DNA of 64,000 nucleotides from Microbacterium binotii (GTDB lineage: Bacteria; Actinomycetota; Actinomycetes; Actinomycetales; Microbacteriaceae), in contig NZ_CP090347.1 of assembly GCF_021398715.1 (NCBI RefSeq), positions 2,170,001 to 2,234,000 on the forward strand, read 5' to 3'. Made by a program: the position numbers and the translations under genes. Position 1 is the stretch's first letter. Each line of letters begins with the position of its first letter. Shown here piece by piece: positions 1-64,000 of this stretch. The notes beneath the pieces were generated by a model, which did no database searches, was not told where the DNA came from, and saw nothing but the letters and a program-made list of their open reading frames with translations.

Positions 1-737
1 GCCGCGGGTCCTGCCCAGTGGCGCACCGCGAGAGCCGCGGCGGCCACACCGGTGCCGCAGCTGAGGGTCTCCCCGACGCCCCGCTCGAAGACCCGCATCC
101 GGATGCCGCCGACGCCCCCCACGACGAGGGGATCGCTCGGAACGACGAACTCGATGTTCGCACCGGCGGGCGGCTGAGGGTCGAGCAGGGGCTGCGCCGT
201 CAGGTCGAGCGCTTCCAGCTCGGCCTCGGAGGACAGCGCCACGACGACGTGGGGATTTCCCACATCGACCGGCTGGCCCGGGCGCGCGACGTCCAGACCG
301 CGGGCCCGCACGAGAACGTCGTTCTCGTCGACGACCCACTCCCCCAGATCCACTTCGAAGCCGCGCTCACTGCGCGTGAGCGTCTTGACCCCGGCTCGGG
401 TGCCGATGCGCAACGGCGCGTCCAGCGACGCCAGATCCTGATCCTCGAGGAAGCGCGCGAACACCCGCGTGCCGTTGCCGCACATCTCGGCCTTCGATCC
501 GTCGGCGTTGCGGTAGTCCATGAACCACTCGGCGCCGGCTGCGGCAGCGGCCGCGCCCTCGGGGATCCGCACCGACCGCACGACACGCAGAAGTCCGTCC
601 GCGCCGATGCCGAACCGGCGATCGCAGAGCACCGCGATCTGGTCATCGCTGAGATCCAGTTCGCCGTCCGGATCCGACAGGATCACGAAGTCGTTCCCGG
701 TTCCGTGGCCCTTGGTGAACGGGAGCGTGCGCGACAT
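1..737 (-). CDS. dapF: Diaminopimelate epimerase (3' end outside window)
   Basis: This cytoplasmic PLP-independent racemase converts LL- to meso-diaminopimelate for lysine and peptidoglycan synthesis. The protein opens [18 protein letters not shown], typical of DapF. Both catalytic cysteines are visible: Cys86 in MCGNGTR and Cys227 in CGTGVAAAA. The frame stays open to position 1, so only the last part of the C-terminus is missing. A TAGACT hexamer at 744-749 lies exactly 6 nt before the ATG and there is no Shine-Dalgarno sequence, so a leaderless transcript is likely. miaA ends 53 nt upstream on the same strand. Two more lysine-pathway genes, dapA and dapB, lie further along this strand. Confidence 0.95.
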
Positions 738-790
738 TCCGCCAGTCTACGGGCGGAGCGGGGCGGAGCTGTCCGCCGGGCGAAGGGCCG

Positions 791-1702
791 TCACGCCTCG
801 ACGATGTCCGCGACCGCCGTCCCCGCGGTGATGCGGCGGGCGGCGGTGTAGCGGCGGAACCAGGAGACCTGGCGCCGGGCGTATCGGCGGGTCAGCGCCT
901 GGGTCTGGGCGATCGCCTCGTCACGGTTCAGCCGGCCGTCGAGCTCCCCGATGGCCTGCGCATACCCGATGGCTCGCCTCGCCGTGACCCCGGTGTCGAG
1001 TCCCCTCTCGCGCAGGGTCGCGACCTCGTCGAGCAGGCCGTCCCGCCACATCTGCTCGACGCGCGCGTCCAGCCTCGGCACGAGCACGTCACGCTCCTCG
1101 TGAGCGATCAGCAGGTGGGTCCGCGGGTGCCAGAGGCGCGGGTCTTCGGGCAGCGCGGCACCGTGGGTCGCGGCACCCTGGGCCAGGATTTCAAGAGCCC
1201 GGACGATCCGCCGACCGTTGTGCGGATCGACGCGCTCCGCGGTGACCGGATCGACGCTGCGCAGGCGCTCGTGCAGCGCTCCGGGGCCGAGCTCGTCCAA
1301 CTCCGTCTCCAACGCCCGGCGCAGCGCCTCGTCCCGCGGAGGAAAGCGGAAGTCGTACGCGACCGCGGAGACGTACAGTCCCGAACCGCCGACGAGGATC
1401 GCGTCGGCGCCCCGGGCGTTGATCGCGTCGATCGCCTGCCGCGCCCGCGTCTGGTAGTCCGCCACAGCGGCTTCCTCGGTCACCTCGAGGACGTCGAAGA
1501 GGTGATGCGGGATCCCGCGCCGCTCGGCGACGGGGAGCTTCGCCGTGCCGATGTCCATTCCCCGGTACAGCTGCATGGCGTCCGCGTTGACGATCTCGGC
1601 CGCCCGCCCCCGTGCGCGAAGCTCCTCGGCCAGCGCGAGCGAGATCCCGGTCTTCCCCGTGCCGGTGGCCCCGGCCACGATCCACAGCCGGGGCGCGGAC
1701 AT
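791..1702 (-). CDS. miaA: tRNA dimethylallyltransferase
   Basis: MiaA adds a dimethylallyl group to N6 of A37 in tRNAs reading codons that start with U; MiaB acts next on the same base. The 303-residue protein has the P-loop GATGTGKT at residues 11-18 and the [18 protein letters not shown] segment at 39-56, both diagnostic. The frame extends further upstream, but the ATG at 1702 gives the family N-terminus ([14 protein letters not shown]). It overlaps the miaB stop by one base (TGATG), which points to translational coupling. Confidence 0.96.
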
Positions 1703-3258
1703 CACTGCTCCCGACGAAGCGACGGCAGACCCAGAGAGACCGCCTTCGGGCCGGAACCCGAGGGAGAGGGCACACCGCAGGAATCGGCCTCCGCGCGATC
1801 CCACGCGTCGCCGGAACGGGTGCGACGGATCACGAGCGGAGCGCCGTCGGGCGAATCCGCCAGGAGGTGGAACGGAGCCGCGTGCGTCACCACGACGGAG
1901 ACGACGTCACCCGGGCGAGGCACGGGCGAGGCGTCGGGGACCTCGAAGTGCACGAGTCTGTTGTCCTCGGCACGTCCGGTGAGACGGCGCGTGGCCGCAT
2001 CCTTCTTGCCCTCGCCGGCTGAGACGAGCACGTCAAGGCGGCGACCCACCTGCTTCTCGTTCTCTTCGAGGCTGATGCGCTCCTGAAGGGCGACGAGGCG
2101 CTCGTACCGCTCCTGCACGACCTCTTTCGGCACCTGGTCCGCCATCGTGGCAGCGGGGGTGCCCTCGCGGATCGAGTACTGGAAGGTGAAGGCGCTCGCG
2201 AACCGCGCCTGTTCGACGACTCGCAGGGTGTCCTGGAAGTCCTCTTCCGTCTCGCCCGGGAACCCGACGATGATGTCGGTGGAGATCGCGGCGTGCGGGA
2301 TCCGCGCGCGCACCCGGTCGAGGATGCCGAGGAAGCGCTCCGAACGGTAGGAACGGCGCATGGCCTTGAGGATGCGGTCGCTGCCGGATTGCAGCGGCAT
2401 GTGCAGCTGCGGCATCACAGCGGGCGTCTCGGCCATTGCGTCGATCACGTCGTCCGTGAAGGCGGCGGGGTGAGGGCTCGTGAAGCGGATCCGCTCGAGG
2501 CCCTCGATCTCGCCTGCGGCGCGCAGGAGCTTGCCGAATGCCTGACGATCCCCGAACTCCACGCCGTAGGAGTTCACGTTCTGGCCGAGCAGCGTGACCT
2601 CGATCGCGCCGTCGTCGACGAGCAGCCGGATCTCGCTCAGGATGTCGCCCGGTCGGCGATCCTTCTCCTTGCCGCGCAGGCTCGGAACGATGCAGAACGT
2701 GCAGGTGTTGTTGCACCCCACCGAGATGGAGACCCACCCGCTGTACACGCTGTCGCGTTTGGTGGGCAGCGTCGACGGGAAGATGTCGAGGGACTCGAGG
2801 ATCTCGAGCTCGGCCTCCTCGTTGTGCCGCGCCCGCTCGAGGAGCTTCGGCAGCGAGCCCATGTTGTGGGTTCCGAAGACGACGTCGACCCACGGCGCCT
2901 TGTCGACGACCGTCTGCTTGTCCATCTGCGCCAGGCAGCCCCCGACGGCGATCTGCATCCCCGCATGTGTGCTCTTGCGGGACTTCAGGTGCCCGAGGGT
3001 GCCGTAGAGCTTGCCGGCGGCGTTGTCGCGCACGGCGCACGTGTTGATCACGACCACGTCGGCCTCGGCACCGGGCTCGACGGGGACGTAGCCCGCCGAC
3101 TCCAGCGACCCCGAGAGACGCTCGGAGTCGTGCACGTTCATCTGGCAGCCGAAGGTGCGCACCTCATAGGTCCGCGCACGTCCGTCGGCGTCGAGCGCGG
3201 CGGGTGAGGCGGCGATGAGGGTCGGAGCGCTCGAGGGGATCGTCATGATGGGAGCCAT
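1702..3258 (-). CDS. miaB: tRNA-2-methylthio-N6-dimethylallyladenosine synthase
   Basis: MiaB is a radical SAM methylthiotransferase acting on i6A37 in tRNA. The 518-residue protein has the UPF0004 domain with its three cluster cysteines (Cys38 in [11 protein letters not shown], Cys74, Cys108). The radical SAM motif CNNTCTFC follows at 182-189, and a C-terminal TRAM-like region starts after about residue 400. I prefer the ATG at 3258 because a purine-rich GGGAGCG lies upstream; an in-frame ATG at 3246 has no such site. It ends in a one-base overlap with miaA. Confidence 0.95.
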
Positions 3259-3323
3259 TCTACGTTCGCGCTCCCGCCCGGAGGGATGCGGGACACGTGG
3301 CGCCGTCTCCCGCATCCCCGCGC

Positions 3324-5102
3324 TCAGGGAGCGGCCACCGGTCCCGCCGATGCCGTGCCCAGAGTGACGGTCGCGATGCTCGCCGGTGTGGCGAACGGCG
3401 CGAGTCCGAGGCGCAGGGCCGAGACGCGGTACTGCGCGGTCGAATCGGGCCCCGCGACGATGTAGCCGACGTCCGGAGGGGCGTTCGCCTGGTCGGGTTG
3501 CACGTTGACCATGATCGAAAGGACGGAGGGCAGAGCGTTGACCACGCTTCCCACCGCGGTGAGGACGGCGTTGACCGCGGTCGAGAGCGTGCTGCCCAGC
3601 GTCGTGATCGCGGCGAGCACCGTGGTGGTGATCGCATTGGCCGCCGCTGTCACCAGCGTCGGCCCGAGCGCCGTCACGGTGGAGATGAGCGAGGACACCG
3701 TCGGCAGCCCCAATGCGGCGAGAAGCGTGTTGATCGGCCCTGTCACGCCCGCCGCAGCGGCGGACACCGTGAGGGCCGCCGTGCCGTCCAGCACGGCTCC
3801 GATCGTGCCGGTGAAGTCGATGCCCACGTTGAGCACGTTCAGGCCGGGCAGCACCACGGGAGGCAGAGGCGGCACCGAGGGGACGGTGACTCCCGGCGCC
3901 GCGACGACGGCATCCAGATCGATGGTCAGAGTGGCGGCACGCACGGCGGCGGTCAAGGCGGCGACGACCTGCGAGCTCCAGTTGTTCAGGAGAGTGCCGA
4001 CTCTGGTCACGATGGGGTTGAGGACCGTGTTGTTCAGCACGATCTCGGTGTTGGGTGCCGCGTTGTTCAGCGAGGGCAGCAGCGCATCCAGATCGACATC
4101 GATCAGGCCGGACTGCAGATCGACCGTCACGACACCGTCGGTGAGGGGCGTCGTGAGCAATCCGCTCACCGAGTTCGCGAGGTTCAGTCCTGTGACGGTG
4201 ACCGTCCCGCCGACCGAGGTCGTGAGCACACCGGGAAGCGCCAGGTCGAGTCCTGCCCCGAGTGCGTTCGAGAGCACTCCTGAGGAGCCGGTCAGCGAGT
4301 CCACCGCCGCCTGTATCGAGCTGACCCCGGAATTGACGTTCGTCACGAGCGCGGAGACCGCCGGGGAGTCCAGTCTCAGCCCCAGTCCCGCGATGCCGTA
4401 CGCACGCGTCGCGACCGGCGTCGCCGGCGTGATACCCCACAGCTGCTCGCGCAATGCCGCGCATCCGTCGAGAACAGAACTCGCCGCAACCGCTCCCACC
4501 TGCAGCTGGGCGTCAGCGATACCGGCGATCGACGGGAGGAGTTGCCCGATGCGCACTGTCGCGGGCGAGGGCAGATCCGCGGGAGGCGTCGTGCCCGACA
4601 CCTGGACGGCGCCGGAGTTGTTGATCAGACCGGACGCCCCCGCAGCCGAGCCGAAGGTGTCGACGCGGGCATACTGGTTCGCCGCACCCAGCGCGGCCCC
4701 GGGGAGCGGAACGGAGAATCCCGTCAGATTCACACCGACGATGCTCAGCAGCGACAGGTCGAAGGGATTGGCGTAGACGTAGCTCGAGGGCGGCATGGAG
4801 CCGAGATCGACCGCGTCCGCGGGCGAGATCTCCGCCCCGTCCTCGTCGAGTGCCAGTGTCATCTGCTCCAGATCGGCCACCGGATCGAGACTGGTGCCGA
4901 GGAGGCTTCCCGACAGGAAGCGTCCGTAGGAGGTCGCTTCGAACCCGCTGTCCTGGCCGCAGATCAGCGACGACGTGCCAACGTCGTCCGCGTGGACCCA
5001 CTCGGCGTCCGTCCACGACGCCGACGTCGCGGTGATGCTCGACGGAATCAGTAGAGCGGCGGACGCAGCGATCGACAACGGCACCAGTCTCCGCGTGTTC
5101 AT
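3324..5102 (-). CDS. Choice-of-anchor G-like surface protein with SipW-type signal peptide
   Basis: This secreted 592-residue protein opens [20 protein letters not shown] and then [10 protein letters not shown] around residues 27-36. That post-cleavage motif is shared with the protein encoded at 6482-7180 and suggests a common signal peptidase. The mature part is rich in Ala, Val, Leu and Thr with many repeated short segments of the kind [16 protein letters not shown], as in actinobacterial choice-of-anchor G proteins. I see no LPXTG-like sorting signal at the C-terminus ([10 protein letters not shown]). The ATG overlaps the stop of the upstream anchored protein (ATGA). A role in a surface layer, fibre or adhesion is inferred. 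Confidence 0.75.
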
Positions 5103-5830
5103 GCCCCCACCTCCTGACGGCGCAGCCGCAGTGCCGCGCCGAATCCCAAGAGCCCCGCCGCGATGGCGGCGACGGCCAGCAGCATTCCCACATCCGCCCC
5201 GGTTGCCGCCAGACCTCCCGCGCTCGGGGGGCCGGCAGGGCGGTCCACCGCCACGGCGGTCAGACCGACCCCCATGCGCCCCGTGAGACCCATGAGAGTC
5301 GTGTCCGCGCGCGCTGCCGCGTCGTCGTCGACCGACAACGTGACGAGCAGGTACTCCGGAGAGGTCGGCGTGAGCGGGCGCAGCTCGAAGACAGGAGAGG
5401 AGGCGGTGAAGTCGTCCGCCGGCGTGGCGACGGCGACGGCTCGTTCGCCGGACGCGCAGACGGGCGTCGAATCGAGCGAACTCCACGGCACGTCGCAGAC
5501 GGCGACCGACATGGTCAGCCCGCGCGGATGCTCCACCAGCTCACCCTCCTTGCGCAGCTCTAGAGCGAGGGTCGCGCGCGAAGCATCCTCGAGACGCGCT
5601 CCCACCTGCCAGAACGCGGCTTCCCCTGGACTGATGTCGAGGAACTCTGCGGGATAGGGCTCGCTCGAGAGGACGAGACGTCCGGGAGCGCCCGTGGGCG
5701 GGACATCGATCAGTGCGGCGTTGGCCCTGGCGGCCAGCAGCACCCCGCCGGCGATCATGAGCGCAGCGGACAGAACGGCGACGAGCACGCCGACCGATCG
5801 TCGCCACGCGGGCGGGAAGACCTCTGACAC
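5099..5830 (-). CDS. LAATG-anchored surface protein
   Basis: The 243-residue protein has an N-terminal signal segment (SVGVLVAVLSAALMIAGG) and a soluble region of about 165 residues. It ends in a sorting signal: LAATG at 207-211, a hydrophobic stretch, and RLRRQ. LAXTG is the form recognised by class E sortases of high-G+C Gram-positives; no sortase gene is in the window. I chose the GTG at 5830 because GAGGAG lies 6 nt upstream, in preference to an in-frame ATG at 5863. It lies between the signal peptidase gene (11 nt upstream) and the choice-of-anchor G-like gene (ATGA overlap). It lacks the AxWTDxEW motif of its neighbours. Function is unknown; a cell-wall partner or scaffold is inferred. 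Confidence 0.75.
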   Translation of the reverse strand: MSEVFPPAWRRSVGVLVAVLSAALMIAGGVLLAARANAALIDVPPTGAPGRLVLSSEPYPAEFLDISPGEAAFWQVGARLEDASRATLALELRKEGELVEHPRGLTMSVAVCDVPWSSLDSTPVCASGERAVAVATPADDFTASSPVFELRPLTPTSPEYLLVTLSVDDDAAARADTTLMGLTGRMGVGLTAVAVDRPAGPPSAGGLAATGADVGMLLAVAAIAAGLLGFGAALRLRRQEVGA

Positions 5831-5840
5831 GGGCAACTCC

Positions 5841-6461
5841 TCAGTCTCGAACGACGGCCGCATCCGGGTCCCCGCGCGGAGGACGGGATGCGGAGGGCCA
5901 CAGCGCCCACGCGATCGCCGCGGCGAGCCCGATGGCCAGGGCGATGCTGACGAGGGGCGACTTTGCCCAGATGATGACCCACCCCGCATACGGGGTGGAG
6001 ACGAGGACGCGCGGCGCCTCCTCGACGATGTAGCGCGCGGAGTCCACGAACGAGTTCGCGTCTCCGCGGAGGGTGAGCTCCCGCGCGGACGGCCGTCCCG
6101 CGACGTCGTCGATCTCGACGATGCGGTGGGTGACCGGTGTCACGCCGTCCTCCTTGAGGACCGTCACGACGTCGCCGACCTTCAGCTCGGCGGCGGCAAC
6201 CCGCTGCACCACCGCAGCAGCGCCGGTGGGCATCGTGGGACTCATCGACCCCGTGACGAAGACGATGACGGACAGCGACAGGATCGAGGACACCGCGAGC
6301 CAGAGCAGCGTGAGAGCGCCGAGGACGCCGAGAGCGGCGAGCAGGGCATCGCGGAGGCGGCGCGGCCGCTCCGGGGCGGAGCCCGCGGGCTCCGCCCCGG
6401 CCCCGTCGTCGCCGGCGGAGGCGATGAGCGTCGCGTGTGAGCGACGGGGTGCGGTCGTCAT
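5841..6461 (-). CDS. SipW-type (ER/archaeal-type) signal peptidase I
   Basis: This 206-residue membrane protease is predicted to cleave signal peptides. The catalytic serine is Ser72 in VTGSMSPTM. The usual general-base lysine is replaced by His111 (THRIVEI), which defines the SipW/ER/archaeal branch. A conserved RGDANSF box follows at about 131-137. Membrane segments lie at about 38-69 and 172-192. It sits 20 nt downstream of a gene for a protein with a SipW-dependent signal peptide and shares an operon with a second one, as sipW and tasA do in Bacillus. Those two neighbours are the obvious substrates, which is an inference from context. Confidence 0.88.
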   Translation of the reverse strand: MTTAPRRSHATLIASAGDDGAGAEPAGSAPERPRRLRDALLAALGVLGALTLLWLAVSSILSLSVIVFVTGSMSPTMPTGAAAVVQRVAAAELKVGDVVTVLKEDGVTPVTHRIVEIDDVAGRPSARELTLRGDANSFVDSARYIVEEAPRVLVSTPYAGWVIIWAKSPLVSIALAIGLAAAIAWALWPSASRPPRGDPDAAVVRD

Positions 6462-6481
6462 GGTGGTCGTGCCCTGCTCGC

Positions 6482-7180
6482 TCAGGACTCGGCCTGGAAC
6501 TCCCAGGCGGGCGCGATCGACAGACCCATGTAGTCGTCGATCGTCGTGCCACCGGCCAGCGGAACCGGGTCCGGCAGGGTGACCTCGAAGCAGTAGTACT
6601 GGACGGACCCCGCGGCCGCCGCCAGAGCCTGCATGGCCGAGCCGCCGGTGGTGGCGAGCGGGCCGTCGGCGATGAGGGCGGGGGCACCGGGGGCGCCGCT
6701 GAAGGCCGAGGCGTCACAGGTGAAGGCGGCGTCGTCGGTCACGACACGAACGTCGAGCGCGGCGAACAGAAGGCCGGCCGGATCGTCCGCGGCGATGCCT
6801 GCGGCCGGAACAGCCGGCTGCAGCTCGACGTCGCCGGCGACGGATGTCGTGGACGTGCGCAACGCCACCTGCGCATACACGCTGTCTCCGGGAGTGAGCG
6901 CCGTCGCGTCGATGCCGGTGTTCTCGAAGACGATCTCACCGCCCGGGTTGTCCGCCTCATCGGTCCAGGTGCCGGCCCCGAACGGCGCGACGGTGTTCTG
7001 CTGGACGGAGAAGGACGATGTCCCCACCCCCGGACCGCCCGCGCCGTCGCCGCCGAACACCCACTCGGTGTCCGTCCAGGCCGCGACGGTGGCGGTGACG
7101 CCGAGCCCGAGGGCTGCCGCTCCCGCCGTGATCGCGAACACCTTGCGCCGCGTGTTGCTTCGCTTCTCTTGCGTCTGCAT
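6482..7180 (-). CDS. SipW-dependent signal-peptide protein (TasA/camelysin-like)
   Basis: The 232-residue secreted protein starts MQTQEKRSNTRRKVFAITAG, has a hydrophobic core to about residue 33, then AAWTDTEWV at 33-41 and VGTSSF soon after. This is the pattern of SipW-dependent secreted proteins such as TasA. The mature domain looks beta-rich, with segments such as GEIVFENTGIDATALTPGDS that resemble the TasA/camelysin family. The ATG at 7180 is preceded by GGAGAGG. A TAGCGT at 7252-7257 on this strand could be its -10, giving a leader of roughly 70 nt. It heads a four-gene unit with the SipW-like peptidase. A fibre or surface-layer role is inferred, not shown. Confidence 0.8.
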   Translation of the reverse strand: MQTQEKRSNTRRKVFAITAGAAALGLGVTATVAAWTDTEWVFGGDGAGGPGVGTSSFSVQQNTVAPFGAGTWTDEADNPGGEIVFENTGIDATALTPGDSVYAQVALRTSTTSVAGDVELQPAVPAAGIAADDPAGLLFAALDVRVVTDDAAFTCDASAFSGAPGAPALIADGPLATTGGSAMQALAAAAGSVQYYCFEVTLPDPVPLAGGTTIDDYMGLSIAPAWEFQAES

Positions 7181-7507
7181 TCTGACCCCAACCTCTCCGT
7201 GTGTGCGCCGGAAGCGTCGTCGCGTCCGGGAGACCCGCAGATCCACTCCGGACGCTAGGACGTGTCGTGCGGGACTGTCGCCCGGAGGGAGTGGATGTCG
7301 GTACCGGGCTGCGCAGTCCGCCGGTATCGGAGCGGCCTCGGCTGCCGCCCTGCAGATCTGCTCTGCGTAGTACCGGCACCAGAATTGCGTAGTGGCCTCA
7401 GCGGCACCTCCGTTGCCGAGCGCGCCCGCCTCGGTATCGTGGGTGGCGAGCGTCGGCGTGGATGCACCCCCGGCGCCCGCCATATCCGGTGTCCTGGGGG
7501 GAGAGCC
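7181..7507. promoter_or_regulatory. Divergent control region of the SipW locus and its LuxR-type regulator
   Basis: This 327-bp gap separates the surface-protein operon (minus) from the LuxR-type ATPase gene (plus). It contains TAGCGT at 7252-7257, a candidate -10 for the minus operon. Two identical octamers TGCGTAGT lie at 7364-7371 and 7386-7393, 22 bp apart start to start and so on roughly the same DNA face. A related pair of GGTAC/GGTAT boxes is nearby. I see no protein-coding signal. The GGGGGGAG before 7508 is the ribosome binding site of the regulator. That the octamers bind the regulator is inference. Confidence 0.5.
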
Positions 7508-10099
7508 GTGCGAGACGAGACAGCGGATGAGGCCGCATCCGGACCGGAATCCGGGGAGCGGCGGGAGCTGGACGAGGCCGCGGAGTCGATCGAGGCCGGG
7601 GTCAGCGTCGTCGTCGCCGGCCCGCTCGGCACGGGAAAGACCGTCCTGACGCGTCGGCTGGGGGAACGCCTCACCGAGCGAGGATGCCAGCCGCTGCTCC
7701 TTCACCCCGCTCCCCTTCCCGACGAGGTTCCCTTCGAGGCGCTAGATGCAGCCGATGACGAGCGGGCCGAGCTCGTCCGACGCGGCGCAACGCCCGCGGG
7801 CACCGTCGTGTTGGTCGATGATGCGCAGGATCTGGACGAGGCATCGGTGACGGCCCTGACCCGCGCCGTCTACGCACGGCGAGCAGTCGTGCTGTTCGCA
7901 CTCTCGGTCCCACGCGTCGCCGATGCGGCGGGTGCAGGCGTGGCGACGACGACCATCCTCGATCTCTGGCTGCGCGGCTTCGCGCAGCGCATCGACCTCA
8001 AGCCCGTCTCGGAGCGACGGGCGCGCATCATCGTGGACCGACTGTCCCGTGGACTGCTGGATCGGATCACGACGGAGGCGATCGTCTGGCAGGGAAACGG
8101 CTCTCGCACCCTCCTGCGCGAGTTGACCCGGACGGCCGTGGCCGCCGTCGAATCCGACGTGGACCCGCTGGAGGCGATCCGATCGGCCCCTGCGCAGGGT
8201 GGGCTCTCCGCGGCGACCGACGCGCACATACGCGAGCTGGACGTGGACCGAATGCGCACGCTCGTCCTCATCGATCGCGCGCCGGGTCTGCCCTACGGCG
8301 ACGCCGTACGCTGCGTCGGACGATCCTCGCTCGACGGTCTGCTCGCCAGCGGGTTCCTGGCCGAAGACGGATCGGCCGTGCGTCGTCTGCACGCCGTGAC
8401 CCCTCTCGCCCGCGCGGCAGCGCGTCGACTGGGCGGGGAGTACGCGATCGCTCTTGCCGACCGCAGCGTCGCGGGTCTCCTCCCCCGTGCAGGAGAGCCG
8501 GTGGACGAAGCACTCGCCAATGCCGTCGCGTCTCAGCTGTTTCTTCACCCGCACGCGGCATCCGCACTCGCCTCGGAGACCAGGGAAGAGGTGCTCGTCG
8601 GCGCGGCGCGCAGCGCCAACGATCACGAGGACTACGGAATCGCCGCGGCGTACGCCGCGCTGGGGCTGGAGGGCGGCGACTCGGAACGCCTGCGGGTCGA
8701 GCACTTCTATGCGCGGACGATGCTCGCCGACGCGGTGAACGCGCCGCGCTCGGTCGGAGTCGTGTCGGGCACGGCTCGCGTCCGCGCGGCGATGCTCCGC
8801 ACTCGCCTCGCGGCCCGCAGCCGGCACACGGCGGCGGAGGAACTCCAACGAGCTCTCGCGGGATCGGGCACCGGCATAGAGATCTCCGCTGCGGAGCACC
8901 TGGAGGACCGACTCCTCGAGGCGCAACGAGCGACCGCCGAGATGCGGTGGGAGGACGGGGCCCGCGCAGCCGAAGCGGTCATCGTCGACGCTCCAACAGA
9001 GGTCGGGGTCCGTGTCCGCGCTCTGATGACCCTCGTCCTGACCACCGCCATGCGCGGCGACGGCGGCGCGACGCGGCGCGAGCTGGAACGCGTCCGATTG
9101 GTCCTGGACACGGATCACGACGGGCCGGTCGACGGAATCGCGCGCGCTTCGCTTCTCTGCGGCGCTCTCATGGCCGCACAGATCGTGGGCGAGGACCCGA
9201 CACCGCTCGGCCCGCACATCGCCGAACTGCGACGACTGGCCGTGCGCACCGGTTGTCGCCGCCTCGCCGCGCTCACCGGGCTCGCGACCTCGCTGGCCCT
9301 GGCGCTCGATGCGGACGCAGACGCGGCGGTGACGGAGCTGCGGATGGCGCGGCGTCGGCTCCACCCCGCTCCGCAGGATCCACTGGTTCCCTTCCTGAAG
9401 CTGTGCATCGCGCATCTCCTGGCGTTGCACGGGCGCGTCGACGTGGCGGAGGAGACCCTCGCTCGGATAGGCGCCGTGTGGGGCACCGCCTCTCCGGTTC
9501 TCGAGCAGGGCTTCGCGGCGACAGAGAGCGTGGTCTCCCTCGCGGCGGGGCGGACCGATCTCGCGCACGACGCTGCGCGACGCGCCCTCGACCTCTCCAC
9601 TCGACTCGACGCTCCGCCCGTGCGCGTGAGAGACCTCTATCGCGCGATCGTGCTGGGAATCGACCCCGATCGGATGCGACGCGAGATCGCCGTCGCGGCG
9701 GCAGGGTCGGATGCCGCCATCGTCGAGAGTCTCGTCGTGCTCGCGCTCAGCGCGGACGAGGGTGCCGCGACGGACGCTCTCGACCTTCTGCGACGAACGG
9801 TCGCGTTGGCCGGCTCGACACCGGGGTCCGGGGCGACCACGGCCCCCGTCACATCGAGCACGAGGAGGACCCTCACCGTTCTGACCCGACGTGAGCGCGA
9901 GATCGCCCATCTGATCGATGAGGGGATGAGCAATCGGGACATCGCGAGCCGGTTGTTCCTGTCGGTGCGAACGGTCGAGTCCCATATCTTTCAGGCGCGG
10001 AGGAAGGTGGGTGCGCCTACGCGTCGCGAGCTCGGCCGTTTCGTCACGCGCGGGCTGTCACCGCAGGACGATCGGTGGCGCGCGGCACCGACCGCCTGA
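7508..10099 (+). CDS. Large ATP-binding LuxR-family (LAL-type) transcriptional regulator
   Basis: The 863-residue protein has an N-terminal AAA/STAND-like ATPase with Walker A GPLGTGKT at 38-45 and Walker B VVLVDDAQDL around 101-109. A long alpha-helical middle follows. A LuxR/GerE helix-turn-helix lies at about 792-847 (LTRREREIAHLIDEG, then SVRTVESHIFQARRK). This is the layout of large LuxR activators (MalT/LAL type). The GTG at 7508 is chosen because GGGGGGAG precedes it by 4 nt. It is divergent from the SipW/TasA-like operon, so it is the likely controller of that locus. The ligand is unknown. Confidence 0.88.
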   Translation: MRDETADEAASGPESGERRELDEAAESIEAGVSVVVAGPLGTGKTVLTRRLGERLTERGCQPLLLHPAPLPDEVPFEALDAADDERAELVRRGATPAGTVVLVDDAQDLDEASVTALTRAVYARRAVVLFALSVPRVADAAGAGVATTTILDLWLRGFAQRIDLKPVSERRARIIVDRLSRGLLDRITTEAIVWQGNGSRTLLRELTRTAVAAVESDVDPLEAIRSAPAQGGLSAATDAHIRELDVDRMRTLVLIDRAPGLPYGDAVRCVGRSSLDGLLASGFLAEDGSAVRRLHAVTPLARAAARRLGGEYAIALADRSVAGLLPRAGEPVDEALANAVASQLFLHPHAASALASETREEVLVGAARSANDHEDYGIAAAYAALGLEGGDSERLRVEHFYARTMLADAVNAPRSVGVVSGTARVRAAMLRTRLAARSRHTAAEELQRALAGSGTGIEISAAEHLEDRLLEAQRATAEMRWEDGARAAEAVIVDAPTEVGVRVRALMTLVLTTAMRGDGGATRRELERVRLVLDTDHDGPVDGIARASLLCGALMAAQIVGEDPTPLGPHIAELRRLAVRTGCRRLAALTGLATSLALALDADADAAVTELRMARRRLHPAPQDPLVPFLKLCIAHLLALHGRVDVAEETLARIGAVWGTASPVLEQGFAATESVVSLAAGRTDLAHDAARRALDLSTRLDAPPVRVRDLYRAIVLGIDPDRMRREIAVAAAGSDAAIVESLVVLALSADEGAATDALDLLRRTVALAGSTPGSGATTAPVTSSTRRTLTVLTRREREIAHLIDEGMSNRDIASRLFLSVRTVESHIFQARRKVGAPTRRELGRFVTRGLSPQDDRWRAAPTA

Positions 10100-10107
10100 G
10101 CGAGCCG

Positions 10108-10796
10108 TCAGTCGAAGCGCGGGCCGCGGGCTGCGGGGCGCCGCACCTCCGTCAGCGCCTGCCGCGCCGCGGTCATCGCGACGGACGAGGGGTAGCCGCG
10201 GCGAGCGAGCTGACCGACGAGTCGGCGCAGTGCCGCGTCGTCGTCGCGACCGCCGACAGAGGTCGCTTTGCGCCGTGCGAACTCGAGGGCGCGCTCGGCG
10301 TCGTCGTCGCCCACCGCCTCGAGCGCGGCATCGGCGACATCGCGCGGAACGCCGCGGCGGGCCATCGCCTGCGCGATCGCGATGCGACCTTCACCCCTAC
10401 GGGAGACGCCGACGTGCACCAGCTGCTCAGCCAACGCCGCATCGTCGAGATACGAGAGACGGAGGAAGTCCGCCACGATCTCCTCGACGGCGTCGCTCGA
10501 CAGATCGCGCTGAGCGAGGAAGGTGCGCGCTTCGCGCTCGGAGAGCGAGCGCGACCGGAGCTTGCGCAACAGCGCATCGGACGCCGCCTGCACGAGCGCC
10601 GTATCGTCCACTTCGGAATCGGTGACGGCCTCGTGCGAGGTATCGAACGGAGACGTGTCGCGCGCGTGGTCCGATCCGGGGGCGAAGAACGGGCCGCTCC
10701 CCCGCTGCACCGATTCCGCGGGAGCAGCCGAGCGCGCCGCGAAGAGCGGGATCACCGGGGCGAGGCCGTCCGCCTCGCCCCGGTCGTCCTCGTGGG

Positions 10797-10800
<4 letters not shown>
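10108..10800 (-). CDS. recX: Regulatory protein RecX
   Basis: RecX binds RecA filaments and limits recombinase activity. The 230-residue protein has a variable N-terminal extension of about 75 residues, then the three-helix-repeat RecX core ([20 protein letters not shown], then [14 protein letters not shown] and [16 protein letters not shown]). Its ATG overlaps the recA stop (ATGA), so the two are translationally coupled. The gene ends 8 nt from the convergent LuxR-type regulator. Confidence 0.93.
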
Positions 10801-11843
<1,043 letters not shown>

Positions 11844-12040
11844 GAGGGTTCCTTCTGCTCGATGTCGGTCGCCTGTAGGCTGCCGCTCCACCCGGCACAG
11901 GGTCCGGCTTCGGCGGCAAGGCGTACGTGTCGTTGCGACATCTCCCACGGTAGGCAGGGCCTCCGACATCGCGTCGGGATGCTCCGCATCCGTGGACAGA
12001 CATCCCTCGGACGCCGTCTGTGCAGAACACTACGCGTGAA

Positions 12041-12056
12041 TCGAACAGATCTTCGA
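12041..12056. promoter_or_regulatory. Candidate LexA (SOS) box upstream of recA
   Basis: The 16-mer TCGAACAGATCTTCGA matches the actinobacterial SOS box TCGAAC-N4-GTTCGA at 11 of 12 defined positions. It lies about 200 bp before the recA ATG and just downstream of the DUF3046 stop codon, in a 226-bp gap with no other gene. LexA repression of recA through it is inferred. Confidence 0.65.
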
Positions 12057-12069
12057 CGACACGCCGTCG

Positions 12070-12291
12070 TCATCGACGCGGTTCGAGCCGCCCCACTCCG
12101 TACCGGCGGTTCGGCGGGACGTCCATCTCCGCGCACAGTGCGAGCCAGACGTCGCGCGTCGGCTCACCCGCCGCCAACGCCTGCGCGGCCGTGCGGTCAC
12201 CGGCACCCGCGAGTACGAGGTCATCGACCAGATATGCCCCGCGTGAGCCGAACTCGTCTCGAACGGCGCGGTCGAATTCGCTGCGGCGCAT
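12070..12291 (-). CDS. DUF3046 protein
   Basis: This 73-residue protein (MRRSEFDRAVRDEFGSRGAY, later EPTRDVWLALCAEMDVPPNRR) belongs to the actinobacterial DUF3046 family, which is regularly found next to recA. Its function is unknown. The start codon follows the clgR stop directly with no gap (TGA-ATG), so the two are coupled. Confidence 0.85.
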   Translation of the reverse strand: MRRSEFDRAVRDEFGSRGAYLVDDLVLAGAGDRTAAQALAAGEPTRDVWLALCAEMDVPPNRRYGVGRLEPRR

Positions 12292-12600
12292 TCAGCGCAG
12301 CGAGAGTTCGGGCGAGGCCATCGCGACCAGCTCGTCCGGAACGACGTCGGGGAAGGAGTTGATGCCCTCCAGCACCGAGAGTCGATCCGAGACCTCTCGC
12401 ATGATCGTGGAGATGGGAACATCCAGCGCCTCGGCGACGGCGCCGAGGATCTCGCTCGAGGCTTCCTTCTGTCCACGCTCGACCTCGCTCAGGTACCCCA
12501 GCGCGACACTCGCGCGACTGGCGACCTGACGAAGGGTGCGACCCTTCTGCTGACGGAGCTCACGAAGGACTTCGCCGATCTCATGACGTACCAGGATCAT
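12292..12600 (-). CDS. clgR: XRE-family regulator ClgR
   Basis: ClgR is an actinobacterial activator of clp protease and stress genes. The 102-residue protein has an XRE helix-turn-helix (GRTLRQVASRASVALGYLSE, then VERGQKEASSEIL), very close to M. tuberculosis Rv2745c as I remember it. Its place between cinA/pgsA and recA is also the known one. The ATG at 12600 has a strong AAAGGAGGG. A TGCAC-CGG-GTGCA palindrome at 12630-12642, 30 bp upstream, could be an operator. DUF3046 follows without a gap. Confidence 0.88.
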   Translation of the reverse strand: MILVRHEIGEVLRELRQQKGRTLRQVASRASVALGYLSEVERGQKEASSEILGAVAEALDVPISTIMREVSDRLSVLEGINSFPDVVPDELVAMASPELSLR

Positions 12601-12740
12601 TTCGAGCCCTCCTTTTACCGAATCCGTCGTGCACCGGGTGCATAACGCTACAACAGTGCGTGCGGCCAATCTAATCCCGCGCCGCTGGGTGACGGATGAG
12701 AATCGCACAACGTAACCCAGTGGTAACCCGATCTGTTCCC

Positions 12741-13283
12741 TCAGAGCGCCTCGAGCACCATCCGCAGCGCGCGTCGCGCGGTGCGCTGGCGGATCTGCTC
12801 GCGGTCACCGTCGAGCTGCAGCAACTCGACCCTCGTGCCCAACGGCGTCGACACCGCCACGAACACGGTCCCGACCGGCTGCCCATCCGACGACGTGGGC
12901 CCGGCGATCCCGGTCGTCGCGACTCCGACATCCGCACCGGCGCCGTCCACCGCGACCGCCTCCCGCACCCCCTCGGCCATCTGTCGTGCCACCTTCGCCT
13001 GCACCGGGCCGCCGAGCTCGAGCACGAGCGGATCGACGCCGAGCAGGCTCTGCTTGAGCGCGGTGGCGTAGGCGACGATGCCGCCGCGCACCACCTTCGA
13101 CGCGCCGGCGACAGCGACCAGCTGGCTGCACACCTCACCGCCCGTCAGCGACTCGGCGATGCCGATGGTCCAACCCAGCTCGCCGAGACGCTGGACGATG
13201 TGCTCCGCGTCCGTTCGACGCCCACCGACGATCGAGGTCTGCTCGTCGAGCGTGCTGTCGTCCATGAAACGCTCATTCGACAT
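12741..13283 (-). CDS. cinA: CinA C-terminal-type nicotinamide-nucleotide amidase
   Basis: This 180-residue protein is the CinA C-terminal (PncC-type) domain, which deamidates nicotinamide mononucleotide to nicotinate mononucleotide. Typical segments are GWTIGIAESLTGGEVCSQLV, GGIVAYATALKQSLLGV and GVATTGIAGPTSSDGQPVGT. The N-terminal MoCF-like domain of full CinA is absent. The ATG at 13283 overlaps the pgsA end by 11 nt and has a G-run before it; the ATG at 13265 is an alternative. Confidence 0.88.
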   Translation of the reverse strand: MSNERFMDDSTLDEQTSIVGGRRTDAEHIVQRLGELGWTIGIAESLTGGEVCSQLVAVAGASKVVRGGIVAYATALKQSLLGVDPLVLELGGPVQAKVARQMAEGVREAVAVDGAGADVGVATTGIAGPTSSDGQPVGTVFVAVSTPLGTRVELLQLDGDREQIRQRTARRALRMVLEAL

Positions 13284-13857
13284 GGGCGCCCCCCGAACGG
13301 CGCGCACGGCGCCCTCTCACCTCGCTGATGACGTAGTCGATGCCGCTGGCGATCGTGAGGATGACGGCGATCCACATCGTGACGGTGTTCACGACGTGGA
13401 TCCACTCCCCGACCAGCGGAGCCAACGGTGCGAGCGCCAGCGAGAGCGCAACGGCCTGGGCGACCGTCTTGAGCTTTCCCATCCAAGCCGCGGCGAGCAC
13501 GTGGTCGCTGACGACGGCGAACCGGTACACGGTGATGCCGACCTCGCGAACCAGCACCACGATGGTCACCCACCAGGGCAGCTCACCGAGGATCGAGAGG
13601 CCGACGAAGGCGCACCCGGTGAGCGCCTTGTCCGCGATCGGATCCAGGAGCTTGCCGAGATCGGTGACGATCTCGTAGCGCCGGGCGAGGTAGCCGTCGA
13701 TGCCGTCCGTGGCGATCGCCACGATGAACAGCACGGTCGCCGCCCATCGCATCGCACCGCCCTCGCCGGCGTCGGCGAGCAGCAGCCAGAGGAAGACCGG
13801 CGCGCACAGGATGCGCACGATCGTGATCGCGTTGGGAAGCTGTCGGGGAACCGCCAC
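13273..13857 (-). CDS. pgsA: CDP-diacylglycerol-glycerol-3-phosphate 3-phosphatidyltransferase
   Basis: This membrane enzyme makes phosphatidylglycerophosphate from CDP-diacylglycerol and glycerol 3-phosphate. The 194-residue protein carries the CDP-alcohol phosphatidyltransferase motif D-G-x2-A-R-x8-G-x3-D-x3-D: Asp54, Gly55, Ala58, Arg59, Gly68, Asp72 and Asp76. Several hydrophobic helices are present. It starts with GTG; TAGGCT at 13864-13869 lies exactly 6 nt upstream and there is no Shine-Dalgarno sequence, so a leaderless start is likely. The neighbour order ftsK-pgsA-cinA-clgR is that of other actinobacteria. Confidence 0.93.
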   Translation of the reverse strand: MAVPRQLPNAITIVRILCAPVFLWLLLADAGEGGAMRWAATVLFIVAIATDGIDGYLARRYEIVTDLGKLLDPIADKALTGCAFVGLSILGELPWWVTIVVLVREVGITVYRFAVVSDHVLAAAWMGKLKTVAQAVALSLALAPLAPLVGEWIHVVNTVTMWIAVILTIASGIDYVISEVRGRRARRSGGAHVE

Positions 13858-13884
13858 GATGCGAGCCTAGCGAGCGGGGAGCGT

Positions 13885-16584
13885 TCAGTCGCGCCCGGTG
13901 AGGCTCCAGGCGTCCTCGGAGCCTTCGTCGCCGTCGACCACCTCGAGTCCGTCGAACTGTGCGTCCACCGCATCCGATCCGTAGCGGTCGTCGACGGCGC
14001 CGCCTGCGGGCGGGTCCTCGCCGCGGAGGCGGGCGAGGACCCCGGGCAGCTGCTCCGGCGTCACCAGCACGTCACGAGCCTTGGACCCCTCGGACGGGCC
14101 CACGATCTCGCGCGATTCCATGAGGTCCATGAGGCGTCCCGCCTTGGCGAAGCCGACGCGCAGCTTCCGTTGCAGCATCGAGGTCGATCCGAACTGGGTG
14201 CCGACGACGAGTTCCGCCGCCGCGAGCAACAGCTCGAGGTCGTCGCCGATGTCGGCGTCGATCTCCTTCTTCTCGGTGACCGCCGCCACGTCCGCCCGGT
14301 ACTCGGGGCGGGCTTGGCCGGTGACATGCTGCACGACCTTCTCGATCTCGGGCTCGCTGACCCATGCTCCCTGCACGCGGATGGCCTTGGACGCCCCCAT
14401 CGGCAGGAAGAGGCCGTCTCCCTGACCGATGAGCCGGTCGGCGCCGGGCTGGTCGAGGATGACACGGGAATCGGTGACGCTCGTGACGGCGAAGGCGAGG
14501 CGCGAGGGCACGTTGGCCTTGATGAGTCCCGTGACGACGTCGACGCTCGGGCGCTGGGTGGCCAGCACCAGGTGGATGCCGCTCGCACGCGCCAGCTGGG
14601 TGATGCGCACGATCGAGTCCTCGACGTCGCGCGGGGCCACCATCATGAGGTCGGCGAGCTCGTCGACGACGACGAGGAGATAGGGATACGGCTTCAGCAC
14701 GCGCTCGCTGCCGGCGGGCAGTTGGATCTGACCCGCCACGACCGCCTTGTTGAAGTCGTCGATGTGGCGGAAGCCGAACGACGCGAGGTCGTCGTAGCGC
14801 ATGTCCATTTCCTTCACGACCCACTGCAGCGCCTCGGCGGCCTTCTTGGGGTTCGTGATGATCGGCGTGATGAGGTGCGGCACGCCGGCGTAGGAGGTGA
14901 GCTCCACGCGCTTCGGGTCGATGAGCACCATCCGCACCTCGGACGGCTTCGAGCGCATGAGCAGGCTCGTGATCATCGAGTTGACGAAGCTGGACTTTCC
15001 AGAGCCCGTGGAGCCGGCCACCAGGAGGTGGGGCATCTTCGCGAGGTTGGCGACGACGAACCCCCCGCCCACGTCCTTGCCCACACCGATCGTCATGGGA
15101 TGCGTGGACTGCAGCGCGTTCTGCGAACGCAGGACGTCGCCCAGCGTCACGATCTCGCGGTCGGTGTTGGGGATCTCGACACCGATGGCGCTCTTGCCGG
15201 GGATCGGGGCGAGGATGCGCACCTCGTTGGAAGCGACGGCGTATGCGATGTTGTTGGTCAGGGCGGTGATGCGCTCGACCTTTACGCCCGGTCCGACCTC
15301 GACCTCGTACTGCGTGACGGTCGGCCCGCGCGAGAAGCCCGTGACCTTCGCGTCGACCTTGAACTGCTCGAACACGCCCATGATGGCGCGCACGACCGCG
15401 TCGTTGGCCTCGGAGCGCGTCTTCGGTGCCGATCCTGCAGCGAGGGCCGCGACGGAGGGCAGAGAGTAGGAGGCCGCCGGCGGAACGCGATCGCCACTGC
15501 CGCCGAAGCCCTCGATGCCGTCGAGGGTGGGCTGCGGGCCGGAGTCTCCGTCGTCCTGGAGGCCCGCGGCGGCGCGGCTGTCCGCGACCGCACGCTCGGC
15601 TGCGGCGATGACAGAGGGATCGATGACCTCGGTGAGGGCGTCCGGCGCCGGAGGCAGGGGCGGCGCAGGGCGCGCGGGCTCGAGGGCGTTGTCGAAACCA
15701 CCGGCGACCGGAGTGTCGGTGAACAGCAGCTCGGTCAGATCCTGCGAGCCGGCACCTTCATCGGGGTCCTGCTCCCGTCCGGTCTTGTTGCGACGCCACC
15801 ACGGCATCGCCTCCGTCGCATCGTCGTCGCCCGCGACGGTGCCCGCTGCGTCCTTCGACCGCTCGGCATTGTCCGCCGGCTCAAGGCGCTCGGCTCCGAA
15901 CATCCACGCGTACAGGTCGCCGAGGCGGCGACCGATGCGGTTCGGGGGCGTGCGGGTGAGGATGAGCACGCTGAGCACGGCCAGCAGAGTCAGCACGATG
16001 CCCGCGCCGACCGGCGTGAGCAGAAGCGCGAGCGGCTCCCCCGCCATCCACCCGAACAGTCCGCCGGCGGTGCTGAGCGCGGGAAGACCGGCCGACGGCT
16101 GCGGACGACCCCCCAGAACGTGGCAGAAACCCGCGATGGTCAGGATGAAGAGCGCGAAGCCGATCCCGATGCGACCGTTGTCGTGCACCGAGGCGGGATG
16201 CCGGAACAACCAGCCGGCCAGCAGGACGAGGAAGACGGGGAGGATGAAGGAGACCCGGCCGACCAACCCACCGATGGAGTACGCGCTGATGGCCGCGGAG
16301 ACCTCGGTGCCGATGAAGAACCACTCGATCACGGCGCCCGCGACGGCGAGGAGGACGAGCAGGAACGGGAATCCGTCGCGGCGCTGGTCCTTCTCGAGCG
16401 TCTCGGGCCCGAACGTGCGGAACAGACCGCCCGTGAGGTGCGCGAGCCCCATCCATGCGCGGACGACGACCGAGGGGCGATCGTCCTCACCCACATAGCG
16501 CTTGGGGGCGGGTTCGGGTTTCCGCGCGCGCGACGAACCGCCCTTCGCGGGGGCGCGACGCGTCGAGGCGGTACTGCGTGCCAT
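13885..16584 (-). CDS. ftsK: DNA translocase FtsK/SpoIIIE
   Basis: FtsK pumps chromosomal DNA at the division septum. The 899-residue protein has a basic N-terminus, four or five membrane helices (about 60-250), an acidic linker, and a RecA-like motor with Walker A GSTGSGKS near residue 525. [15 protein letters not shown] and [12 protein letters not shown] follow. A C-terminal winged-helix gamma domain lies at about 795-860 ([20 protein letters not shown]). The ATG at 16584 lies 6 nt after TACCGT (16591-16596) without a Shine-Dalgarno sequence, so it is probably leaderless. Confidence 0.96.
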
Positions 16585-16640
16585 GGTCCCACGGTAGATC
16601 CGACCCGCGACAGCGGCCGGTAGCCACGCGGCGAAGCGCC

Positions 16641-17135
16641 TCAGCGCAGGCGACGCACCATGGTGTCGCGCCCCTGGGCGGGAGACGTGACGGCGAAGCC
16701 CTCGGATCGGTAGAGGGTCGCGGCGAAGTTGTCGCGTTCCACACTGAGACTGAGTCGCGCGTAGCCCTCGGCCCGCGCCGCCGCCACCAACTGCTGCAGC
16801 AGGGTGCGCCCCACCCCGTGGGCGCGCCAGAGGGGGCGCACCCCGATCACCAGTTCCGGAACTCCCGTGGCGATGTAGCCGAAACCCGGATCCGTGCGCG
16901 GCAGCATCCGATACCACGCCGCGCCGATCGCGTCGCCCTCCGGGCTCACGGCGACGAAGCCCGTGTCGCCCGGCCGTTTCCACCCGGAGATGTAGCGAGC
17001 ATGCTCCGGGATCGCGAGGATCTCATGCCGCGGACGTGCCGCACCGGGCCGCCAGTTCGCGGCCTCGACCACCATGTCCGCGAGGAACACGCCGTCCGCC
17101 TGTTCGGCGGGACGGATCCGAAAGCTCGCGGGCAT
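16641..17135 (-). CDS. GNAT-family N-acetyltransferase
   Basis: The 164-residue protein has the GNAT acetyl-CoA site [19 protein letters not shown] (R-x2-G-x-G/A type) and the beta-strand/helix ending [20 protein letters not shown]. The substrate is unknown; the DNFAA-LYR-SEGF segment is typical of ribosomal-protein or small-molecule acetyltransferases. TATGAT at 17142-17147 stands 6 nt before the ATG, indicating a leaderless transcript. It lies between ftsK and rnj on the same strand. Confidence 0.85.
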
Positions 17136-17159
17136 GCCCGGATCATAGCGACGAAGCGG

Positions 17160-18836
17160 TCAGGCCTCGATCACCAACGGCACGATCATCGGTCGCCGAC
17201 GCAGACGCTGGTTCACCCAGCGGCCGATCGTGCGGCGGACGACCTGCGACAGCGCGTGGGTGTCCCGCACGCCCGATCCGGCCGCCTCCGCGAGCGCCGC
17301 GGCGATCTTCGGCTTGACGTCCTCGAACACCGAGTCGTCCTCGGCGAAACCGCGCGCGTGGATCTCCGGTCCGGTGATGATGCGGCCCGTGGAGGCGTCG
17401 ACCACGACGATCACGGAGATGAAGCCCTCTTCTCCGAGGATGCGGCGGTCCTTGAGATCCGCATCCGTGATCTCGCCCACGGTGGAGCCGTCGACGTAGA
17501 CGAACCCGATGTCGCGCTGTCCGACGACGCGGGCCTCGCCGTCCTTGAGGTCGATGACGGTGCCGTTCTCGGCGAGGATCGTCCGCTCGGCCGGGATGCC
17601 GGTGTCCTGCGCGAGCTTCGCGTTGGCCATCAGGTGGCGGTATTCGCCGTGCACGGGCAGGACGTTGCGCGGCTGCAGGATGTTGTAGCAGTACAGCAGC
17701 TCGCCCGCGGCGGCATGGCCGGAGACGTGCACCTTCGCGTTGCCCTTGTGGACCACGTTGGCGCCGAGCTTGGTCAGCCCGTCGATCACGCGGTAGATCG
17801 CGTTCTCGTTGCCGGGGATCTGGCTGGAGGCGAGGATCACGGTGTCGCCGGGGCCGGGCTCGATCTCGTGATCGAGATTGGCCATGCGCGAGAGCACCGC
17901 CATCGGCTCGCCCTGCGAGCCGGTCGACATGTAGACGATGCGGTCGTCGGGCAGATCCCGCGCCTTCTTGTAGTCGATGAGGACGCCATCCGGAACCTTG
18001 AGGTAGCCGAGGTCCTGCGCGATCGTCATGTTGCGCACCATGCTGCGGCCGAGGAAGGCGACCCGGCGACCGTGGGCGGCCGCCGCGTCGATGACCTGCT
18101 GCACGCGGTGCACGTGACTCGAGAAGCTCGCCACGATCACCCGTCGCGGCGCGCGACCGATGACCTGGTCGAGCACGGGGCCGATGGAGCGCTCGAGCGG
18201 GGTGAACCCGGGGACGTCGGCGTTGGTGGAGTCGACGAGGAAGAGGTCGATCCCCTCCTCGCCCAGGCGGGCGAAGGCGCGGAGGTCGGTGAGACGGCCG
18301 TCGAGCGGCAGCTGGTCCATCTTGAAGTCACCCGTGGCCAGTGCCATGCCGGCGGGGGTGCGGATGGCGACGGCGAGGGCGTCGGGGATGGAGTGGTTCA
18401 CCGCGACGAACTCGAGATCGAAGGGTCCGACCTGCTCGCGCTGACCCTCCGCCACCGTCAGCGTGTACGACTTGACCCGGTGCTCCTTGAGCTTGGCCTC
18501 CACGAGGGCGAGCGTCAGCCCCGATCCGATGAGGGGGATGTCGTTCTTGAGCTTCAACAGGTACGGCACGGCGCCGATGTGGTCCTCGTGGCCGTGCGTC
18601 AGCACGATGCCCACGATGTCATCGAGCCGGTCGCGCAGGGGCGCGAAGTCGGGGAGGATCAGGTCCACCCCCGGCTGGTGCTCCTCGGGGAAGAGCACAC
18701 CGCAGTCGACGACGAGGATCTTCCCGTCGTACTCGAAGATCGTCATGTTGCGACCGACCTCGCCCAGCCCTCCCAGGGGTGTGACGCGCAGCGTCCCCTG
18801 AGCGAGTGCGGGCGGATCGTAGACAGTGTTGGCCAT
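17160..18836 (-). CDS. rnj: Ribonuclease J
   Basis: RNase J is a metallo-beta-lactamase/beta-CASP ribonuclease for RNA maturation and decay. The 558-residue protein has the zinc motif HGHEDHIG at 81-88, the beta-CASP segments MSTGSQGEPMAVLSRMA and VHVSGHAAAGELLYCYN, and the motif LPVHGEYRHL. The ATG at 18836 is preceded by GGAGAGG at 5 nt; in-frame codons further upstream lack such a site. dapA is the next gene upstream, separated by two hairpins. pnp and miaB in this window act in related RNA pathways. Confidence 0.95.
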   Translation of the reverse strand: MANTVYDPPALAQGTLRVTPLGGLGEVGRNMTIFEYDGKILVVDCGVLFPEEHQPGVDLILPDFAPLRDRLDDIVGIVLTHGHEDHIGAVPYLLKLKNDIPLIGSGLTLALVEAKLKEHRVKSYTLTVAEGQREQVGPFDLEFVAVNHSIPDALAVAIRTPAGMALATGDFKMDQLPLDGRLTDLRAFARLGEEGIDLFLVDSTNADVPGFTPLERSIGPVLDQVIGRAPRRVIVASFSSHVHRVQQVIDAAAAHGRRVAFLGRSMVRNMTIAQDLGYLKVPDGVLIDYKKARDLPDDRIVYMSTGSQGEPMAVLSRMANLDHEIEPGPGDTVILASSQIPGNENAIYRVIDGLTKLGANVVHKGNAKVHVSGHAAAGELLYCYNILQPRNVLPVHGEYRHLMANAKLAQDTGIPAERTILAENGTVIDLKDGEARVVGQRDIGFVYVDGSTVGEITDADLKDRRILGEEGFISVIVVVDASTGRIITGPEIHARGFAEDDSVFEDVKPKIAAALAEAAGSGVRDTHALSQVVRRTIGRWVNQRLRRRPMIVPLVIEA

Positions 18837-18878
18837 ACGTACCTCTCCGGAAGCGGCCTGCGCCACATCCGTGTTCTT

Positions 18879-18926
18879 CCCGCTCATGGGAAAGAGCGGG
18901 CTATGGGGCTCGCCTCCTGGCGAGCC
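18879..18926 (-). terminator. Two hairpins between dapA and rnj
   Basis: On the minus strand just after dapA, GGCTCGCC-AGGA-GGCGAGCC forms a perfect 8-bp stem (18907-18926). It is followed by a CCCGCTC/GAGCGGG stem (18879-18900). Neither is followed by a clean U-run, so this may be an attenuator or processing site rather than a full terminator. Confidence 0.45.
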
Positions 18927-18930
18927 GTTG

Positions 18931-19908
18931 TCAGCGTGTGGTTCCGTGCACCTTGGGCAGGGCGCCGCCGGCGGCGGCGTTGCGGTCGGGACGGAAGTTG
19001 GAGAAATCGGCACCGGGGACGTCGCGCACCAGGGCGAGCTCGTCCTCGATGATGGCGGCCTCCCACTCCTCCGGCCCCACGAGGGGCAGGCGGACGCGGG
19101 GGCTGGAGATGCGGCCGAGGCCGTGCAGGATGTACTTCGCGCTCACCGTGCCCGGCACGTGCGTCATGACGGCGCGTACGAGCGGCTCGAGCCGCTTGTG
19201 CTCGGCGGTCGCCGTGGCGAGATCGCCGCGGTTCACCGCATCCACGATCGCGCGATAAGGGGTGGCCGCGATGTTGGCGGTGACGCCGATGAGTCCCGAC
19301 GCTCCGATCGCGAGGTGCGGCAGAACGTTCGCGTCATCGCCCGAGAAGTACATGAGATCGGTCTGGTTGAGCACGCGGCTCACTTCGCTGAAGTCACCCT
19401 TCGCATCCTTGATCGCCAGGATGTTGGGATGCTTGGCGAGGCGCAGGATCGTCTCGTACTTGATCGGCACCCCGGTGCGACCCGGGATGTCGTAGAGGAT
19501 GACGGGCAGATCCGTCGCGTCTGCCACGAGGCGGAAGTGCGTGAGGATGCCGGCCTGGGTCGGCTTGTTGTAGTACGGCGTGACGATCATGATGCCGTCC
19601 GCGCCGGCCTTCTCGCTCGCCCGGTACAGCTCGATCGCGTGCGCCGTCTCGTTCGAGCCGCCGCCGGTGATGATCTTCGCCCGGCCGGACGCGACGCTCT
19701 TCCCGACCTCGACGAGGCGGAGCTTCTCCGGGTCGGTCAGCGTCGAGGTCTCCCCCGTCGTACCGGTGACCACGATGCCGTCGGCGCCCGCGGTGATGAC
19801 GTCGTCGATGTGCTTCTCGACAGCGGGCCAATCGACCTCGCCGTCGGCGGTCATGGGGGTGACCAGCGCGACGAGCACCTGTCCGAAGGGGTTGCCCGTG
19901 TGCGTCAT
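18931..19908 (-). CDS. dapA: 4-hydroxy-tetrahydrodipicolinate synthase
   Basis: DapA condenses pyruvate with aspartate semialdehyde, the first step of the diaminopimelate/lysine branch. The 325-residue protein has the Schiff-base lysine Lys167 (AIKDAKGD), Tyr139, the GTTGE segment at 49-53 and PYYNKPTQ at 111-118. TAGCCT at 19915-19920 lies 6 nt before the ATG without a ribosome binding site, so a leaderless mRNA is likely. dapF and dapB are in the same window on the same strand. Confidence 0.96.
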   Translation of the reverse strand: MTHTGNPFGQVLVALVTPMTADGEVDWPAVEKHIDDVITAGADGIVVTGTTGETSTLTDPEKLRLVEVGKSVASGRAKIITGGGSNETAHAIELYRASEKAGADGIMIVTPYYNKPTQAGILTHFRLVADATDLPVILYDIPGRTGVPIKYETILRLAKHPNILAIKDAKGDFSEVSRVLNQTDLMYFSGDDANVLPHLAIGASGLIGVTANIAATPYRAIVDAVNRGDLATATAEHKRLEPLVRAVMTHVPGTVSAKYILHGLGRISSPRVRLPLVGPEEWEAAIIEDELALVRDVPGADFSNFRPDRNAAAGGALPKVHGTTR

Positions 19909-19984
19909 GCTCCCAGGCTATCGGTTCCGGCCGCTGCGGCCCCACCGGATGAGCGTCGATCGCCCTCCGCGCGCGGATGCGGCA

Positions 19985-20063
19985 ACATCTGCACGAGCGG
20001 TGGGGCTGGTGTGCCCCCGCGCGGCGTGTGAGACAACGGGAGACTCGGCGACCGTGCAGATGT
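19985..20063. repeat. 79-bp palindromic-end repeat, copy 1
   Basis: The element begins ACATCTGCACG and ends with its exact reverse complement CGTGCAGATGT. It lies 4 bp from the stop codon of the DUF559 gene. A second 79-bp copy in the same orientation lies upstream of that gene (21033-21111). The first 30 bases of the two copies agree at 27 positions, and all three differences are G/T. The middles have diverged. Confidence 0.75.
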
Positions 20064-20067
20064 CACG

Positions 20068-20904
20068 TCACGAGAGGGAGGCGATCCGCATCCGTGCCAA
20101 CGTCGCCGAGATCGCGCGCTGGACCCGCCGCCAGTCGTGCACGATGAGCGCATAGTCGAAGCGCAGGGTCTCGTAGCCCTGGGCCGCGGCCTCGGCATCA
20201 CGCACCAGGTCTCTGTGGCGCAGGCTCGCCCCTTCGTGGTTGAGGCGACCGTCGACCTCGATGATGAGCCTTCCGTCGACCACGAAGTCCACGACTCCGA
20301 TCCCTCGAATGAGCACCTGGCGCTCCAGGGAGATGCCGAGCAGACGCAATCGCAACCTGAGGAGCGATTCCAGTCCGCTGTCGGCGTCCGGACGAGCGAG
20401 GTCGACGAGCCACCGGAACCGGGCAGGGAGGCGCCTTCGCACTTCGTCCCGGTCCGATCGGTCGAGCAGCCCCAGGCGCCAGGCCGATTCGAACGCCGCG
20501 AAGAAGCTCTCTGCGCCGAGGCAGGCGGCCAGCTGGACGAGCGCCTGCGTGATCGAGACCATGCCGAACGCGGAGGCCCCTGCATCCCGGTGCACGACGC
20601 AGGCGCACGGCGGATGCGGATGCCCACGACCATTCGACCCCAGCCACACGTGCAGGGTCGGTATCGCCTCGAGCACCCACACGCCACGGACGCGAAGCGC
20701 CGCCGCGCAGGCGAGCTCCCCGCCGTGGGCCGCCGCGTCCCGGACATCGGGGGGCGCGCCGAGCGCGTACACGCCCTTCCGCACGCGCTCGACAGCTCCG
20801 CGAGCGGCAGCGCGGGCGAGGGCGCTGCGGGATGCGCCGAGCTGGCCGGCACGCGCGACACCGCCCAGCGCGCGGAGGCGGTCGGCGATCTTCACGGCGT
20901 CCAT
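20068..20904 (-). CDS. DUF559 endonuclease-like protein with AbiEi-type N-terminal domain
   Basis: The 278-residue protein has an N-terminal winged-helix-like region (IADRLRALGGVARAGQLGAS, then GAVERVRKGVYALG). This resembles AbiEi-type antitoxin or transcription-factor domains. The C-terminal DUF559/Vsr-like domain has a PD-(D/E)XK-like core: Glu179 (GLESLLRLRL), Asp206 (VVDFVVDG), Glu216 and Asp218 (IIEVDGRLNH). DNA binding or cleavage is inferred from the family. No toxin partner is adjacent. Both flanks carry related 79-bp palindromic repeats, so the gene may be an acquired unit or may bind those repeats. The start is the ATG at 20904; no clear ribosome binding site is seen. Confidence 0.72.
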   Translation of the reverse strand: MDAVKIADRLRALGGVARAGQLGASRSALARAAARGAVERVRKGVYALGAPPDVRDAAAHGGELACAAALRVRGVWVLEAIPTLHVWLGSNGRGHPHPPCACVVHRDAGASAFGMVSITQALVQLAACLGAESFFAAFESAWRLGLLDRSDRDEVRRRLPARFRWLVDLARPDADSGLESLLRLRLRLLGISLERQVLIRGIGVVDFVVDGRLIIEVDGRLNHEGASLRHRDLVRDAEAAAQGYETLRFDYALIVHDWRRVQRAISATLARMRIASLS

Positions 20905-21032
20905 GCGCCCACCCTCCGCGTCCGCGCGCGGGACCTGACGCTCCTGCGGCGGATGCGGGACGACTCACCGTTCGAGGCGTCGTGGGGAGGTTCGATCGAC
21001 CCTCTCACCGCCCACCGGCACGCCGCGACGCG

Positions 21033-21111
21033 ACATCTGCACGATCGGTGGTGCTGGTTTGCGCTGGTGCGACCCGTGTGGCGTCCGAGCGGCGATCCAC
21101 CGTGCACATGT
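21033..21111. repeat. 79-bp palindromic-end repeat, copy 2
   Basis: This copy begins ACATCTGCACG and ends CGTGCACATGT, an inverted repeat with one mismatch. It has the same length and orientation as the copy at 19985-20063. It lies about 130 bp before the start codon of the DUF559 gene and about 118 bp before the divergent NUDIX gene, so it could act on both promoters. Confidence 0.75.
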
Positions 21112-21228
21112 CGCGCCGAGATGCTGGGCGACAGCTCGCAGGCGCACGAGAACCTGAGCGCCGACGCACGCGATGGCGCGCACCCGCACCGCACGCACTC
21201 ATCACCGGCACCGCCGTAGGGTGGCGGC

Positions 21229-21768
21229 ATGGTCTGGCACACGTCCGCAAGCCGCGTCGTCTACGAGAACCGCTGGATCCGGGTGCGGGAGGACGACGTC
21301 ACCGGCCCCGACGGCGAGGGGATCTACGGTGTCGTCGAGATGCAGCATCCGGCGGTGTTCATCGTGGCGCTGGACGACGAGGACAACGTGTGTCTCGTGT
21401 CCGTGCAGCGCTACACCACCGGCCCCTCGTGGGAGGTGCCGGCGGGCGGAAGCGACGGGGAGGAGCCGCTGCTCGCCGCTCAGCGCGAGTTGGCCGAGGA
21501 GACGGGCCTGGTGGCGGCGGAGTGGGAACACCTCGGCAGCATGAATGCGCTGAACGGGATCGCCGTCGCGCCCGAGCACGTGTTCCTCGCACGGGGCCTC
21601 TCCCCCGCACCGGACAGCGCGCTCGCCCAGACGGAAGAAGGCATCGACGAGGTCGTCCGGGTGCCGTTCGCCGAGGCGCTCACGATGGTCGGGGACGGCC
21701 GCATCAGCGATGGCGAGACCGTCGCGGCGCTCGCGTACGCCGGCATTCGGCTCGGTCGTTTCGTCTGA
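21229..21768 (+). CDS. NUDIX hydrolase (ADP-ribose pyrophosphatase-like)
   Basis: The 179-residue protein has a NUDIX box at about 73-95 (GGSDGEEPLLAAQ, then RELAEETGL); the REL-EE-G core is intact. VPAGG before the box and the N-terminal RVVYENRWIRVREDDV fit ADP-ribose/nucleoside-diphosphate-sugar pyrophosphatases. The exact substrate is not predictable. TAGGGT at 21217-21222 lies 6 nt before the ATG without a Shine-Dalgarno sequence. It converges with the SDR gene one base apart. Confidence 0.88.
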   Translation: MVWHTSASRVVYENRWIRVREDDVTGPDGEGIYGVVEMQHPAVFIVALDDEDNVCLVSVQRYTTGPSWEVPAGGSDGEEPLLAAQRELAEETGLVAAEWEHLGSMNALNGIAVAPEHVFLARGLSPAPDSALAQTEEGIDEVVRVPFAEALTMVGDGRISDGETVAALAYAGIRLGRFV

Positions 21769-21769
21769 C

Positions 21770-22534
21770 TCAGCGGCCTCGCCGACCGAGTCTCGACGCG
21801 AGTCGGTCGGGCGCGATGCTCGCCAGTGCGGCGAGCGCGCGGTAGCGAAGAGTCGGCACCGAAACGGCCTTGCCGCGTGCCGCATCGTGCAGCGACGGGG
21901 TGACCACGTCAGCGGGGTTCAACCACATCCAGCCGGCGACGCCCTCCTGACCGGGCGCGAGACCGAGCCGCTCGTGGAAGTTCGTGTGCGTGTAGCCCGG
22001 ACACACCGCCGTGACCGTGACGCCGCGCGGCGCATAGGACGCATCGGCCCAGCGGCTGAACGACACGAGCCACAGCTTCGATGCTCCGTAGGTCGAGCGC
22101 GGGATGAACGCGGCGATGGAAGCGACGTTCAGGATGCGGCCGCTGCCGCGCGCGAGCATCGGACCGAGCGCCGCGTGCATGAGCCGCATCGGCACCTCGA
22201 CGTGCACGGCGAGATGCCGCACCTCGTCCTCGATGTCGTTGCGCTCGAAGTCGAGGGGAAGACCGAACCCCGCGTTGTTGACGAGGATCTCCACAGGCCG
22301 CTCCGGATCCGTCGACCGCTCGACGACCGTCTGCCGCTCCCCCGCATCCAGCAGGTCCGCGACGAGGACCTCCGCCGCGACACCGGATGCGGCACGCACC
22401 GCGCGGGCGACCGACTCGAGCGCCTCGGCGTCGCGCCCGACCAGCACGACGTCGGCGCCGCGCGCGGCGAGCTGCCTGGCGTACTCGGCGCCGAGTCCGG
22501 AACTGGCACCGGTGATGAGAGCCGTCTTCGCCAT
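21770..22534 (-). CDS. Short-chain dehydrogenase/reductase
   Basis: The 254-residue protein has the Rossmann motif TGASSGLG at 8-15, the NNAG motif (EILVNNAGFG) and the catalytic Ser plus YGASK. The motif VTAVCPGYTHTNFHERLG suits classical SDRs of the KR/DltE type. NADP(H) use is likely from the GRD segment after beta-2. The substrate is unknown. TAGGCT at 22541-22546 is 6 nt upstream of the ATG and forms a back-to-back promoter with the DUF6578 gene. Confidence 0.9.
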   Translation of the reverse strand: MAKTALITGASSGLGAEYARQLAARGADVVLVGRDAEALESVARAVRAASGVAAEVLVADLLDAGERQTVVERSTDPERPVEILVNNAGFGLPLDFERNDIEDEVRHLAVHVEVPMRLMHAALGPMLARGSGRILNVASIAAFIPRSTYGASKLWLVSFSRWADASYAPRGVTVTAVCPGYTHTNFHERLGLAPGQEGVAGWMWLNPADVVTPSLHDAARGKAVSVPTLRYRALAALASIAPDRLASRLGRRGR

Positions 22535-22540
22535 GCGCAG

Positions 22541-22564
22541 AGCCTACGCGCCGACACGTATCGT
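22541..22564. promoter_or_regulatory. Back-to-back leaderless promoter pair (SDR / DUF6578)
   Basis: The intergenic gap is only 36 bp. TAGGCT (22541-22546, minus) and TATCGT (22559-22564, plus) each stand exactly 6 nt before a start codon. The two hexamers are 12 bp apart, so polymerase can occupy only one direction at a time. Confidence 0.6.
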
Positions 22565-22570
22565 GAGTCC

Positions 22571-23071
22571 ATGGTGGACGTACTGCTCTGGGAGTGGGAA
22601 TGGGCGTGCTGCGGCGAGCCCTTCGCCGTGGGCGACCGCATCGAGTTCGGGGTCGTGGATGTGGCGGAAGGGGTGCGCGAGCTGTGCGCGCCCGCGGCCG
22701 ACCCCGAGTTCGTCGAGACCCACCACGAGAGGGAACCCGAGCTCCACATCGGGGGCGTCGTGCGCTCGGTGGCAGCACTCACCGTTGCTCATCGGATGCG
22801 GCGCGTTCCCCGGCAGCCACCGGCGCCGCAGGTCACGCGCCTGTCGGCCCCGGGCGCGGAATGGGCGATCGAGGTGCGACCGACTCCGTATGTGCTGACC
22901 TCGGAGCAGCTCGTCGGCACCGCGCGGGCGGAGCCGCTCGGAGGTGTCAGCCGCGCCGTCGAGGACGAGGACGACGACGACACCGAGCGTGCGGCGCGCG
23001 ACGAGGATCCCGCCGACGGCGACATCCGCCGCAGCCTCGTGGGCTACCTCGTCACGATCGACGAGGAGTGA
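22571..23071 (+). CDS. DUF6578 protein
   Basis: The 166-residue protein opens MVDVLLWEWEWACCGEPFAV, a signature I associate with the actinobacterial DUF6578 family (W-x-C-C-G-EPF). It has no signal peptide or membrane segment and ends in an acidic stretch (DEDDDDTERAARDED) before GYLVTIDEE. Its function is unknown; the CC/CG pair could bind metal. The ATG is fixed by TATCGT 6 nt upstream. It converges directly with thyX: the two stop codons are adjacent. Confidence 0.75.
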   Translation: MVDVLLWEWEWACCGEPFAVGDRIEFGVVDVAEGVRELCAPAADPEFVETHHEREPELHIGGVVRSVAALTVAHRMRRVPRQPPAPQVTRLSAPGAEWAIEVRPTPYVLTSEQLVGTARAEPLGGVSRAVEDEDDDDTERAARDEDPADGDIRRSLVGYLVTIDEE

Positions 23072-23812
23072 TCACGGCGCGACGCGGCCGTTCGCGTTGA
23101 AGGCGGAGTGGGTGAGCGGCATGAGCTCGGTCCAGAACGCCTCCATCTTCTCGGCGCACATCTCGATCTCGCGCTGCGGGAACGACGGGAAGTGGGTGCC
23201 CTCGACTTTGGTGCGCAGCGAGAGGAAGTTCATGAGCGCGCGGGCGTTCATGGTCACGTACATCGAGGAGTAGATGTTCAGAGGCAGCACGATCCGCGCG
23301 ACCTCGCGGGCGACACCGGCATCCAGCATCCGCTGGTACGCCTCGAAGGCCTGGATGCTGGCGGCGCGGGTGGCCTCGTCGACCAGCTCGAACTGCTCGT
23401 CGGTGCCGGCCAGGAACTCGTACGCGCCGGGCTTGCCCACCTGGATGAGGTTGCGCTCACGGGCCGGCACATAGAACACGGGACGCAGCTCGCGGTAGCG
23501 GCCGGACTCCTCGTTGTACGAGGCCATCCGGTGGCGCATGAACTCGCGGAAGACGAAGATCGGCGCCTGCACGTAGAACGTCATCGAGTTGTGCTCGAAC
23601 GGCGAGCCGTGACGATCGCGCATGAGGTAGTTGATGAGTCCGCGATCGCGCGCGGTGGCCTGGTCGCCGGATGCGGCGGACTCGAGCGTCTGCTCCCCCT
23701 GCGTCGACACACGCGCGGCGAAGAGCACGTCGGAGTCGGAGGCACTGGAACGGACGAGCTCGACCGTCACGTCGCTGCGGAACTGGATCTCGGCACTGGA
23801 CGCGTCACTCAC
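23072..23812 (-). CDS. thyX: Flavin-dependent thymidylate synthase ThyX
   Basis: ThyX makes dTMP from dUMP using methylenetetrahydrofolate, NADPH and FAD. The 246-residue protein has the ThyX motif RHRMASYNEESGR at 93-105 and a normal family length. Earlier in-frame ATGs exist, but GTG 23812 has TACGCT (23819-23824) exactly 6 nt upstream, the same geometry as many neighbours, and gives a typical N-terminus. The dapA-thyX-dapB order on this strand is the actinobacterial one. Confidence 0.94.
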   Translation of the reverse strand: MSDASSAEIQFRSDVTVELVRSSASDSDVLFAARVSTQGEQTLESAASGDQATARDRGLINYLMRDRHGSPFEHNSMTFYVQAPIFVFREFMRHRMASYNEESGRYRELRPVFYVPARERNLIQVGKPGAYEFLAGTDEQFELVDEATRAASIQAFEAYQRMLDAGVAREVARIVLPLNIYSSMYVTMNARALMNFLSLRTKVEGTHFPSFPQREIEMCAEKMEAFWTELMPLTHSAFNANGRVAP

Positions 23813-23818
23813 CCCCTC

Positions 23819-23897
23819 AGCGTATCCCGGCGCTGTGTTACGCACATGCGTCATCTTCGGCATAATCGATGCCCGCGCATGCACGCAGGTCTAGCCT
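23819..23897. promoter_or_regulatory. Divergent leaderless promoters (thyX / thioredoxin-like gene)
   Basis: TACGCT (23819-23824, minus) is 6 nt before the thyX GTG. TAGCCT (23892-23897, plus) is 8 nt before the GTG of the thioredoxin-like gene. The -35 regions of both would lie in the 67 bp between the two hexamers. Confidence 0.5.
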
Positions 23898-23905
23898 GGG
23901 TTGTC

Positions 23906-24343
23906 GTGGACCCCCTCATCGCCGTCGCCGTGCTGGCCGCGCTGCTCGCGGCGACCGTCGGACTCGGCCTCGCCCTTCGCTGGCGACAGAACCGGCCGCG
24001 ACGGGTGGATCCCGACGAGGTCGTGGATCCGGCACGTCTCGGCGCTCCCGCCCTCGGCGAGGTGGCGACGCTGCTGCAGTTCAGCACCGAGTTCTGCGCG
24101 CGCTGCCCCGGCGTGCACCGCACGCTTTCCGACATCGCCGCCGACCGCGAAGGCGTCGTGCACCTCGACGTCGATCTCACGCACCGCACCGACATCGCGC
24201 AGCATTTCCGCGTCCTGCAGACGCCGACGACGCTGATCCTCGACCACCGGGGCACCGTGCGCACGCGGTTCGGCGGAACACCCCGCCGCGACGTGGTGGA
24301 GCTGGAACTGGCCCGCGTGACTGAGGAGTCGACCCGTGTCTGA
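23906..24343 (+). CDS. Membrane-anchored thioredoxin-family protein
   Basis: The 145-residue protein has one N-terminal membrane helix (about 4-24) and a thioredoxin-like fold with active site Cys64-Ala-Arg-Cys67 in FSTEFCARCPGV. TPTTLILDHRG carries the cis-proline region. I chose GTG 23906 from the TAGCCT 8 nt upstream; an in-frame ATG at 23879 is an alternative. The C-terminus overlaps the DUF4395 start by 8 nt. DUF4395 and OsmC follow, all cysteine-containing, so a thiol-redox role at the membrane is likely. Confidence 0.82.
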   Translation: MDPLIAVAVLAALLAATVGLGLALRWRQNRPRRVDPDEVVDPARLGAPALGEVATLLQFSTEFCARCPGVHRTLSDIAADREGVVHLDVDLTHRTDIAQHFRVLQTPTTLILDHRGTVRTRFGGTPRRDVVELELARVTEESTRV

Positions 24344-24905
24344 TCGTTCGCCCGCCCGGATCGATGTGCGGGGACCCCGCTTCGCCGCCTCCATCACCGC
24401 CGTGCTCCTCCTGATCGCGGTACTCCTCGGCCTCACGGGACGTGGGGTCGATCCCTCAGCGGGAACGTACGGATGGTTCGCCTACCAGCCCCTGGCCGAA
24501 GGAACGCTCACCTCGGCGCCTCTGGGAGCGGTGCTGGCCTATCGGGCGGCCGACCCGGGCTTCATCCTGCTGGCCGTGATCGCGGCACTCTTCCTGTGGG
24601 GCGTCGTGTCGCCGCGCACCGCACCGTGGGGCGTCCTCTACCGGAAGCTCGTGCAGCCGCGGCTCCGACCGGCGACCGAGTTCGAGGACCCGCGTCCGCC
24701 GCGTTTCGCCCAGGGGGTGGGACTGTTCGTCACCGCCGTCGGGCTCGTGCTGTACCTCGCCGGTGTGCCGTGGGCGCTCCCGATCGCTGCGGCGGCCGCG
24801 TTCGTCGCCGCGTTCTTGAACGCCGTTTTCGGGCTCTGCCTCGGCTGCCAGCTCTACCTGCTGCTCGCTCGCGCGGGCATCATCCGCACCGCCAGCCCGG
24901 TCTGA
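24336..24905 (+). CDS. DUF4395 membrane protein
   Basis: The 189-residue protein has four hydrophobic segments, with a long soluble stretch (PRTAPWGVLYRKLVQPRLRP) between the second and third. It ends in FGLCLGCQLYLLLA with cysteines 168 and 171, the DUF4395 hallmark. DUF4395 proteins are often encoded beside thioredoxin-like proteins, as here, so a thiol-disulfide partner role is inferred. The GTG start has GAGGAG 7 nt upstream and overlaps the preceding gene by 8 nt. Confidence 0.82.
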   Translation: MSDRSPARIDVRGPRFAASITAVLLLIAVLLGLTGRGVDPSAGTYGWFAYQPLAEGTLTSAPLGAVLAYRAADPGFILLAVIAALFLWGVVSPRTAPWGVLYRKLVQPRLRPATEFEDPRPPRFAQGVGLFVTAVGLVLYLAGVPWALPIAAAAAFVAAFLNAVFGLCLGCQLYLLLARAGIIRTASPV

Positions 24906-24996
24906 GCACACGTCGCTGTCAAGACCGGCACCTTCGCAAAGTTGTGGCGGTTACGCTGTGCCCCGAGGGCCGAAACGCGGCCGGAGGGAGACGACC

Positions 24997-25422
24997 ATGA
25001 GTGTCACCAGCGAAGCCAGCACCAGCTGGAAGGGAAGCCTCGCAGAGGGATCGGGCGAGGTCGCCCTCGAGTCCTCCAACCAGGGTCCCCTTGCCGTCAA
25101 CTGGAAGGCTCGCAGCGAGGGCTCCACCTCGGTGACGACGCCCGAGGAGCTGCTGGCCGCGGCGCACTCGTCCTGCTTCAGCATGGCGCTCTCGCACGCC
25201 CTCACCGAGAACGGCACCCCTCCGGAGAGCATCGAGACGACCGCGTCCGTCACGTTCGTTCCGGGCACCGGCATCAGCGGCAGCCACCTGAACGTCAACG
25301 CGAGCGTCCCGGGCCTGTCGTCCGAGGACTTCGCCCGTATCGCCGCCGAGGCGAAGACGGGATGCCCGGTCTCGCAGGCGCTCGCGGGCATCGAGATCAC
25401 GCTCGAGGCGACGCTTGCCTGA
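24997..25422 (+). CDS. OsmC-family peroxiredoxin
   Basis: OsmC/Ohr proteins reduce organic hydroperoxides with two cysteines. The 141-residue protein has Cys60 (AAAHSSCFSMAL) and Cys123 (KTGCPVSQAL), both in the family positions. The ATG follows CGGAGGGAG. A TACGCT about 40 nt before the ATG could be its -10. It ends in an 8-nt overlap with the following TTG-started gene. Confidence 0.9.
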   Translation: MSVTSEASTSWKGSLAEGSGEVALESSNQGPLAVNWKARSEGSTSVTTPEELLAAAHSSCFSMALSHALTENGTPPESIETTASVTFVPGTGISGSHLNVNASVPGLSSEDFARIAAEAKTGCPVSQALAGIEITLEATLA

Positions 25423-26320
25423 GCCTCGCCACGTCGTCGTCAGCGGCGCTTCCGGGCTCATCGGCAGCGCTCTCGTGACGTCGCTGCGCACGGACGGAGT
25501 GCGAGTGACCACACTCGTGCGCCGTCCGGCGCAGAGCGCCGACGAGGTGCCGTGGCTGCAGGACGCAGGGCCGCTCGATCCGGCTGTCCTCGCGGGGGCG
25601 GACGCCGTCGTGTCCCTGAGCGGCGCGAGTGTCGGACGCTTTCCCTGGACGCGCTCATACAAGAGCACGCTACTGTGGTCCCGCCTCACCCCGACCCGGA
25701 CGCTCACCCGGGCGCTGCGCACGCTGGGGGCGGATGCCCCCGCGTTCGTCTCCGCCTCCGCGGTGGGCTACTACGGATCGGCTCCCGGCGTGCGCCAGGA
25801 CGAGACCTCCGCTCCGGGCGACGGCTTCCTGTCGAGGCTCACCGTCGACTGGGAGCAGGCCGCGCGCGAGGCGGGCGACGATGCACGCGTGACGCTGTTG
25901 CGCACGGCCCCGGTGGTGCACGAGCAGGGGGTGCTCAAACCGCTCCTGCTGCTCACCAAACTCGGCCTGTCCGGCCCGATCGGTCGCGGTACCCAGGCGT
26001 GGCCGTGGATCTCGCTCGACGACGAGGTGGGGGCCATCCGCCACGTCCTCGCCGAGCAGATCACGGGCCCGGTCAATCTGACGGGACCGACTCGCGCGAC
26101 CGCCAACGACCTCGGCTTCGCGCTCGCGCGACGCATGAACCGACCCTATGCACTTCGCGCCCCGGAGTGGGCGGTGCGCGCGGCACTCGGAGCGGACGCC
26201 ACCGAGGCGCTGCTGACCAACGACGTCGACCTCGTGCCGGCGGTGCTGACCTCCACCGGCTACCGCTTCACGCATCCCACGGTGGAGGATGCGGTCGCCG
26301 CGGCGGTTCCCGCCGCCTGA
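25415..26320 (+). CDS. TIGR01777-family NAD(P)-binding protein (epimerase-like)
   Basis: The 301-residue protein is an extended-SDR fold with GASGLIGSAL at 11-20. TIGR01777 hallmarks are SLSGASVGRFPW, the LWSRL helix, SASAVGYYGS and the C-terminal DUF1731-like PEWAVRAALGA segment. Its biochemical role is unknown in the whole family (SulA/YfcH group). It starts with TTG, overlapping the osmC stop region by 8 nt, with GAGGCG as a modest ribosome binding site. Confidence 0.85.
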   Translation: MPEPRHVVVSGASGLIGSALVTSLRTDGVRVTTLVRRPAQSADEVPWLQDAGPLDPAVLAGADAVVSLSGASVGRFPWTRSYKSTLLWSRLTPTRTLTRALRTLGADAPAFVSASAVGYYGSAPGVRQDETSAPGDGFLSRLTVDWEQAAREAGDDARVTLLRTAPVVHEQGVLKPLLLLTKLGLSGPIGRGTQAWPWISLDDEVGAIRHVLAEQITGPVNLTGPTRATANDLGFALARRMNRPYALRAPEWAVRAALGADATEALLTNDVDLVPAVLTSTGYRFTHPTVEDAVAAAVPAA

Positions 26321-26323
26321 CGC

Positions 26324-26770
26324 TCAGCCGCGGTCGCGCCGCTCCAACCGGATCGCGGTGCGCACCGCGGCGCGAGCGCGCCGCCGGTCGCCCGATCCGT
26401 CGTAGGCGAGTCCGAGGCGGTACCAGGCCCGCCAGTCGTCGGGCGCTTCCTCGACGTCCTGCCGGTAGGCGGGGAAGACCGCATCCGCCTCGTCGCGCAG
26501 GACGCGTCCGCTCGGCCGGGTCTCCAGCGCTTCGGTGGGCAGGGCGTCTTCGGCTTCCAGCCTGCGGCCCAGCGCCTGCGCACGCACGCCGAACCACAGC
26601 TCCCGCCCGACGGCCCACACGGCGATGACCGGCAGGACCAACAGGGCGACGCCCGCCGCGACCCCCAGCGGCATCCCGCTGGTCAGGAGCAGCCAGGCGC
26701 GCTGGCCGACGAACACGGCGTAGAGCGCGAACGCCGCCACCATGACGGCGACGCCGATGCGCGCGCTCAT
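26324..26770 (-). CDS. Small membrane protein with a TPR-like C-terminus
   Basis: The 148-residue protein has two membrane helices (about 5-30 and 36-56) and a soluble tail. Its segment DDWRAWYRLGLAYDGSGDRRRARAAV is one tetratricopeptide-like repeat. The ATG overlaps the dapB stop (ATGA), so it is translated after dapB. Function is unknown; a protein-protein contact at the membrane is inferred from the TPR unit. Confidence 0.7.
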   Translation of the reverse strand: MSARIGVAVMVAAFALYAVFVGQRAWLLLTSGMPLGVAAGVALLVLPVIAVWAVGRELWFGVRAQALGRRLEAEDALPTEALETRPSGRVLRDEADAVFPAYRQDVEEAPDDWRAWYRLGLAYDGSGDRRRARAAVRTAIRLERRDRG

Positions 26771-27579
26771 GGAGTCGTCGCAGCGATCTGGCCGGATGCG
26801 GCACCGTCGGTCACCCCGGCACCGGTCTTCGGCGCCCCGGGCAGGCGGATGCCGATGTCGAGGAAGCTGTCGAGTCCCACGTGCACTCCTCGGGCGTCGC
26901 GGGCCGCGGCGAGCGCGATGCGGATGCCGGGGGCGTACGCCAAGGCCGGCTCGACCGTGTCGTGGACGATCGAGAGCGACTCCCCTGGGCCGGAGAGGAT
27001 GACCTCCTGACGCGCGACCACACCGGGGCGACGCAGGGAGTGGATCGGGACGCTGGCGACCTGCTGTCCGCGCGCGCGCTGGTCGACGTGCGGGGCCTCG
27101 ACCGGACCGGTTCCCTGACGGGCGGCGGCGATCATCTCGGCCGTGCGCACCGCGGTGCCGCTGGGCGAGTCGATCTTGGTCTCGCGGTGGGCTTCGACGA
27201 TCTCGATGGAGTCGAAGAAGGGAGCCGCGGCGGCGGAGAGGGCCGAGCCCATGACGGAGCCGAGGGAGAAGTTCGGGATGAACACGACGCCGACGTCCGC
27301 CGCATCCGCCAGGGGACGCACGAGCGCGATGCGCTCGGCCGACCACCCGCTCGTGCCCACGAGCACGTTCTTGCCGCGTTCGATGGCGGCGCGGACGACA
27401 TCGACGGAGATGGCGGGGATCGAGGCGTCGATCACCAGGTCGGCATCGTCGATGGTCTGGATGTCGTCGCGCGACGACAGGGCGGCGACGAGCTCGAAGC
27501 CCTCTTCACCCTCGACCACGCCGCGGATGATGCTTCCCAGCTTGCCGGTTGCTCCCACGATGGCCACACGCGTCGTCAT
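26767..27579 (-). CDS. dapB: 4-hydroxy-tetrahydrodipicolinate reductase
   Basis: DapB reduces the DapA product with NAD(P)H. The 270-residue protein has the nucleotide motif GATGKLG at 9-15 and the family signature EAHRETKIDSPSGTA at 129-143, with the catalytic His131 and Lys135. The second histidine of the usual EAHH is Arg here. TAGGGT (27586-27591) lies 6 nt before the ATG. It is followed by a coupled TPR-like membrane protein. Confidence 0.95.
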   Translation of the reverse strand: MTTRVAIVGATGKLGSIIRGVVEGEEGFELVAALSSRDDIQTIDDADLVIDASIPAISVDVVRAAIERGKNVLVGTSGWSAERIALVRPLADAADVGVVFIPNFSLGSVMGSALSAAAAPFFDSIEIVEAHRETKIDSPSGTAVRTAEMIAAARQGTGPVEAPHVDQRARGQQVASVPIHSLRRPGVVARQEVILSGPGESLSIVHDTVEPALAYAPGIRIALAAARDARGVHVGLDSFLDIGIRLPGAPKTGAGVTDGAASGQIAATTP

Positions 27580-27585
27580 GTCTCC

Positions 27586-27610
27586 ACCCTAGGCGCACCC
27601 CGGCTACGCT
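27586..27610. promoter_or_regulatory. Back-to-back leaderless promoter pair (dapB / GNAT)
   Basis: The gap is 37 bp. TAGGGT (27586-27591, minus) and TACGCT (27605-27610, plus) each lie 6 nt before their start codon and are 13 bp apart. Confidence 0.6.
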
Positions 27611-27616
27611 CGCGGT

Positions 27617-28087
27617 ATGCCCACCCTGCGCGCCCTTCCCGCAGACGACCCCGTCAGTCACGAGCTGCTCACCCTGTACTTCGCCCGACGCGCGGAAGGG
27701 TTCCCCGGCGGCGGATACCGCACGGTCTTCCCCGACCCCGCGGCCTTCGAGCAACCGAACGGCGTGTTCCTCGTGCTCTTCGACGACGCCGGCGAGGCGA
27801 TCGGATGCGGCGGCGTCCGTCGCATCCCCGACGGGCCCACGGGCGTGCGCTATGAGCTCAAGCACCTCTTCGTCCGTCCCGAGGCCCGCGGCAGCGGCGG
27901 CGGTCGGCTGCTCGTGACCGAGCTCGAGGAGCGCGCCCGGGCCTTCGGCGCAGCGGAGCTCGTGCTCGACACGCACCACTCGCTCGAGGCCGCCGGCTCG
28001 CTCTACACACGCAGCGGCTTCACCGCGATCGAGCCGTACAACGACAACCAGAACGCCACGCGCTGGTACGGCAAGGTGCTGACCTGA
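27617..28087 (+). CDS. GNAT-family N-acetyltransferase
   Basis: The 156-residue protein has the acetyl-CoA motif LFVRPEARGSGGGRLLVTEL and the C-terminal GSLYTRSGFTAIEPYNDN. It resembles GNAT enzymes of the PhnO/amino-acid type. The substrate is unknown. TACGCT 6 nt before the ATG fixes the start. It ends 10 nt from the convergent phosphatase gene. Confidence 0.87.
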   Translation: MPTLRALPADDPVSHELLTLYFARRAEGFPGGGYRTVFPDPAAFEQPNGVFLVLFDDAGEAIGCGGVRRIPDGPTGVRYELKHLFVRPEARGSGGGRLLVTELEERARAFGAAELVLDTHHSLEAAGSLYTRSGFTAIEPYNDNQNATRWYGKVLT

Positions 28088-28097
28088 GCTCGGAGCC

Positions 28098-28700
28098 TCA
28101 GACGGGCGGGACTTCGGGGAGGCCCGTGCGCAGCTCGAACGGCAGATGGGCGAGGTCGTTGTGCGAGACGAGCGTCCACGGCCGCCCGTGGCGCTGCGCG
28201 ATGACCGTGAGTCCCGCGTTGGCCTGATTGAGTGTCATCCAGCGCCAGTCCGGCGCGCCCAGCACCTCGCGCACGAACCATCCGATCACCGCGTTGTGCG
28301 TGATGATCAGCTCGTGCACATCGCCCTGCTTGCGCACGAGGAAGGCGGCCAGGGCGTCGGCCATCTGCGCGCGCCCCGCATCCACCGCGGCCTCCGTGAT
28401 ACCGCCGAAGAACGGCTCGAAGACCGCGGGCGTTTCCTCCGTCATCCCGGTCGGAACGCAGTCGAACAGCAGTGACGAGGCTTCCGGCGTGATCGACGGC
28501 ATGCGCTCGGCGACCGCGCGGGCCGTCTCCGCTGCGCGCACGAGCGGCGAGTGCCAGACGGCATCGAACGGAACGCCCGAGAGTCGGTCGGCCAGCAGTT
28601 CAGCCTGGCGGCGGCCGCGCGGCGACAACGGTCCGTCGTCGATGCCGTGCTCCGCATCCTGATGCTCGCCGTGGCGGACGAGATAGATGTAGTGAGTCAC
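28098..28700 (-). CDS. Histidine phosphatase family protein
   Basis: The 200-residue protein has the phosphohistidine motif LVRHGE (Arg8 or 9, His10, Gly11), the S-P-L-x-R-A-x-E-T segment (HSPLVRAAETARAV) and the second active-site histidine in LIITHNAVIGW. It belongs to the phosphoglycerate-mutase-like (SixA/PhoE) group; the substrate is unknown. The start is GTG at 28700. Confidence 0.9.
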   Translation of the reverse strand: MTHYIYLVRHGEHQDAEHGIDDGPLSPRGRRQAELLADRLSGVPFDAVWHSPLVRAAETARAVAERMPSITPEASSLLFDCVPTGMTEETPAVFEPFFGGITEAAVDAGRAQMADALAAFLVRKQGDVHELIITHNAVIGWFVREVLGAPDWRWMTLNQANAGLTVIAQRHGRPWTLVSHNDLAHLPFELRTGLPEVPPV

Positions 28701-28759
28701 GCCTGTCGCTCCGTCGAGTAGGTCGAACGCCTCATCGGCGTCTCATCCACCCTAACCCG

Positions 28760-29785
28760 CTACTCCGACGCGCGCGCGATCTCCGACAGCTGACTGCGGG
28801 TGAGACGAAGCCCCACGCCCTGCAGCACCTCTTCGACGTGGCCGGGCGCGTAGGCGTTCGCGATGGGGGCGGCGACGATCCGCTGGGCGAGCAGCCACGC
28901 CACCGCGACCGCCGACACCGGCACACCGAACTCCGCCGCCACTGCATCCATCGCCTTCAGCGTGCGGCTGCCGCGCTTGGTCAGGCTGCCTGCGAGCTGG
29001 GCCGCACGAACGGAGGTGACCGCCTTGTCGCGTGTGCGCCGGGCGCCGGCGAGGAACCCGTGCTCCAGCGGATGCGACGGCGTCACCGCGACGCCCTGCG
29101 CCCCGGCGACGAGTCTCAGGTCGCCATCGAAGTCCTTGCGGCGCAACACGTTGTAGGGCACGTCGAGCACCGTGAACCGCGGGAGCCCCGCCGACGAGAG
29201 GATGCGGGCCTCCACCAGCTGCTCCGCTCGGAGGCCGTACGCGCCGATCGCCCGCACTTTGCCGGCCTCGATCAGCCACTCCAGCGTGGCGAGCGTGTTC
29301 TCGAGCGAACCCACGCCTGCCGTGCCGTCGATGTAGAGCACGTCGATGCGATCAATGCCGAGACGCACGAGCGAGGCCTCGACCGAGCGGATCAGGTTGA
29401 CGGGGCCGAGGCCCGGGTGGTCCGGATGCGCGCCGACGCGGGTCATGAGCACGAGGTCGTCGCGCACGCGGCGCTTGCGCAGCCACTCGCCGATGATGTG
29501 TTCGCTGCGCCCGCCCGCGAAGCTGTCCGCGGTGTGCACGGCGTTGCCGCCGCGCTCGACGTACGCGTCGAGGATCGTGTGGCTGGTGTCGATGTCGACG
29601 TTCCAACCGAACTCCGCGCCACCCAGGATGAGGGGGAAGATGCGCTGTCCGCTCTCGCCCAGATCGATGCGGATGCCGGCGCCGACACCGGGACCCTGTA
29701 CGGGGATGGGGGCCGAGGGATGCATCTCGGCCACATCCATCGGCGCGACCGGATGCGTCGCCGTGCCGATTCCGAAGATTCTCAC
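28760..29785 (-). CDS. Aldo/keto-reductase-fold protein lacking the catalytic tetrad
   Basis: The 341-residue protein aligns throughout with aldo/keto reductases (AKR): GGAEFGWN, AGGRSEHIIGEWL, GPVNLIRSVEASLVRLGID, LIEAGKVRAIGAYG. But all four catalytic residues differ: Asp to His84 (VHTAD), Tyr to Phe89 (ADSFAGG), Lys to Arg116 (MTRVGAHP) and His to Asp153 (LYIDGTAG). A normal ketone reductase mechanism is therefore unlikely; a sensor, scaffold or altered chemistry is possible. GTG 29785 is chosen because GGAAGG lies 7 nt upstream; GTG 29791 is an alternative. A 16-bp palindrome at 29868-29883 probably controls it. Confidence 0.8.
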   Translation of the reverse strand: MRIFGIGTATHPVAPMDVAEMHPSAPIPVQGPGVGAGIRIDLGESGQRIFPLILGGAEFGWNVDIDTSHTILDAYVERGGNAVHTADSFAGGRSEHIIGEWLRKRRVRDDLVLMTRVGAHPDHPGLGPVNLIRSVEASLVRLGIDRIDVLYIDGTAGVGSLENTLATLEWLIEAGKVRAIGAYGLRAEQLVEARILSSAGLPRFTVLDVPYNVLRRKDFDGDLRLVAGAQGVAVTPSHPLEHGFLAGARRTRDKAVTSVRAAQLAGSLTKRGSRTLKAMDAVAAEFGVPVSAVAVAWLLAQRIVAAPIANAYAPGHVEEVLQGVGLRLTRSQLSEIARASE

Positions 29786-29867
29786 GCGCACCCCTTCCGC
29801 ATTCTCGTGTCGCGGAACGCGGAATCCGTGGAACTCCCGCGTGGCTCGACGCGTACTTAGACAGTAA

Positions 29868-29883
29868 GTGAGCGCGCGCTCAC
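29868..29883. promoter_or_regulatory. Perfect 16-bp palindrome (operator candidate) upstream of the AKR-like gene
   Basis: GTGAGCGC-GCGCTCAC is a perfect inverted repeat about 83 bp before the start codon. On the minus strand it is followed by TTACTGTCTAAGT, which could hold the -10. This is the size and symmetry of a TetR-family operator. The regulator is not in the window. Confidence 0.55.
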
Positions 29884-29951
29884 CGGATCCCGCCACGGCG
29901 ACAGATCGATAAACATTGCATAACTCTTTTGTCACGGCCTCCCCGCGGACG

Positions 29952-29991
29952 GCTGAGGCCCCCGCCGCGATATCGCGACGGGGGCCTCAGC
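29952..29991 (-). terminator. Terminator downstream of pnp
   Basis: The arms GCTGAGGCCCCCG and CGGGGGCCTCAGC, extended inward by CGCGATATCGCG-type pairing, form a stem of about 18 bp starting 11 nt after the pnp stop codon. Confidence 0.75.
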
Positions 29992-30002
29992 GGCGTTCGG
30001 GA

Positions 30003-32282
30003 TCAGCCCTCTGCGGGAGCCTCCGGACCGGGGTTGGCCGCGTCGCGACCCTCCTGGTCGGCAGCCTCTTCGAGCACCGGCTCGAGCGACAGCTTGCCGC
30101 GGTCGTCGATCTTCGTGATCTTGACCAGCAGCTTCTGACCCACGTTGAGCACGTCGTCGACGTTCTCGACGCGCTTGCCGCCGGCGAGCTTGCGGACCTC
30201 GCTGACGTGCAGCAGGCCGTCCTTGCCGGGCAGCAGCGAGATGAAGGCGCCGAACGTGGCGATCTTCACGACGGTGCCGAGGAACTGCTCGCCGACCTCG
30301 GGGTTGGTTGGGTTGGCGATCGCGTTCACCTGGGCGCGGGCGGCCTCGGCCGAGGGGCCGTCGGTCGCGCCGATGTAGACGGTGCCGTCCTCCTCGATGG
30401 AGATCTGCGCGCCGGTCTCGTCCTGGATCGCGTTGATCGTCTTGCCCTTCGGGCCGATCAGCTCACCGATCTTGTCGACGGGGATCTGGACGCTGATGAC
30501 GCGGGGCGCGGTGGGCGCCATCTCGTCGGGAGCGTCGATCGCGGCGTTGAGCACGTTCAGGATCGTCAGACGCGCGTCCTTGGCCTGCGTGAGAGCTGCG
30601 GCGAGCACCGACGACGGGATGCCGTCGAGCTTCGTGTCGAGCTGGATGGCCGTGACGAACTCGCTGGTACCGGCGACCTTGAAGTCCATGTCGCCCAGCG
30701 CGTCCTCTGCACCGAGGATGTCGGTCAGCGCGGCGTAGCGCGTCTGGCCGTCGACCTCGTCGGACACCAGACCCATCGCGATACCCGCGACGGGTGCGCG
30801 CAGCGGCACACCGGCGTTGAGCAGCGAGAGGGTCGAGGCGCACACGGAGCCCATGGACGTCGAACCGTTGGATCCGAGAGCCTCGGAGACCTGGCGGATC
30901 GCGTAGGGGAACTCCTCGCGGCTGGGCAGCACGGGAACGAGGGCGCGCTCGGCCAGGAAGCCGTGACCGATCTCGCGACGCTTCGGGCTGCCCACACGGC
31001 CGGTCTCACCGGTCGAGTAGGGCGGGAAGTTGTAGTGGTGCATGTAGCGCTTGCTCGTCGTGGGCGACAGCGAGTCGATCTGCTGCTCCATCTTGAGCAT
31101 GTTCAGCGTGGTGACGCCCAGGATCTGGGTCTCGCCGCGCTGGAAGATCGCCGAACCGTGCACGCGCGGGATGACCTGCACCTCGGCGTCGAGCGCGCGG
31201 ATGTCGGCCAGGCCGCGTCCGTCGATACGGACGCCCTCGGCGAGGATGCGGCCGCGCACGATCTTCTTGGTGACCGACTTGTACGCGGCCGAGAACTCGA
31301 GCGTCGCCGCGGCGGGCAGCTGCTCGGCCTCGACGGCGGCGACGAGCTCTGCCTTGACGGCATCCTTCACCGCGTCGTCTGCGTTCTGACGCTCCTGCTT
31401 GTCGGCGATCTGGTAGATCGGGACGAGCTTGTCGTAGGCGCGCTCGGCGACGAAGTCGTACGTCTCCTGGCTGTAGGGCGGGAAGACCGGGTAGGGCTGG
31501 ATCTCCTTCGCCGCGGTGTTCGCCACGACGTTCTGCGCCGCGACGAGCTCCTTGATGAAGGGCTTGGCGGCCTCGAGACCCTGCGCGACGATCTCCTCGC
31601 TGGGCTTGGTGGCGCCGGCCTTGATGAGGTCCCAGCTGTGCTCGGTGGCCTCGGCCTCGACCATCATGATCGCGACTTCGCCGTCCTCCAGGACGCGACC
31701 GGCGACGATCAGGTCGAAGACGGCCTCCTGCAGCTGCTCGGCCTTCGGGAACGCGATCCACTGGTCGGCGTGCTCGCCGTGGCCCGGGATGAGCGCGAGA
31801 CGCACACCGGCGATGGGACCGGAGAACGGCAGACCGGAGATCTGCGTCGACAGGGATGCGGCGTTGATGGCCAGAGCGTCGTAGAACTCGCCCGGCGCGA
31901 TCGAGAGCACCGTGACGACGATCTGGACCTCGTTGCGGAGGCCATCGACGAACGACGGGCGCAGCGGACGGTCGATCAGACGGCACACCAGGATCGCCTC
32001 GGTCGAGGGGCGGCCCTCACGACGGAAGAACGAACCGGGGATCTTGCCGGCGGCGTACGAGCGCTCCTCGACGTCGACGGTCAGCGGGAAGAAGTCGAAG
32101 CCCTCACGAGGGTGCTTCCCGGCGCTCGTGGCCGAGAGGAGCATCGTCTCCTCGTCGAGGTAGGCGGCAACGGCACCCTGTGCCTGCTGCGCCAGTCGCC
32201 CGGTCTCGAACCGGACGGTGCGGGTGCCGAATCGGCCGTTGTCGAGAACGGCTTCGGCGGCGGTGATTTCCGGACCTTCCAA
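30003..32282 (-). CDS. pnp: Polyribonucleotide nucleotidyltransferase
   Basis: PNPase degrades RNA from the 3' end with phosphate. The 759-residue protein has two RNase PH domains, a KH domain ([18 protein letters not shown]) and a C-terminal S1 domain ([18 protein letters not shown]). The start is TTG at 32282: AAGGAGGG lies 5 nt upstream and the protein then begins [16 protein letters not shown], the family N-terminus. No ATG fits. The leader carries a structured RNA (32283-32517). rpsO, usually close by, is about 17 kb away here. Confidence 0.96.
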
Positions 32283-32517
32283 GAGGTCCCTCCTTCTTTG
32301 TTTAGGCTCGCCACCCCGTGTGGGCGACGAGCGGACATGCGAAGGAGCAGGGCTGCGGTTATGGGCGCGCGGCATGACTGCAGAGAGCCTGCGCTGGCCA
32401 CCAGTAGAAGACCACCCGGCGTGCGACGCACGACGAGGAACCCACCACAGGGGACCAGCTTCCCGCCGGCCTGCTCCGTGAACTCGTATGGAGTTGGGCG
32501 ATCGCAGAGAGCGATCC
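32283..32517 (-). ncRNA. pnp 5' leader, probable Actino-pnp RNA motif
   Basis: A 331-bp gap precedes pnp. On the minus strand TAGGCT (32523-32528) gives a likely transcription start near 32517, followed by about 235 nt of leader. The leader shows a GATCGC/GCGATC hairpin at 32500-32516, a GTGCG/CGCAC hairpin near 32420-32431, the TGGTGGCCA segment near 32395-32404, and a CGCCCAC/GTGGCG hairpin just before the ribosome binding site. Actino-pnp (Weinberg and colleagues) is a known conserved structure in this position in actinobacteria. The assignment rests on position and visible pairing; I could not run the covariance model. Confidence 0.55.
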
Positions 32518-32613
32518 GCCTCAGCCTACCAGGGCAACCTGTTCTCACGCCGGTCGGCGCCGCCTATCGTGGAACGCACACCCGCGACAGCGGAACCGAC
32601 GAGAGGACAGGTC

Positions 32614-32817
32614 ATGACCGACGACACCACCCCCGGCTCCGACCGCGACGCCGAACCGGGCACCGAGCCCGCAGCCTCCGGCGAGGAGCAGCTGGTCGAG
32701 GACGGTCTGCTCGACGGCACTCCGGAGACCCCGGACCCGCGCGAGGAGGCGCAATTGCAGGCGCAGCTCGAGCGCGAGATGCGCTTCGACGGCTTCGAGC
32801 AGGGCATCGAGGGCTGA
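32614..32817 (+). CDS. Small acidic hypothetical protein
   Basis: The 67-residue protein is rich in Asp, Glu, Pro and Thr (MTDDTTPGSDRDAEPGTEPA) with a short helical C-terminus (EEAQLQAQLEREMRFDGFEQ). It has no signal peptide or membrane segment and no family I recognise. The ATG is preceded by GAGAGGA. A strong hairpin follows directly (32823-32867), supporting a real short transcription unit. It is divergent from pnp. Confidence 0.6.
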   Translation: MTDDTTPGSDRDAEPGTEPAASGEEQLVEDGLLDGTPETPDPREEAQLQAQLEREMRFDGFEQGIEG

Positions 32818-32822
32818 CACGC

Positions 32823-32867
32823 GACGAAGAGGGGCCCCGGCACGCATTGCGTGCCCCCCTCTTCGTC
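32823..32867. terminator. Bidirectional terminator between the small acidic gene and dctA
   Basis: GACGAAGAGGGG pairs with CCCCTCTTCGTC around an inner GGCACGC/GCGTGCC stem. The convergent genes end at 32817 and 32870, so the hairpin can serve both. Confidence 0.8.
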
Positions 32868-32869
32868 GA

Positions 32870-34282
32870 TCAGCGTGCCGTGGTCGCCATCGGCTTCGCG
32901 GCCGCATCCCCCTGCGCTGCGACGGGCGTCTTCTCCCCCGCATCCGCACCGTGTCCGCCGGTCAGGGTGGACTCGTCGAACGGGCGGGCCCCGGAGAGCA
33001 CCTCGCGCACCCGCGCCTTGTCGATCTGCCGGGTCCAGGTGCCGATCAGCACGGTCGCCACCGCGTTGCCGGTGAAGTTGGTGACCGCGCGGCCTTCCGA
33101 CATGAAACGGTCGATGCCGACGATGACGCCCACACCGCCGACCAGGTCGGGTCGGTAGGTCTGCAGACCTGCCGCGAGGGTCGCGAGTCCCGCGCCGGTG
33201 ACGCCCGCGGCCCCCTTCGAGGCGATGATCATGAACACGAGCAGGCCGATCTGCTCGGGGATCGACATCGGCGCACCCATGCCGGTCGCGATGAACAGCG
33301 ATGCCATCGTGAGGTAGATCGCCGTGCCGTCCAGGTTGAACGAGTACCCCGTGGGCACCGTGATGCCCACGACGGGCTTCGAGACGCCGAGGTGCTCCAT
33401 CTTGGCGATGAGGCGGGGCAGCGCGGACTCCGACGACGACGTACCGACGATGAGCAGGTATTCGCGGCCCAGGTACTTCATGAGCGAGAAGATGTTCACC
33501 CGGGCGACCGCATAGAGAAGCGAACCCAGCACGCCGGCGATGAAGACGAAGCACGTGATGTAGAACGCGACCATCAGAAGCCCGAGCCCGAGGATCGCGG
33601 CGACGCCGGTCGAGCCGACGACGGCCGCGATGGCGCCGAACGCGCCGACGGGCGCAAGCCAGAGGATCATGCCCAGGATGCGGAACACGAGCGTCTGCAG
33701 GTGGGTGACCGCCGTCATGATCGGCTTGCCCTTCTCCCCCAGCCCCTGCAGCGCGAAGCCGACCAGGAGCGCGATGAAGAGCACCTGCAGCACGCTGCCG
33801 CCGGTGAACGCCGCGAAGAAGGACTCGGGCACGATGTGCAGCAGGAAGTCGACGGTGGAGGTCGCCTCGCCCGTCGCCTGGTAGGTCGAGCCGGACATGT
33901 CCAGCCCCTCGCCCGGGTGGATGATGTTGCCCACCACGAGACCGATCGCGAGCGCGAAGGTCGACATGCCGAGGAAGTAGACCAGGGCCAGTCCGCCGAT
34001 CTTGCCCACGGTCGCCGCCTTGGCGATGGAACCCACGCCCACCACGATGGTGCAGAAGATGATGGGGGCGATCATCATCGTGATGAGCGACACGAACGCC
34101 GTTCCCAGCGGCTTCAGGCCCACGGCGAACTCGGGGAAGGCCAGTCCCACGACGGCACCGGCGACCACGGCGATGATCACCGAGACGTACAGCCAGGTGT
34201 GCTTGTCCCATCTCTTGCGACCGGGGCGGCCTGTCAGCCGCGGCAGGGTCACCGTCGTCGTGCGGGGAAGTCGCAGAGCCAT
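32870..34282 (-). CDS. dctA: C4-dicarboxylate:cation symporter DctA
   Basis: DctA imports succinate, fumarate and malate (DAACS family). The 470-residue membrane protein has the serine-rich loop IVGTSSSESALPRL, the NLDGTAIYLTMASLF motif, SKGAAGVTGAGLATL and a substrate helix DRFMSEGRAVTNFTGNAVAT. Two ATGs in a row are possible; 34282 has GAAGGAG at 6 nt, 34285 at 3 nt. A divergent sensor kinase/response regulator pair of the DcuS/DcuR type is the likely controller. Confidence 0.92.
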   Translation of the reverse strand: MALRLPRTTTVTLPRLTGRPGRKRWDKHTWLYVSVIIAVVAGAVVGLAFPEFAVGLKPLGTAFVSLITMMIAPIIFCTIVVGVGSIAKAATVGKIGGLALVYFLGMSTFALAIGLVVGNIIHPGEGLDMSGSTYQATGEATSTVDFLLHIVPESFFAAFTGGSVLQVLFIALLVGFALQGLGEKGKPIMTAVTHLQTLVFRILGMILWLAPVGAFGAIAAVVGSTGVAAILGLGLLMVAFYITCFVFIAGVLGSLLYAVARVNIFSLMKYLGREYLLIVGTSSSESALPRLIAKMEHLGVSKPVVGITVPTGYSFNLDGTAIYLTMASLFIATGMGAPMSIPEQIGLLVFMIIASKGAAGVTGAGLATLAAGLQTYRPDLVGGVGVIVGIDRFMSEGRAVTNFTGNAVATVLIGTWTRQIDKARVREVLSGARPFDESTLTGGHGADAGEKTPVAAQGDAAAKPMATTAR

Positions 34283-34388
34283 CATCGTCTCCTTCTCGAT
34301 CGGGCCGCCTCATCGTGGCCACGCTCGTACCTTGATGCCCGCTGACGGACCGGGTCGAGTTGTGGTCGTATTGATCACGGAGGATGCG

Positions 34389-35645
34389 GTGAGACCGACG
34401 AAGTTCCCGACGAGCGCGGCCACGCGCCTGTTCCTGCTGATCGCCGCCGCTGCCGTCGCGGCGGCGGCCCTGCTCAGCGCGGTGCTCGTGCTGGACGCGC
34501 AGCGCGCGGAACGTGCGGAGGCGGAGCGCGTGACGCAGATCGTCGCGCGCACCCTCGCCGAGGACCCCTTCGTTCGAAGCGGCGTCACCTCCACGGCCCC
34601 CTCCGCCGTCCTCCAGCCGTTCGCGGAGTCGGTCATGGCGGCCAGCGACCTGGACTTCGTGACGATCATGTCGCCCGACGGCGTGCGCTTCACCCACCGC
34701 GATCCCGCCCGGATCGGCGAGCGCTACATCGGGACGATCCCCGCATCCCCCGAATCGCTCACCGAGGAGCGCGCGGGGACGCTCGGGCCCTCGGTGCGCA
34801 CGATCGCCCCCGTCACCGAGGGCGACGAGGTCGTGGGGTGGGTGTCCGCGGGGGTGACGTTGGGCAGCATCGGCGACGGGATCGCCGCCCGGCTGCCGTT
34901 CGCGCTGGCGGTCGCGCTCATCGTGCTGGCCGCGGGCCTGGTGGGTGCGGTGCTGGCGCGCGGGCAGACGCGACGCGTGACGGGCGACCTCGCCGCATCC
35001 GAGATCCGCGACACGCTCTCGAGCGCCGAGTCGATGCGCACCCTCGGCGAGGCGCTGCGGGCCCAGACGCACGAGCACGGCAACCGCATCCACACCGCCG
35101 TCGCCCTGCTCGAGATGGACCGGCGCGAGGAGGCGATCGCTCTGCTCACCGACTCCGCCCAGGCCTCGCAGGACCTGGTCGATCAGGTCACGGCGCGCGC
35201 CGACGGGGACGCCACCGTGGGCGCCCTGGTGCTCGGAAAGGTGTCGCAAGCGGCCGAACGCGGGGTGCTCCTGCGCACGCAGATCGCTCCCGACGCGCCC
35301 CGCTCTGTTCTCTCCGCCGTCGACGCCGTCACGGTCGTGGGTAATCTGCTCGACAACGCCGTGGATGCGGCGGCCACCGGCCCCACGCCGCGCACCGTCG
35401 ATTTCACGATGACGCGTTCCGGGCAGGACCTGATCCTCACGGTGGCCGACTCGGGTGCCGGTGTGCCCGTGGAGATGCGCGAGAGGGTGTTCGAGATGGG
35501 ATTCAGCACGAAACCCGCCGGGGCCGAGGGTCGCGGTGTGGGCCTGGCGCTCGTGCGCGACATCGTGACGGCGTCGGGCGGCAGCATCCGCATCGACGAC
35601 GCCCATCCGAGCCGCTTCGTGCTCGTGTTGAAGGGGCGGGCATGA
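34389..35645 (+). CDS. DcuS/CitA-type sensor histidine kinase
   Basis: The 418-residue protein has a membrane helix at 12-36, an extracytoplasmic sensor domain (about 40-165), a second helix at about 168-190 and a kinase core. The SPOB_a-type H-box is EHGNRIHTAVALLEM, the N-box VGNLLDNAVDAA, and the G-boxes ADSGAGVP and GRGVGLALV. The cytoplasmic PAS domain of full DcuS/CitA seems to be missing or very short. GTG 34389 has GGAGG 5 nt upstream. It overlaps the response regulator (ATGA) and is divergent from dctA, so it likely senses C4-dicarboxylates. Confidence 0.87.
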   Translation: MRPTKFPTSAATRLFLLIAAAAVAAAALLSAVLVLDAQRAERAEAERVTQIVARTLAEDPFVRSGVTSTAPSAVLQPFAESVMAASDLDFVTIMSPDGVRFTHRDPARIGERYIGTIPASPESLTEERAGTLGPSVRTIAPVTEGDEVVGWVSAGVTLGSIGDGIAARLPFALAVALIVLAAGLVGAVLARGQTRRVTGDLAASEIRDTLSSAESMRTLGEALRAQTHEHGNRIHTAVALLEMDRREEAIALLTDSAQASQDLVDQVTARADGDATVGALVLGKVSQAAERGVLLRTQIAPDAPRSVLSAVDAVTVVGNLLDNAVDAAATGPTPRTVDFTMTRSGQDLILTVADSGAGVPVEMRERVFEMGFSTKPAGAEGRGVGLALVRDIVTASGGSIRIDDAHPSRFVLVLKGRA

Positions 35646-36322
35646 TCCAGGTCCTCGTCGTCGACGACGACGCATTGACGCTGGAGCTGCACGGGCAGTA
35701 CGTCGGCCGCCTGGACGGGTTCGAGGTGAGTGGACTGTGCGCGGGAGCCGCGGCAGCGCTGCGCGCGCTCATCGGCCCTGCACCCCGGCCGGAGGTGGAC
35801 CTCGTCCTGCTCGACATGACGATGCCCGACGCGAGCGGCCTGGATGTCCTGCGCCGCATCCGCGCCGCCGGGAGCACGGTCGACGTGATCGCGGTGACCA
35901 GCGTGCGTGACGCCGACACCGTGAGGGCGACCGCGAGCCTCGGGGTCGTGCAGTACCTCGTGAAGCCCTTCACCTTCGGCGTGTTCCGGGAGCGGCTGGA
36001 GCAGTACGCGCAGGCATGCGAACGGCGCACTCCGCGCGGGCCCGCGACGCAGGCCGAGATCGATGCGCTGCTGGGGGCGGGTCGCACGGCTCCCATCCCG
36101 GTCACGCCGAAGGGCATCTCGCCGGACACGCTGGACGCGGTGGGCCGGGCACTCCGAGAGGGCGACGCTCTCTCGGCCGTCGAGACGGCGCGCCTGCTGG
36201 GCCTGTCGCGCGTCTCGGCCCGCCGCTACCTGGAGCACCTCGTGGAGATCGGTGCCGCCGAACGGCGTGCGCGCCACGGTCGCCCCGGCCGCCCGGAGAG
36301 CGAGTACCGCTGGTCGGTGTGA
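35642..36322 (+). CDS. CitB/DcuR-type response regulator
   Basis: The 226-residue protein has a receiver domain with Asp8-Asp10, phosphoacceptor Asp58 (VLLDMTMPD) and the lysine in YLVKPF. A C-terminal winged-helix follows (ETARLLGLSRVSARRYLEHL), as in DcuR/CitB. Its ATG overlaps the kinase stop. The target is probably dctA, which is divergent from the kinase. Confidence 0.9.
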   Translation: MIQVLVVDDDALTLELHGQYVGRLDGFEVSGLCAGAAAALRALIGPAPRPEVDLVLLDMTMPDASGLDVLRRIRAAGSTVDVIAVTSVRDADTVRATASLGVVQYLVKPFTFGVFRERLEQYAQACERRTPRGPATQAEIDALLGAGRTAPIPVTPKGISPDTLDAVGRALREGDALSAVETARLLGLSRVSARRYLEHLVEIGAAERRARHGRPGRPESEYRWSV

Positions 36323-36367
36323 CTCGTGGGGTTGGTGTGACGCCTGTGACGCAATAGCGTGTTCCGC

Positions 36368-37534
36368 ATGATCGTCGAGCGCACGCCACGCCGACGGGCG
36401 CTGCGCCCGGTCGCGCTCGCTGTCGCCGTCACGATGGTCGTCCTGCTCGCCGGATCCGCCGCGCCCGCACAGGCTGCCGACACACCCTCCTGGAACGACG
36501 TGCAGAACGCGCGCGACAACCAGGCGGCCGCGGCCGAGCTCGTCGCCCGCATCGAGGCCGAACTCGACGCCGCACAGGAGCGCAGCGCAGCCTCCGCCAC
36601 CGCGGCGCTGGATGCGGCGCGCGTCGCAGAGGACGCCCGCCGACGCGCGGACGACGCCGCGCAGCGATCCGCCGCACTCGATGCCCAGGTCACCGCAGCG
36701 CGGACGGAGGCCGAGGCGCAGCGGGCTCGCACCGGCGCACTCGCCTCCTCCATGTACCGCCTGCAGTCCGACGGTCCCCTCGTCGCCCGCCTGCTGACCG
36801 CCGCCGATCCGGACGATCTGCTCGACCGTCTCGGACTTCTCGAGACGATGGGAACGGCCTGGGCCGGCCGAGCGGCGCAGGCGCAGGACGCGGCGCAGCT
36901 CTTGGCCGCGCTCGACGGTCAGGCCGCCGCGGCACACACCGCGCGCGAGGATGCCGCCAGGGCGGCCGAGCGTGCCGCCGCCGACGCGCAGTCCGCCGCA
37001 GACGCGGAGGCGGCAGCGGTGGCGGAGCTCACCACACAGGCCGACACGCTCTACGCGCAGCTGGCGACCCTCAAGGGCACCACGGCCGACCTGGAGCGCC
37101 GGTACCGGTTGGCGAGTCAGGTTGCGGCGCAACCGGCGAATCCGGCACCCACATCCCCGTCCCCCGGCACTCCCGCTCCCCCGGCGCCCTCGGTGCCCGT
37201 CCCTCCGTCCGGCGGCGCCGTCGTCGTCGACCCCGCAGGCGCCAGAGAGTATGCGCGCGGCGCGATCGGGGCCTACGGCTGGGGACAGGATCAGTTCGAG
37301 TGCCTCGTGTCGCTGTGGAACCGGGAGTCCGGGTGGCGCGCCGACGCACTCAACCCCTCCAGCGGCGCCTATGGGATCCCGCAGTCGCTGCCGGGCGACA
37401 AGATGGCCAGCGCCGGCGCCGATTGGCGAACGAACGCCGCCACCCAGATCAACTGGGGCCTGTCGTACATCTCGGGCCGCTACGGCTCCCCCTGCGGCGC
37501 GTGGGGCCACTCCCAGGCCACCGGCTGGTACTGA
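36368..37534 (+). CDS. Secreted coiled-coil lytic transglycosylase-like protein
   Basis: The 388-residue protein has a signal peptide (LAVAVTMVVLLAGSAAPAQA) and a long Ala/Glu/Arg-rich coiled coil (about 45-245, with a RipA/NlpC-like hinge SSMYRLQSDGPLVARLLTA). A Pro-rich linker follows. The C-terminal lysozyme-like domain has the catalytic glutamate Glu320 (LWNRESGW), then NPSSGAYGIPQSLPG and a final Cys pair partner near SPCGAWGHS. It probably cuts peptidoglycan. TAGCGT (36355-36360) lies 7 nt before the ATG and no ribosome binding site is seen. Confidence 0.85.
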   Translation: MIVERTPRRRALRPVALAVAVTMVVLLAGSAAPAQAADTPSWNDVQNARDNQAAAAELVARIEAELDAAQERSAASATAALDAARVAEDARRRADDAAQRSAALDAQVTAARTEAEAQRARTGALASSMYRLQSDGPLVARLLTAADPDDLLDRLGLLETMGTAWAGRAAQAQDAAQLLAALDGQAAAAHTAREDAARAAERAAADAQSAADAEAAAVAELTTQADTLYAQLATLKGTTADLERRYRLASQVAAQPANPAPTSPSPGTPAPPAPSVPVPPSGGAVVVDPAGAREYARGAIGAYGWGQDQFECLVSLWNRESGWRADALNPSSGAYGIPQSLPGDKMASAGADWRTNAATQINWGLSYISGRYGSPCGAWGHSQATGWY

Positions 37535-37553
37535 TCGCCCCGCTCGCAGGCGC

Positions 37554-39518
37554 TCAAGCGGACGAGGAGGCGCGGCGAGAGCGGCCGGCTCCGGGCATCT
37601 CGACGTAGTCGGCGTGCTTGGCGTCCAGTCCGTCACCGGCGGTGCGCCCCCGCATCCGACGCCACAGCCAGGGCAGCGCATCACGACGCAACCAGCTGCC
37701 TGTCGAGGGCTCGTCGTCGTGCAGTGCGGCGTCCAGATCACCCAGAGCCTCCGCATCCGGGATCCCCAACACCTCGGCGGCGCGGTAGGCGAGGAAACGG
37801 TGACCCCGCGAGCGAAGATGCACTTTGTCATCGGCCCACATCTCCAGCGCGCCGATCTCGGGCAGCGCGTCCAGGTCGAGGAGCATGCAGCCGTGGACGC
37901 GAGCGATGCGGCGCAGCTCGGAGGCGTACTGGGCGAAGCGGTGCGCGAACAGTCCCGCGGCCCGACGGTGCGGCAGGAAGGGCGTGACCAGGAGGACATC
38001 GCAGCCCGCCGCCCGCAGCGCGAGGACACCCTGCTCCAGTTCGGCGGCGAGCTGGCGCGGGGCCGCGCCGTGACCGACGAGGTCGTTCGCGCCCATCAGG
38101 ATCGAGACGAGGTCGGGGCGCAGCTCGAGCGCCCGCGGGATCTGCGTCGTCGTGAGATCGCGCACGCGACGCGAGCGGACCGCGAGATTGGCGTAGCGGA
38201 AGGGCTCGCGGCCCCGGTGCTGCTGCGCGAGCAGCGGTGCGAGGCGATCGGCCCAGCCGCGGTACTGCCCGTGCGGGGCGCGTGAGGTGTCGCACAGGCC
38301 CTCGGTGAGCGAGTCGCCGAGGGCGACGAACCTCGCCCACCGGCGCGGCGCGGGAAGCAGCGCCGGAATGGCGGGGCGCGTCTCGCCGCGGGCCAGGAGT
38401 CGATCGTCGATCCGACGCAGCTCCCGTGCTTCGGCGTAGTGCCCGAGGAGCTGACCGTACAGCGACGCCCAGGTGCGCTCGGCGACGGCGTCGCGCGCGG
38501 CGACCGAGAAAGCCTGCCGCTTCGCGTCGTCACCCAGGAGGTCACCGACGCGAGCACGGAGATCCGCGAGGTCGCCGGGACGATAGAGCCATCCGTCGAT
38601 GCTCGAACGCACGAGGTCCACGGGTCCGCCCGTCCCCGTGGCGACGACCGGGACGCCGCTCGCGTGCGCCTCCTGGATCGTCTGGCCGAAGGTCTCGCTC
38701 TCGCCGGGATGGACGAACACGTCGAACGACGCCATCGCCTCCGCGAGCTCGCTGCCCCCCAGGTGCCCGAGGAACACCGCGCCGGGAAGCTGCCGCTCGA
38801 GCTGTGCCCGGGACGGACCGTCTCCGACGATCACCAGCCGCGCACCCTCGACGCCCGCGAGCACCGCGAGATCCTCCACCTGCTTCTCCGGGGCGAGGCG
38901 CCCGACGTAGCCGATGATGCGCTCGCCCGGTGCGACGCGGCGGCGGAACTGCTCGCTCCGGCGCTCCGGTCGGAACCGCTCGCCGTCCACGCCCCGCGCC
39001 CACATCCGCAAGCGGTCCACCCCCATCCGCTCCAACTGCGCCACCGACGGGGTCGAGGGCGCGAGGGTGAGGGTCGCCCGGCGGTGGAGCCGTGCGACGT
39101 GGCCCGCCGCGAGGGCCGCGGCCTGCGGCATCCGATAGCGCTCGGCGTACGCGACGACATCGGTCTGGTAGATCGCGACGGATGCGGTGTGCAGCGACTC
39201 GGCGGCGTTCACGCCCTGCCACCCCAGCACGAAGGGCGATGCGAGGTGGACCACGTCGGGGCGGAACTCGCGGAGGATCGCCGCGATACGTGCGACGCGC
39301 GCGAAGACGACGCGCACCTGCGGATACGACGGCAACGGGAGCGAGGCGAGCAGCTCGGTGCGGGAGGCTGCGACCGCGTCGACGGACTCGCTCGAGCGAG
39401 GGGCGATCACGAGCGTCTCGTGACCGTCGGCGGCGAGGTGGCGGAGCACCTGCAGGACGGAGCCGGTCACCCCGTTCATGTGCGGAAGGTAGGACTCGGC
39501 GATCAGCGCGACTCTCAC
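37554..39518 (-). CDS. Glycosyltransferase family 4 fused to an SGNH/GDSL hydrolase
   Basis: One 654-residue frame carries two enzymes. Residues 1 to about 385 are a GT-B glycosyltransferase: VRVALIAESYLPHMNGVTGS, VVHLASPFVLGWQG, IGYVGRLAPEKQVEDLA, then HPGESETFGQTIQEA with the GT4 glutamates. Residues about 395-575 are an SGNH hydrolase with nucleophile Ser403 (ALGDSLTEG), ILMGANDLV and the catalytic dyad Asp564/His567 (DDKVHLRSRGH). A basic tail follows. The GT half resembles actinobacterial mannosyltransferases (MgtA/PimB-like), so a lipid- or wall-glycan pathway with de-/trans-acylation is inferred. GTG 39518 gives the standard GT4 start; a GTG at 39596 is possible. Confidence 0.85.
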   Translation of the reverse strand: MRVALIAESYLPHMNGVTGSVLQVLRHLAADGHETLVIAPRSSESVDAVAASRTELLASLPLPSYPQVRVVFARVARIAAILREFRPDVVHLASPFVLGWQGVNAAESLHTASVAIYQTDVVAYAERYRMPQAAALAAGHVARLHRRATLTLAPSTPSVAQLERMGVDRLRMWARGVDGERFRPERRSEQFRRRVAPGERIIGYVGRLAPEKQVEDLAVLAGVEGARLVIVGDGPSRAQLERQLPGAVFLGHLGGSELAEAMASFDVFVHPGESETFGQTIQEAHASGVPVVATGTGGPVDLVRSSIDGWLYRPGDLADLRARVGDLLGDDAKRQAFSVAARDAVAERTWASLYGQLLGHYAEARELRRIDDRLLARGETRPAIPALLPAPRRWARFVALGDSLTEGLCDTSRAPHGQYRGWADRLAPLLAQQHRGREPFRYANLAVRSRRVRDLTTTQIPRALELRPDLVSILMGANDLVGHGAAPRQLAAELEQGVLALRAAGCDVLLVTPFLPHRRAAGLFAHRFAQYASELRRIARVHGCMLLDLDALPEIGALEMWADDKVHLRSRGHRFLAYRAAEVLGIPDAEALGDLDAALHDDEPSTGSWLRRDALPWLWRRMRGRTAGDGLDAKHADYVEMPGAGRSRRASSSA

Positions 39519-39578
39519 GAGACCAGGGTGCTCCCGGAGCCACGCCCGCACGGCGTGAACCGGGGTGGATCGTCGAGA

Positions 39579-39658
39579 GTTCACCCGATGCACCACGGCT
39601 CGTCACCGGACGTGCCCCGTTGGGTCGCCGTTCACCCGCCGCTGGGATGCTTCACCCG
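39579..39658. repeat. Three TTCACCCG boxes in the gap before the DedA-family gene
   Basis: GTTCACCCG occurs at 39579-39587 and 39630-39638, and CTTCACCCG at 39650-39658, reaching the GTG start. The spacings (51 and 20 bp) are near whole helical turns. The gap lies between the divergent GT/SGNH and DedA genes. GTTCACC resembles half of an actinobacterial PHO box, but the 11-bp spacing is absent. Confidence 0.4.
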
Positions 39659-40251
39659 TGGCGGATCCCTTCCTGACCGATCTCGCGTCGAGTCCGTGGG
39701 CGCTGCCGCTCATGGCCCTGCTCGTGTTCGCCGACGCCCTTCTGGTGGTGATCCCGGGCGAGGTCGCGGTGACCGCCATGGGCGCACTGGCGGTGTCGAC
39801 CGGCCAGCCCCCGATCGTCGCGGTCGTCGCCGTCGCCGCCGCCGCGGCATTCGCGGGCGACGCCGCCGGATACCTGCTGGGACGCACGGTCGGGATCGAA
39901 CGCTGGCGCTGGATGCGGCATCCCCGCGTCGCGGCGGCGTTCGCCTGGGCGCGAGGGCGTCTGCACCGCAGCGCCGCGACGGTCGTGTTCACCGCCCGCT
40001 TCATCCCCTTCGCGCGCGTCGCCGTCACCCTCACGGCGGGAGCCACGCGCGTGCGCCCGGCGAGGTTCCTGGGCGCGTGCGGACTCGCGGCGCTGGGCTG
40101 GGCGGCCTATCAGAGCCTGATCGGCGCGGCGGTCGGCGCCATCGTGCCGGGCGGCCCCGTCGTCGCGGTGATCGTGTCCATCGTTCTCGCTCTTGGCCTG
40201 GGCTTCGCCGTGGACGCGGTTGCCGCGAGACGGGTGAGGGCGCCGCGGTGA
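39658..40251 (+). CDS. DedA-family membrane protein
   Basis: The 197-residue protein has four or five hydrophobic segments and DedA features: FADALLVVIPGEVAVTAMGA, GDAAGYLLGRTVG and the motif FTARFIPFARVAVTLTAGAT (F-x-R-F-x-P/G-x-R). DedA proteins are linked to lipid scrambling and envelope stress; the substrate here is unknown. It starts with GTG and no ribosome binding site; a TTCACCCG box touches the start codon. Confidence 0.85.
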   Translation: MADPFLTDLASSPWALPLMALLVFADALLVVIPGEVAVTAMGALAVSTGQPPIVAVVAVAAAAAFAGDAAGYLLGRTVGIERWRWMRHPRVAAAFAWARGRLHRSAATVVFTARFIPFARVAVTLTAGATRVRPARFLGACGLAALGWAAYQSLIGAAVGAIVPGGPVVAVIVSIVLALGLGFAVDAVAARRVRAPR

Positions 40252-40279
40252 CGCAGCGCCCTCACCCGATGAGGAGAGG

Positions 40280-40924
40280 TCACTCCCCCGAGAGACCTCC
40301 CAGCAGATGGCCGAACGAACGGCCCTCCCCGAGGTAGTTCGCCGGATCGAACGGGTCGGCGTCGACGACGGGGCTGCGGCGGGCGATGGCCTCGGCCAGC
40401 TCGCGCGCGCCCTTGTCCACGCGGCTCGAGAGCGTCGCGACCTGGTCTCCGCTACCGCCCCAGTCGGCGGAGGCGGCGAACACGCCGGTGGAGACCGCAT
40501 CCGCGTGGAGGTAGGCGAACAGCGGGCGGATCGCGTAGTCGATCGCCAGCGAGTGGCGGGCGGTCCCCGCGTTCGCGCCGATGAGCACCGGCTTGCCGCG
40601 CAGCGCGTCGGGGTCGAGCACGTCGATGAACGACTTGAAGAGACCCGAGTAACTGGTGGAGAAGATCGGCGTGACGACGATGAGCGCATCGGCCGACACG
40701 ACCGTGTTGATCATCGTCTCCAGCGCCGTGGGCGCGAACCCGGTCAGCAGGTTGTTCGTGATGTCGTGCGCGTAGTCGCGCAGCTCGAACACGTCGGCGG
40801 TGATCTCGATGTCGCGCTCCGCCAGCTCGCGCGCCGTGGCGGCGAGCAGGCGGTCGGCCAGCATCCGGGTCGACGACGGGTTCGACAGCCCCGCCGAGAC
40901 GACGGCGATACGACGGGTGCTCAT
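40280..40924 (-). CDS. CE1759-family FMN reductase
   Basis: The 214-residue flavodoxin-like protein has SAGLSNPSSTRMLADRL (FMN phosphate loop) and VVTPIFSTSYSGLFKSFID. It is probably an NAD(P)H-dependent FMN reductase supplying reduced flavin to the monooxygenase encoded directly before it, with which it overlaps by one base (TGATG). Such pairs are known as CE1758/CE1759 in Corynebacterium. Confidence 0.88.
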   Translation of the reverse strand: MSTRRIAVVSAGLSNPSSTRMLADRLLAATARELAERDIEITADVFELRDYAHDITNNLLTGFAPTALETMINTVVSADALIVVTPIFSTSYSGLFKSFIDVLDPDALRGKPVLIGANAGTARHSLAIDYAIRPLFAYLHADAVSTGVFAASADWGGSGDQVATLSSRVDKGARELAEAIARRSPVVDADPFDPANYLGEGRSFGHLLGGLSGE

Positions 40925-42153
40925 CAGGCGCTCCGAGTGGCAGCGGCACCGAAGGCGGCGCCGACCGGCTGCGGGGTGTCCTGGTAGGGCGAACCCGAGG
41001 TCAAGTTGTCACCGCGGTTGGCACGCGGGGTGGCCTGACGGGGCTCGGCGTCGCCGTACATCTTGCGCACGAGGTTCTCGTGGGTCGGCGCGTCCGGCAC
41101 CTCGGCGGGACGGTTCTTGGCGAGCTCCTTGCGCAGCACGGGCACGACCTCACCGCCCAGGATGTCCAGCTGCTCGAGCACGATCTTCAGGGGAAGCCCT
41201 GCGTGGTCCATGAGGAACAGCTGGCGCTGGTAGTCGCCGAACAGCTCGCGCATGCCCGCGTAGCGGTCGATGACCTGCTGGGGCGAGCCGACGGTGAGCG
41301 GCGTCATCTGCGTGAAGTCCTCCATCGACGGGCCGTGTCCGTAGACCGGGGCGTTGTCGAAGTAGGGACGGAACTCGTTGACGGCGTCCTGCGAGTTCGC
41401 GCGCATGAACACCTGTCCACCGAGGCCCACGATCGCCTGCTCGGGCGTGCCGTGTCCGTAGTGCGCGTAACGCTGGCGGTACAGCGCGATCAGGCGCTGG
41501 TAGTGCTCGGCCGGCCAGAAGATGTTGTTCGCGAAGAAGCCGTCACCGTAGTAGGCGGCCTGCTCTGCGACCTCCGGCGTGCGGATCGAGCCGTGCCAGA
41601 CGAAGGGGGGCACGCCGTCGAGGGGGCGCGGCGTGGCGGTGAAGCCCTGCAGCGGGGTGCGGAACTTGCCCTCCCAGTCCACGACGTCCTCGCGCCACAG
41701 CTTGTGCAGCAGCGCGTAGTTCTCCAGCGCGATCGGCAGACCCTGGCGGATGTCCTTGCCGAACCAGGGGTAGACGGGGCCCGTGTTGCCACGGCCGAGC
41801 ATGATGTCGGTGCGGCCGTTCGAGACGTGCTGCAGCATCGCGAAGTCCTCGGCGATCTTCACCGGGTCGTTCGTGGTGATGAGCGTCGTGGCGGTCGACA
41901 CGAGCAGTCGCTCGGTCTGCGCGGCGATCGCGGCGAGCGTCGTGGTGGGCGACGACGACCAGAAGGGCGGGTTGTGGTGCTCGCCGAGGGCGAAGACGTC
42001 CAGCCCCACCTCCTCGGCGTGCTTGGCGATCGTGATGGTGTTGCGGATGCGCTCCGCTTCGCTCGGGGTGTGACCCGACACCGGGTCCTGGGTGATGTCC
42101 GAGACCGTGAAGATGCCGAACTGCATTCCCGGCCAGGTGGTGTTCTCGCTCAC
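40924..42153 (-). CDS. CE1758-family FMN-dependent luciferase-like monooxygenase
   Basis: The 409-residue protein has the LLM fold: MQFGIFTVSDITQDP, LGEHHNPPFWSSSP, VSNGRTDIMLGRGN, and the C-terminal half with PVYGHGPSMEDFTQMTPLTV. It oxidises an unknown substrate with reduced FMN and oxygen, supplied by the coupled reductase. The start is GTG with GGAAGAGGAATC upstream. An unusually A+T-rich stretch at 42204-42222 (AATATATCCCGTATAA) is probably its promoter. Confidence 0.88.
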   Translation of the reverse strand: MSENTTWPGMQFGIFTVSDITQDPVSGHTPSEAERIRNTITIAKHAEEVGLDVFALGEHHNPPFWSSSPTTTLAAIAAQTERLLVSTATTLITTNDPVKIAEDFAMLQHVSNGRTDIMLGRGNTGPVYPWFGKDIRQGLPIALENYALLHKLWREDVVDWEGKFRTPLQGFTATPRPLDGVPPFVWHGSIRTPEVAEQAAYYGDGFFANNIFWPAEHYQRLIALYRQRYAHYGHGTPEQAIVGLGGQVFMRANSQDAVNEFRPYFDNAPVYGHGPSMEDFTQMTPLTVGSPQQVIDRYAGMRELFGDYQRQLFLMDHAGLPLKIVLEQLDILGGEVVPVLRKELAKNRPAEVPDAPTHENLVRKMYGDAEPRQATPRANRGDNLTSGSPYQDTPQPVGAAFGAAATRSA

Positions 42154-42203
42154 GATTCCTCTTCCGCTTCCCGGGTGCGTGCCCGCATCCGTTTCTATGC
42201 GAT

Positions 42204-42222
42204 TGAATATATCCCGTATAAC
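42204..42222 (-). promoter_or_regulatory. A+T-rich promoter/operator of the LLM-FMN reductase operon
   Basis: AATATATCCCGTATAA stands out in G+C-rich DNA, 50-70 bp before the GTG at 42153. TATA-TCCCG-TATA is an imperfect dyad. On the minus strand TATATT could be the -10 or part of an operator. Confidence 0.4.
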
Positions 42223-42237
42223 GCGTCGGGGTCGAGG

Positions 42238-43137
42238 TTATTCCCGGCGATCGGATGCCGATTCGTACAGATGACGCAGATCCCTGCTCAGTTGGTGGGG
42301 CACGGTCTCGCTCGGCGAATGGCCGGTGTCGTAGACCACGGCCTGCGCCCCGATCCGCGACGCATAGGAGCGGTACTCCGACTCGGGCCACAGATCGTGC
42401 GTGCCGGTGGCGACGAGCTTGGGCAGGTCGAGACCCGCGACGGCGGCCGTGACATCCGGCATCGTCATCATGAGGCCCACGATGTCGGTCACGCTCGAGC
42501 GACGGGTCAGCGCGAACCGCTCGCGCACGAAGCGCAGTCGTCCCGGCGGCACGCGGTTGAGGTTGTTGCGGATCCCCCACAGCATCAGCCCGGCACCCGC
42601 GCGCGGCCCCGCCGCGTCCGAGAGCCGTCCGATGCGCTTGACGCCGCGGAAGACCTGCCCCGTGGCCGGCGGGCAGGTCACGAGCGCGAGGGTCGCGAAA
42701 AGCTCGGGGCGCGCGACGAGCGCGAGCTGGGCGACGAGGCCCGCGAAGCTGTACCCCAGCACGTGCACGGGGGCGGATCCGGTTTCGAGCACCGTGATCA
42801 TGTCGTCCACGAACAGCGGGTAGTCGTAGTGCCGTCGGGGCGGCACCAGGTTCTCCGGTCCCGCCGCCGCCGATTCGTACTGCCCCGCCAGGTCGTAGGA
42901 CTCGACGCGGTAGCCGGCCGCGGCGAGCAGCGGCATGACCAGCACGAAGTCCTCCTTCGATCCGGTCACCCCGGGAACGAGCACAACCCTCTGGCCGCCC
43001 GCGGGGCCGAGCGAGACGCGGGCCAACGACCCCGACGGCGCGGCGACGACGTCACGCACGGCGTCCGGCGGGAACAGATGCCAGTCCACATCGCCGAGCG
43101 ATCGGTCCTGCCAGGCAGCATCCTCGCGCACGACCAT
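42238..43137 (-). CDS. Alpha/beta-hydrolase
   Basis: The 299-residue protein has the oxyanion/HG-type segment VVLVPGVTGSKEDF, nucleophile Ser130 in VLGYSFAGLVAQL and the catalytic His273 (YDTGHSPSETVP). The last Gly of the usual G-x-S-x-G is Ala. The substrate is unknown. The ATG at 43137 has GAGGGG 6 nt upstream; a GTG 24 nt further upstream has none. The gene is divergent from the acyltransferase gene. Confidence 0.85.
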   Translation of the reverse strand: MVVREDAAWQDRSLGDVDWHLFPPDAVRDVVAAPSGSLARVSLGPAGGQRVVLVPGVTGSKEDFVLVMPLLAAAGYRVESYDLAGQYESAAAGPENLVPPRRHYDYPLFVDDMITVLETGSAPVHVLGYSFAGLVAQLALVARPELFATLALVTCPPATGQVFRGVKRIGRLSDAAGPRAGAGLMLWGIRNNLNRVPPGRLRFVRERFALTRRSSVTDIVGLMMTMPDVTAAVAGLDLPKLVATGTHDLWPESEYRSYASRIGAQAVVYDTGHSPSETVPHQLSRDLRHLYESASDRRE

Positions 43138-43222
43138 CGACACCCCCTCACCGGTGGCCACACCCTACTGCCTCCGCGAACAGGCGACACGCGCACCACG
43201 CGCACCGGTAGGGTCGCACGCG

Positions 43223-44341
43223 ATGAGCCTTCCGCCGACCCCCGCGCCCGCGGCGCGCCCGAAGCGCCGGGTGCCTTTCTGGGACAACGCGCGCTTCGCG
43301 TCGATCGTCCTGGTCGTGCTCGGGCACGCCACGCAGCGACTCATCTACGACTCGGATGCGGCCCTCGCGCTCTACCTCCTCGTCTACGCCTTCCACATGC
43401 CCGCCTTCGCCGTCATCTCGGGCTACTTCTCGAAGGCGGGCGTTCCCGGCAAGCGTCAGATGGCCCGCGTCGTCACCGACATCCTGCTGCCGTACCTCAT
43501 CTTCGAGACGCTGTGGACGATCACCAAGTTCCTCGTCGAGGGCGCCGCGAACCCGAACCCGACGCAGCCCTCTTGGACGCTGTGGTTCCTGCTCGCACTC
43601 GGGATCTTCCGCGTCGTCCTGCCCTACCTCGCCCTTCTGCGCTGGCCACTGCTCTGGACGCTCGTCGTCTCGATCGGCGTCGGCTACCTGCCGAACATCG
43701 ACTCCACACTGTCGCTGTCGCGCACGATGGGTCTCCTGTTCTTCTTCACCCTCGGCTGGTGGCTGCGCGAGCACGACGTCGTCGAGCGCTTCTCGCTGCT
43801 GGCCCGGCCGTGGTGGAGCCGTGTCGCCGCCGCGGCGGTGCTGGTGATCGCCGGTGCGGTCGCCTGGATCTTCATCGACGTCTGGCGGGCGATCGATCTG
43901 CGCACGTGGCTGTTCTACGAGGACGCCTACTCGGACCTCGGCGGCGAGCAGTGGTGGGCCGGCGGCATCCGACTCGCGCTCATGGCGATCGCACTGCTGC
44001 TGACCGCCGCCTTCCTCGCGCTCGTGCCGCGACGGGCGGCCTGGTGGACCTCGTTCGGGCAGTACACGATGTACGTGTACCTGCTGCACTCCTTCGTGCT
44101 CTACCCGTTCCGGGAGTCGGGCGTCCTGCGCGGGCTCGACCCGACCTGGTTCTGGCTGCCGGTGGTCTGCGCCGCATCCGTGCTCATCGCGTTGACACTC
44201 GCGACGGCGCCGGTGCGCCGAGTGTTCCGCCCCCTCGTCGAGCCGCGCTGGTCATGGCTGTTCGCCGACCGCACCCTGGCACGTCGCGAAGGTCACCGCA
44301 GCGACCCGACCGGTTCGCGCCGCGCCCCCGAGCGCCGCTGA
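43223..44341 (+). CDS. Acyltransferase-3 family membrane protein
   Basis: The 372-residue protein has about ten hydrophobic segments and the acyltransferase-3 signature: FWDNARFASIVLVVLGHATQ (conserved Asp, Arg, His), AFHMPAFAVISGYF and, near the end, YTMYVYLLHSFVLYP. It probably moves an acyl group onto a surface glycan or lipid (OafA/OpgC type). TAGGGT (43209-43214) stands 8 nt before the ATG. It converges with efeB. Confidence 0.87.
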   Translation: MSLPPTPAPAARPKRRVPFWDNARFASIVLVVLGHATQRLIYDSDAALALYLLVYAFHMPAFAVISGYFSKAGVPGKRQMARVVTDILLPYLIFETLWTITKFLVEGAANPNPTQPSWTLWFLLALGIFRVVLPYLALLRWPLLWTLVVSIGVGYLPNIDSTLSLSRTMGLLFFFTLGWWLREHDVVERFSLLARPWWSRVAAAAVLVIAGAVAWIFIDVWRAIDLRTWLFYEDAYSDLGGEQWWAGGIRLALMAIALLLTAAFLALVPRRAAWWTSFGQYTMYVYLLHSFVLYPFRESGVLRGLDPTWFWLPVVCAASVLIALTLATAPVRRVFRPLVEPRWSWLFADRTLARREGHRSDPTGSRRAPERR

Positions 44342-44348
44342 AGCGCGC

Positions 44349-45653
44349 TCAGGCGAAGAGGTCGGCTCCGACGAACGAGCCCTCTCGGACACCGCCCGGC
44401 ACGGCCCAGATCCCGGAGCCGACGTGGCGCAGGTACTCGGTCAGAAGGTCGCGCGCGAGCGCCTTCTGCAGCGTGATGAACTGCTCGGGCGAGCGCTGGT
44501 ACGACAGGAAGAACAGTCCCGCCTCCAGCGCACCCCGCCCGTCGTTGCCGTCCACGAAGTTGTAGCCGCGGCGCAGGATGCGGATCCCGCCGTTGTTGTC
44601 GGGGTGGGCGAGGCTGACATGGGAGGCGCGGTCGATGCGGGCGGCGCCGGACGCATCCTTCGCGGAGAAGTCCGGTGCGGTGAATTCTTCCCCGCCCGAC
44701 AGCGGCGCCCCCTCGCGCTTGTCGCGCCCGATCGTGCGTTCCTGCTCCATGAGCCGCAGACGATCCCAGGTCTCGATCGTCTGACGGATGCGGCGGGCGA
44801 CGAGGTAGCTGCCGCCGGCGAGCCAGGCGGGCCCTTCATCCCCGACCCACACATGCTCGTCGAGCGCCGCGGTGTCGGTGGCGAGGATGTTGGCCGTGCC
44901 GTCCTTGAAGCCGAACAGGTTGCGGGGTGTCGACTGCGCGGCCGTCGTCTTCGACGTGCGGCCGAAGCCGAGCTGCGCCCAGCGGATGCGAGCGCGGCCG
45001 AACGCGATGCGACTGAGGTTGCGGATGGCGTGGACGGCGACCTGCGGGTCGTCGGCGCAGGCTTGGATGCACAGGTCGCCGTCGGAGTTCAGCGGGTCCA
45101 GATCATCGCCGACGAAGCGCGGCAGCGGCGCCAGCAGGTCGGGGCGACGATCGGCGATCCCGAAGCGGTCGACGCCGTTGCGCTCGAACAGCCCCGGCCC
45201 GAATCCGAAGGTGATCGTCAGCGAGCTCGCGGGAAGCCCGAGCGCCTCCCCCGTGTCGTCCGGCGGGGCCTGGGGCGAACCGCCCACCGCGCCGGAGGCG
45301 CTGACGTCGAGTCCCTGCGTCATACGCGATGCCGCGTACGACCAGTCCTGCAGCAGCGAGACCAGGTCGTCGCGCGTCAGATCGTCGTCGAGGTCGAAGG
45401 CGGCGAAGTGCAGGTGATCCTGCACCTGGGTCGTGATCCCCGCCTGGTGCTCGCCGAAGAACGCGTGGACGCCGTCCGCGTCGGCGGAGGATGCGGGGCC
45501 GGCGACCACCGTGGCGACCGCAGCCCCGCCGGCGCCGCCGATGGCGAGGCCGGCGGCGCCGGCGCCCAGCAGACCGAGCAGGCCGCGTCGGCTGAGCCCG
45601 AACGGCGGGTCGGCGGGCTCGATCTGCTGGGCGTCGGACTGCGGGTCGTTCAC
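44349..45653 (-). CDS. efeB: Deferrochelatase/peroxidase EfeB (Dyp-type, Tat-exported)
   Basis: EfeB is the haem peroxidase of the EfeUOB iron importer. The 434-residue protein has a Tat signal (SRRGLLGLLGAGAAGLAIGG), the Dyp motif GFKDGTAN and the C-terminal haem region (IDRASHVSLAHPDNNGGIRI, RRGYNFVDG). The start is GTG overlapping the efeO stop (GTGA). The operon sits behind a DtxR/IdeR-like box. Confidence 0.93.
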   Translation of the reverse strand: MNDPQSDAQQIEPADPPFGLSRRGLLGLLGAGAAGLAIGGAGGAAVATVVAGPASSADADGVHAFFGEHQAGITTQVQDHLHFAAFDLDDDLTRDDLVSLLQDWSYAASRMTQGLDVSASGAVGGSPQAPPDDTGEALGLPASSLTITFGFGPGLFERNGVDRFGIADRRPDLLAPLPRFVGDDLDPLNSDGDLCIQACADDPQVAVHAIRNLSRIAFGRARIRWAQLGFGRTSKTTAAQSTPRNLFGFKDGTANILATDTAALDEHVWVGDEGPAWLAGGSYLVARRIRQTIETWDRLRLMEQERTIGRDKREGAPLSGGEEFTAPDFSAKDASGAARIDRASHVSLAHPDNNGGIRILRRGYNFVDGNDGRGALEAGLFFLSYQRSPEQFITLQKALARDLLTEYLRHVGSGIWAVPGGVREGSFVGADLFA

Positions 45654-46879
45654 GAGAGGACGGTCACCGTCAGACGCGACAGCGGCTCGGCGAGCGCGTT
45701 GATCAGATCGGTCAGGGTGCGCTTGTCGGCCTCGGTCAGCGTCGAGTAGGCCGCGAAGGAGGTGTCCGCGCTGCCGTAGGTCGCCAGCTGCGCCTCGAGA
45801 TCGGCGTACCCCTTGTCGATGGCCGTCACGAGCTTCTGCCCGTCCGCCCCCTTGCTCTCGGCGAAGTCGCGCACGAGCGAGTACGCCATCTTCGAGCCCT
45901 CGACGTTGGCGGCGAAGTCGTAGAGGTCGGTGCCGCTCCACCAGTCCTCCTCGCCGGAGATCTTGCCGTTGGCGACCTCGTCGAGCAGCGCGATGGCGCC
46001 GTTCGAGATGCCCGCGATGCCCTGCGCGTCGAGTGCGCTGACGAAATCGTCGGAGTGGACGTAGTCGTTGAGCTCGGCCACATCCGCCACGAGCTGGTCG
46101 GCGTGCTCCGTGCGCTGCTCGGGCGTGGAGGGCGTCCAGTCCTGCCAGGCGGGCGTGGCGCCGTCGGCGTTGAGCGCGTCCTGCGCGGGGACCCAGAGGT
46201 CCTTCTCGATGCGGTGGAATCCGGTCCAGTCCAGGCCCTCGGCGACCGCATCGACCTCGCGGTAGTCGATCTTGGGGTCGAGATCGCCCAGGGACTCGGC
46301 GACCGGCTCGATGCGCTCGTAGAACGAGCGCACCTGCGGGAAGGACGTGCGGGCGGTCTCGTCGTCGCCGGCGGTGTAGGCGGCGGTGAAGGCGGCGACG
46401 GCGGGGACGAGCTGCTCGACCTGGTCCTTCACGAAGGCGGCGTACAGGGAGACGGCCTGCTGCTTCTGCTCGGCGTCGTCGCCGGAGGCGGCGACGGCGT
46501 CACCGGTGACGGTGAAGCCCGCTCGCCCGACGCCGTCGCCGACCATGCCGGGCTTGCACAGCGTGAAGTAGTTGCCGGGCTGGGCGACCACCGTGAGTGT
46601 GCGCGAAGCGCCGGGAGCGATGTTCTCGACCTCGCCGACGATACGCAGGCCGTCCTCGGCGAGCAGATAGAACTCGCTGACCTGCGAGCCCGTGTTGGTG
46701 ACGTCGAAGGCCAGGGTGCCGCTGGTGGCGGTCGCCGTGGGCAGATCGCACGCGGAGTCGCTCGCCGTGACGGCGAGGGCGTCGGAGGCGGCCACGTCGG
46801 CCTTGGCCACGCATCCGGCGAGTGCGAGCGAGGTGATGACGAGCGCTGCGGCGCCGCCGATCAGACGAGGAGCTGTCAT
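45650..46879 (-). CDS. efeO: Iron uptake lipoprotein EfeO
   Basis: The 409-residue lipoprotein has the lipobox LAGC (Cys23), an N-terminal cupredoxin-like domain (TLAFDVTNTGSQVSEFYLL, NYFTLCKPGM) and a C-terminal M75/imelysin-like domain with the metal motif HRIE (GFHRIEKDLW). It presumably takes ferrous or ferric iron outside the membrane and hands it to EfeU. It overlaps both neighbours (ATGA with efeU, GTGA with efeB). Confidence 0.93.
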   Translation of the reverse strand: MTAPRLIGGAAALVITSLALAGCVAKADVAASDALAVTASDSACDLPTATATSGTLAFDVTNTGSQVSEFYLLAEDGLRIVGEVENIAPGASRTLTVVAQPGNYFTLCKPGMVGDGVGRAGFTVTGDAVAASGDDAEQKQQAVSLYAAFVKDQVEQLVPAVAAFTAAYTAGDDETARTSFPQVRSFYERIEPVAESLGDLDPKIDYREVDAVAEGLDWTGFHRIEKDLWVPAQDALNADGATPAWQDWTPSTPEQRTEHADQLVADVAELNDYVHSDDFVSALDAQGIAGISNGAIALLDEVANGKISGEEDWWSGTDLYDFAANVEGSKMAYSLVRDFAESKGADGQKLVTAIDKGYADLEAQLATYGSADTSFAAYSTLTEADKRTLTDLINALAEPLSRLTVTVLS

Positions 46880-47802
46880 GGGGTTCCTTGATGTGCGGGA
46901 GCGACGGCTTCTTGCGCTCGGTGGGACCGCGGGTGCGGACGCGCACCGCGGAAGAAGAGGATGCCGACCACGACGATGTAGACGCCCCACGCGATGACCT
47001 GCAGCCACGTCATCTGCGGCATGAACCCGACGGTCGCCTGCAATAGCACCGCGACGGGGCCGCCGGGGGCGATGATCGCCGACAGATCGAAGGCCCACCC
47101 GAACGGGAAGCCGGCGAGGCCCACGCCGACGACGCCGGTCACCGCATCGATCGTGGCGGCATCGGAGAACGGCCCCGGGAGCACGCCCGCCTCCTGCAGG
47201 TCGTGCACGCCGTAGGCGAGGACGCCGGCGGCGACGATGATGAGCAGGGCGCCGGTCCAGGTGAAGAACACCCGCAGGTCGAGACGGATCATGCCGCGCG
47301 AGATGAGCCCACCGAGAACGACGGCCAGGGCGAGGCCGAGGACCGCGCCGCCGAGGGCGGCGGGCGCGTCGCCGAAGGACTGCACCATCGACCACAGCAG
47401 CAGAGTGGTCTCCAGACCCTCGCGGGCGACGGAGATGAAGCCGATGACGACGATGCCCCAGAGCGCCCCGGCCGCGAGCGCCCGGTCGACGTCGCCTTCG
47501 AGGGCACGCTTGAGACCCCGGCCGGCTCGCTGCATCCAGAAGATCATCCAGGTGACCATCGCCACGGCGACCAGTGAGAGACCTCCGCCGAGGATCTCCT
47601 GCGCCTCGAAGGTCAGCGCGTAGGCGCCGAACGTGAGGACGGCGCCGACCACGAGCGAGAGCAGGACGGCGAGCCCGACGCCGATCCACAGTCGAGGGAG
47701 GACGTCCCGCCGGCCGAGGCGGGAGAGGTAGGCGGCGAGGATGCCGACGACGATGGCGGCCTCGAGGCCCTCGCGCAGACCGATCAGCAGACTCGACAGC
47801 AC
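46876..47802 (-). CDS. efeU: Ferrous/ferric iron permease EfeU (FTR1 family)
   Basis: The 308-residue protein has seven hydrophobic segments and the two FTR1 iron motifs REGLE at 10-14 and 127-131. Its start is GTG 47802 with GAAGG about 8 nt upstream. It is the first gene of efeUOB; a 19-bp DtxR/IdeR-like palindrome lies at 47818-47836, just before it, so iron repression is likely. Confidence 0.94.
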   Translation of the reverse strand: MLSSLLIGLREGLEAAIVVGILAAYLSRLGRRDVLPRLWIGVGLAVLLSLVVGAVLTFGAYALTFEAQEILGGGLSLVAVAMVTWMIFWMQRAGRGLKRALEGDVDRALAAGALWGIVVIGFISVAREGLETTLLLWSMVQSFGDAPAALGGAVLGLALAVVLGGLISRGMIRLDLRVFFTWTGALLIIVAAGVLAYGVHDLQEAGVLPGPFSDAATIDAVTGVVGVGLAGFPFGWAFDLSAIIAPGGPVAVLLQATVGFMPQMTWLQVIAWGVYIVVVGILFFRGARPHPRSHRAQEAVAPAHQGTP

Positions 47803-47817
47803 CGCGGCATCCTTCTT

Positions 47818-47836
47818 TCTGGTAAGGCTTACCTAA
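47818..47836. promoter_or_regulatory. DtxR/IdeR-like iron box upstream of efeUOB
   Basis: The 19-mer TCTGGTAAGGCTTACCTAA matches the IdeR/DtxR consensus TTAGGTTAGGCTAACCTAA at 15 of 19 positions. It lies 16 bp before the efeU GTG and about 108 bp before the divergent oxygenase gene. Confidence 0.8.
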
Positions 47837-47943
47837 GCCCGGAGCGAGATTACTCCTGTTACGACCGGAGGCAAATTCCACGCCGTGCGGTAACGCTCAG
47901 CAATATTTCTCCGCGGCGCGACGCCGGGACGTACCTTCGGTGC

Positions 47944-48951
47944 ATGAGCACGCCATCCCTTCCCGTCCTGGACTTCTCCCGCCTTTCCGACGGTCCGGAT
48001 GCGGTCGCCGCGTTCCGCGACGACCTGCGCCGGGCGACGCACGAGGTGGGCTTCTTCTATCTCACCGGCACCGGCGTCGACGACCTGGCGCTGCGCCTCG
48101 AGAAGGTCGCGCGCGCCTTCTTCGCACTGCCCGAGGCCGACAAGCTGGCGATCGAGAACGTCAACAGCCCGCACTTCCGTGGATACACGCGCATCGGCGG
48201 CGAGCGCACGCAGGGCCAGGTCGACTGGCGCGAGCAGATCGACATCGGACCCGAGCGCGAGGCCGTGACCGATCCCGCCGCTCCCGACTTCGAACGCCTC
48301 ACCGGCCCCAACCTCTGGCCCGAGGCTCTTCCGGAACTGCGCGAGGTCGTACAGGAATGGCACGACCGGCTGAGCGAGGTCGCGATCACGCTGCTGCGCC
48401 AGTGGGCGCTGGCGCTGGGCGCCGCGGAGGACTTCTTCGACCCGTACTTCGCGGACCCGGGCACGCTCATCAAGATCGTCCGCTACCCCGGCAGCCGCGA
48501 GCCCGAGCCGCAGCAGGGCGTCGGCGCCCACAAGGACTCCGGCGTCCTGACCCTGCTCTGGGTCGAGCCGGGCAAGGGCGGGCTGCAGGTGGAGCGCGAC
48601 GGCGGATGGGTCGACGCACCCCCGGTCGACGGTGCGTTCGTCGTCAACATCGGCGAGCTCCTCGAGTACGCGACCCAGGGGTATCTCATCGCCACCAACC
48701 ACCGCGTCGTCTCGCCCCGCTACCCCGAGGACCGCATCTCGGTGCCGTTCTTCTTCAACCCGGCGCTCGATGCCCAGCTGCCCCTCATCCAGCTCCCGCC
48801 CGAGCTCGCGGCACGTTCGCGGGGCGTGACCGAGGATCCCACGAACCCCATCTACGCCCGTTACGGCGAGAACGCGCTGAAGTCGCGGCTGCGCGCACAC
48901 CCGGATGTGGCGGCGATCCACCACGCGGACCTCCTGGCCGCCCGCGCCTGA
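47944..48951 (+). CDS. Isopenicillin-N-synthase-like 2-oxoglutarate/Fe(II) oxygenase
   Basis: The 335-residue protein has the Fe(II) facial triad His196-x-Asp198 (GAHKDSGVLTLLW) and His253 (TNHRVVSP), and Arg264-x-Ser266 (RISVPFFF) for 2-oxoglutarate. The N-terminal DIOX_N segment LDFSRL, then THEVGFFYLTG, is intact. The substrate is unknown. TACCTT (47932-47937) lies 6 nt before the ATG. It is divergent from the iron importer and could share iron control. Confidence 0.87.
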   Translation: MSTPSLPVLDFSRLSDGPDAVAAFRDDLRRATHEVGFFYLTGTGVDDLALRLEKVARAFFALPEADKLAIENVNSPHFRGYTRIGGERTQGQVDWREQIDIGPEREAVTDPAAPDFERLTGPNLWPEALPELREVVQEWHDRLSEVAITLLRQWALALGAAEDFFDPYFADPGTLIKIVRYPGSREPEPQQGVGAHKDSGVLTLLWVEPGKGGLQVERDGGWVDAPPVDGAFVVNIGELLEYATQGYLIATNHRVVSPRYPEDRISVPFFFNPALDAQLPLIQLPPELAARSRGVTEDPTNPIYARYGENALKSRLRAHPDVAAIHHADLLAARA

Positions 48952-48965
48952 CCCGCCCCTCCCAG

Positions 48966-49038
48966 CCGCGAGACTGCATCGTTCGCACGAGATCACGGGT
49001 AAACACCGTGATCTCGTGCGGGAAGTGCAGTCTCGCGG
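48966..49038. repeat. 73-bp two-arm perfect palindrome
   Basis: The outer arms CCGCGAGACTGCA/TGCAGTCTCGCGG (13 bp) and inner arms GCACGAGATCACGG/CCGTGATCTCGTGC (14 bp) are both perfect. They are separated by 6 unpaired bases on each side and a 7-nt loop (GTAAACA). It sits between the oxygenase gene and the rpsO terminator. There is no U-run, so it is not an ordinary terminator. It looks like a dispersed REP/MITE-like element. Confidence 0.75.
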
Positions 49039-49084
49039 TCTTTGGGAGGGGAGGTGGTTGAGGATGCGGCGGGCATACAAAAGC

Positions 49085-49115
49085 GAAGGCCGCCCCACAC
49101 CGTGGGGCGGCCTTC
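49085..49115 (-). terminator. rpsO terminator
   Basis: GAAGGCCGCCCCAC-ACC-GTGGGGCGGCCTTC is a perfect 14-bp stem with a 3-nt loop, followed on the minus strand by CGCTTTTGTAT. This is a textbook intrinsic terminator 31 nt after the rpsO stop. Confidence 0.9.
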
Positions 49116-49146
49116 GAAGAAAGCGATATACGCGATCGCGCTGCGA

Positions 49147-49416
49147 TCAGCGGCGCAGACCGAGACGCTCGATGAGCGAACGGTAGCGGTTGATGTCGAT
49201 GTCCTGCAGGTAGCCCAGCAGGCGACGGCGCTGACCGACCATGAGGAACAGACCACGACGCGAGTGGTGGTCGTGCTTGTGCTCCTTGAGGTGCTCGGTG
49301 AGGTCCTTGATGCGCTGCGTCAGCATCGCGACCTGCACCTCGGGGGATCCGGTGTCACCGGGGTGCGTCGCGTACTCTTCGATGATCGCCTTCTTGACGT
49401 CGTTCTCGAGTGCCAT
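49147..49416 (-). CDS. rpsO: Ribosomal protein S15
   Basis: S15 binds 16S rRNA early in 30S assembly. The 89-residue protein has the family signature ([41 protein letters not shown]) and normal length. The ATG at 49416 follows AAAGGGG. A strong terminator follows. In many bacteria pnp is directly downstream; here it is about 17 kb away on the same strand. Confidence 0.97.
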
Positions 49417-49564
49417 AGATGGGATCCCCTTTCTCCTCGTTGCGCGGCGCCCTCCGGCTGATCCGGGGGCTCTCTTTATCCGCGGCCGATCGAACGGCAA
49501 CCTCGAAAGTCTACCAGCGTTCGACACCGACCCCGACCGCTCCCGCCGCGATACGCTCGCACGC

Positions 49565-49789
49565 GTGCAGTTCACCGTCCGCGTCAAGCCCGGCAGCCGT
49601 CGCGGTCCCCTCGTCGAGTCGGATGCGGACGGCGCGCTGACCGTGCACGTGCGCGAGCGCGCGGTCGACGGCGCCGCCAACGCGGGGGTCATCGCAGCGC
49701 TGGCCGCGCACCTCGGCGTCCGCCGCGCGGACGTCACGATCCGCACGGGTCACGGCGCCCGCATCAAGCGCATCGAGGTCGCGGAGTGA
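49565..49789 (+). CDS. DUF167 (YggU) protein
   Basis: The 74-residue protein starts [16 protein letters not shown] and continues [23 protein letters not shown], the DUF167 signature. The function is unknown. TACGCT (49552-49557) lies 7 nt before the GTG. The stop overlaps the start of the MFS gene (GTGA). Confidence 0.87.
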
Positions 49790-51078
49790 GGACGCGGATC
49801 GCGCGCCACCTGATCGACGTGCGCCCCCTCACGACCAGCGCGCCGTACGCGCGGATGTGGATCGGCTCCACGCTCGCCGGTCTCGGCGGGCAACTGACGA
49901 TCGTCGCGGTCATGCTGCACGTCTACGCCCTCACCGGCTCCGACTTCGCCGTGGCGATGGTCGCGGTGGCGGGTCTGGTTCCGATGGTCCTCGCCGGGCT
50001 GTACGGAGGGATGCTCGCCGACGCGTTCGATCGGCGCATGGTCGCCCTGGTCGCGGCCTGCATCACCTTCGCGTCCACGGCGCTGCTCGCGGCTCTGGCC
50101 TGGTCCGGCGACGAGACCGTCTGGTGGCTCTACGCGCTGAGCATCGTCAACTCCGCCGCGAACTCGGTCGTGATGGCGACCAAGTCCGCGATCACGCCGC
50201 GGCTGCTGCCGCGTGAGCTGCTGCCTGCGGCGGCCGCCCTCAACGGCGTCACCGTCGGCATCATGGTGATGGCCGGTCCTGCTCTCGCGGGCGTGCTGGT
50301 CGCCACCGCCGGCTACGCATGGACCTACTCGATCGACGTCGTGCTCATGACCTCGCTGTTCCTGGGCCTGTGGACCCTGCCGAGGCTCCGCCCGGAGGGC
50401 GCGATCGTCAGGCCCGGTCTCGACTCGCTGCGCGACGGCTGGGCATTCCTGCGCCGCGCACGCAACATCCGGATGCAGTACCTCCTGGACATCATCGCGA
50501 TGACGTTCGGGCAGCCTCTCGCCCTCTTCCCCGGCATCGGCGCCGTGCTGCTGGGAGGCGGACCGGTCACGACCGGCATCCTCACCGCGGCGGTCGCGGC
50601 GGGCGCGTTCCTGTCGAGTCTGTTCTCGGGCCCGATCGGCCGCGTGCGCCGCCATGGAGTGGGCATCGAGCGCTCCATCCAGGTCTACGGCGGCGCGATC
50701 GCCGCATTCGGACTCGTGCTGGTCGCTGCGAGCCTCGGGTGGTTCGCGGGCGGGGACGTCAACGTCGTCCTGATCGCCGCCGCCTGCGCGGTGCTCGCCG
50801 TCTCGGGCGCGGCCGACAACATCAGCGCGATCTTCCGGTCGACCATGATGCAGTCCGCTGTGCCCGACGCGATGCGCGGGCGCCTGCAGGGGATCTTCGT
50901 GGTGGTCGTGGCGGGCGGCCCCCGCGTCGGAGCGCTCTACGCCGGTAGCCTCGCGACCCTCACGACGCTGTGGTTCCCGCCTCTGCTGGGCGGCATCGTC
51001 ATCGTCGCGCTGGTCGGGGTGCTGGTGCGTCTCAGCCCCGGCTTCCGCGCGTACGACGCCCTCCACCCGGTGCCCTGA
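49786..51078 (+). CDS. MFS transporter (EntS/MFS-3-like)
   Basis: The 430-residue protein has about twelve hydrophobic segments, the loop ADAFDRRMVALVA after helix 2 and the motif GPALAGVLVATAGYAWTYS. It resembles MFS-3 exporters (EntS-like). The substrate is unknown. It starts with GTG overlapping the DUF167 stop and is the second gene of that unit. Confidence 0.85.
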   Translation: MRTRIARHLIDVRPLTTSAPYARMWIGSTLAGLGGQLTIVAVMLHVYALTGSDFAVAMVAVAGLVPMVLAGLYGGMLADAFDRRMVALVAACITFASTALLAALAWSGDETVWWLYALSIVNSAANSVVMATKSAITPRLLPRELLPAAAALNGVTVGIMVMAGPALAGVLVATAGYAWTYSIDVVLMTSLFLGLWTLPRLRPEGAIVRPGLDSLRDGWAFLRRARNIRMQYLLDIIAMTFGQPLALFPGIGAVLLGGGPVTTGILTAAVAAGAFLSSLFSGPIGRVRRHGVGIERSIQVYGGAIAAFGLVLVAASLGWFAGGDVNVVLIAAACAVLAVSGAADNISAIFRSTMMQSAVPDAMRGRLQGIFVVVVAGGPRVGALYAGSLATLTTLWFPPLLGGIVIVALVGVLVRLSPGFRAYDALHPVP

Positions 51079-51167
51079 GCGGCGGCACGCTGCCGTTGTG
51101 CGGCGCCTTTCGGACATCGCATCCGCCGGGAGTCCGGAAGGTCCGCGGCCCTCACTAGAGTCGGTGC

Positions 51168-52091
51168 GTGCTCCCCGTCGCGCGCTCCGCCGCCCCGCCC
51201 CGCCAGGCGGTCATCGCCGTGCAGTTCGTGCTCACCGGCATCATCTGGGGCTCCAGTTTCCTGTTCATGAAGGTCGCGCTCGGCGGGCTCTCCCCCGCCC
51301 AGGTCGCGTGGTCGCGGCTCGTGCTCGGGGCGGTGACGCTGGGGATCTTCGTGGCCATCCGACGGGAGAGTCTTCCGAGACGGCTCGTGGTGTGGGCGCA
51401 CATGTTCGTGCTGGCGCTCTCGTTCTGCGTCGTTCCGTTCCTGCTGTTCTCCTGGGCGCAGCAGCACGTCACCTCGGGGCTGGCGAGCATCTACAACGCC
51501 ACAACCCCGATCATGACCGCGGTGATGGCGTGGGCCGTGTTCCGCGTCGAGAAGCTGCGCATCGTCCAGATCGCGGGGATCCTCATCGGCATCCTCGGGG
51601 TGATGGTCATCATCGCGCCCTGGCAGGGCCTCGCCCCCGATCAGAGCCTCATCGCCCAGTTCGCCATCCTCGGCGCCACGGCCTGCTACGGCTTCAGCCT
51701 CGCCTACATGCGCCGCTTCACGTCCGACAGCGGCATGAGCCCTCTGGTCTTCTCGTTCCTGAACATCGGGATCGCGGCCGTGATCATGCTCGCTCTGACG
51801 CCGCTGATCGCGCTGACGCCGGTACGACTGGATGCGCCGATCGTCATCTGCCTCGTGCTCCTCGGCTGCCTCGGCACCGGTGTCGCCTACATCTGGAACC
51901 AGAACGTCCTCCGCGCCTGGGGTCCGACACGCGCCTCGACCGTCACCTACATCACGCCCGTCGTGGGCGTCGTCCTCGGCGCCATCGTGCTCGGCGAGAC
52001 GGTGTCGTGGAACGAGCCCGCCGGCGCCCTCGTCGTCTTCCTGGGCATCCTCCTCGCGCAGGACCGACTGCGGCGCCGAGCCCGGACATGA
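51168..52091 (+). CDS. EamA-family (DMT) transporter
   Basis: The 307-residue protein has ten hydrophobic segments in two EamA repeats (GIIWGSSFLFMKVALGGLSP; ATACYGFSLAYMRRF), including SGLASIYNATTPIMTA and RASTVTYITPVVGVVLGAIV. It probably exports a metabolite or amino acid. GTG at 51168 has TAGAGT (51156-51161) 6 nt upstream. A strong terminator starts at its stop codon. Confidence 0.87.
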   Translation: MLPVARSAAPPRQAVIAVQFVLTGIIWGSSFLFMKVALGGLSPAQVAWSRLVLGAVTLGIFVAIRRESLPRRLVVWAHMFVLALSFCVVPFLLFSWAQQHVTSGLASIYNATTPIMTAVMAWAVFRVEKLRIVQIAGILIGILGVMVIIAPWQGLAPDQSLIAQFAILGATACYGFSLAYMRRFTSDSGMSPLVFSFLNIGIAAVIMLALTPLIALTPVRLDAPIVICLVLLGCLGTGVAYIWNQNVLRAWGPTRASTVTYITPVVGVVLGAIVLGETVSWNEPAGALVVFLGILLAQDRLRRRART

Positions 52092-52128
52092 CGAAGGGGA
52101 CGGACGCGGCTGCATCCGTCCCCTTCGT
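52091..52128. terminator. Bidirectional terminator between the EamA and yceI genes
   Basis: ACGAAGGGGACGGA pairs perfectly with TCCGTCCCCTTCGT (14 bp, 10-nt loop) between genes ending at 52091 and 52135 on opposite strands. Confidence 0.88.
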
Positions 52129-52134
52129 GTGCGA

Positions 52135-52695
52135 TCAGGCCGCGACCGTGCCCTGCAGGTCGAGCTCGATCGTGACGTCCTTGCCGACGAGCACGCCGCC
52201 GGTCTCGAGCGCGGCGTTCCAGGTGAGGCCGAACTCCTCGCGGTTGATGACGGTCTTGGCCGTGGCGCCGGCCTTGTAGTTGCCCCACGGGTCGGTGCCG
52301 AAGCCGCCGAACTCGAGCTCGAACGTGACGGGCTTGGTGACGTCCTTGATGGTCAGGTCGCCGTCCACCAGGAAGTCGCCCTTCTCGTAACGCACGCCCG
52401 TCGAGACGAAGGTCATCGTGGGGTAGTTCTCGACGTCGAAGAAGTCGGCCGAACGCAGGTGGCCGTCGCGGCCCTCGTCCTTGGTGTCGATGGAGGCCAC
52501 GTCCACCGTGGCCTCGACCTTCGCCTCGAGCGGGTTCTCCGGAGCGATGATCGTGGCGCTCTTCACACCGAAGGTGCCGCGCACCTTCGAGATCATCATG
52601 TGACGCACCGCGAAGGTGACCTCGCTGTGTGAGGCGTCCAGCGTCCAGGTGCCGGCCTTGTATCCGGGGATCTCGATTACGTTCGTGTCGGTCAT
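52135..52695 (-). CDS. YceI-family protein
   Basis: The 186-residue protein has the YceI hallmarks: TLDASHSEVTFAVRHMMISKVRGTF, DVASIDTKDEGRDGHLRS, DFFDVENYPTMTF. The family forms lipocalin-like barrels binding isoprenoids or amphiphiles. There is no signal peptide, so it is cytoplasmic. The ATG follows GAGCGAAC; there is no clear Shine-Dalgarno core. Confidence 0.88.
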   Translation of the reverse strand: MTDTNVIEIPGYKAGTWTLDASHSEVTFAVRHMMISKVRGTFGVKSATIIAPENPLEAKVEATVDVASIDTKDEGRDGHLRSADFFDVENYPTMTFVSTGVRYEKGDFLVDGDLTIKDVTKPVTFELEFGGFGTDPWGNYKAGATAKTVINREEFGLTWNAALETGGVLVGKDVTIELDLQGTVAA

Positions 52696-52821
52696 GTTCG
52701 CTCCAAAACCAGGGCCGCGCGTTTCGCGGCGTCGAGTCCAGTCAACCGCATCCCCCGGGAACGTATTCCCTTGAATGCAAAATTCTGACGAGAGTCTTAA
52801 GAACTTCCGGTGGCCCCACGG

Positions 52822-52851
52822 GGAAGGGCCCCGGATTCCCGGGGCCTTTCC
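52822..52851 (-). terminator. Hairpin downstream of the FKBP gene
   Basis: GGAAGGGCCCCGG pairs with CCGGGGCCTTTCC (one mismatch), 11 nt after the stop codon. No U-run follows on the minus strand. Confidence 0.6.
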
Positions 52852-52861
52852 AGAGGTCGTG

Positions 52862-53230
52862 TCAGCCGACCTTCAGCAGGTCGATGATGAAGATGAGCGT
52901 CTTGCCCCCAAGGAAGTGACCGCCGGCGGGGCCGTACGCCAGGTGCGGCGGGATCACGAGCTCGCGGCGACCGCCGACCTTCATGCCCGGAATGCCGTCC
53001 TGCCAGCCCTGGATGAGGCCGCGCAGCGGGAACTGGATGCTCTCGCCACGTCCCCAGGAGGAGTCGAACTCTTCGCCGGACTCGTACTCGACGCCGGCGT
53101 AGTGCACCGTGACGTTGTCGCCCGGCTTCGCCTCTTCGCCGTCTCCGACGATGATGTCGCGGATGACGAGCTCGGTGGGAGCGGGTCCTGCGGGAGCGTC
53201 GAACTCGGGCTTCGTGCGGTTGTCAGTCAT
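52862..53230 (-). CDS. FKBP-type peptidyl-prolyl isomerase
   Basis: The 122-residue protein has a complete FKBP domain: DNVTVHYAGVEYESGEEFDSSW, IQFPLRGLIQGWQDGIPGMKVG, ELVIPPHLAYG, LIFIIDLLKV. It is cytoplasmic, with a short acidic N-terminus. The ATG at 53230 follows GGAGAC. A hairpin follows the stop. Confidence 0.93.
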   Translation of the reverse strand: MTDNRTKPEFDAPAGPAPTELVIRDIIVGDGEEAKPGDNVTVHYAGVEYESGEEFDSSWGRGESIQFPLRGLIQGWQDGIPGMKVGGRRELVIPPHLAYGPAGGHFLGGKTLIFIIDLLKVG

Positions 53231-53321
53231 GTCTCCATCCAAGCACGTCGAGGCCGCCCGCGAGGCGCGGCCGAGCCTCTTGACAGCACCCGGCGAGGGG
53301 TGGATCCTGACATCAGAACAA

Positions 53322-53370
53322 CTCAGCGCTCGGGAGTCACGCAGGCATCGCCGCGGCACCGGGCGCTGAG
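53322..53370 (-). terminator. Terminator-like hairpin after the LLM monooxygenase gene
   Basis: CTCAGCGCTCGG and CCGGGCGCTGAG pair at 11 of 12 positions. On the minus strand the stem is followed by TTGTTCT. It lies 11 nt after the stop codon at 53382. The rest of 53231-53321 shows no gene. Confidence 0.55.
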
Positions 53371-53381
53371 TCTTTCCCACC

Positions 53382-54734
53382 TCACCCCAGACGGGCTCCC
53401 GGGCGCTCCCGCATCCGCTCGCGCAGCGTCGGGCCGGCAGGCGCGGCCAGTCGGCCTCTCTCGCGAAGGCGTGGCAGCACCAGCTCCCCGAACGCCTCGA
53501 CGTCGCGCGTTCCGAAGACCGGCTCGAAGAGGAAGCCGTCGAGCCCCGTCCGATCAGCGAGCTCGTCGACGCGGTCGGCGACGTGATCGGCATCCCCCAC
53601 GATCCGGAACCCACGTGTGCCCTTGCCGCGGAGGTCGTCGAGGATCTGTCGAACGGTCGGCGCCGGCGAACCGTCGCGACCGAGGAAGCGCTCGATGTTG
53701 CTCGTGCCCATCTGACCGACGATGCCGCCGGCGGCCACGACCTCCGCCAGGGTCTTGTCGGGATCGAGCGTGAGCAGATCGATGCCGGTGTTGCCGGCGT
53801 ACAGCGCCGCCACGACCTCGTCCGACTGCATGCCGTGGAACTCGCGCCAGAGCTGCTCGGCACCGGCCTGCGTCTCGTCCACGATCGCGGTGAGCCCGGC
53901 CATGATGCGGATGTCGTCGGGATCGCGTCCCGCCTCGGCGGCGCGGCGGCGGATGTCGGCGACGGCCGCCGCCGTGTGCTCGGGCGTCGTGGCCTGCACG
54001 AACACGCCCTCGGCATGGGAGGCCGCGAGCGCGCGACCCTTCGGAGAGGTTCCGGCCTGGAAGATCACGGGGGTGCGCTGCGGCGACGGCGGGGCACCGA
54101 AGTAGCCGCGCGAGCGGTAGTGGGCGCCCTCGAACTGGGTGCGATGGATGCGGGACGGGTCGATGTAGACGCCGGAGGCCGCATCCGCCACGAGCGCGTC
54201 GTCGTCCCAGGACTGCTCCCAGTAGCTGCGGGCGAGGGACACGTACTCCTCCGCCATCTCGTATCGCGTGTCGTGCGCCACCATCTCCGGGTGTCCGAAG
54301 AGCTCGGCGACGGCGTTCTGCGAGGCACCCGTGACCACGTTCCAGCCGATGCGCCCCCGCGTGAGGTGATCGAGGGTGCTGAAACGGCGCGCCAACGGCA
54401 GGGGATGATCCATTCCCGTCGTGGCCGTCACGACGAATCCCAGCGTCTCCGTCTCTCGGGCGAGGATCGGGATGATGGTCGACGGATCGAGACCTGAGAA
54501 GTTGATGGCCGCGGACAGACAGGCCGCACTGATGTCGCCGTTCTGCATCGGATAGCCGAAGCCGTCGGCGAAGAAGAGGAAGTCGTACCCGGTGCGGTCC
54601 ATGATCTTCGCCATGCGCACCCAGCGGTCGGGGTCGAGGTAGTCCGCGGCGTCGCACAGCGGGTGCGCCCAGCTGTAGGTACCGCCGACCTGCGGGGCGT
54701 AGACCTCGAAGACGCCGAAGTGGAGATCGGTCAC
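53382..54734 (-). CDS. NtaA/SnaA/DszA-family FMN-dependent monooxygenase
   Basis: The 450-residue protein has the NtaA-type LLM features: DRTGYDFLFFADGFGYP, TATTGMDHPLPLARRFSTLD, GRIGWNVVTGASQNAV, YWEQSWDDDA, RSRGYFGAPPSPQRTPVIFQ. It uses reduced FMN to oxidise an organic substrate (N-, S- or C-oxidation). It starts with GTG overlapping the stop of the adenosine-deaminase-like gene (GTGA), so the two work together. No flavin reductase is adjacent. Confidence 0.88.
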   Translation of the reverse strand: MTDLHFGVFEVYAPQVGGTYSWAHPLCDAADYLDPDRWVRMAKIMDRTGYDFLFFADGFGYPMQNGDISAACLSAAINFSGLDPSTIIPILARETETLGFVVTATTGMDHPLPLARRFSTLDHLTRGRIGWNVVTGASQNAVAELFGHPEMVAHDTRYEMAEEYVSLARSYWEQSWDDDALVADAASGVYIDPSRIHRTQFEGAHYRSRGYFGAPPSPQRTPVIFQAGTSPKGRALAASHAEGVFVQATTPEHTAAAVADIRRRAAEAGRDPDDIRIMAGLTAIVDETQAGAEQLWREFHGMQSDEVVAALYAGNTGIDLLTLDPDKTLAEVVAAGGIVGQMGTSNIERFLGRDGSPAPTVRQILDDLRGKGTRGFRIVGDADHVADRVDELADRTGLDGFLFEPVFGTRDVEAFGELVLPRLRERGRLAAPAGPTLRERMRERPGARLG

Positions 54735-55729
54735 AGCGCCTCCCCCAGCCATGCCTCGATGTCGGCCTTCGCGCGGGCCTTGAGAGCGTCGCCCGCCAGC
54801 GTGGTCTCGATCGAGCTCCACGCGCACGCGGCGAGCTGCCGGTCCGTCAGGCCGATCTGCTCGCGTGCGACGACGTACTCGTCGAGGATCCCGGGACCGA
54901 ACAGGATCGGATCGTCCGCGTTGATGGAGCACCGCACTCCGGCATCCAGCAGCTGCGGCAGCGGGTGGCGGGCGAGGTCGTCGACGACATCCAGCAGCAG
55001 ATTGGAGGTGGGGCAGGTGTCGAGGCAGATCCCGCGCCGTGCCAGCTCGGCCACGAGCGCCGGATCCTCGATCGCCCGCACTCCGTGCAGCACCCGCGAG
55101 GCGCCCAGGTCGTCGATGGCCTGCCACACCGACTCCGGGCCCACCAGCTCGCCCGCGTGGGGGGCGGACTGGAGACCTGCGGCACGGGCGATGTCGAACG
55201 CGGGAGCGAAGTCGGCGGCGGGATAGCCCCGCTCCTCGTTCGCGAGCCCGAGGGACACGACACCGCGATCGGCGCGTGCCGCTGCCGCGTTCGCGAGCGC
55301 GATCGCCTCGTCGAGGGGCTCGGTGCGATCGACCGTGACCATGAGCCCCACCTCGACGCCGTGACGCTCGCCCGCGATGCGAACGGCGTCGAGGTGTGCG
55401 TCCAGCGCCGCTTCCACGGTCCCGAAGGTCTCGAGATAGAACTGGGGACTCACGCCGAACTCGACGTAGACCGCGCCGTCGGATGCCGCATCCGCCACGG
55501 CCTCGTCGATCAACCGCACGAGATTCTCCGGGTGCGCAAGGACCGCGAGCAGCCCCTGGTACATGTCCGCGAACGCCGTGAAGCCGGAGAAGCCGGACAC
55601 CGGCGGGATCTCGACCGACATCTCCTCGGCGAGCTCGGCGAGCGTCGCGGGCCTCATGGCCGCCTCGAGATGGACGTGGAGATGCCCCTTGGGGAGGGCG
55701 GCGAGATCGCGAAGGGCCGAGTCGGCCAT
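54731..55729 (-). CDS. add: Adenosine-deaminase-family hydrolase
   Basis: The 332-residue amidohydrolase has the metal motif HLHVH (His16, His18), HAGE (APHAGELVGPES) and the final SINADDPILF pair of aspartates. It is of the adenosine/adenine-deaminase family; the real substrate may be another purine-like amine because it is coupled to a monooxygenase. The ATG at 55729 follows CAGGAGCG. A TetR-type operator lies at 55748-55765. Confidence 0.85.
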   Translation of the reverse strand: MADSALRDLAALPKGHLHVHLEAAMRPATLAELAEEMSVEIPPVSGFSGFTAFADMYQGLLAVLAHPENLVRLIDEAVADAASDGAVYVEFGVSPQFYLETFGTVEAALDAHLDAVRIAGERHGVEVGLMVTVDRTEPLDEAIALANAAAARADRGVVSLGLANEERGYPAADFAPAFDIARAAGLQSAPHAGELVGPESVWQAIDDLGASRVLHGVRAIEDPALVAELARRGICLDTCPTSNLLLDVVDDLARHPLPQLLDAGVRCSINADDPILFGPGILDEYVVAREQIGLTDRQLAACAWSSIETTLAGDALKARAKADIEAWLGEAL

Positions 55730-55747
55730 GGACGCTCCTGACGTCGA

Positions 55748-55765
55748 GTGAACTGGTCGGTTCAC
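55748..55765. promoter_or_regulatory. TetR-type operator before the deaminase-monooxygenase operon
   Basis: GTGAAC-TGGTCG-GTTCAC is an 18-bp palindrome with 6-bp arms, 18 bp before the start codon. TATCGT on the minus strand just upstream could be the -10, so a bound repressor would block initiation. Confidence 0.6.
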
Positions 55766-55803
55766 GATAGCGACGCGGTGTTTCGCTCAGATGACGCCCC
55801 GGG

Positions 55804-57009
55804 TCAGAGCGCGAACAGGGCGGCGCGGGCGGCGACTGTGCGCTGCAGCAGCGCGCTCTCTTCCGCGCTCGCGCGCGGGTCTCGTCCGCTGATCGCGCGC
55901 TGTCGTGCCGCCGCCAATGCGGTCGCATCCGCGATGAAGGTGCGCATGATCGGCACGCGGTTGCCGGTGAGCGTCCGCGCCCAGGCGAGAGCGGTACGGC
56001 GCCCGGCTGCGGTCGCGAGCATGTCGACCTCCTGCGGAGTGAACCAGCCGACGGCCGCGTACTCCCCCAGTCGTGCCCGCGTCAGGCGCGCCTCCTCGCG
56101 CCGCAGGAGCACGATGGCGACGACGAAGATCACGAAGAGCGGAACCTGGAGCACGGCGTACAGGGCGAAGAAATCACCCAGGAGGGCGGAGCCGTTCCAC
56201 AGCGCGTGCAGGGCGATGGCGCCGACGAGCCCCAGGAGCCAGGGCCCGAGCGCGCCGCCGAGTCGGACGCCGCGGCGAGCGGCGAGGCCCAGCGCGAAAC
56301 CGGTGACCGCGGTGAACATGACGTGGGCGAAGGGCGAGAGGATGCCCCGCACGAAGAACGTGGCGGAGGCCTGCGTGAACCCGCCCTCGATGAAGGCGCT
56401 CGCGAAGTACTGGATGTTCTCGGTGAAGGCGAATCCCGCACCGATCAGCCCGCCGTACACGATGCCGTCCACCGGCCCGTCGAAGAAACGTCGGGCGGCG
56501 GCGAAGATCAGGAGCACGCCGAGGCCCTTGCCGATCTCTTCGACGATCGGCGCCTGCACGACCGACTGCAGCAGGAGCGCGAGCTGCGTGTCGCCGCGAC
56601 CGAACGTCAGCAGCAGCACGAGATCGACACCCAGGGCCAGTGCCACCGCGGCGATGGCTCCCCAGCCGAGCGCGAGGATGACGAGCCCCTTCGGCTCCGG
56701 CTCCCAGCGGTCCACGATGCGCAGAGCCCACAGCACGCCCGCCAGCGGCAGTAGCGCGAGGACCGCCCCCAGAAGCGAGGCGACCGGACCGATCGCCTCC
56801 AGGAAGTAGCCGACCAGCACCACCAGCAGGACGACGAGCAGCGCACCGACCCAGATGTAGAGCCCCCACGCGCGGCGGACCGGTGCGCCGACCGGCGGCT
56901 GTGACGTCGCGGGTGCCGCGATCGGCGCCGGAGCGGCGTGCACCGGCTGCGCCAGCGCGGAATCGAAGGCCGGCGGGGTGAGAGTCGGGCGGCCGTCGGG
57001 GGTCGTCAT
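55804..57009 (-). CDS. PrsW-family intramembrane metalloprotease
   Basis: The 401-residue protein has a Pro/Ala-rich N-terminus, about eight membrane helices and the PrsW motifs VEEIGKG, FAFTENIQYF, SPFAHVMFTAV and ALHALWNG, plus a soluble C-terminus. PrsW cuts anti-sigma factors in Bacillus; the target here is unknown. TAGGCT (57016-57021) is 6 nt before the ATG, back to back with the promoter of the FAA hydrolase gene. Confidence 0.88.
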   Translation of the reverse strand: MTTPDGRPTLTPPAFDSALAQPVHAAPAPIAAPATSQPPVGAPVRRAWGLYIWVGALLVVLLVVLVGYFLEAIGPVASLLGAVLALLPLAGVLWALRIVDRWEPEPKGLVILALGWGAIAAVALALGVDLVLLLTFGRGDTQLALLLQSVVQAPIVEEIGKGLGVLLIFAAARRFFDGPVDGIVYGGLIGAGFAFTENIQYFASAFIEGGFTQASATFFVRGILSPFAHVMFTAVTGFALGLAARRGVRLGGALGPWLLGLVGAIALHALWNGSALLGDFFALYAVLQVPLFVIFVVAIVLLRREEARLTRARLGEYAAVGWFTPQEVDMLATAAGRRTALAWARTLTGNRVPIMRTFIADATALAAARQRAISGRDPRASAEESALLQRTVAARAALFAL

Positions 57010-57015
57010 TCCCTC

Positions 57016-57040
57016 AGCCTAGGGTCGCCGCCGGTAGCGT
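57016..57040. promoter_or_regulatory. Back-to-back leaderless promoter pair (PrsW / FAA hydrolase)
   Basis: The gap is 38 bp. TAGGCT (57016-57021, minus) is 6 nt and TAGCGT (57035-57040, plus) is 7 nt before a start codon; the hexamers are 13 bp apart. Confidence 0.6.
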
Positions 57041-57047
57041 GGAGGGC

Positions 57048-57917
57048 ATGCGCTTCGCCCACCTCCGCACCGCTGCGAATCCGGAGCCGAGACTCGTCGT
57101 CGTCGACGAGGACTCCGCCGCCTTCGTCGACGCCCTCTTCCCCCACGCCCCGAGAACTCTCGAGCAGCTCATCCTCGGCGGAGACGAACTGCTGGCGCGG
57201 GTGCGGGAGGCCGCGGCAGCGCCCGAGGTCGAACGCTTCGGGTTCGCGGGCACCGAGTTCGCGTCAGCGGTTCTCGCGCCACCGGTCATCCTCGCGGTCG
57301 GCCTCAACTACGCCGCACACTCGGGCGAGCTGGGACTGAAGACCGACCAGACCCCGACGGTCTTCGTGCTGTGGCCGAATTCCCTCACGGGGCACGAGCA
57401 GACCACGAGCTGGCCGCGCAGCCTCAGCGAGTCCGTCGACTATGAGGCGGAGCTGGGTGTGATCATCGGCCGACCCGCGAAGAACGTCTCACCGGAGACC
57501 GCACTGGAGCACGTGTGGGGCTACACGGTCGTCAACGACGTCACGGCGCGCGACATCCAGTTCTCCGAGGCGCAGTGGTCGCGCTGCAAGTCGTTCGACG
57601 GGTTCACCCCGACCGGCCCGTTCGTGGTCACGGCCGACGAGGTGCCCGACCCTCAGGACCTCCACATCTGGACGGTCGTGGACGGCCACACGGTGCAGGA
57701 TGCGTCGACGGGGCAGATGATCCGGCCGGTGTCCGCCCTGGTGTCCCACCTCTCCCAGTCGGTCACACTGCTGCCGGGCACGCTCATCTCCACGGGCAGC
57801 CCGGGCGGCGCCGGGTACTCCCGCGACCCGCAGATCTTCCTGCGCGATCGCTCGACGGTCACGGTCGGCATCGACGGCATCGGGGCGCTCACGACGCACT
57901 GCCGCATCCTCGGCTGA
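57048..57917 (+). CDS. Fumarylacetoacetate-hydrolase-family protein
   Basis: The 289-residue protein has the FAH fold: VGLNYAAHSGELGL, SVDYEAELGVIIGRPA (metal-binding Glu pair), YTVVNDVTARDIQFSEAQW, SFDGFTPTGPFVV and LISTGSPGGAGY. Such enzymes cleave C-C bonds in dicarbonyl acids or decarboxylate oxaloacetate. The ATG at 57048 is placed by TAGCGT 7 nt upstream. A strong terminator starts at its end. Confidence 0.9.
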   Translation: MRFAHLRTAANPEPRLVVVDEDSAAFVDALFPHAPRTLEQLILGGDELLARVREAAAAPEVERFGFAGTEFASAVLAPPVILAVGLNYAAHSGELGLKTDQTPTVFVLWPNSLTGHEQTTSWPRSLSESVDYEAELGVIIGRPAKNVSPETALEHVWGYTVVNDVTARDIQFSEAQWSRCKSFDGFTPTGPFVVTADEVPDPQDLHIWTVVDGHTVQDASTGQMIRPVSALVSHLSQSVTLLPGTLISTGSPGGAGYSRDPQIFLRDRSTVTVGIDGIGALTTHCRILG

Positions 57918-57918
57918 A

Positions 57919-57956
57919 CGACGATGGCCCCCACCGGCAGGTGGGGGCCATCGTCG
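57919..57956. terminator. Bidirectional terminator after the FAA hydrolase gene
   Basis: CGACGATGGCCCCCACC-GGCA-GGTGGGGGCCATCGTCG is a perfect 17-bp stem between genes ending at 57917 and 57969 on opposite strands. Confidence 0.92.
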
Positions 57957-57968
57957 TCGCAGATCGAT

Positions 57969-58418
57969 TCAGCGGGAGGTGCAGGACTGCGTCACCCCGT
58001 TGATCTGGTAGGAGCCGTTGGGATTCTCCAGGCAGTACCTCATCGCCTGGTCGAAGACGCTCACGAAGCTCACGATGAGGATGATCCCCACGATGATCCC
58101 GATCACCATGAGCACGGAGCTGACGATGATGGCCCACACCGCGGGTAGGTTGCGCACGCCGGCTTTGCGGCTCTGCACCAGCGCGACGATGCCGAGGATG
58201 AGGCCGATCAGCTGCGCGAAGAACGCCACGATGAGCGCCACGATGCCGAGCGTCTTGCCCGGCACCGGTGCGCCGGGGGTCGGCGGACCGGGAACCTGGC
58301 CGGCAGCCGGCGGCGCCGTCTCGTAGGCCGGGGGCGCCGTCGGATAGGCCGGGGGCGCAGCGGGATAAGCCGGCGGGACCGGCGGGGTGTTCTCGGGCGA
58401 TCCGGTCGGGTCGGTCAT
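57969..58418 (-). CDS. Pro-rich DUF4190-like membrane protein
   Basis: The 149-residue protein has an N-terminal Pro/Ala/Tyr-rich region with repeated PPAYPxAP units, then two membrane helices (IVALIVAFFAQLIGLILGIV; AVWAIIVSSVLMVIGIIVGI) joined by QSRKAGVRNL. It ends in a short C-terminus with two cysteines (CLENPNGSY, TQSCTSR). It resembles DUF4190 proteins. The function is unknown. The ATG has CAGGAGG at 5 nt. A 15-bp tandem repeat lies 34-63 bp upstream. Confidence 0.75.
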   Translation of the reverse strand: MTDPTGSPENTPPVPPAYPAAPPAYPTAPPAYETAPPAAGQVPGPPTPGAPVPGKTLGIVALIVAFFAQLIGLILGIVALVQSRKAGVRNLPAVWAIIVSSVLMVIGIIVGIILIVSFVSVFDQAMRYCLENPNGSYQINGVTQSCTSR

Positions 58419-58451
58419 GATTCCTCCTGATTCGGCGCGGGCACGGTGCGC

Positions 58452-58481
58452 GCTCCGACGTTATCGGCTCCGACGTTATCG
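58452..58481. repeat. Two tandem 15-bp repeats before the DUF4190-like gene
   Basis: GCTCCGACGTTATCG occurs twice head to tail. On the minus strand it reads CGATAACGTCGGAGC. It lies between the aspA stop and the DUF4190-like start, where a promoter or operator is expected. Confidence 0.6.
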
Positions 58482-58510
58482 GCTGCGCCTGGCGGCCGCA
58501 CGGACGACAC

Positions 58511-59974
<1,464 letters not shown>

Positions 59975-60089
59975 GCGTTGTCCTTGTGGGTCGTCGGCCG
60001 GTTGCCTGACCGAGCCTAATCGCCGTGCTCGCGCGTGACACCGGACACGGCGTACACCCCGAACCGGCTGCTCTCCCGGGCGGCGAGCG

Positions 60090-61007
60090 TCAGCGGGGAC
60101 GCTTGCGCGAGAAGGCGTCGAGCCGCTCCGCAGGCGTGAGAGCGGCCATCTCCGCGACCCATTCCGGCGTGAAGAAGTCCGCCGCCTCGGCATCGACGAC
60201 GGGCACGACCGCATGCGTGACGGTGTCGTCGTAGATGTGCACGAGGTGGAACGACTGCCCCGCATCCATCCCGTTGACCTCGTCCGCGGGGCGCGCGAGA
60301 TCCATCGTGTAGCACGTCGCAGCGGCGACACTCACGGGCACACCGGCGAAGGTGCCCGAGGTCGAGTGGTGGAGGTGCCCGGCGAGGATGCCGCGCACAT
60401 CGCTGTCGCGGACCACGTCGGCCAGTCGGTGCTGCTCACGCAGCTCGAGGATGTCGAAGAACGGGATGTGGCTGGGCAACGGCGGGTGATGCAGTGCCAG
60501 AAGCGTCCCCAGCGGCGCGGGCGTCGCCAGCACATCGGCGAGCCACGCCAGCTGCGCGTCGTCGATCTCGCCGTGGTGCCAGCCCGGCACCGTGGAATCG
60601 AGGACGATCAGACGCAGGCCGTCGAGGTCGTGGACGGCGGTGACGGGCTCGTCGCTCGCCGCAGCGCCCAGGAGTTCGGCGCGCAGCGGCGCGCGTTCGT
60701 CGTGGTTGCCCGCGACCCAGACCAGCGGCGCACCCCACCGCTCGGCCGCAGGCTCGAGCACCTCGCGCAGCGCGCGGTAGGCCTCGGGCTCGCCCAGGTC
60801 GGTGAGGTCACCCGTGCACACGACCGCGTCGGGGCGGATGCGGGTGCGATCGATCGCGGCGACGGTGCGCCGCAGGTTCGCCAGTGTGTCGTAGCGCCCG
60901 CCCAGCGGCGCGTTGCCGGCGAGGAGGTGCGTGTCGCTCAGGTGGACGATCGTGCGCAGCGCAGGCGGATGCTGCCCGAACTGCACGGCGGCGGATGTGG
61001 CACTCAT
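60090..61007 (-). CDS. Metallophosphoesterase (CpdA-like phosphodiesterase)
   Basis: The 305-residue protein has all five metallophosphoesterase motifs: Asp25-x-His27 (LSDTHL), GDLTD, GNHDE, the His in ALHHPPL and GHLHH. It resembles class III cyclic-nucleotide phosphodiesterases (CpdA/Rv0805). cAMP is a possible substrate, not proven. TAGGGT (61014-61019) lies 6 nt before the ATG. Confidence 0.9.
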   Translation of the reverse strand: MSATSAAVQFGQHPPALRTIVHLSDTHLLAGNAPLGGRYDTLANLRRTVAAIDRTRIRPDAVVCTGDLTDLGEPEAYRALREVLEPAAERWGAPLVWVAGNHDERAPLRAELLGAAASDEPVTAVHDLDGLRLIVLDSTVPGWHHGEIDDAQLAWLADVLATPAPLGTLLALHHPPLPSHIPFFDILELREQHRLADVVRDSDVRGILAGHLHHSTSGTFAGVPVSVAAATCYTMDLARPADEVNGMDAGQSFHLVHIYDDTVTHAVVPVVDAEAADFFTPEWVAEMAALTPAERLDAFSRKRPR

Positions 61008-61041
61008 ACCGCCACCCTACGACCCGCCGCCGACGCGGTGA

Positions 61042-61377
61042 TCAGTGGCCGATGACGATGAGCAGGAGTCCCGACAGCACCGCGAGCGCGCAGAAACCGA
61101 AGGCCGCGCACGCGACCGCGAAGGCCGCCCGCTTCTGCGCGTCGGTCAGCGGCGAGCGCTTGGCGGCCTTCGCCGCGGCCTTCTCCGCCTTGGCGCGCTG
61201 CTTGTCCGTCATGACGGTGATCGCGTCGGTGAACTCCGCCGGCGCCACCACCGGCGCCCGTCCGGCGCGCACCAGCATCCGGAGTCCGAGCGCGTAGCTT
61301 CCCACCACGGCGACGGCAGCGATGAGGGCGGCGAAGAAGACCTGCACGAAGGCGAGCCAATCGATCTGGATGTCCAT
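61042..61377 (-). CDS. Small two-helix membrane protein coupled to the PiT transporter
   Basis: The 111-residue protein has one membrane helix at each end (FVQVFFAALIAAVAVVGSYA and FGFCALAVLSGLLLIVIGH) and a charged middle (DKQRAKAEKAAAKAAKRS). Its ATG overlaps the PiT stop codon by one base (TGATG), so it is translated with the transporter. No family is recognised; a PiT accessory role is inferred. Confidence 0.7.
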   Translation of the reverse strand: MDIQIDWLAFVQVFFAALIAAVAVVGSYALGLRMLVRAGRAPVVAPAEFTDAITVMTDKQRAKAEKAAAKAAKRSPLTDAQKRAAFAVACAAFGFCALAVLSGLLLIVIGH

Positions 61378-62603
61378 CAGCGCTGTCCCTTCTCCTGACG
61401 GGCCCGCTCGCGCTCCAAGCGACGCTGGCGACGCGTGGGCGGCGGGTTGCGCTTGACCTTGACGGCGCGACCGGAGTCGGCGACCTCGCTCATGGCGTTG
61501 GCGGCGGTGACCTCGTCGCGGCGCGAGCGCAGGAAGAGCAGAAGCACGATGATCACGGCCAGGACCGCGTCGATCGCGATGCCCCACGGGCCGAGCCAGG
61601 CGACGATGAGGGCCGCCGCCGCGCCGACGATGCCGGCGGCGGGAAGCGTGAGGAGCCATCCGATCGTGATCCGACCGACCGTCCGCCAGCGCACCTTCGC
61701 GCCGCGGCGACCGAGCCCGGAACCGATGACCGAGCCGGATGCCACCTGCGTGGTCGACAGCGCGAAGCCGAGGGCGCTGGAGGCGAGGATCGTGGCGGCA
61801 GTGGAGCTCTCCGCGGAGAATCCCTGGGCCGGCTTCACGTCGGTGAGGCCCTTGCCGAGCGTGCGGATGATGCGCCAGCCGCCCATGTACGTGCCGAGGG
61901 CGATCGTGAAGGCGCAGGCAAAGATGACCCAGAGCTGGGGATCGGCGTGGGCCGAGTCCTGCCAGCCGGCCATGATCAGCGCGAGGGTGATGACACCCAT
62001 CGTCTTCTGTGCGTCGTTCGTACCGTGGGCGAGGGCGACGAGGGAGGAGGAGAAGATCTGCCCCCAGCGGAAGCCGTCGCGGCCGTCCGGCTTGCCGTCG
62101 TAGCGCCGGGTCATGGCGTAGGCGAGCTTGGTCGCGGCGAAGGCGATCACCCCCGCGGTCACCGGGGCGATCAGCGCCGGGAGGATGACCTTGCTGAGTA
62201 CGACGCCGAAGTCGATCGCATAGGCGCCGATGCCCACGAGGGTTGCGCCGATGAGCCCGCCGAACAACGCGTGCGACGAGCTCGAGGGAAGCCCCAGCAA
62301 CCAGGTCAGCATGTTCCAGGTGATGGCGCCGATGAGCCCGGCGAAGATCAGCGGGAGGAAGGCTCCGGGTGAGATCTGGTCCTCTCGCACGATGCCGTGC
62401 GAGATCGTCTTGGACACCTCGGTCGACAGGAACGCTCCGACGAGGTTGAGTCCCGCCGCCAGCAGTACGGCGACCTTCGGCTTCAGGGCACCCGTCGCGA
62501 TGGGCGTGGCCATCGCGTTCGCGGTGTCGTGGAAGCCGTTGGTGAAGTCGAAGAAGAGCGCGAGTCCGATGATCAGGACGACGATCAGTGCTGCGGTTTC
62601 CAC
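61377..62603 (-). CDS. PiT-family inorganic phosphate transporter
   Basis: The 408-residue protein has about ten membrane helices and the two PiT motifs: DFTNGFHDTANAMAT near 19-33 and VALAHGTNDAQKTMGVI near 208-225. A basic tail follows (RRQRRLERERARQEKG). It imports phosphate with a cation. The start is GTG 62603; the ribosome binding site is weak (GAAAGCG). A GTTCACC/GTTAACC pair at 62666-62698 may be a PHO box. Confidence 0.92.
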   Translation of the reverse strand: METAALIVVLIIGLALFFDFTNGFHDTANAMATPIATGALKPKVAVLLAAGLNLVGAFLSTEVSKTISHGIVREDQISPGAFLPLIFAGLIGAITWNMLTWLLGLPSSSSHALFGGLIGATLVGIGAYAIDFGVVLSKVILPALIAPVTAGVIAFAATKLAYAMTRRYDGKPDGRDGFRWGQIFSSSLVALAHGTNDAQKTMGVITLALIMAGWQDSAHADPQLWVIFACAFTIALGTYMGGWRIIRTLGKGLTDVKPAQGFSAESSTAATILASSALGFALSTTQVASGSVIGSGLGRRGAKVRWRTVGRITIGWLLTLPAAGIVGAAAALIVAWLGPWGIAIDAVLAVIIVLLLFLRSRRDEVTAANAMSEVADSGRAVKVKRNPPPTRRQRRLERERARQEKGQR

Positions 62604-62665
62604 CGTTCGCTTTCGGGGAGAGGGAGAAGGAGGGAGAGCCGAGCGACCGGCGGCGCGAACGAACA

Positions 62666-62698
62666 GTTCACCGTGAAGTCGGCATTCGTTAACCCGAC
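62666..62698. promoter_or_regulatory. Possible PHO box upstream of the PiT gene
   Basis: GTTCACCGTGA and GTTAACCCGAC lie 22 bp apart in the 199-bp gap before the PiT gene. This fits a three-unit array of 11-bp repeats whose middle unit is poor. Similar direct repeats bind PhoP in Streptomyces. The evidence is weak. The rest of 62604-62802 shows no gene. Confidence 0.3.
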
Positions 62699-62802
62699 CA
62701 CACGGAATCCTTACATCGCCCGCCCTCCCGGTCAACTCAGTGCGCCGGGCGTAACCGGGCACGCGCGCCGATGCGTTCCGTCCGATCGTCGCGCGTACGC
62801 CG

Positions 62803-63930
62803 TCAGGATGCGGCGACGGCCTCCCACGAGGCGGAGAGCGCCGACGCCCGCACCGCGTCGACGATGTCGGCGGCGCGTGCGCCGTCATCGAACGTGGGAA
62901 GACCGTCCGGCGCCTCACCGCGCACAGCGGCGTAGGTGTCTGCGACGAACGCCGCGAACGCATCGCCCCATCCCTGCGCGTGTCCGGCGGGGAACGCGTT
63001 CAGGCGGGCCTGTTCCGGCGAGGGCTCCGCCTCGGCGCGCCGCAGGACGCTCGCCCCGTTCGTCGTGCCGAACCACACCGTCTCCGGCGCCTCCTGGTCG
63101 AAGACGGCGCTGGCGGAGGTGCCGTCGATCTCGAACCACAGCCGGTTCTTGCGCCCCGCGGACACTTGCGACACGACGACGCTGGCGGGAACACCCGACC
63201 GCGTGCGCAACGCGACGATCGCCGCGTCCTCGGTCTCGACCGGCGCGCTCGGCCGCTCGGCCGTCGCGACGCCGCCGCCGAAGGCGTGATCGCTGCCGAT
63301 GGGACGCTCGGGGTGCGCGAGCGAGAACTGCGCGGATGCGGCCTCGAACCGTTCCCCGCTGACGAACTCGACCAGATCGCACCAGTGCGAACCGATGTCC
63401 GCAAAGGCGCGCGATCCGCCGCCGAGCGCGGGGTCGACGCGCCAGTTCGCGGTGCGGGCGTCCAGCATCCAGTCCTGCAGATAGGTGCCGTGCATGAGCA
63501 GGACCCGGCCCAACCCGCCCCGCGCCACGCGGGAGCGGATCTCGCGCACGAGAGGGTGGTAGCGGTAGACGAACGGGACGGTCGCGACGACCCCCGCTCG
63601 GCGGGCGAGGTCGGCCAACTCGTGCGCTTCGGCCCCGTCGAGCCCCAACGGCTTCTCGCACACCACCGCGACGCCGGCCGCCAGAAGTGCCCGCACGTAG
63701 GGCGCATGGGTGGCGTTGGGGGTGCAGACGTGCACGACGTCAGGGGTATCGGCCAGCAGCTCCTCGAGATCGAGATAGCCTCGACCTCCCCATCGCTGGG
63801 CCGCCTGCGCGCCGCGCTCCGGGCGGGAGCCGAGAACACCAACCAGCCGACCCCCGACCATGCGGACGGCGCGCGCATGGACCTCCGCGATCATCCCGGT
63901 CCCGATGATCGCGACGCGCAGTGCGTTCAC
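62803..63930 (-). CDS. Gfo/Idh/MocA-family oxidoreductase
   Basis: The 375-residue protein has the NAD(P) motif IIGTGMIAEVHARA (Gly10, Gly12) and the family catalytic Glu92-Lys93-Pro94 (VVCEKPLGL), then YRYHPLVREIR and GGGSRAFADIGSHWCDLVEF. It probably oxidises a sugar, inositol or glycoside derivative. GTG 63930 overlaps the stop of the upstream reading frame (GTGA), suggesting a sugar-catabolism operon continuing outside the window. Confidence 0.9.
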   Translation of the reverse strand: MNALRVAIIGTGMIAEVHARAVRMVGGRLVGVLGSRPERGAQAAQRWGGRGYLDLEELLADTPDVVHVCTPNATHAPYVRALLAAGVAVVCEKPLGLDGAEAHELADLARRAGVVATVPFVYRYHPLVREIRSRVARGGLGRVLLMHGTYLQDWMLDARTANWRVDPALGGGSRAFADIGSHWCDLVEFVSGERFEAASAQFSLAHPERPIGSDHAFGGGVATAERPSAPVETEDAAIVALRTRSGVPASVVVSQVSAGRKNRLWFEIDGTSASAVFDQEAPETVWFGTTNGASVLRRAEAEPSPEQARLNAFPAGHAQGWGDAFAAFVADTYAAVRGEAPDGLPTFDDGARAADIVDAVRASALSASWEAVAAS

Positions 63931-64000
63931 GCGGCGAAGGTCTGCTCGACCCACCCGCGACTGCGACGCGCGCTCGCATCCGGGTCGCCGTGCAACTGGT
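63927..64000 (-). CDS. C-terminal end of an upstream gene, probably a sugar isomerase/epimerase
   Basis: A frame open to the window edge ends QLHGDPDASARRSRGW-VEQTFAA-stop, with its TGA inside the GTGA overlap with the Gfo/Idh/MocA gene. RSRxWVEQTF is the kind of C-terminus seen in TIM-barrel sugar phosphate isomerase/epimerases that partner Gfo/Idh/MocA enzymes. With only 23 residues visible the identity is uncertain. Confidence 0.45.
   Translation of the reverse strand, partial: QLHGDPDASARRSRGWVEQTFAA

Follow-up and report, generated by a model that had tools for sequence, protein, structure and literature searches.

Palindromic elements paired around AbiEi-Vsr (DUF559) nuclease genes suggest an undescribed partnership of a nuclease and its own repeats

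A gene for an AbiEi-Vsr (DUF559) nuclease lies between two palindromic elements, a layout that related bacteria often show with other palindromes, and this points to a so far undescribed pairing of a nuclease with repeats of its own. We regard it as fairly probable that the nuclease and its cognate palindromes constitute one nuclease-plus-repeat system, which works like REPIN/RAYT with an unrelated enzyme. The gene lies in a 64,000-nt stretch (hereafter the window) of the Microbacterium binotii genome (3.29 Mb, single contig), which is designated G000 among the 119 genomes of the genus (G-numbers; L-numbers denote loci), and its surroundings are summarized in Table 1. The original prediction described two 79-bp copies of equal length and orientation, which agree at 27 of 30 bases at one end, and we confirmed both of them as placed, 1048 bp apart. 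Their position held, while the conserved unit turned out to be 85 bp long, as an alignment of 12 copies in the window's genome contained no gap over 85 columns. The unit can be approximated as GCGAC-R-TCTGCACGA...TCGTGCAGAYGTCGC, with a conserved GGTGG.GC in the 5' arm and a variable middle. The inverted ends described for each copy were recovered as well, except that the second copy (21033-21111) ends with CGTGCACATGT and thus deviates at a single base from a perfect inverse of its own start.

Table 1. Features of the nuclease locus and its neighbours (positions in the window).
Feature	Position	Strand	Basis or remark
dapA (DHDPS)	18931..19908	-	Pfam PF00701; neighbour, outside the unit
Downstream palindromic element	19982..20066	+	starts 1 nt past the nuclease stop codon; model E 5.7e-17
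Outer half-site TGCACGA, downstream element	19990..19996	+	
Inverted outer half-site TGCACG, downstream element	20053..20058	-	half-site pair spans 69 bp
AbiEi_4 + DUF559 (Vsr-like PD-(D/E)XK) protein, 278 aa	20068..20904	-	Pfam
Upstream palindromic element	21030..21114	+	125 nt before the nuclease start codon; model E 6.5e-19
Outer half-site TGCACGA, upstream element	21038..21044	+	
Inverted outer half-site TGCACG, upstream element	21101..21106	-	half-site pair spans 69 bp
NUDIX hydrolase	21229..21768	+	Pfam PF00293; neighbour on the other side, outside the unit

The lone protein between the repeats had been described as carrying a winged-helix N-terminus and a PD-(D/E)XK-like core, and the Pfam search agreed with this description: the protein matched PF04480 (DUF559; E 5.6e-10) and PF13338 (AbiEi_4; E 1.8e-7), above the cut-off, and no other family. 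Residues 1-172 resemble AbiEi, and the nuclease fold is like those of Vsr and the homing endonuclease I-Bth0305I. Like Vsr/DUF559 nucleases, the window protein combines a Vsr-like fold with a core of conserved acidic residues and histidines; the residues of the nuclease core are invariant across 60 sequences and presumably catalytic. Relatives of the protein were detected in 114 of the 119 genomes (E 1e-15). The DUF559-type protein appeared to be chromosomal, with a single weak match in 72,556 plasmid records and none in 50,697 phage records. No AbiEii-type toxin was found by Pfam among the four nearest neighbours, which encode DHDPS, a NUDIX hydrolase, RNase J and a short-chain dehydrogenase.

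The arrangement recurs at other DUF559 loci. We drew 117 loci: the 30 top-ranking ones, three sets of lower identity (20, 15 and 5 loci), 13 named loci and 34 found via Pfam in eight genomes. Removal of 12 without a match to the window protein and of two with too short a flank left 103 loci, 98 of them distinct. At most of the best 30, two palindromic repeats of ~75-95 bp, with a sequence specific to the locus, were found upstream of the start and behind the stop. The pair score was at least 22 at 24 of the 29 best loci scored (one of the 30 was dropped for its short contig), whereas distal windows, 1.0-1.4 kb out, scored 21 at most. A null drawn from flanks of different loci was set aside, as shared neighbour genes put 11% of its pairs at 30 or above, and distal windows and 318 non-DUF559 genes were used instead. 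Paired flank repeats over the threshold were found at 63 of the 98 distinct loci, compared with five of the 318 control genes, and amounted to 44/60 loci at 50% or higher identity to the window protein, 14/19 at 44-50% and 5/19 below. In 46 of the 63 paired loci, 85-130 bp separate the end of the upstream copy from the start codon (median 105), and in 45 the downstream copy starts within 65 bp past the stop codon. Nevertheless, the 35 loci without an over-threshold pair weigh against the proposed system. The 98 loci form 21 groups by shared neighbour DNA, and many of them have thus long resided at one fixed place. Five control genes passed: three (in L292, L212 and L213) are adjacent to DUF559, one (L065) lies between tandem paralogues, and the last is in L131. 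In L292, L212 and L213, a 294-aa gene beside DUF559 has similar repeats on both sides, and a third copy seems to lie beyond. At L065 (637-3448), the tandem genes, which resemble each other and encode 361 and 388 aa, are near a dispersed copy, and the gene in the middle looks sigma-factor-like by eye.

Whether other DUF559 genes carry repeats had been put forward as a check, and the answer is twofold. Five DUF559 matches were found in the window's genome at E 0.01, four of them over the Pfam cut-off, and only the window's own gene has the window's repeat family nearby; the other four all lack it, which weighs against a tight tie between gene and repeat. Many DUF559 genes are paired with palindromes of their own, different from locus to locus, as at the 63 of 98 loci counted above. 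For instance, the second DUF559 gene of this genome (L055), which falls in the lowest identity band, is preceded at 94 bp and followed at 11 bp by TCTCGGAG palindromes of its own.

Direct repeats inside the elements were concentrated at a lag of 19 bp. Among 94 elements from 47 loci with a pair score of at least 30, this lag gave 747 matched bases, compared with 11 in shuffles and 48 for the next highest of the lags reported in the range of 14-29 bp. In several families (G034, G066, L055, L274 and L286), each arm has two half-sites 19 bp apart. Inside the window's elements this spacing is absent and the inner and outer half-sites differ, so that they represent another type. By locus, the lag-19 signal was found in 27/60 (50% or higher identity), 2/19 (44-50%) and 6/19 (below), as opposed to 8/240 control genes; it was not raised in the 44-50% band, which weighs against the proposed system. 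A constant spacing combined with a variable sequence would be expected if the elements are bound by a protein assembly of fixed shape. We dropped an equal outer span as a sign of common geometry, as the window and G034 families, both with a span of 69 bp, share the TGCACGA core. In other families the outer span is 66-85 bp and varies with the half-site start that is chosen, and therefore only the 19-bp lag is used here as evidence.

The elements are also dispersed over the genome. The arm pattern with a gap of 40-65 nt occurs at three sites in the window's genome, whereas the reversed control pattern occurs at none. With a sequence-only model, 14 copies stood out clearly, all at E 6.6e-8 or better: the pair at the gene and 12 elsewhere. 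The genome-wide search proposed with the original prediction thus verified the family and brought up 12 further copies away from the gene, which the original prediction had not noticed. Eleven of the 12 dispersed copies lie between genes predicted with a simple purpose-written gene finder, and the twelfth extends 31 nt into the end of a gene; by eye, seven have co-directional, three divergent and two convergent neighbours. About a third of the chromosome (1.01-2.19 Mb of contig C1) has no clear copies, and the same applies to 1.06-2.30 Mb of C1 in G035. This relative, ~90% identical in DNA, has 13 copies, 12 of them intergenic and 10 at sites shared with the window's genome by flanking synteny. 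In G034, G042, G107 and G054, all 18 copies viewed are intergenic. A wider model found relatives of the window's elements in 11 of the 119 genomes, G000 included, with outer arms that vary from genome to genome. From eight of the genomes, 40 copies were taken from model matches without net change in length and trimmed to 85 nt; these align without gaps despite the variable middle, while some weaker matches of the model differ by 1-2 nt in length. At two places in G054, several elements are packed within a few hundred bases of one intergenic region: three in L270 (C1:924586-925042), two of which are nearly identical, and two in L271 (C1:2938587-2938833).

Dispersed copies resemble the flanks of the resident gene in several genomes. 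Three dispersed copies viewed in G054 carry AGTCGTCGGACC, as do the flanks of the resident gene, with a less exact second arm, and two viewed in G093 carry CTGCATGAYC, as does one flank of the resident gene. The G034-type repeat was found in 10 of the 119 genomes and is absent from the window's genome. G034 and G042 have it at both DUF559 flanks and at five dispersed places each, and in G078 it lies on either side of a gene broken across two contigs. Of the G034-type dispersed copies viewed in G034, G042 and G107, seven of 13 lie, by eye, between convergent genes, two of them being one orthologous site. In another lineage, the flanks carry CTCGGAG in G000 and G035, and CTCGCAG in G044, where one dispersed CTCGCAG copy was also found. 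Two observations weigh against such a correspondence being strict or against copying by the nuclease. G107 has seven G034-type copies, and the only one viewed of its three DUF559 matches (L187) is flanked differently; G035 and G044 retain 13 and 16 copies, respectively, despite a decayed DUF559 gene at dapA. The G034-type elements of G107 include those at L252, L253, L268 and L269, two of which are at the same junctions as in G042 and perhaps reflect a past change of specificity.

The unit differs in presence among relatives. Among 117 genomes with a dapA match, 30 dapA loci were listed: a whole DUF559 gene lies upstream in two, a remnant in one, and none was found within 1.5 kb in 27. In 11 of these 27, dapA and the NUDIX gene are 56-115 bp apart and the unit is absent; two have ~500 bp of other DNA before the NUDIX gene, and 14 have no NUDIX gene within 1.5 kb, so that the site is not comparable. 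The empty sites sought in relatives therefore do occur, the unit being missing from a directly adjacent dapA-NUDIX pair in 11 of the 30 listed loci. At the same junction in G035, DUF559 is reduced to a remnant and the repeats are lost or reduced to a fragment, which was also found by the model, and G044 has a short DUF559 remnant between two still recognizable elements at dapA. By themselves, the state of this junction in G035 and the lack of the family at the other four DUF559 genes of the window's genome would suggest repeats with no particular link to the gene.

Three dispersed copies differ in presence between the window's genome and G035 at readable sites. One is in frame within a LysE gene in G035 (L134:3679-4389), which encodes 236 aa compared with 206 aa in the window's genome, with full LysE matches in both. 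The others are an intergenic copy found only in the window's genome (L067:3881-4118; spacer of 238 vs 55 nt) and one found only in G035 (L129:3980-4122; 154 vs 26 nt); these two sit in neighbouring spacers ~1 kb apart. The length differences at the three sites (90, 183 and 128 nt) all exceed the 85-bp unit and no target-site duplication is readable, and deletion is thus as possible as insertion; two further differing sites are too rearranged to judge. For the LysE copy we favour insertion, because the protein without the element has what we take to be the ordinary length of the family (the LysE profile in Pfam has 193 positions).

The two flanks of one locus are more alike than corresponding flanks of different genomes. 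Among 78 loci in the eight largest context groups, the upstream and downstream flanks of the same locus had a median score of 28, compared with 11 for upstream flanks of the same context in other genomes (483 pairs), the score within the locus being higher than the between-genome median of that locus in 69 of the 78 (Mann-Whitney p 8e-21, with pairs that are not independent). The contrast was weaker for downstream flanks of other genomes (median 14; p 2e-6; higher within the locus in 52 of 78). In the dapA group, to which the window's locus belongs, the order was reversed, with a median of 30.5 between downstream flanks and 19 within the locus; the downstream window there includes DNA beside dapA. 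Repeat similarity correlated weakly with protein relatedness, at a Spearman coefficient of 0.25-0.26 for the middle and nuclease parts and 0.12 for the winged helix, which added no correlation once the rest was accounted for (partial -0.11), and the reading domain is thus not singled out.

We propose that the gene and its two flanking palindromes may form one resident unit. Proteins of the AbiEi type bind to inverted repeats located at the promoter of their own gene, which makes binding of the elements by the window protein the natural reading; the AbiEi homologue Rv2827c, for instance, binds four inverted repeats upstream of its own gene (PMC7319586). The AbiEi-like N-terminal part would bind the half-sites of the ~85-bp element, probably with two or four protomers per element, and the upstream copy likely has a second role as the operator through which the protein controls itself. 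Nicking or cutting at or between bound elements would then fall to the Vsr/EDxHD-like nuclease at the C-terminus; the target of I-Bth0305I is nearly 60 bp long (PMC3943268). Repair or strand transfer could subsequently copy the element between sites, which would keep the flanks and dispersed copies alike in a genome while the sequence drifts fast between species. Occasionally a new copy would land at a new, mostly intergenic site, and the gene itself would move rarely. We infer the binding, the cutting, the direction of the differences in presence, and cutting as the cause of copying. The original prediction had offered binding sites of the protein or a small mobile or selfish unit as alternatives, and taken jointly these readings are supported by the paired flanks of DUF559 genes and by the gain/loss differences.

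The main rival is a function of the elements as operators only, which we consider rather unlikely. An orphan AbiEi-type regulator would control itself and a small regulon, the nuclease would have another job, such as mismatch repair, and would not move the repeats, and the flanks would be alike through co-evolution of operators and protein. AbiEi and Rv2827c indeed repress their own promoters through inverted repeats, four in the case of Rv2827c (PMC7319586), and a Caulobacter DUF559 Vsr-like protein is argued to work in mismatch repair (PMC12907096). The AbiEi-like residues 1-172, the similar start distance of the upstream element (46 of 63 paired loci) and the 10 of 12 dispersed copies in the window's genome that are co-directional or divergent by eye, and therefore upstream of at least one gene, fit the same picture. 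Nevertheless, self-control alone needs no copy behind the gene, no copies between convergent genes, and no flanks and dispersed copies that change together, whereas cutting by the nuclease followed by copying repair would give all three. In 45 of the 63 paired loci, the second copy follows the stop codon at no more than 65 bp; convergent genes, between which a promoter would not be expected, surround seven of the 13 G034-type copies, albeit only two of 12 in the window's genome; and one copy is inside a coding gene (LysE in G035).

Host recombination after an old duplication appears improbable as the whole explanation. Under this scenario gene conversion keeps an inert pair alike, and some other transposase moves the dispersed copies, which belong to an unrelated miniature element. 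Direct repeats ~1 kb apart commonly undergo gene conversion, and in G107 no DUF559 flank at the loci viewed matches the copies present; nevertheless, there would be no reason for DUF559 genes specifically to be flanked, in at least seven chromosomal contexts, and both the recurrent 19-bp spacing with differing sequences and the arms common to the flanks and dispersed copies of a genome would be left over. Far less probable still are transcription terminators or RNA hairpins selected around a small gene. The arms are inverted and many G034-type dispersed copies are between convergent genes, but no T run follows the arms of either window copy, and single-strand folding of both was no better than that of shuffles (z -0.50 and -0.68). 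When 40 copies were folded to a consensus, pairing was confined to the outer arms and the covariation term was small; the variable middle of these copies shows no net change in length. An Rfam search of positions 19000-22200 yielded one match, below the threshold, and an RNA function of the elements was dropped on these grounds. Parallel change of both arms was likewise dropped as a proof of a hairpin, as one protein reading both half-sites predicts the same. Chance likeness of two GC-rich intergenic stretches deserves hardly any credit: the DNA is GC-rich and contains many short matches of two copies, but 14 copies reach E 6.6e-8 or better, and 24 of 29 loci score at least 22, in contrast to 21 at most in the distal controls.

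Among the systems compared, the unit works most like a REPtron, but its enzyme and the tag show that it is not one, and its nearest neighbours show that it is not a toxin-antitoxin module. As in REPIN/RAYT, the repeats are short, palindromic and mostly intergenic, a chromosomal enzyme gene is flanked by copies, each enzyme lineage has its own repeat sequence, and the enzyme is nearly absent from plasmids and phages (PMC3116915, PMC8266576); transposition of REPINs by a RAYT dimer has been proposed (PMC3116915). Flanking of the enzyme gene by its own repeat was found here at 63 of 98 loci, and dispersal in intergenic space for 11 of the 12 copies in G000. In contrast, the RAYT enzyme is a Y1/HUH tyrosine transposase rather than an AbiEi plus Vsr-like PD-(D/E)XK protein, and REPIN/RAYT repeats are present in hundreds, whereas the window-type elements of ~85 bp have about ten copies. 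The GTAG (or CGTC) tag at one end of REPIN/RAYT repeats is not a feature of the window-type copies: GTAG occurs anywhere in two of 40, and CGTC at columns 80-83 in 15 of 40. TIRtrons also consist of a gene closely flanked by repeats, possibly unrelated between loci (PMC3733652), but combine a tyrosine transposase with terminal inverted repeats, whereas here an unrelated enzyme is flanked by elements that are palindromes in themselves. The type IV antitoxins AbiEi and Rv2827c share the winged-helix DNA-binding domain (PF13338) and the inverted repeats upstream; they differ in forming an operon with an AbiEii toxin, of which there is none among the four neighbours here, where a nuclease domain is fused instead, and the window-type repeats are, unlike theirs, also downstream and dispersed. 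In contrast to EDxHD homing endonucleases such as I-Bth0305I, the window gene is not in an intron or in its own recognition site, and whole elements lie on both sides. The accessible text of open-access papers yielded none linking DUF559 to palindromic repeats.

To our knowledge, RAYT-REPIN pairs are the best known example in which an enzyme encoded on the chromosome coexists with a population of short palindromes. At somewhat less than even odds, the system may extend to a widespread class of chromosomal elements of Microbacteriaceae whose multi-half-site palindromes are spread and homogenized by their own AbiEi-Vsr (DUF559) nuclease, with fast-changing recognition on a recurrent 19-bp architecture, as a second, independently evolved nuclease-palindrome partnership beside RAYT-REPIN. 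If this is genuinely the case, many DUF559 proteins labelled as toxin-antitoxin antitoxins or repair enzymes are repeat-associated recombinases, and a common protein family so far named only by DUF559, AbiEi or Vsr labels would be assigned a function. A second case with an unrelated nuclease would provide a new testing ground for the question of why RAYT-REPIN pairs persist; it would also show that the partnership of an enzyme and palindromes evolves repeatedly. The naturally varied pairs of protein and site may provide material for learning the code by which the elements are read. As for the protein itself, H85, H97, C100, C102 and H105 (residues 85-105, in its middle part) are conserved and have the look of a possible metal site.
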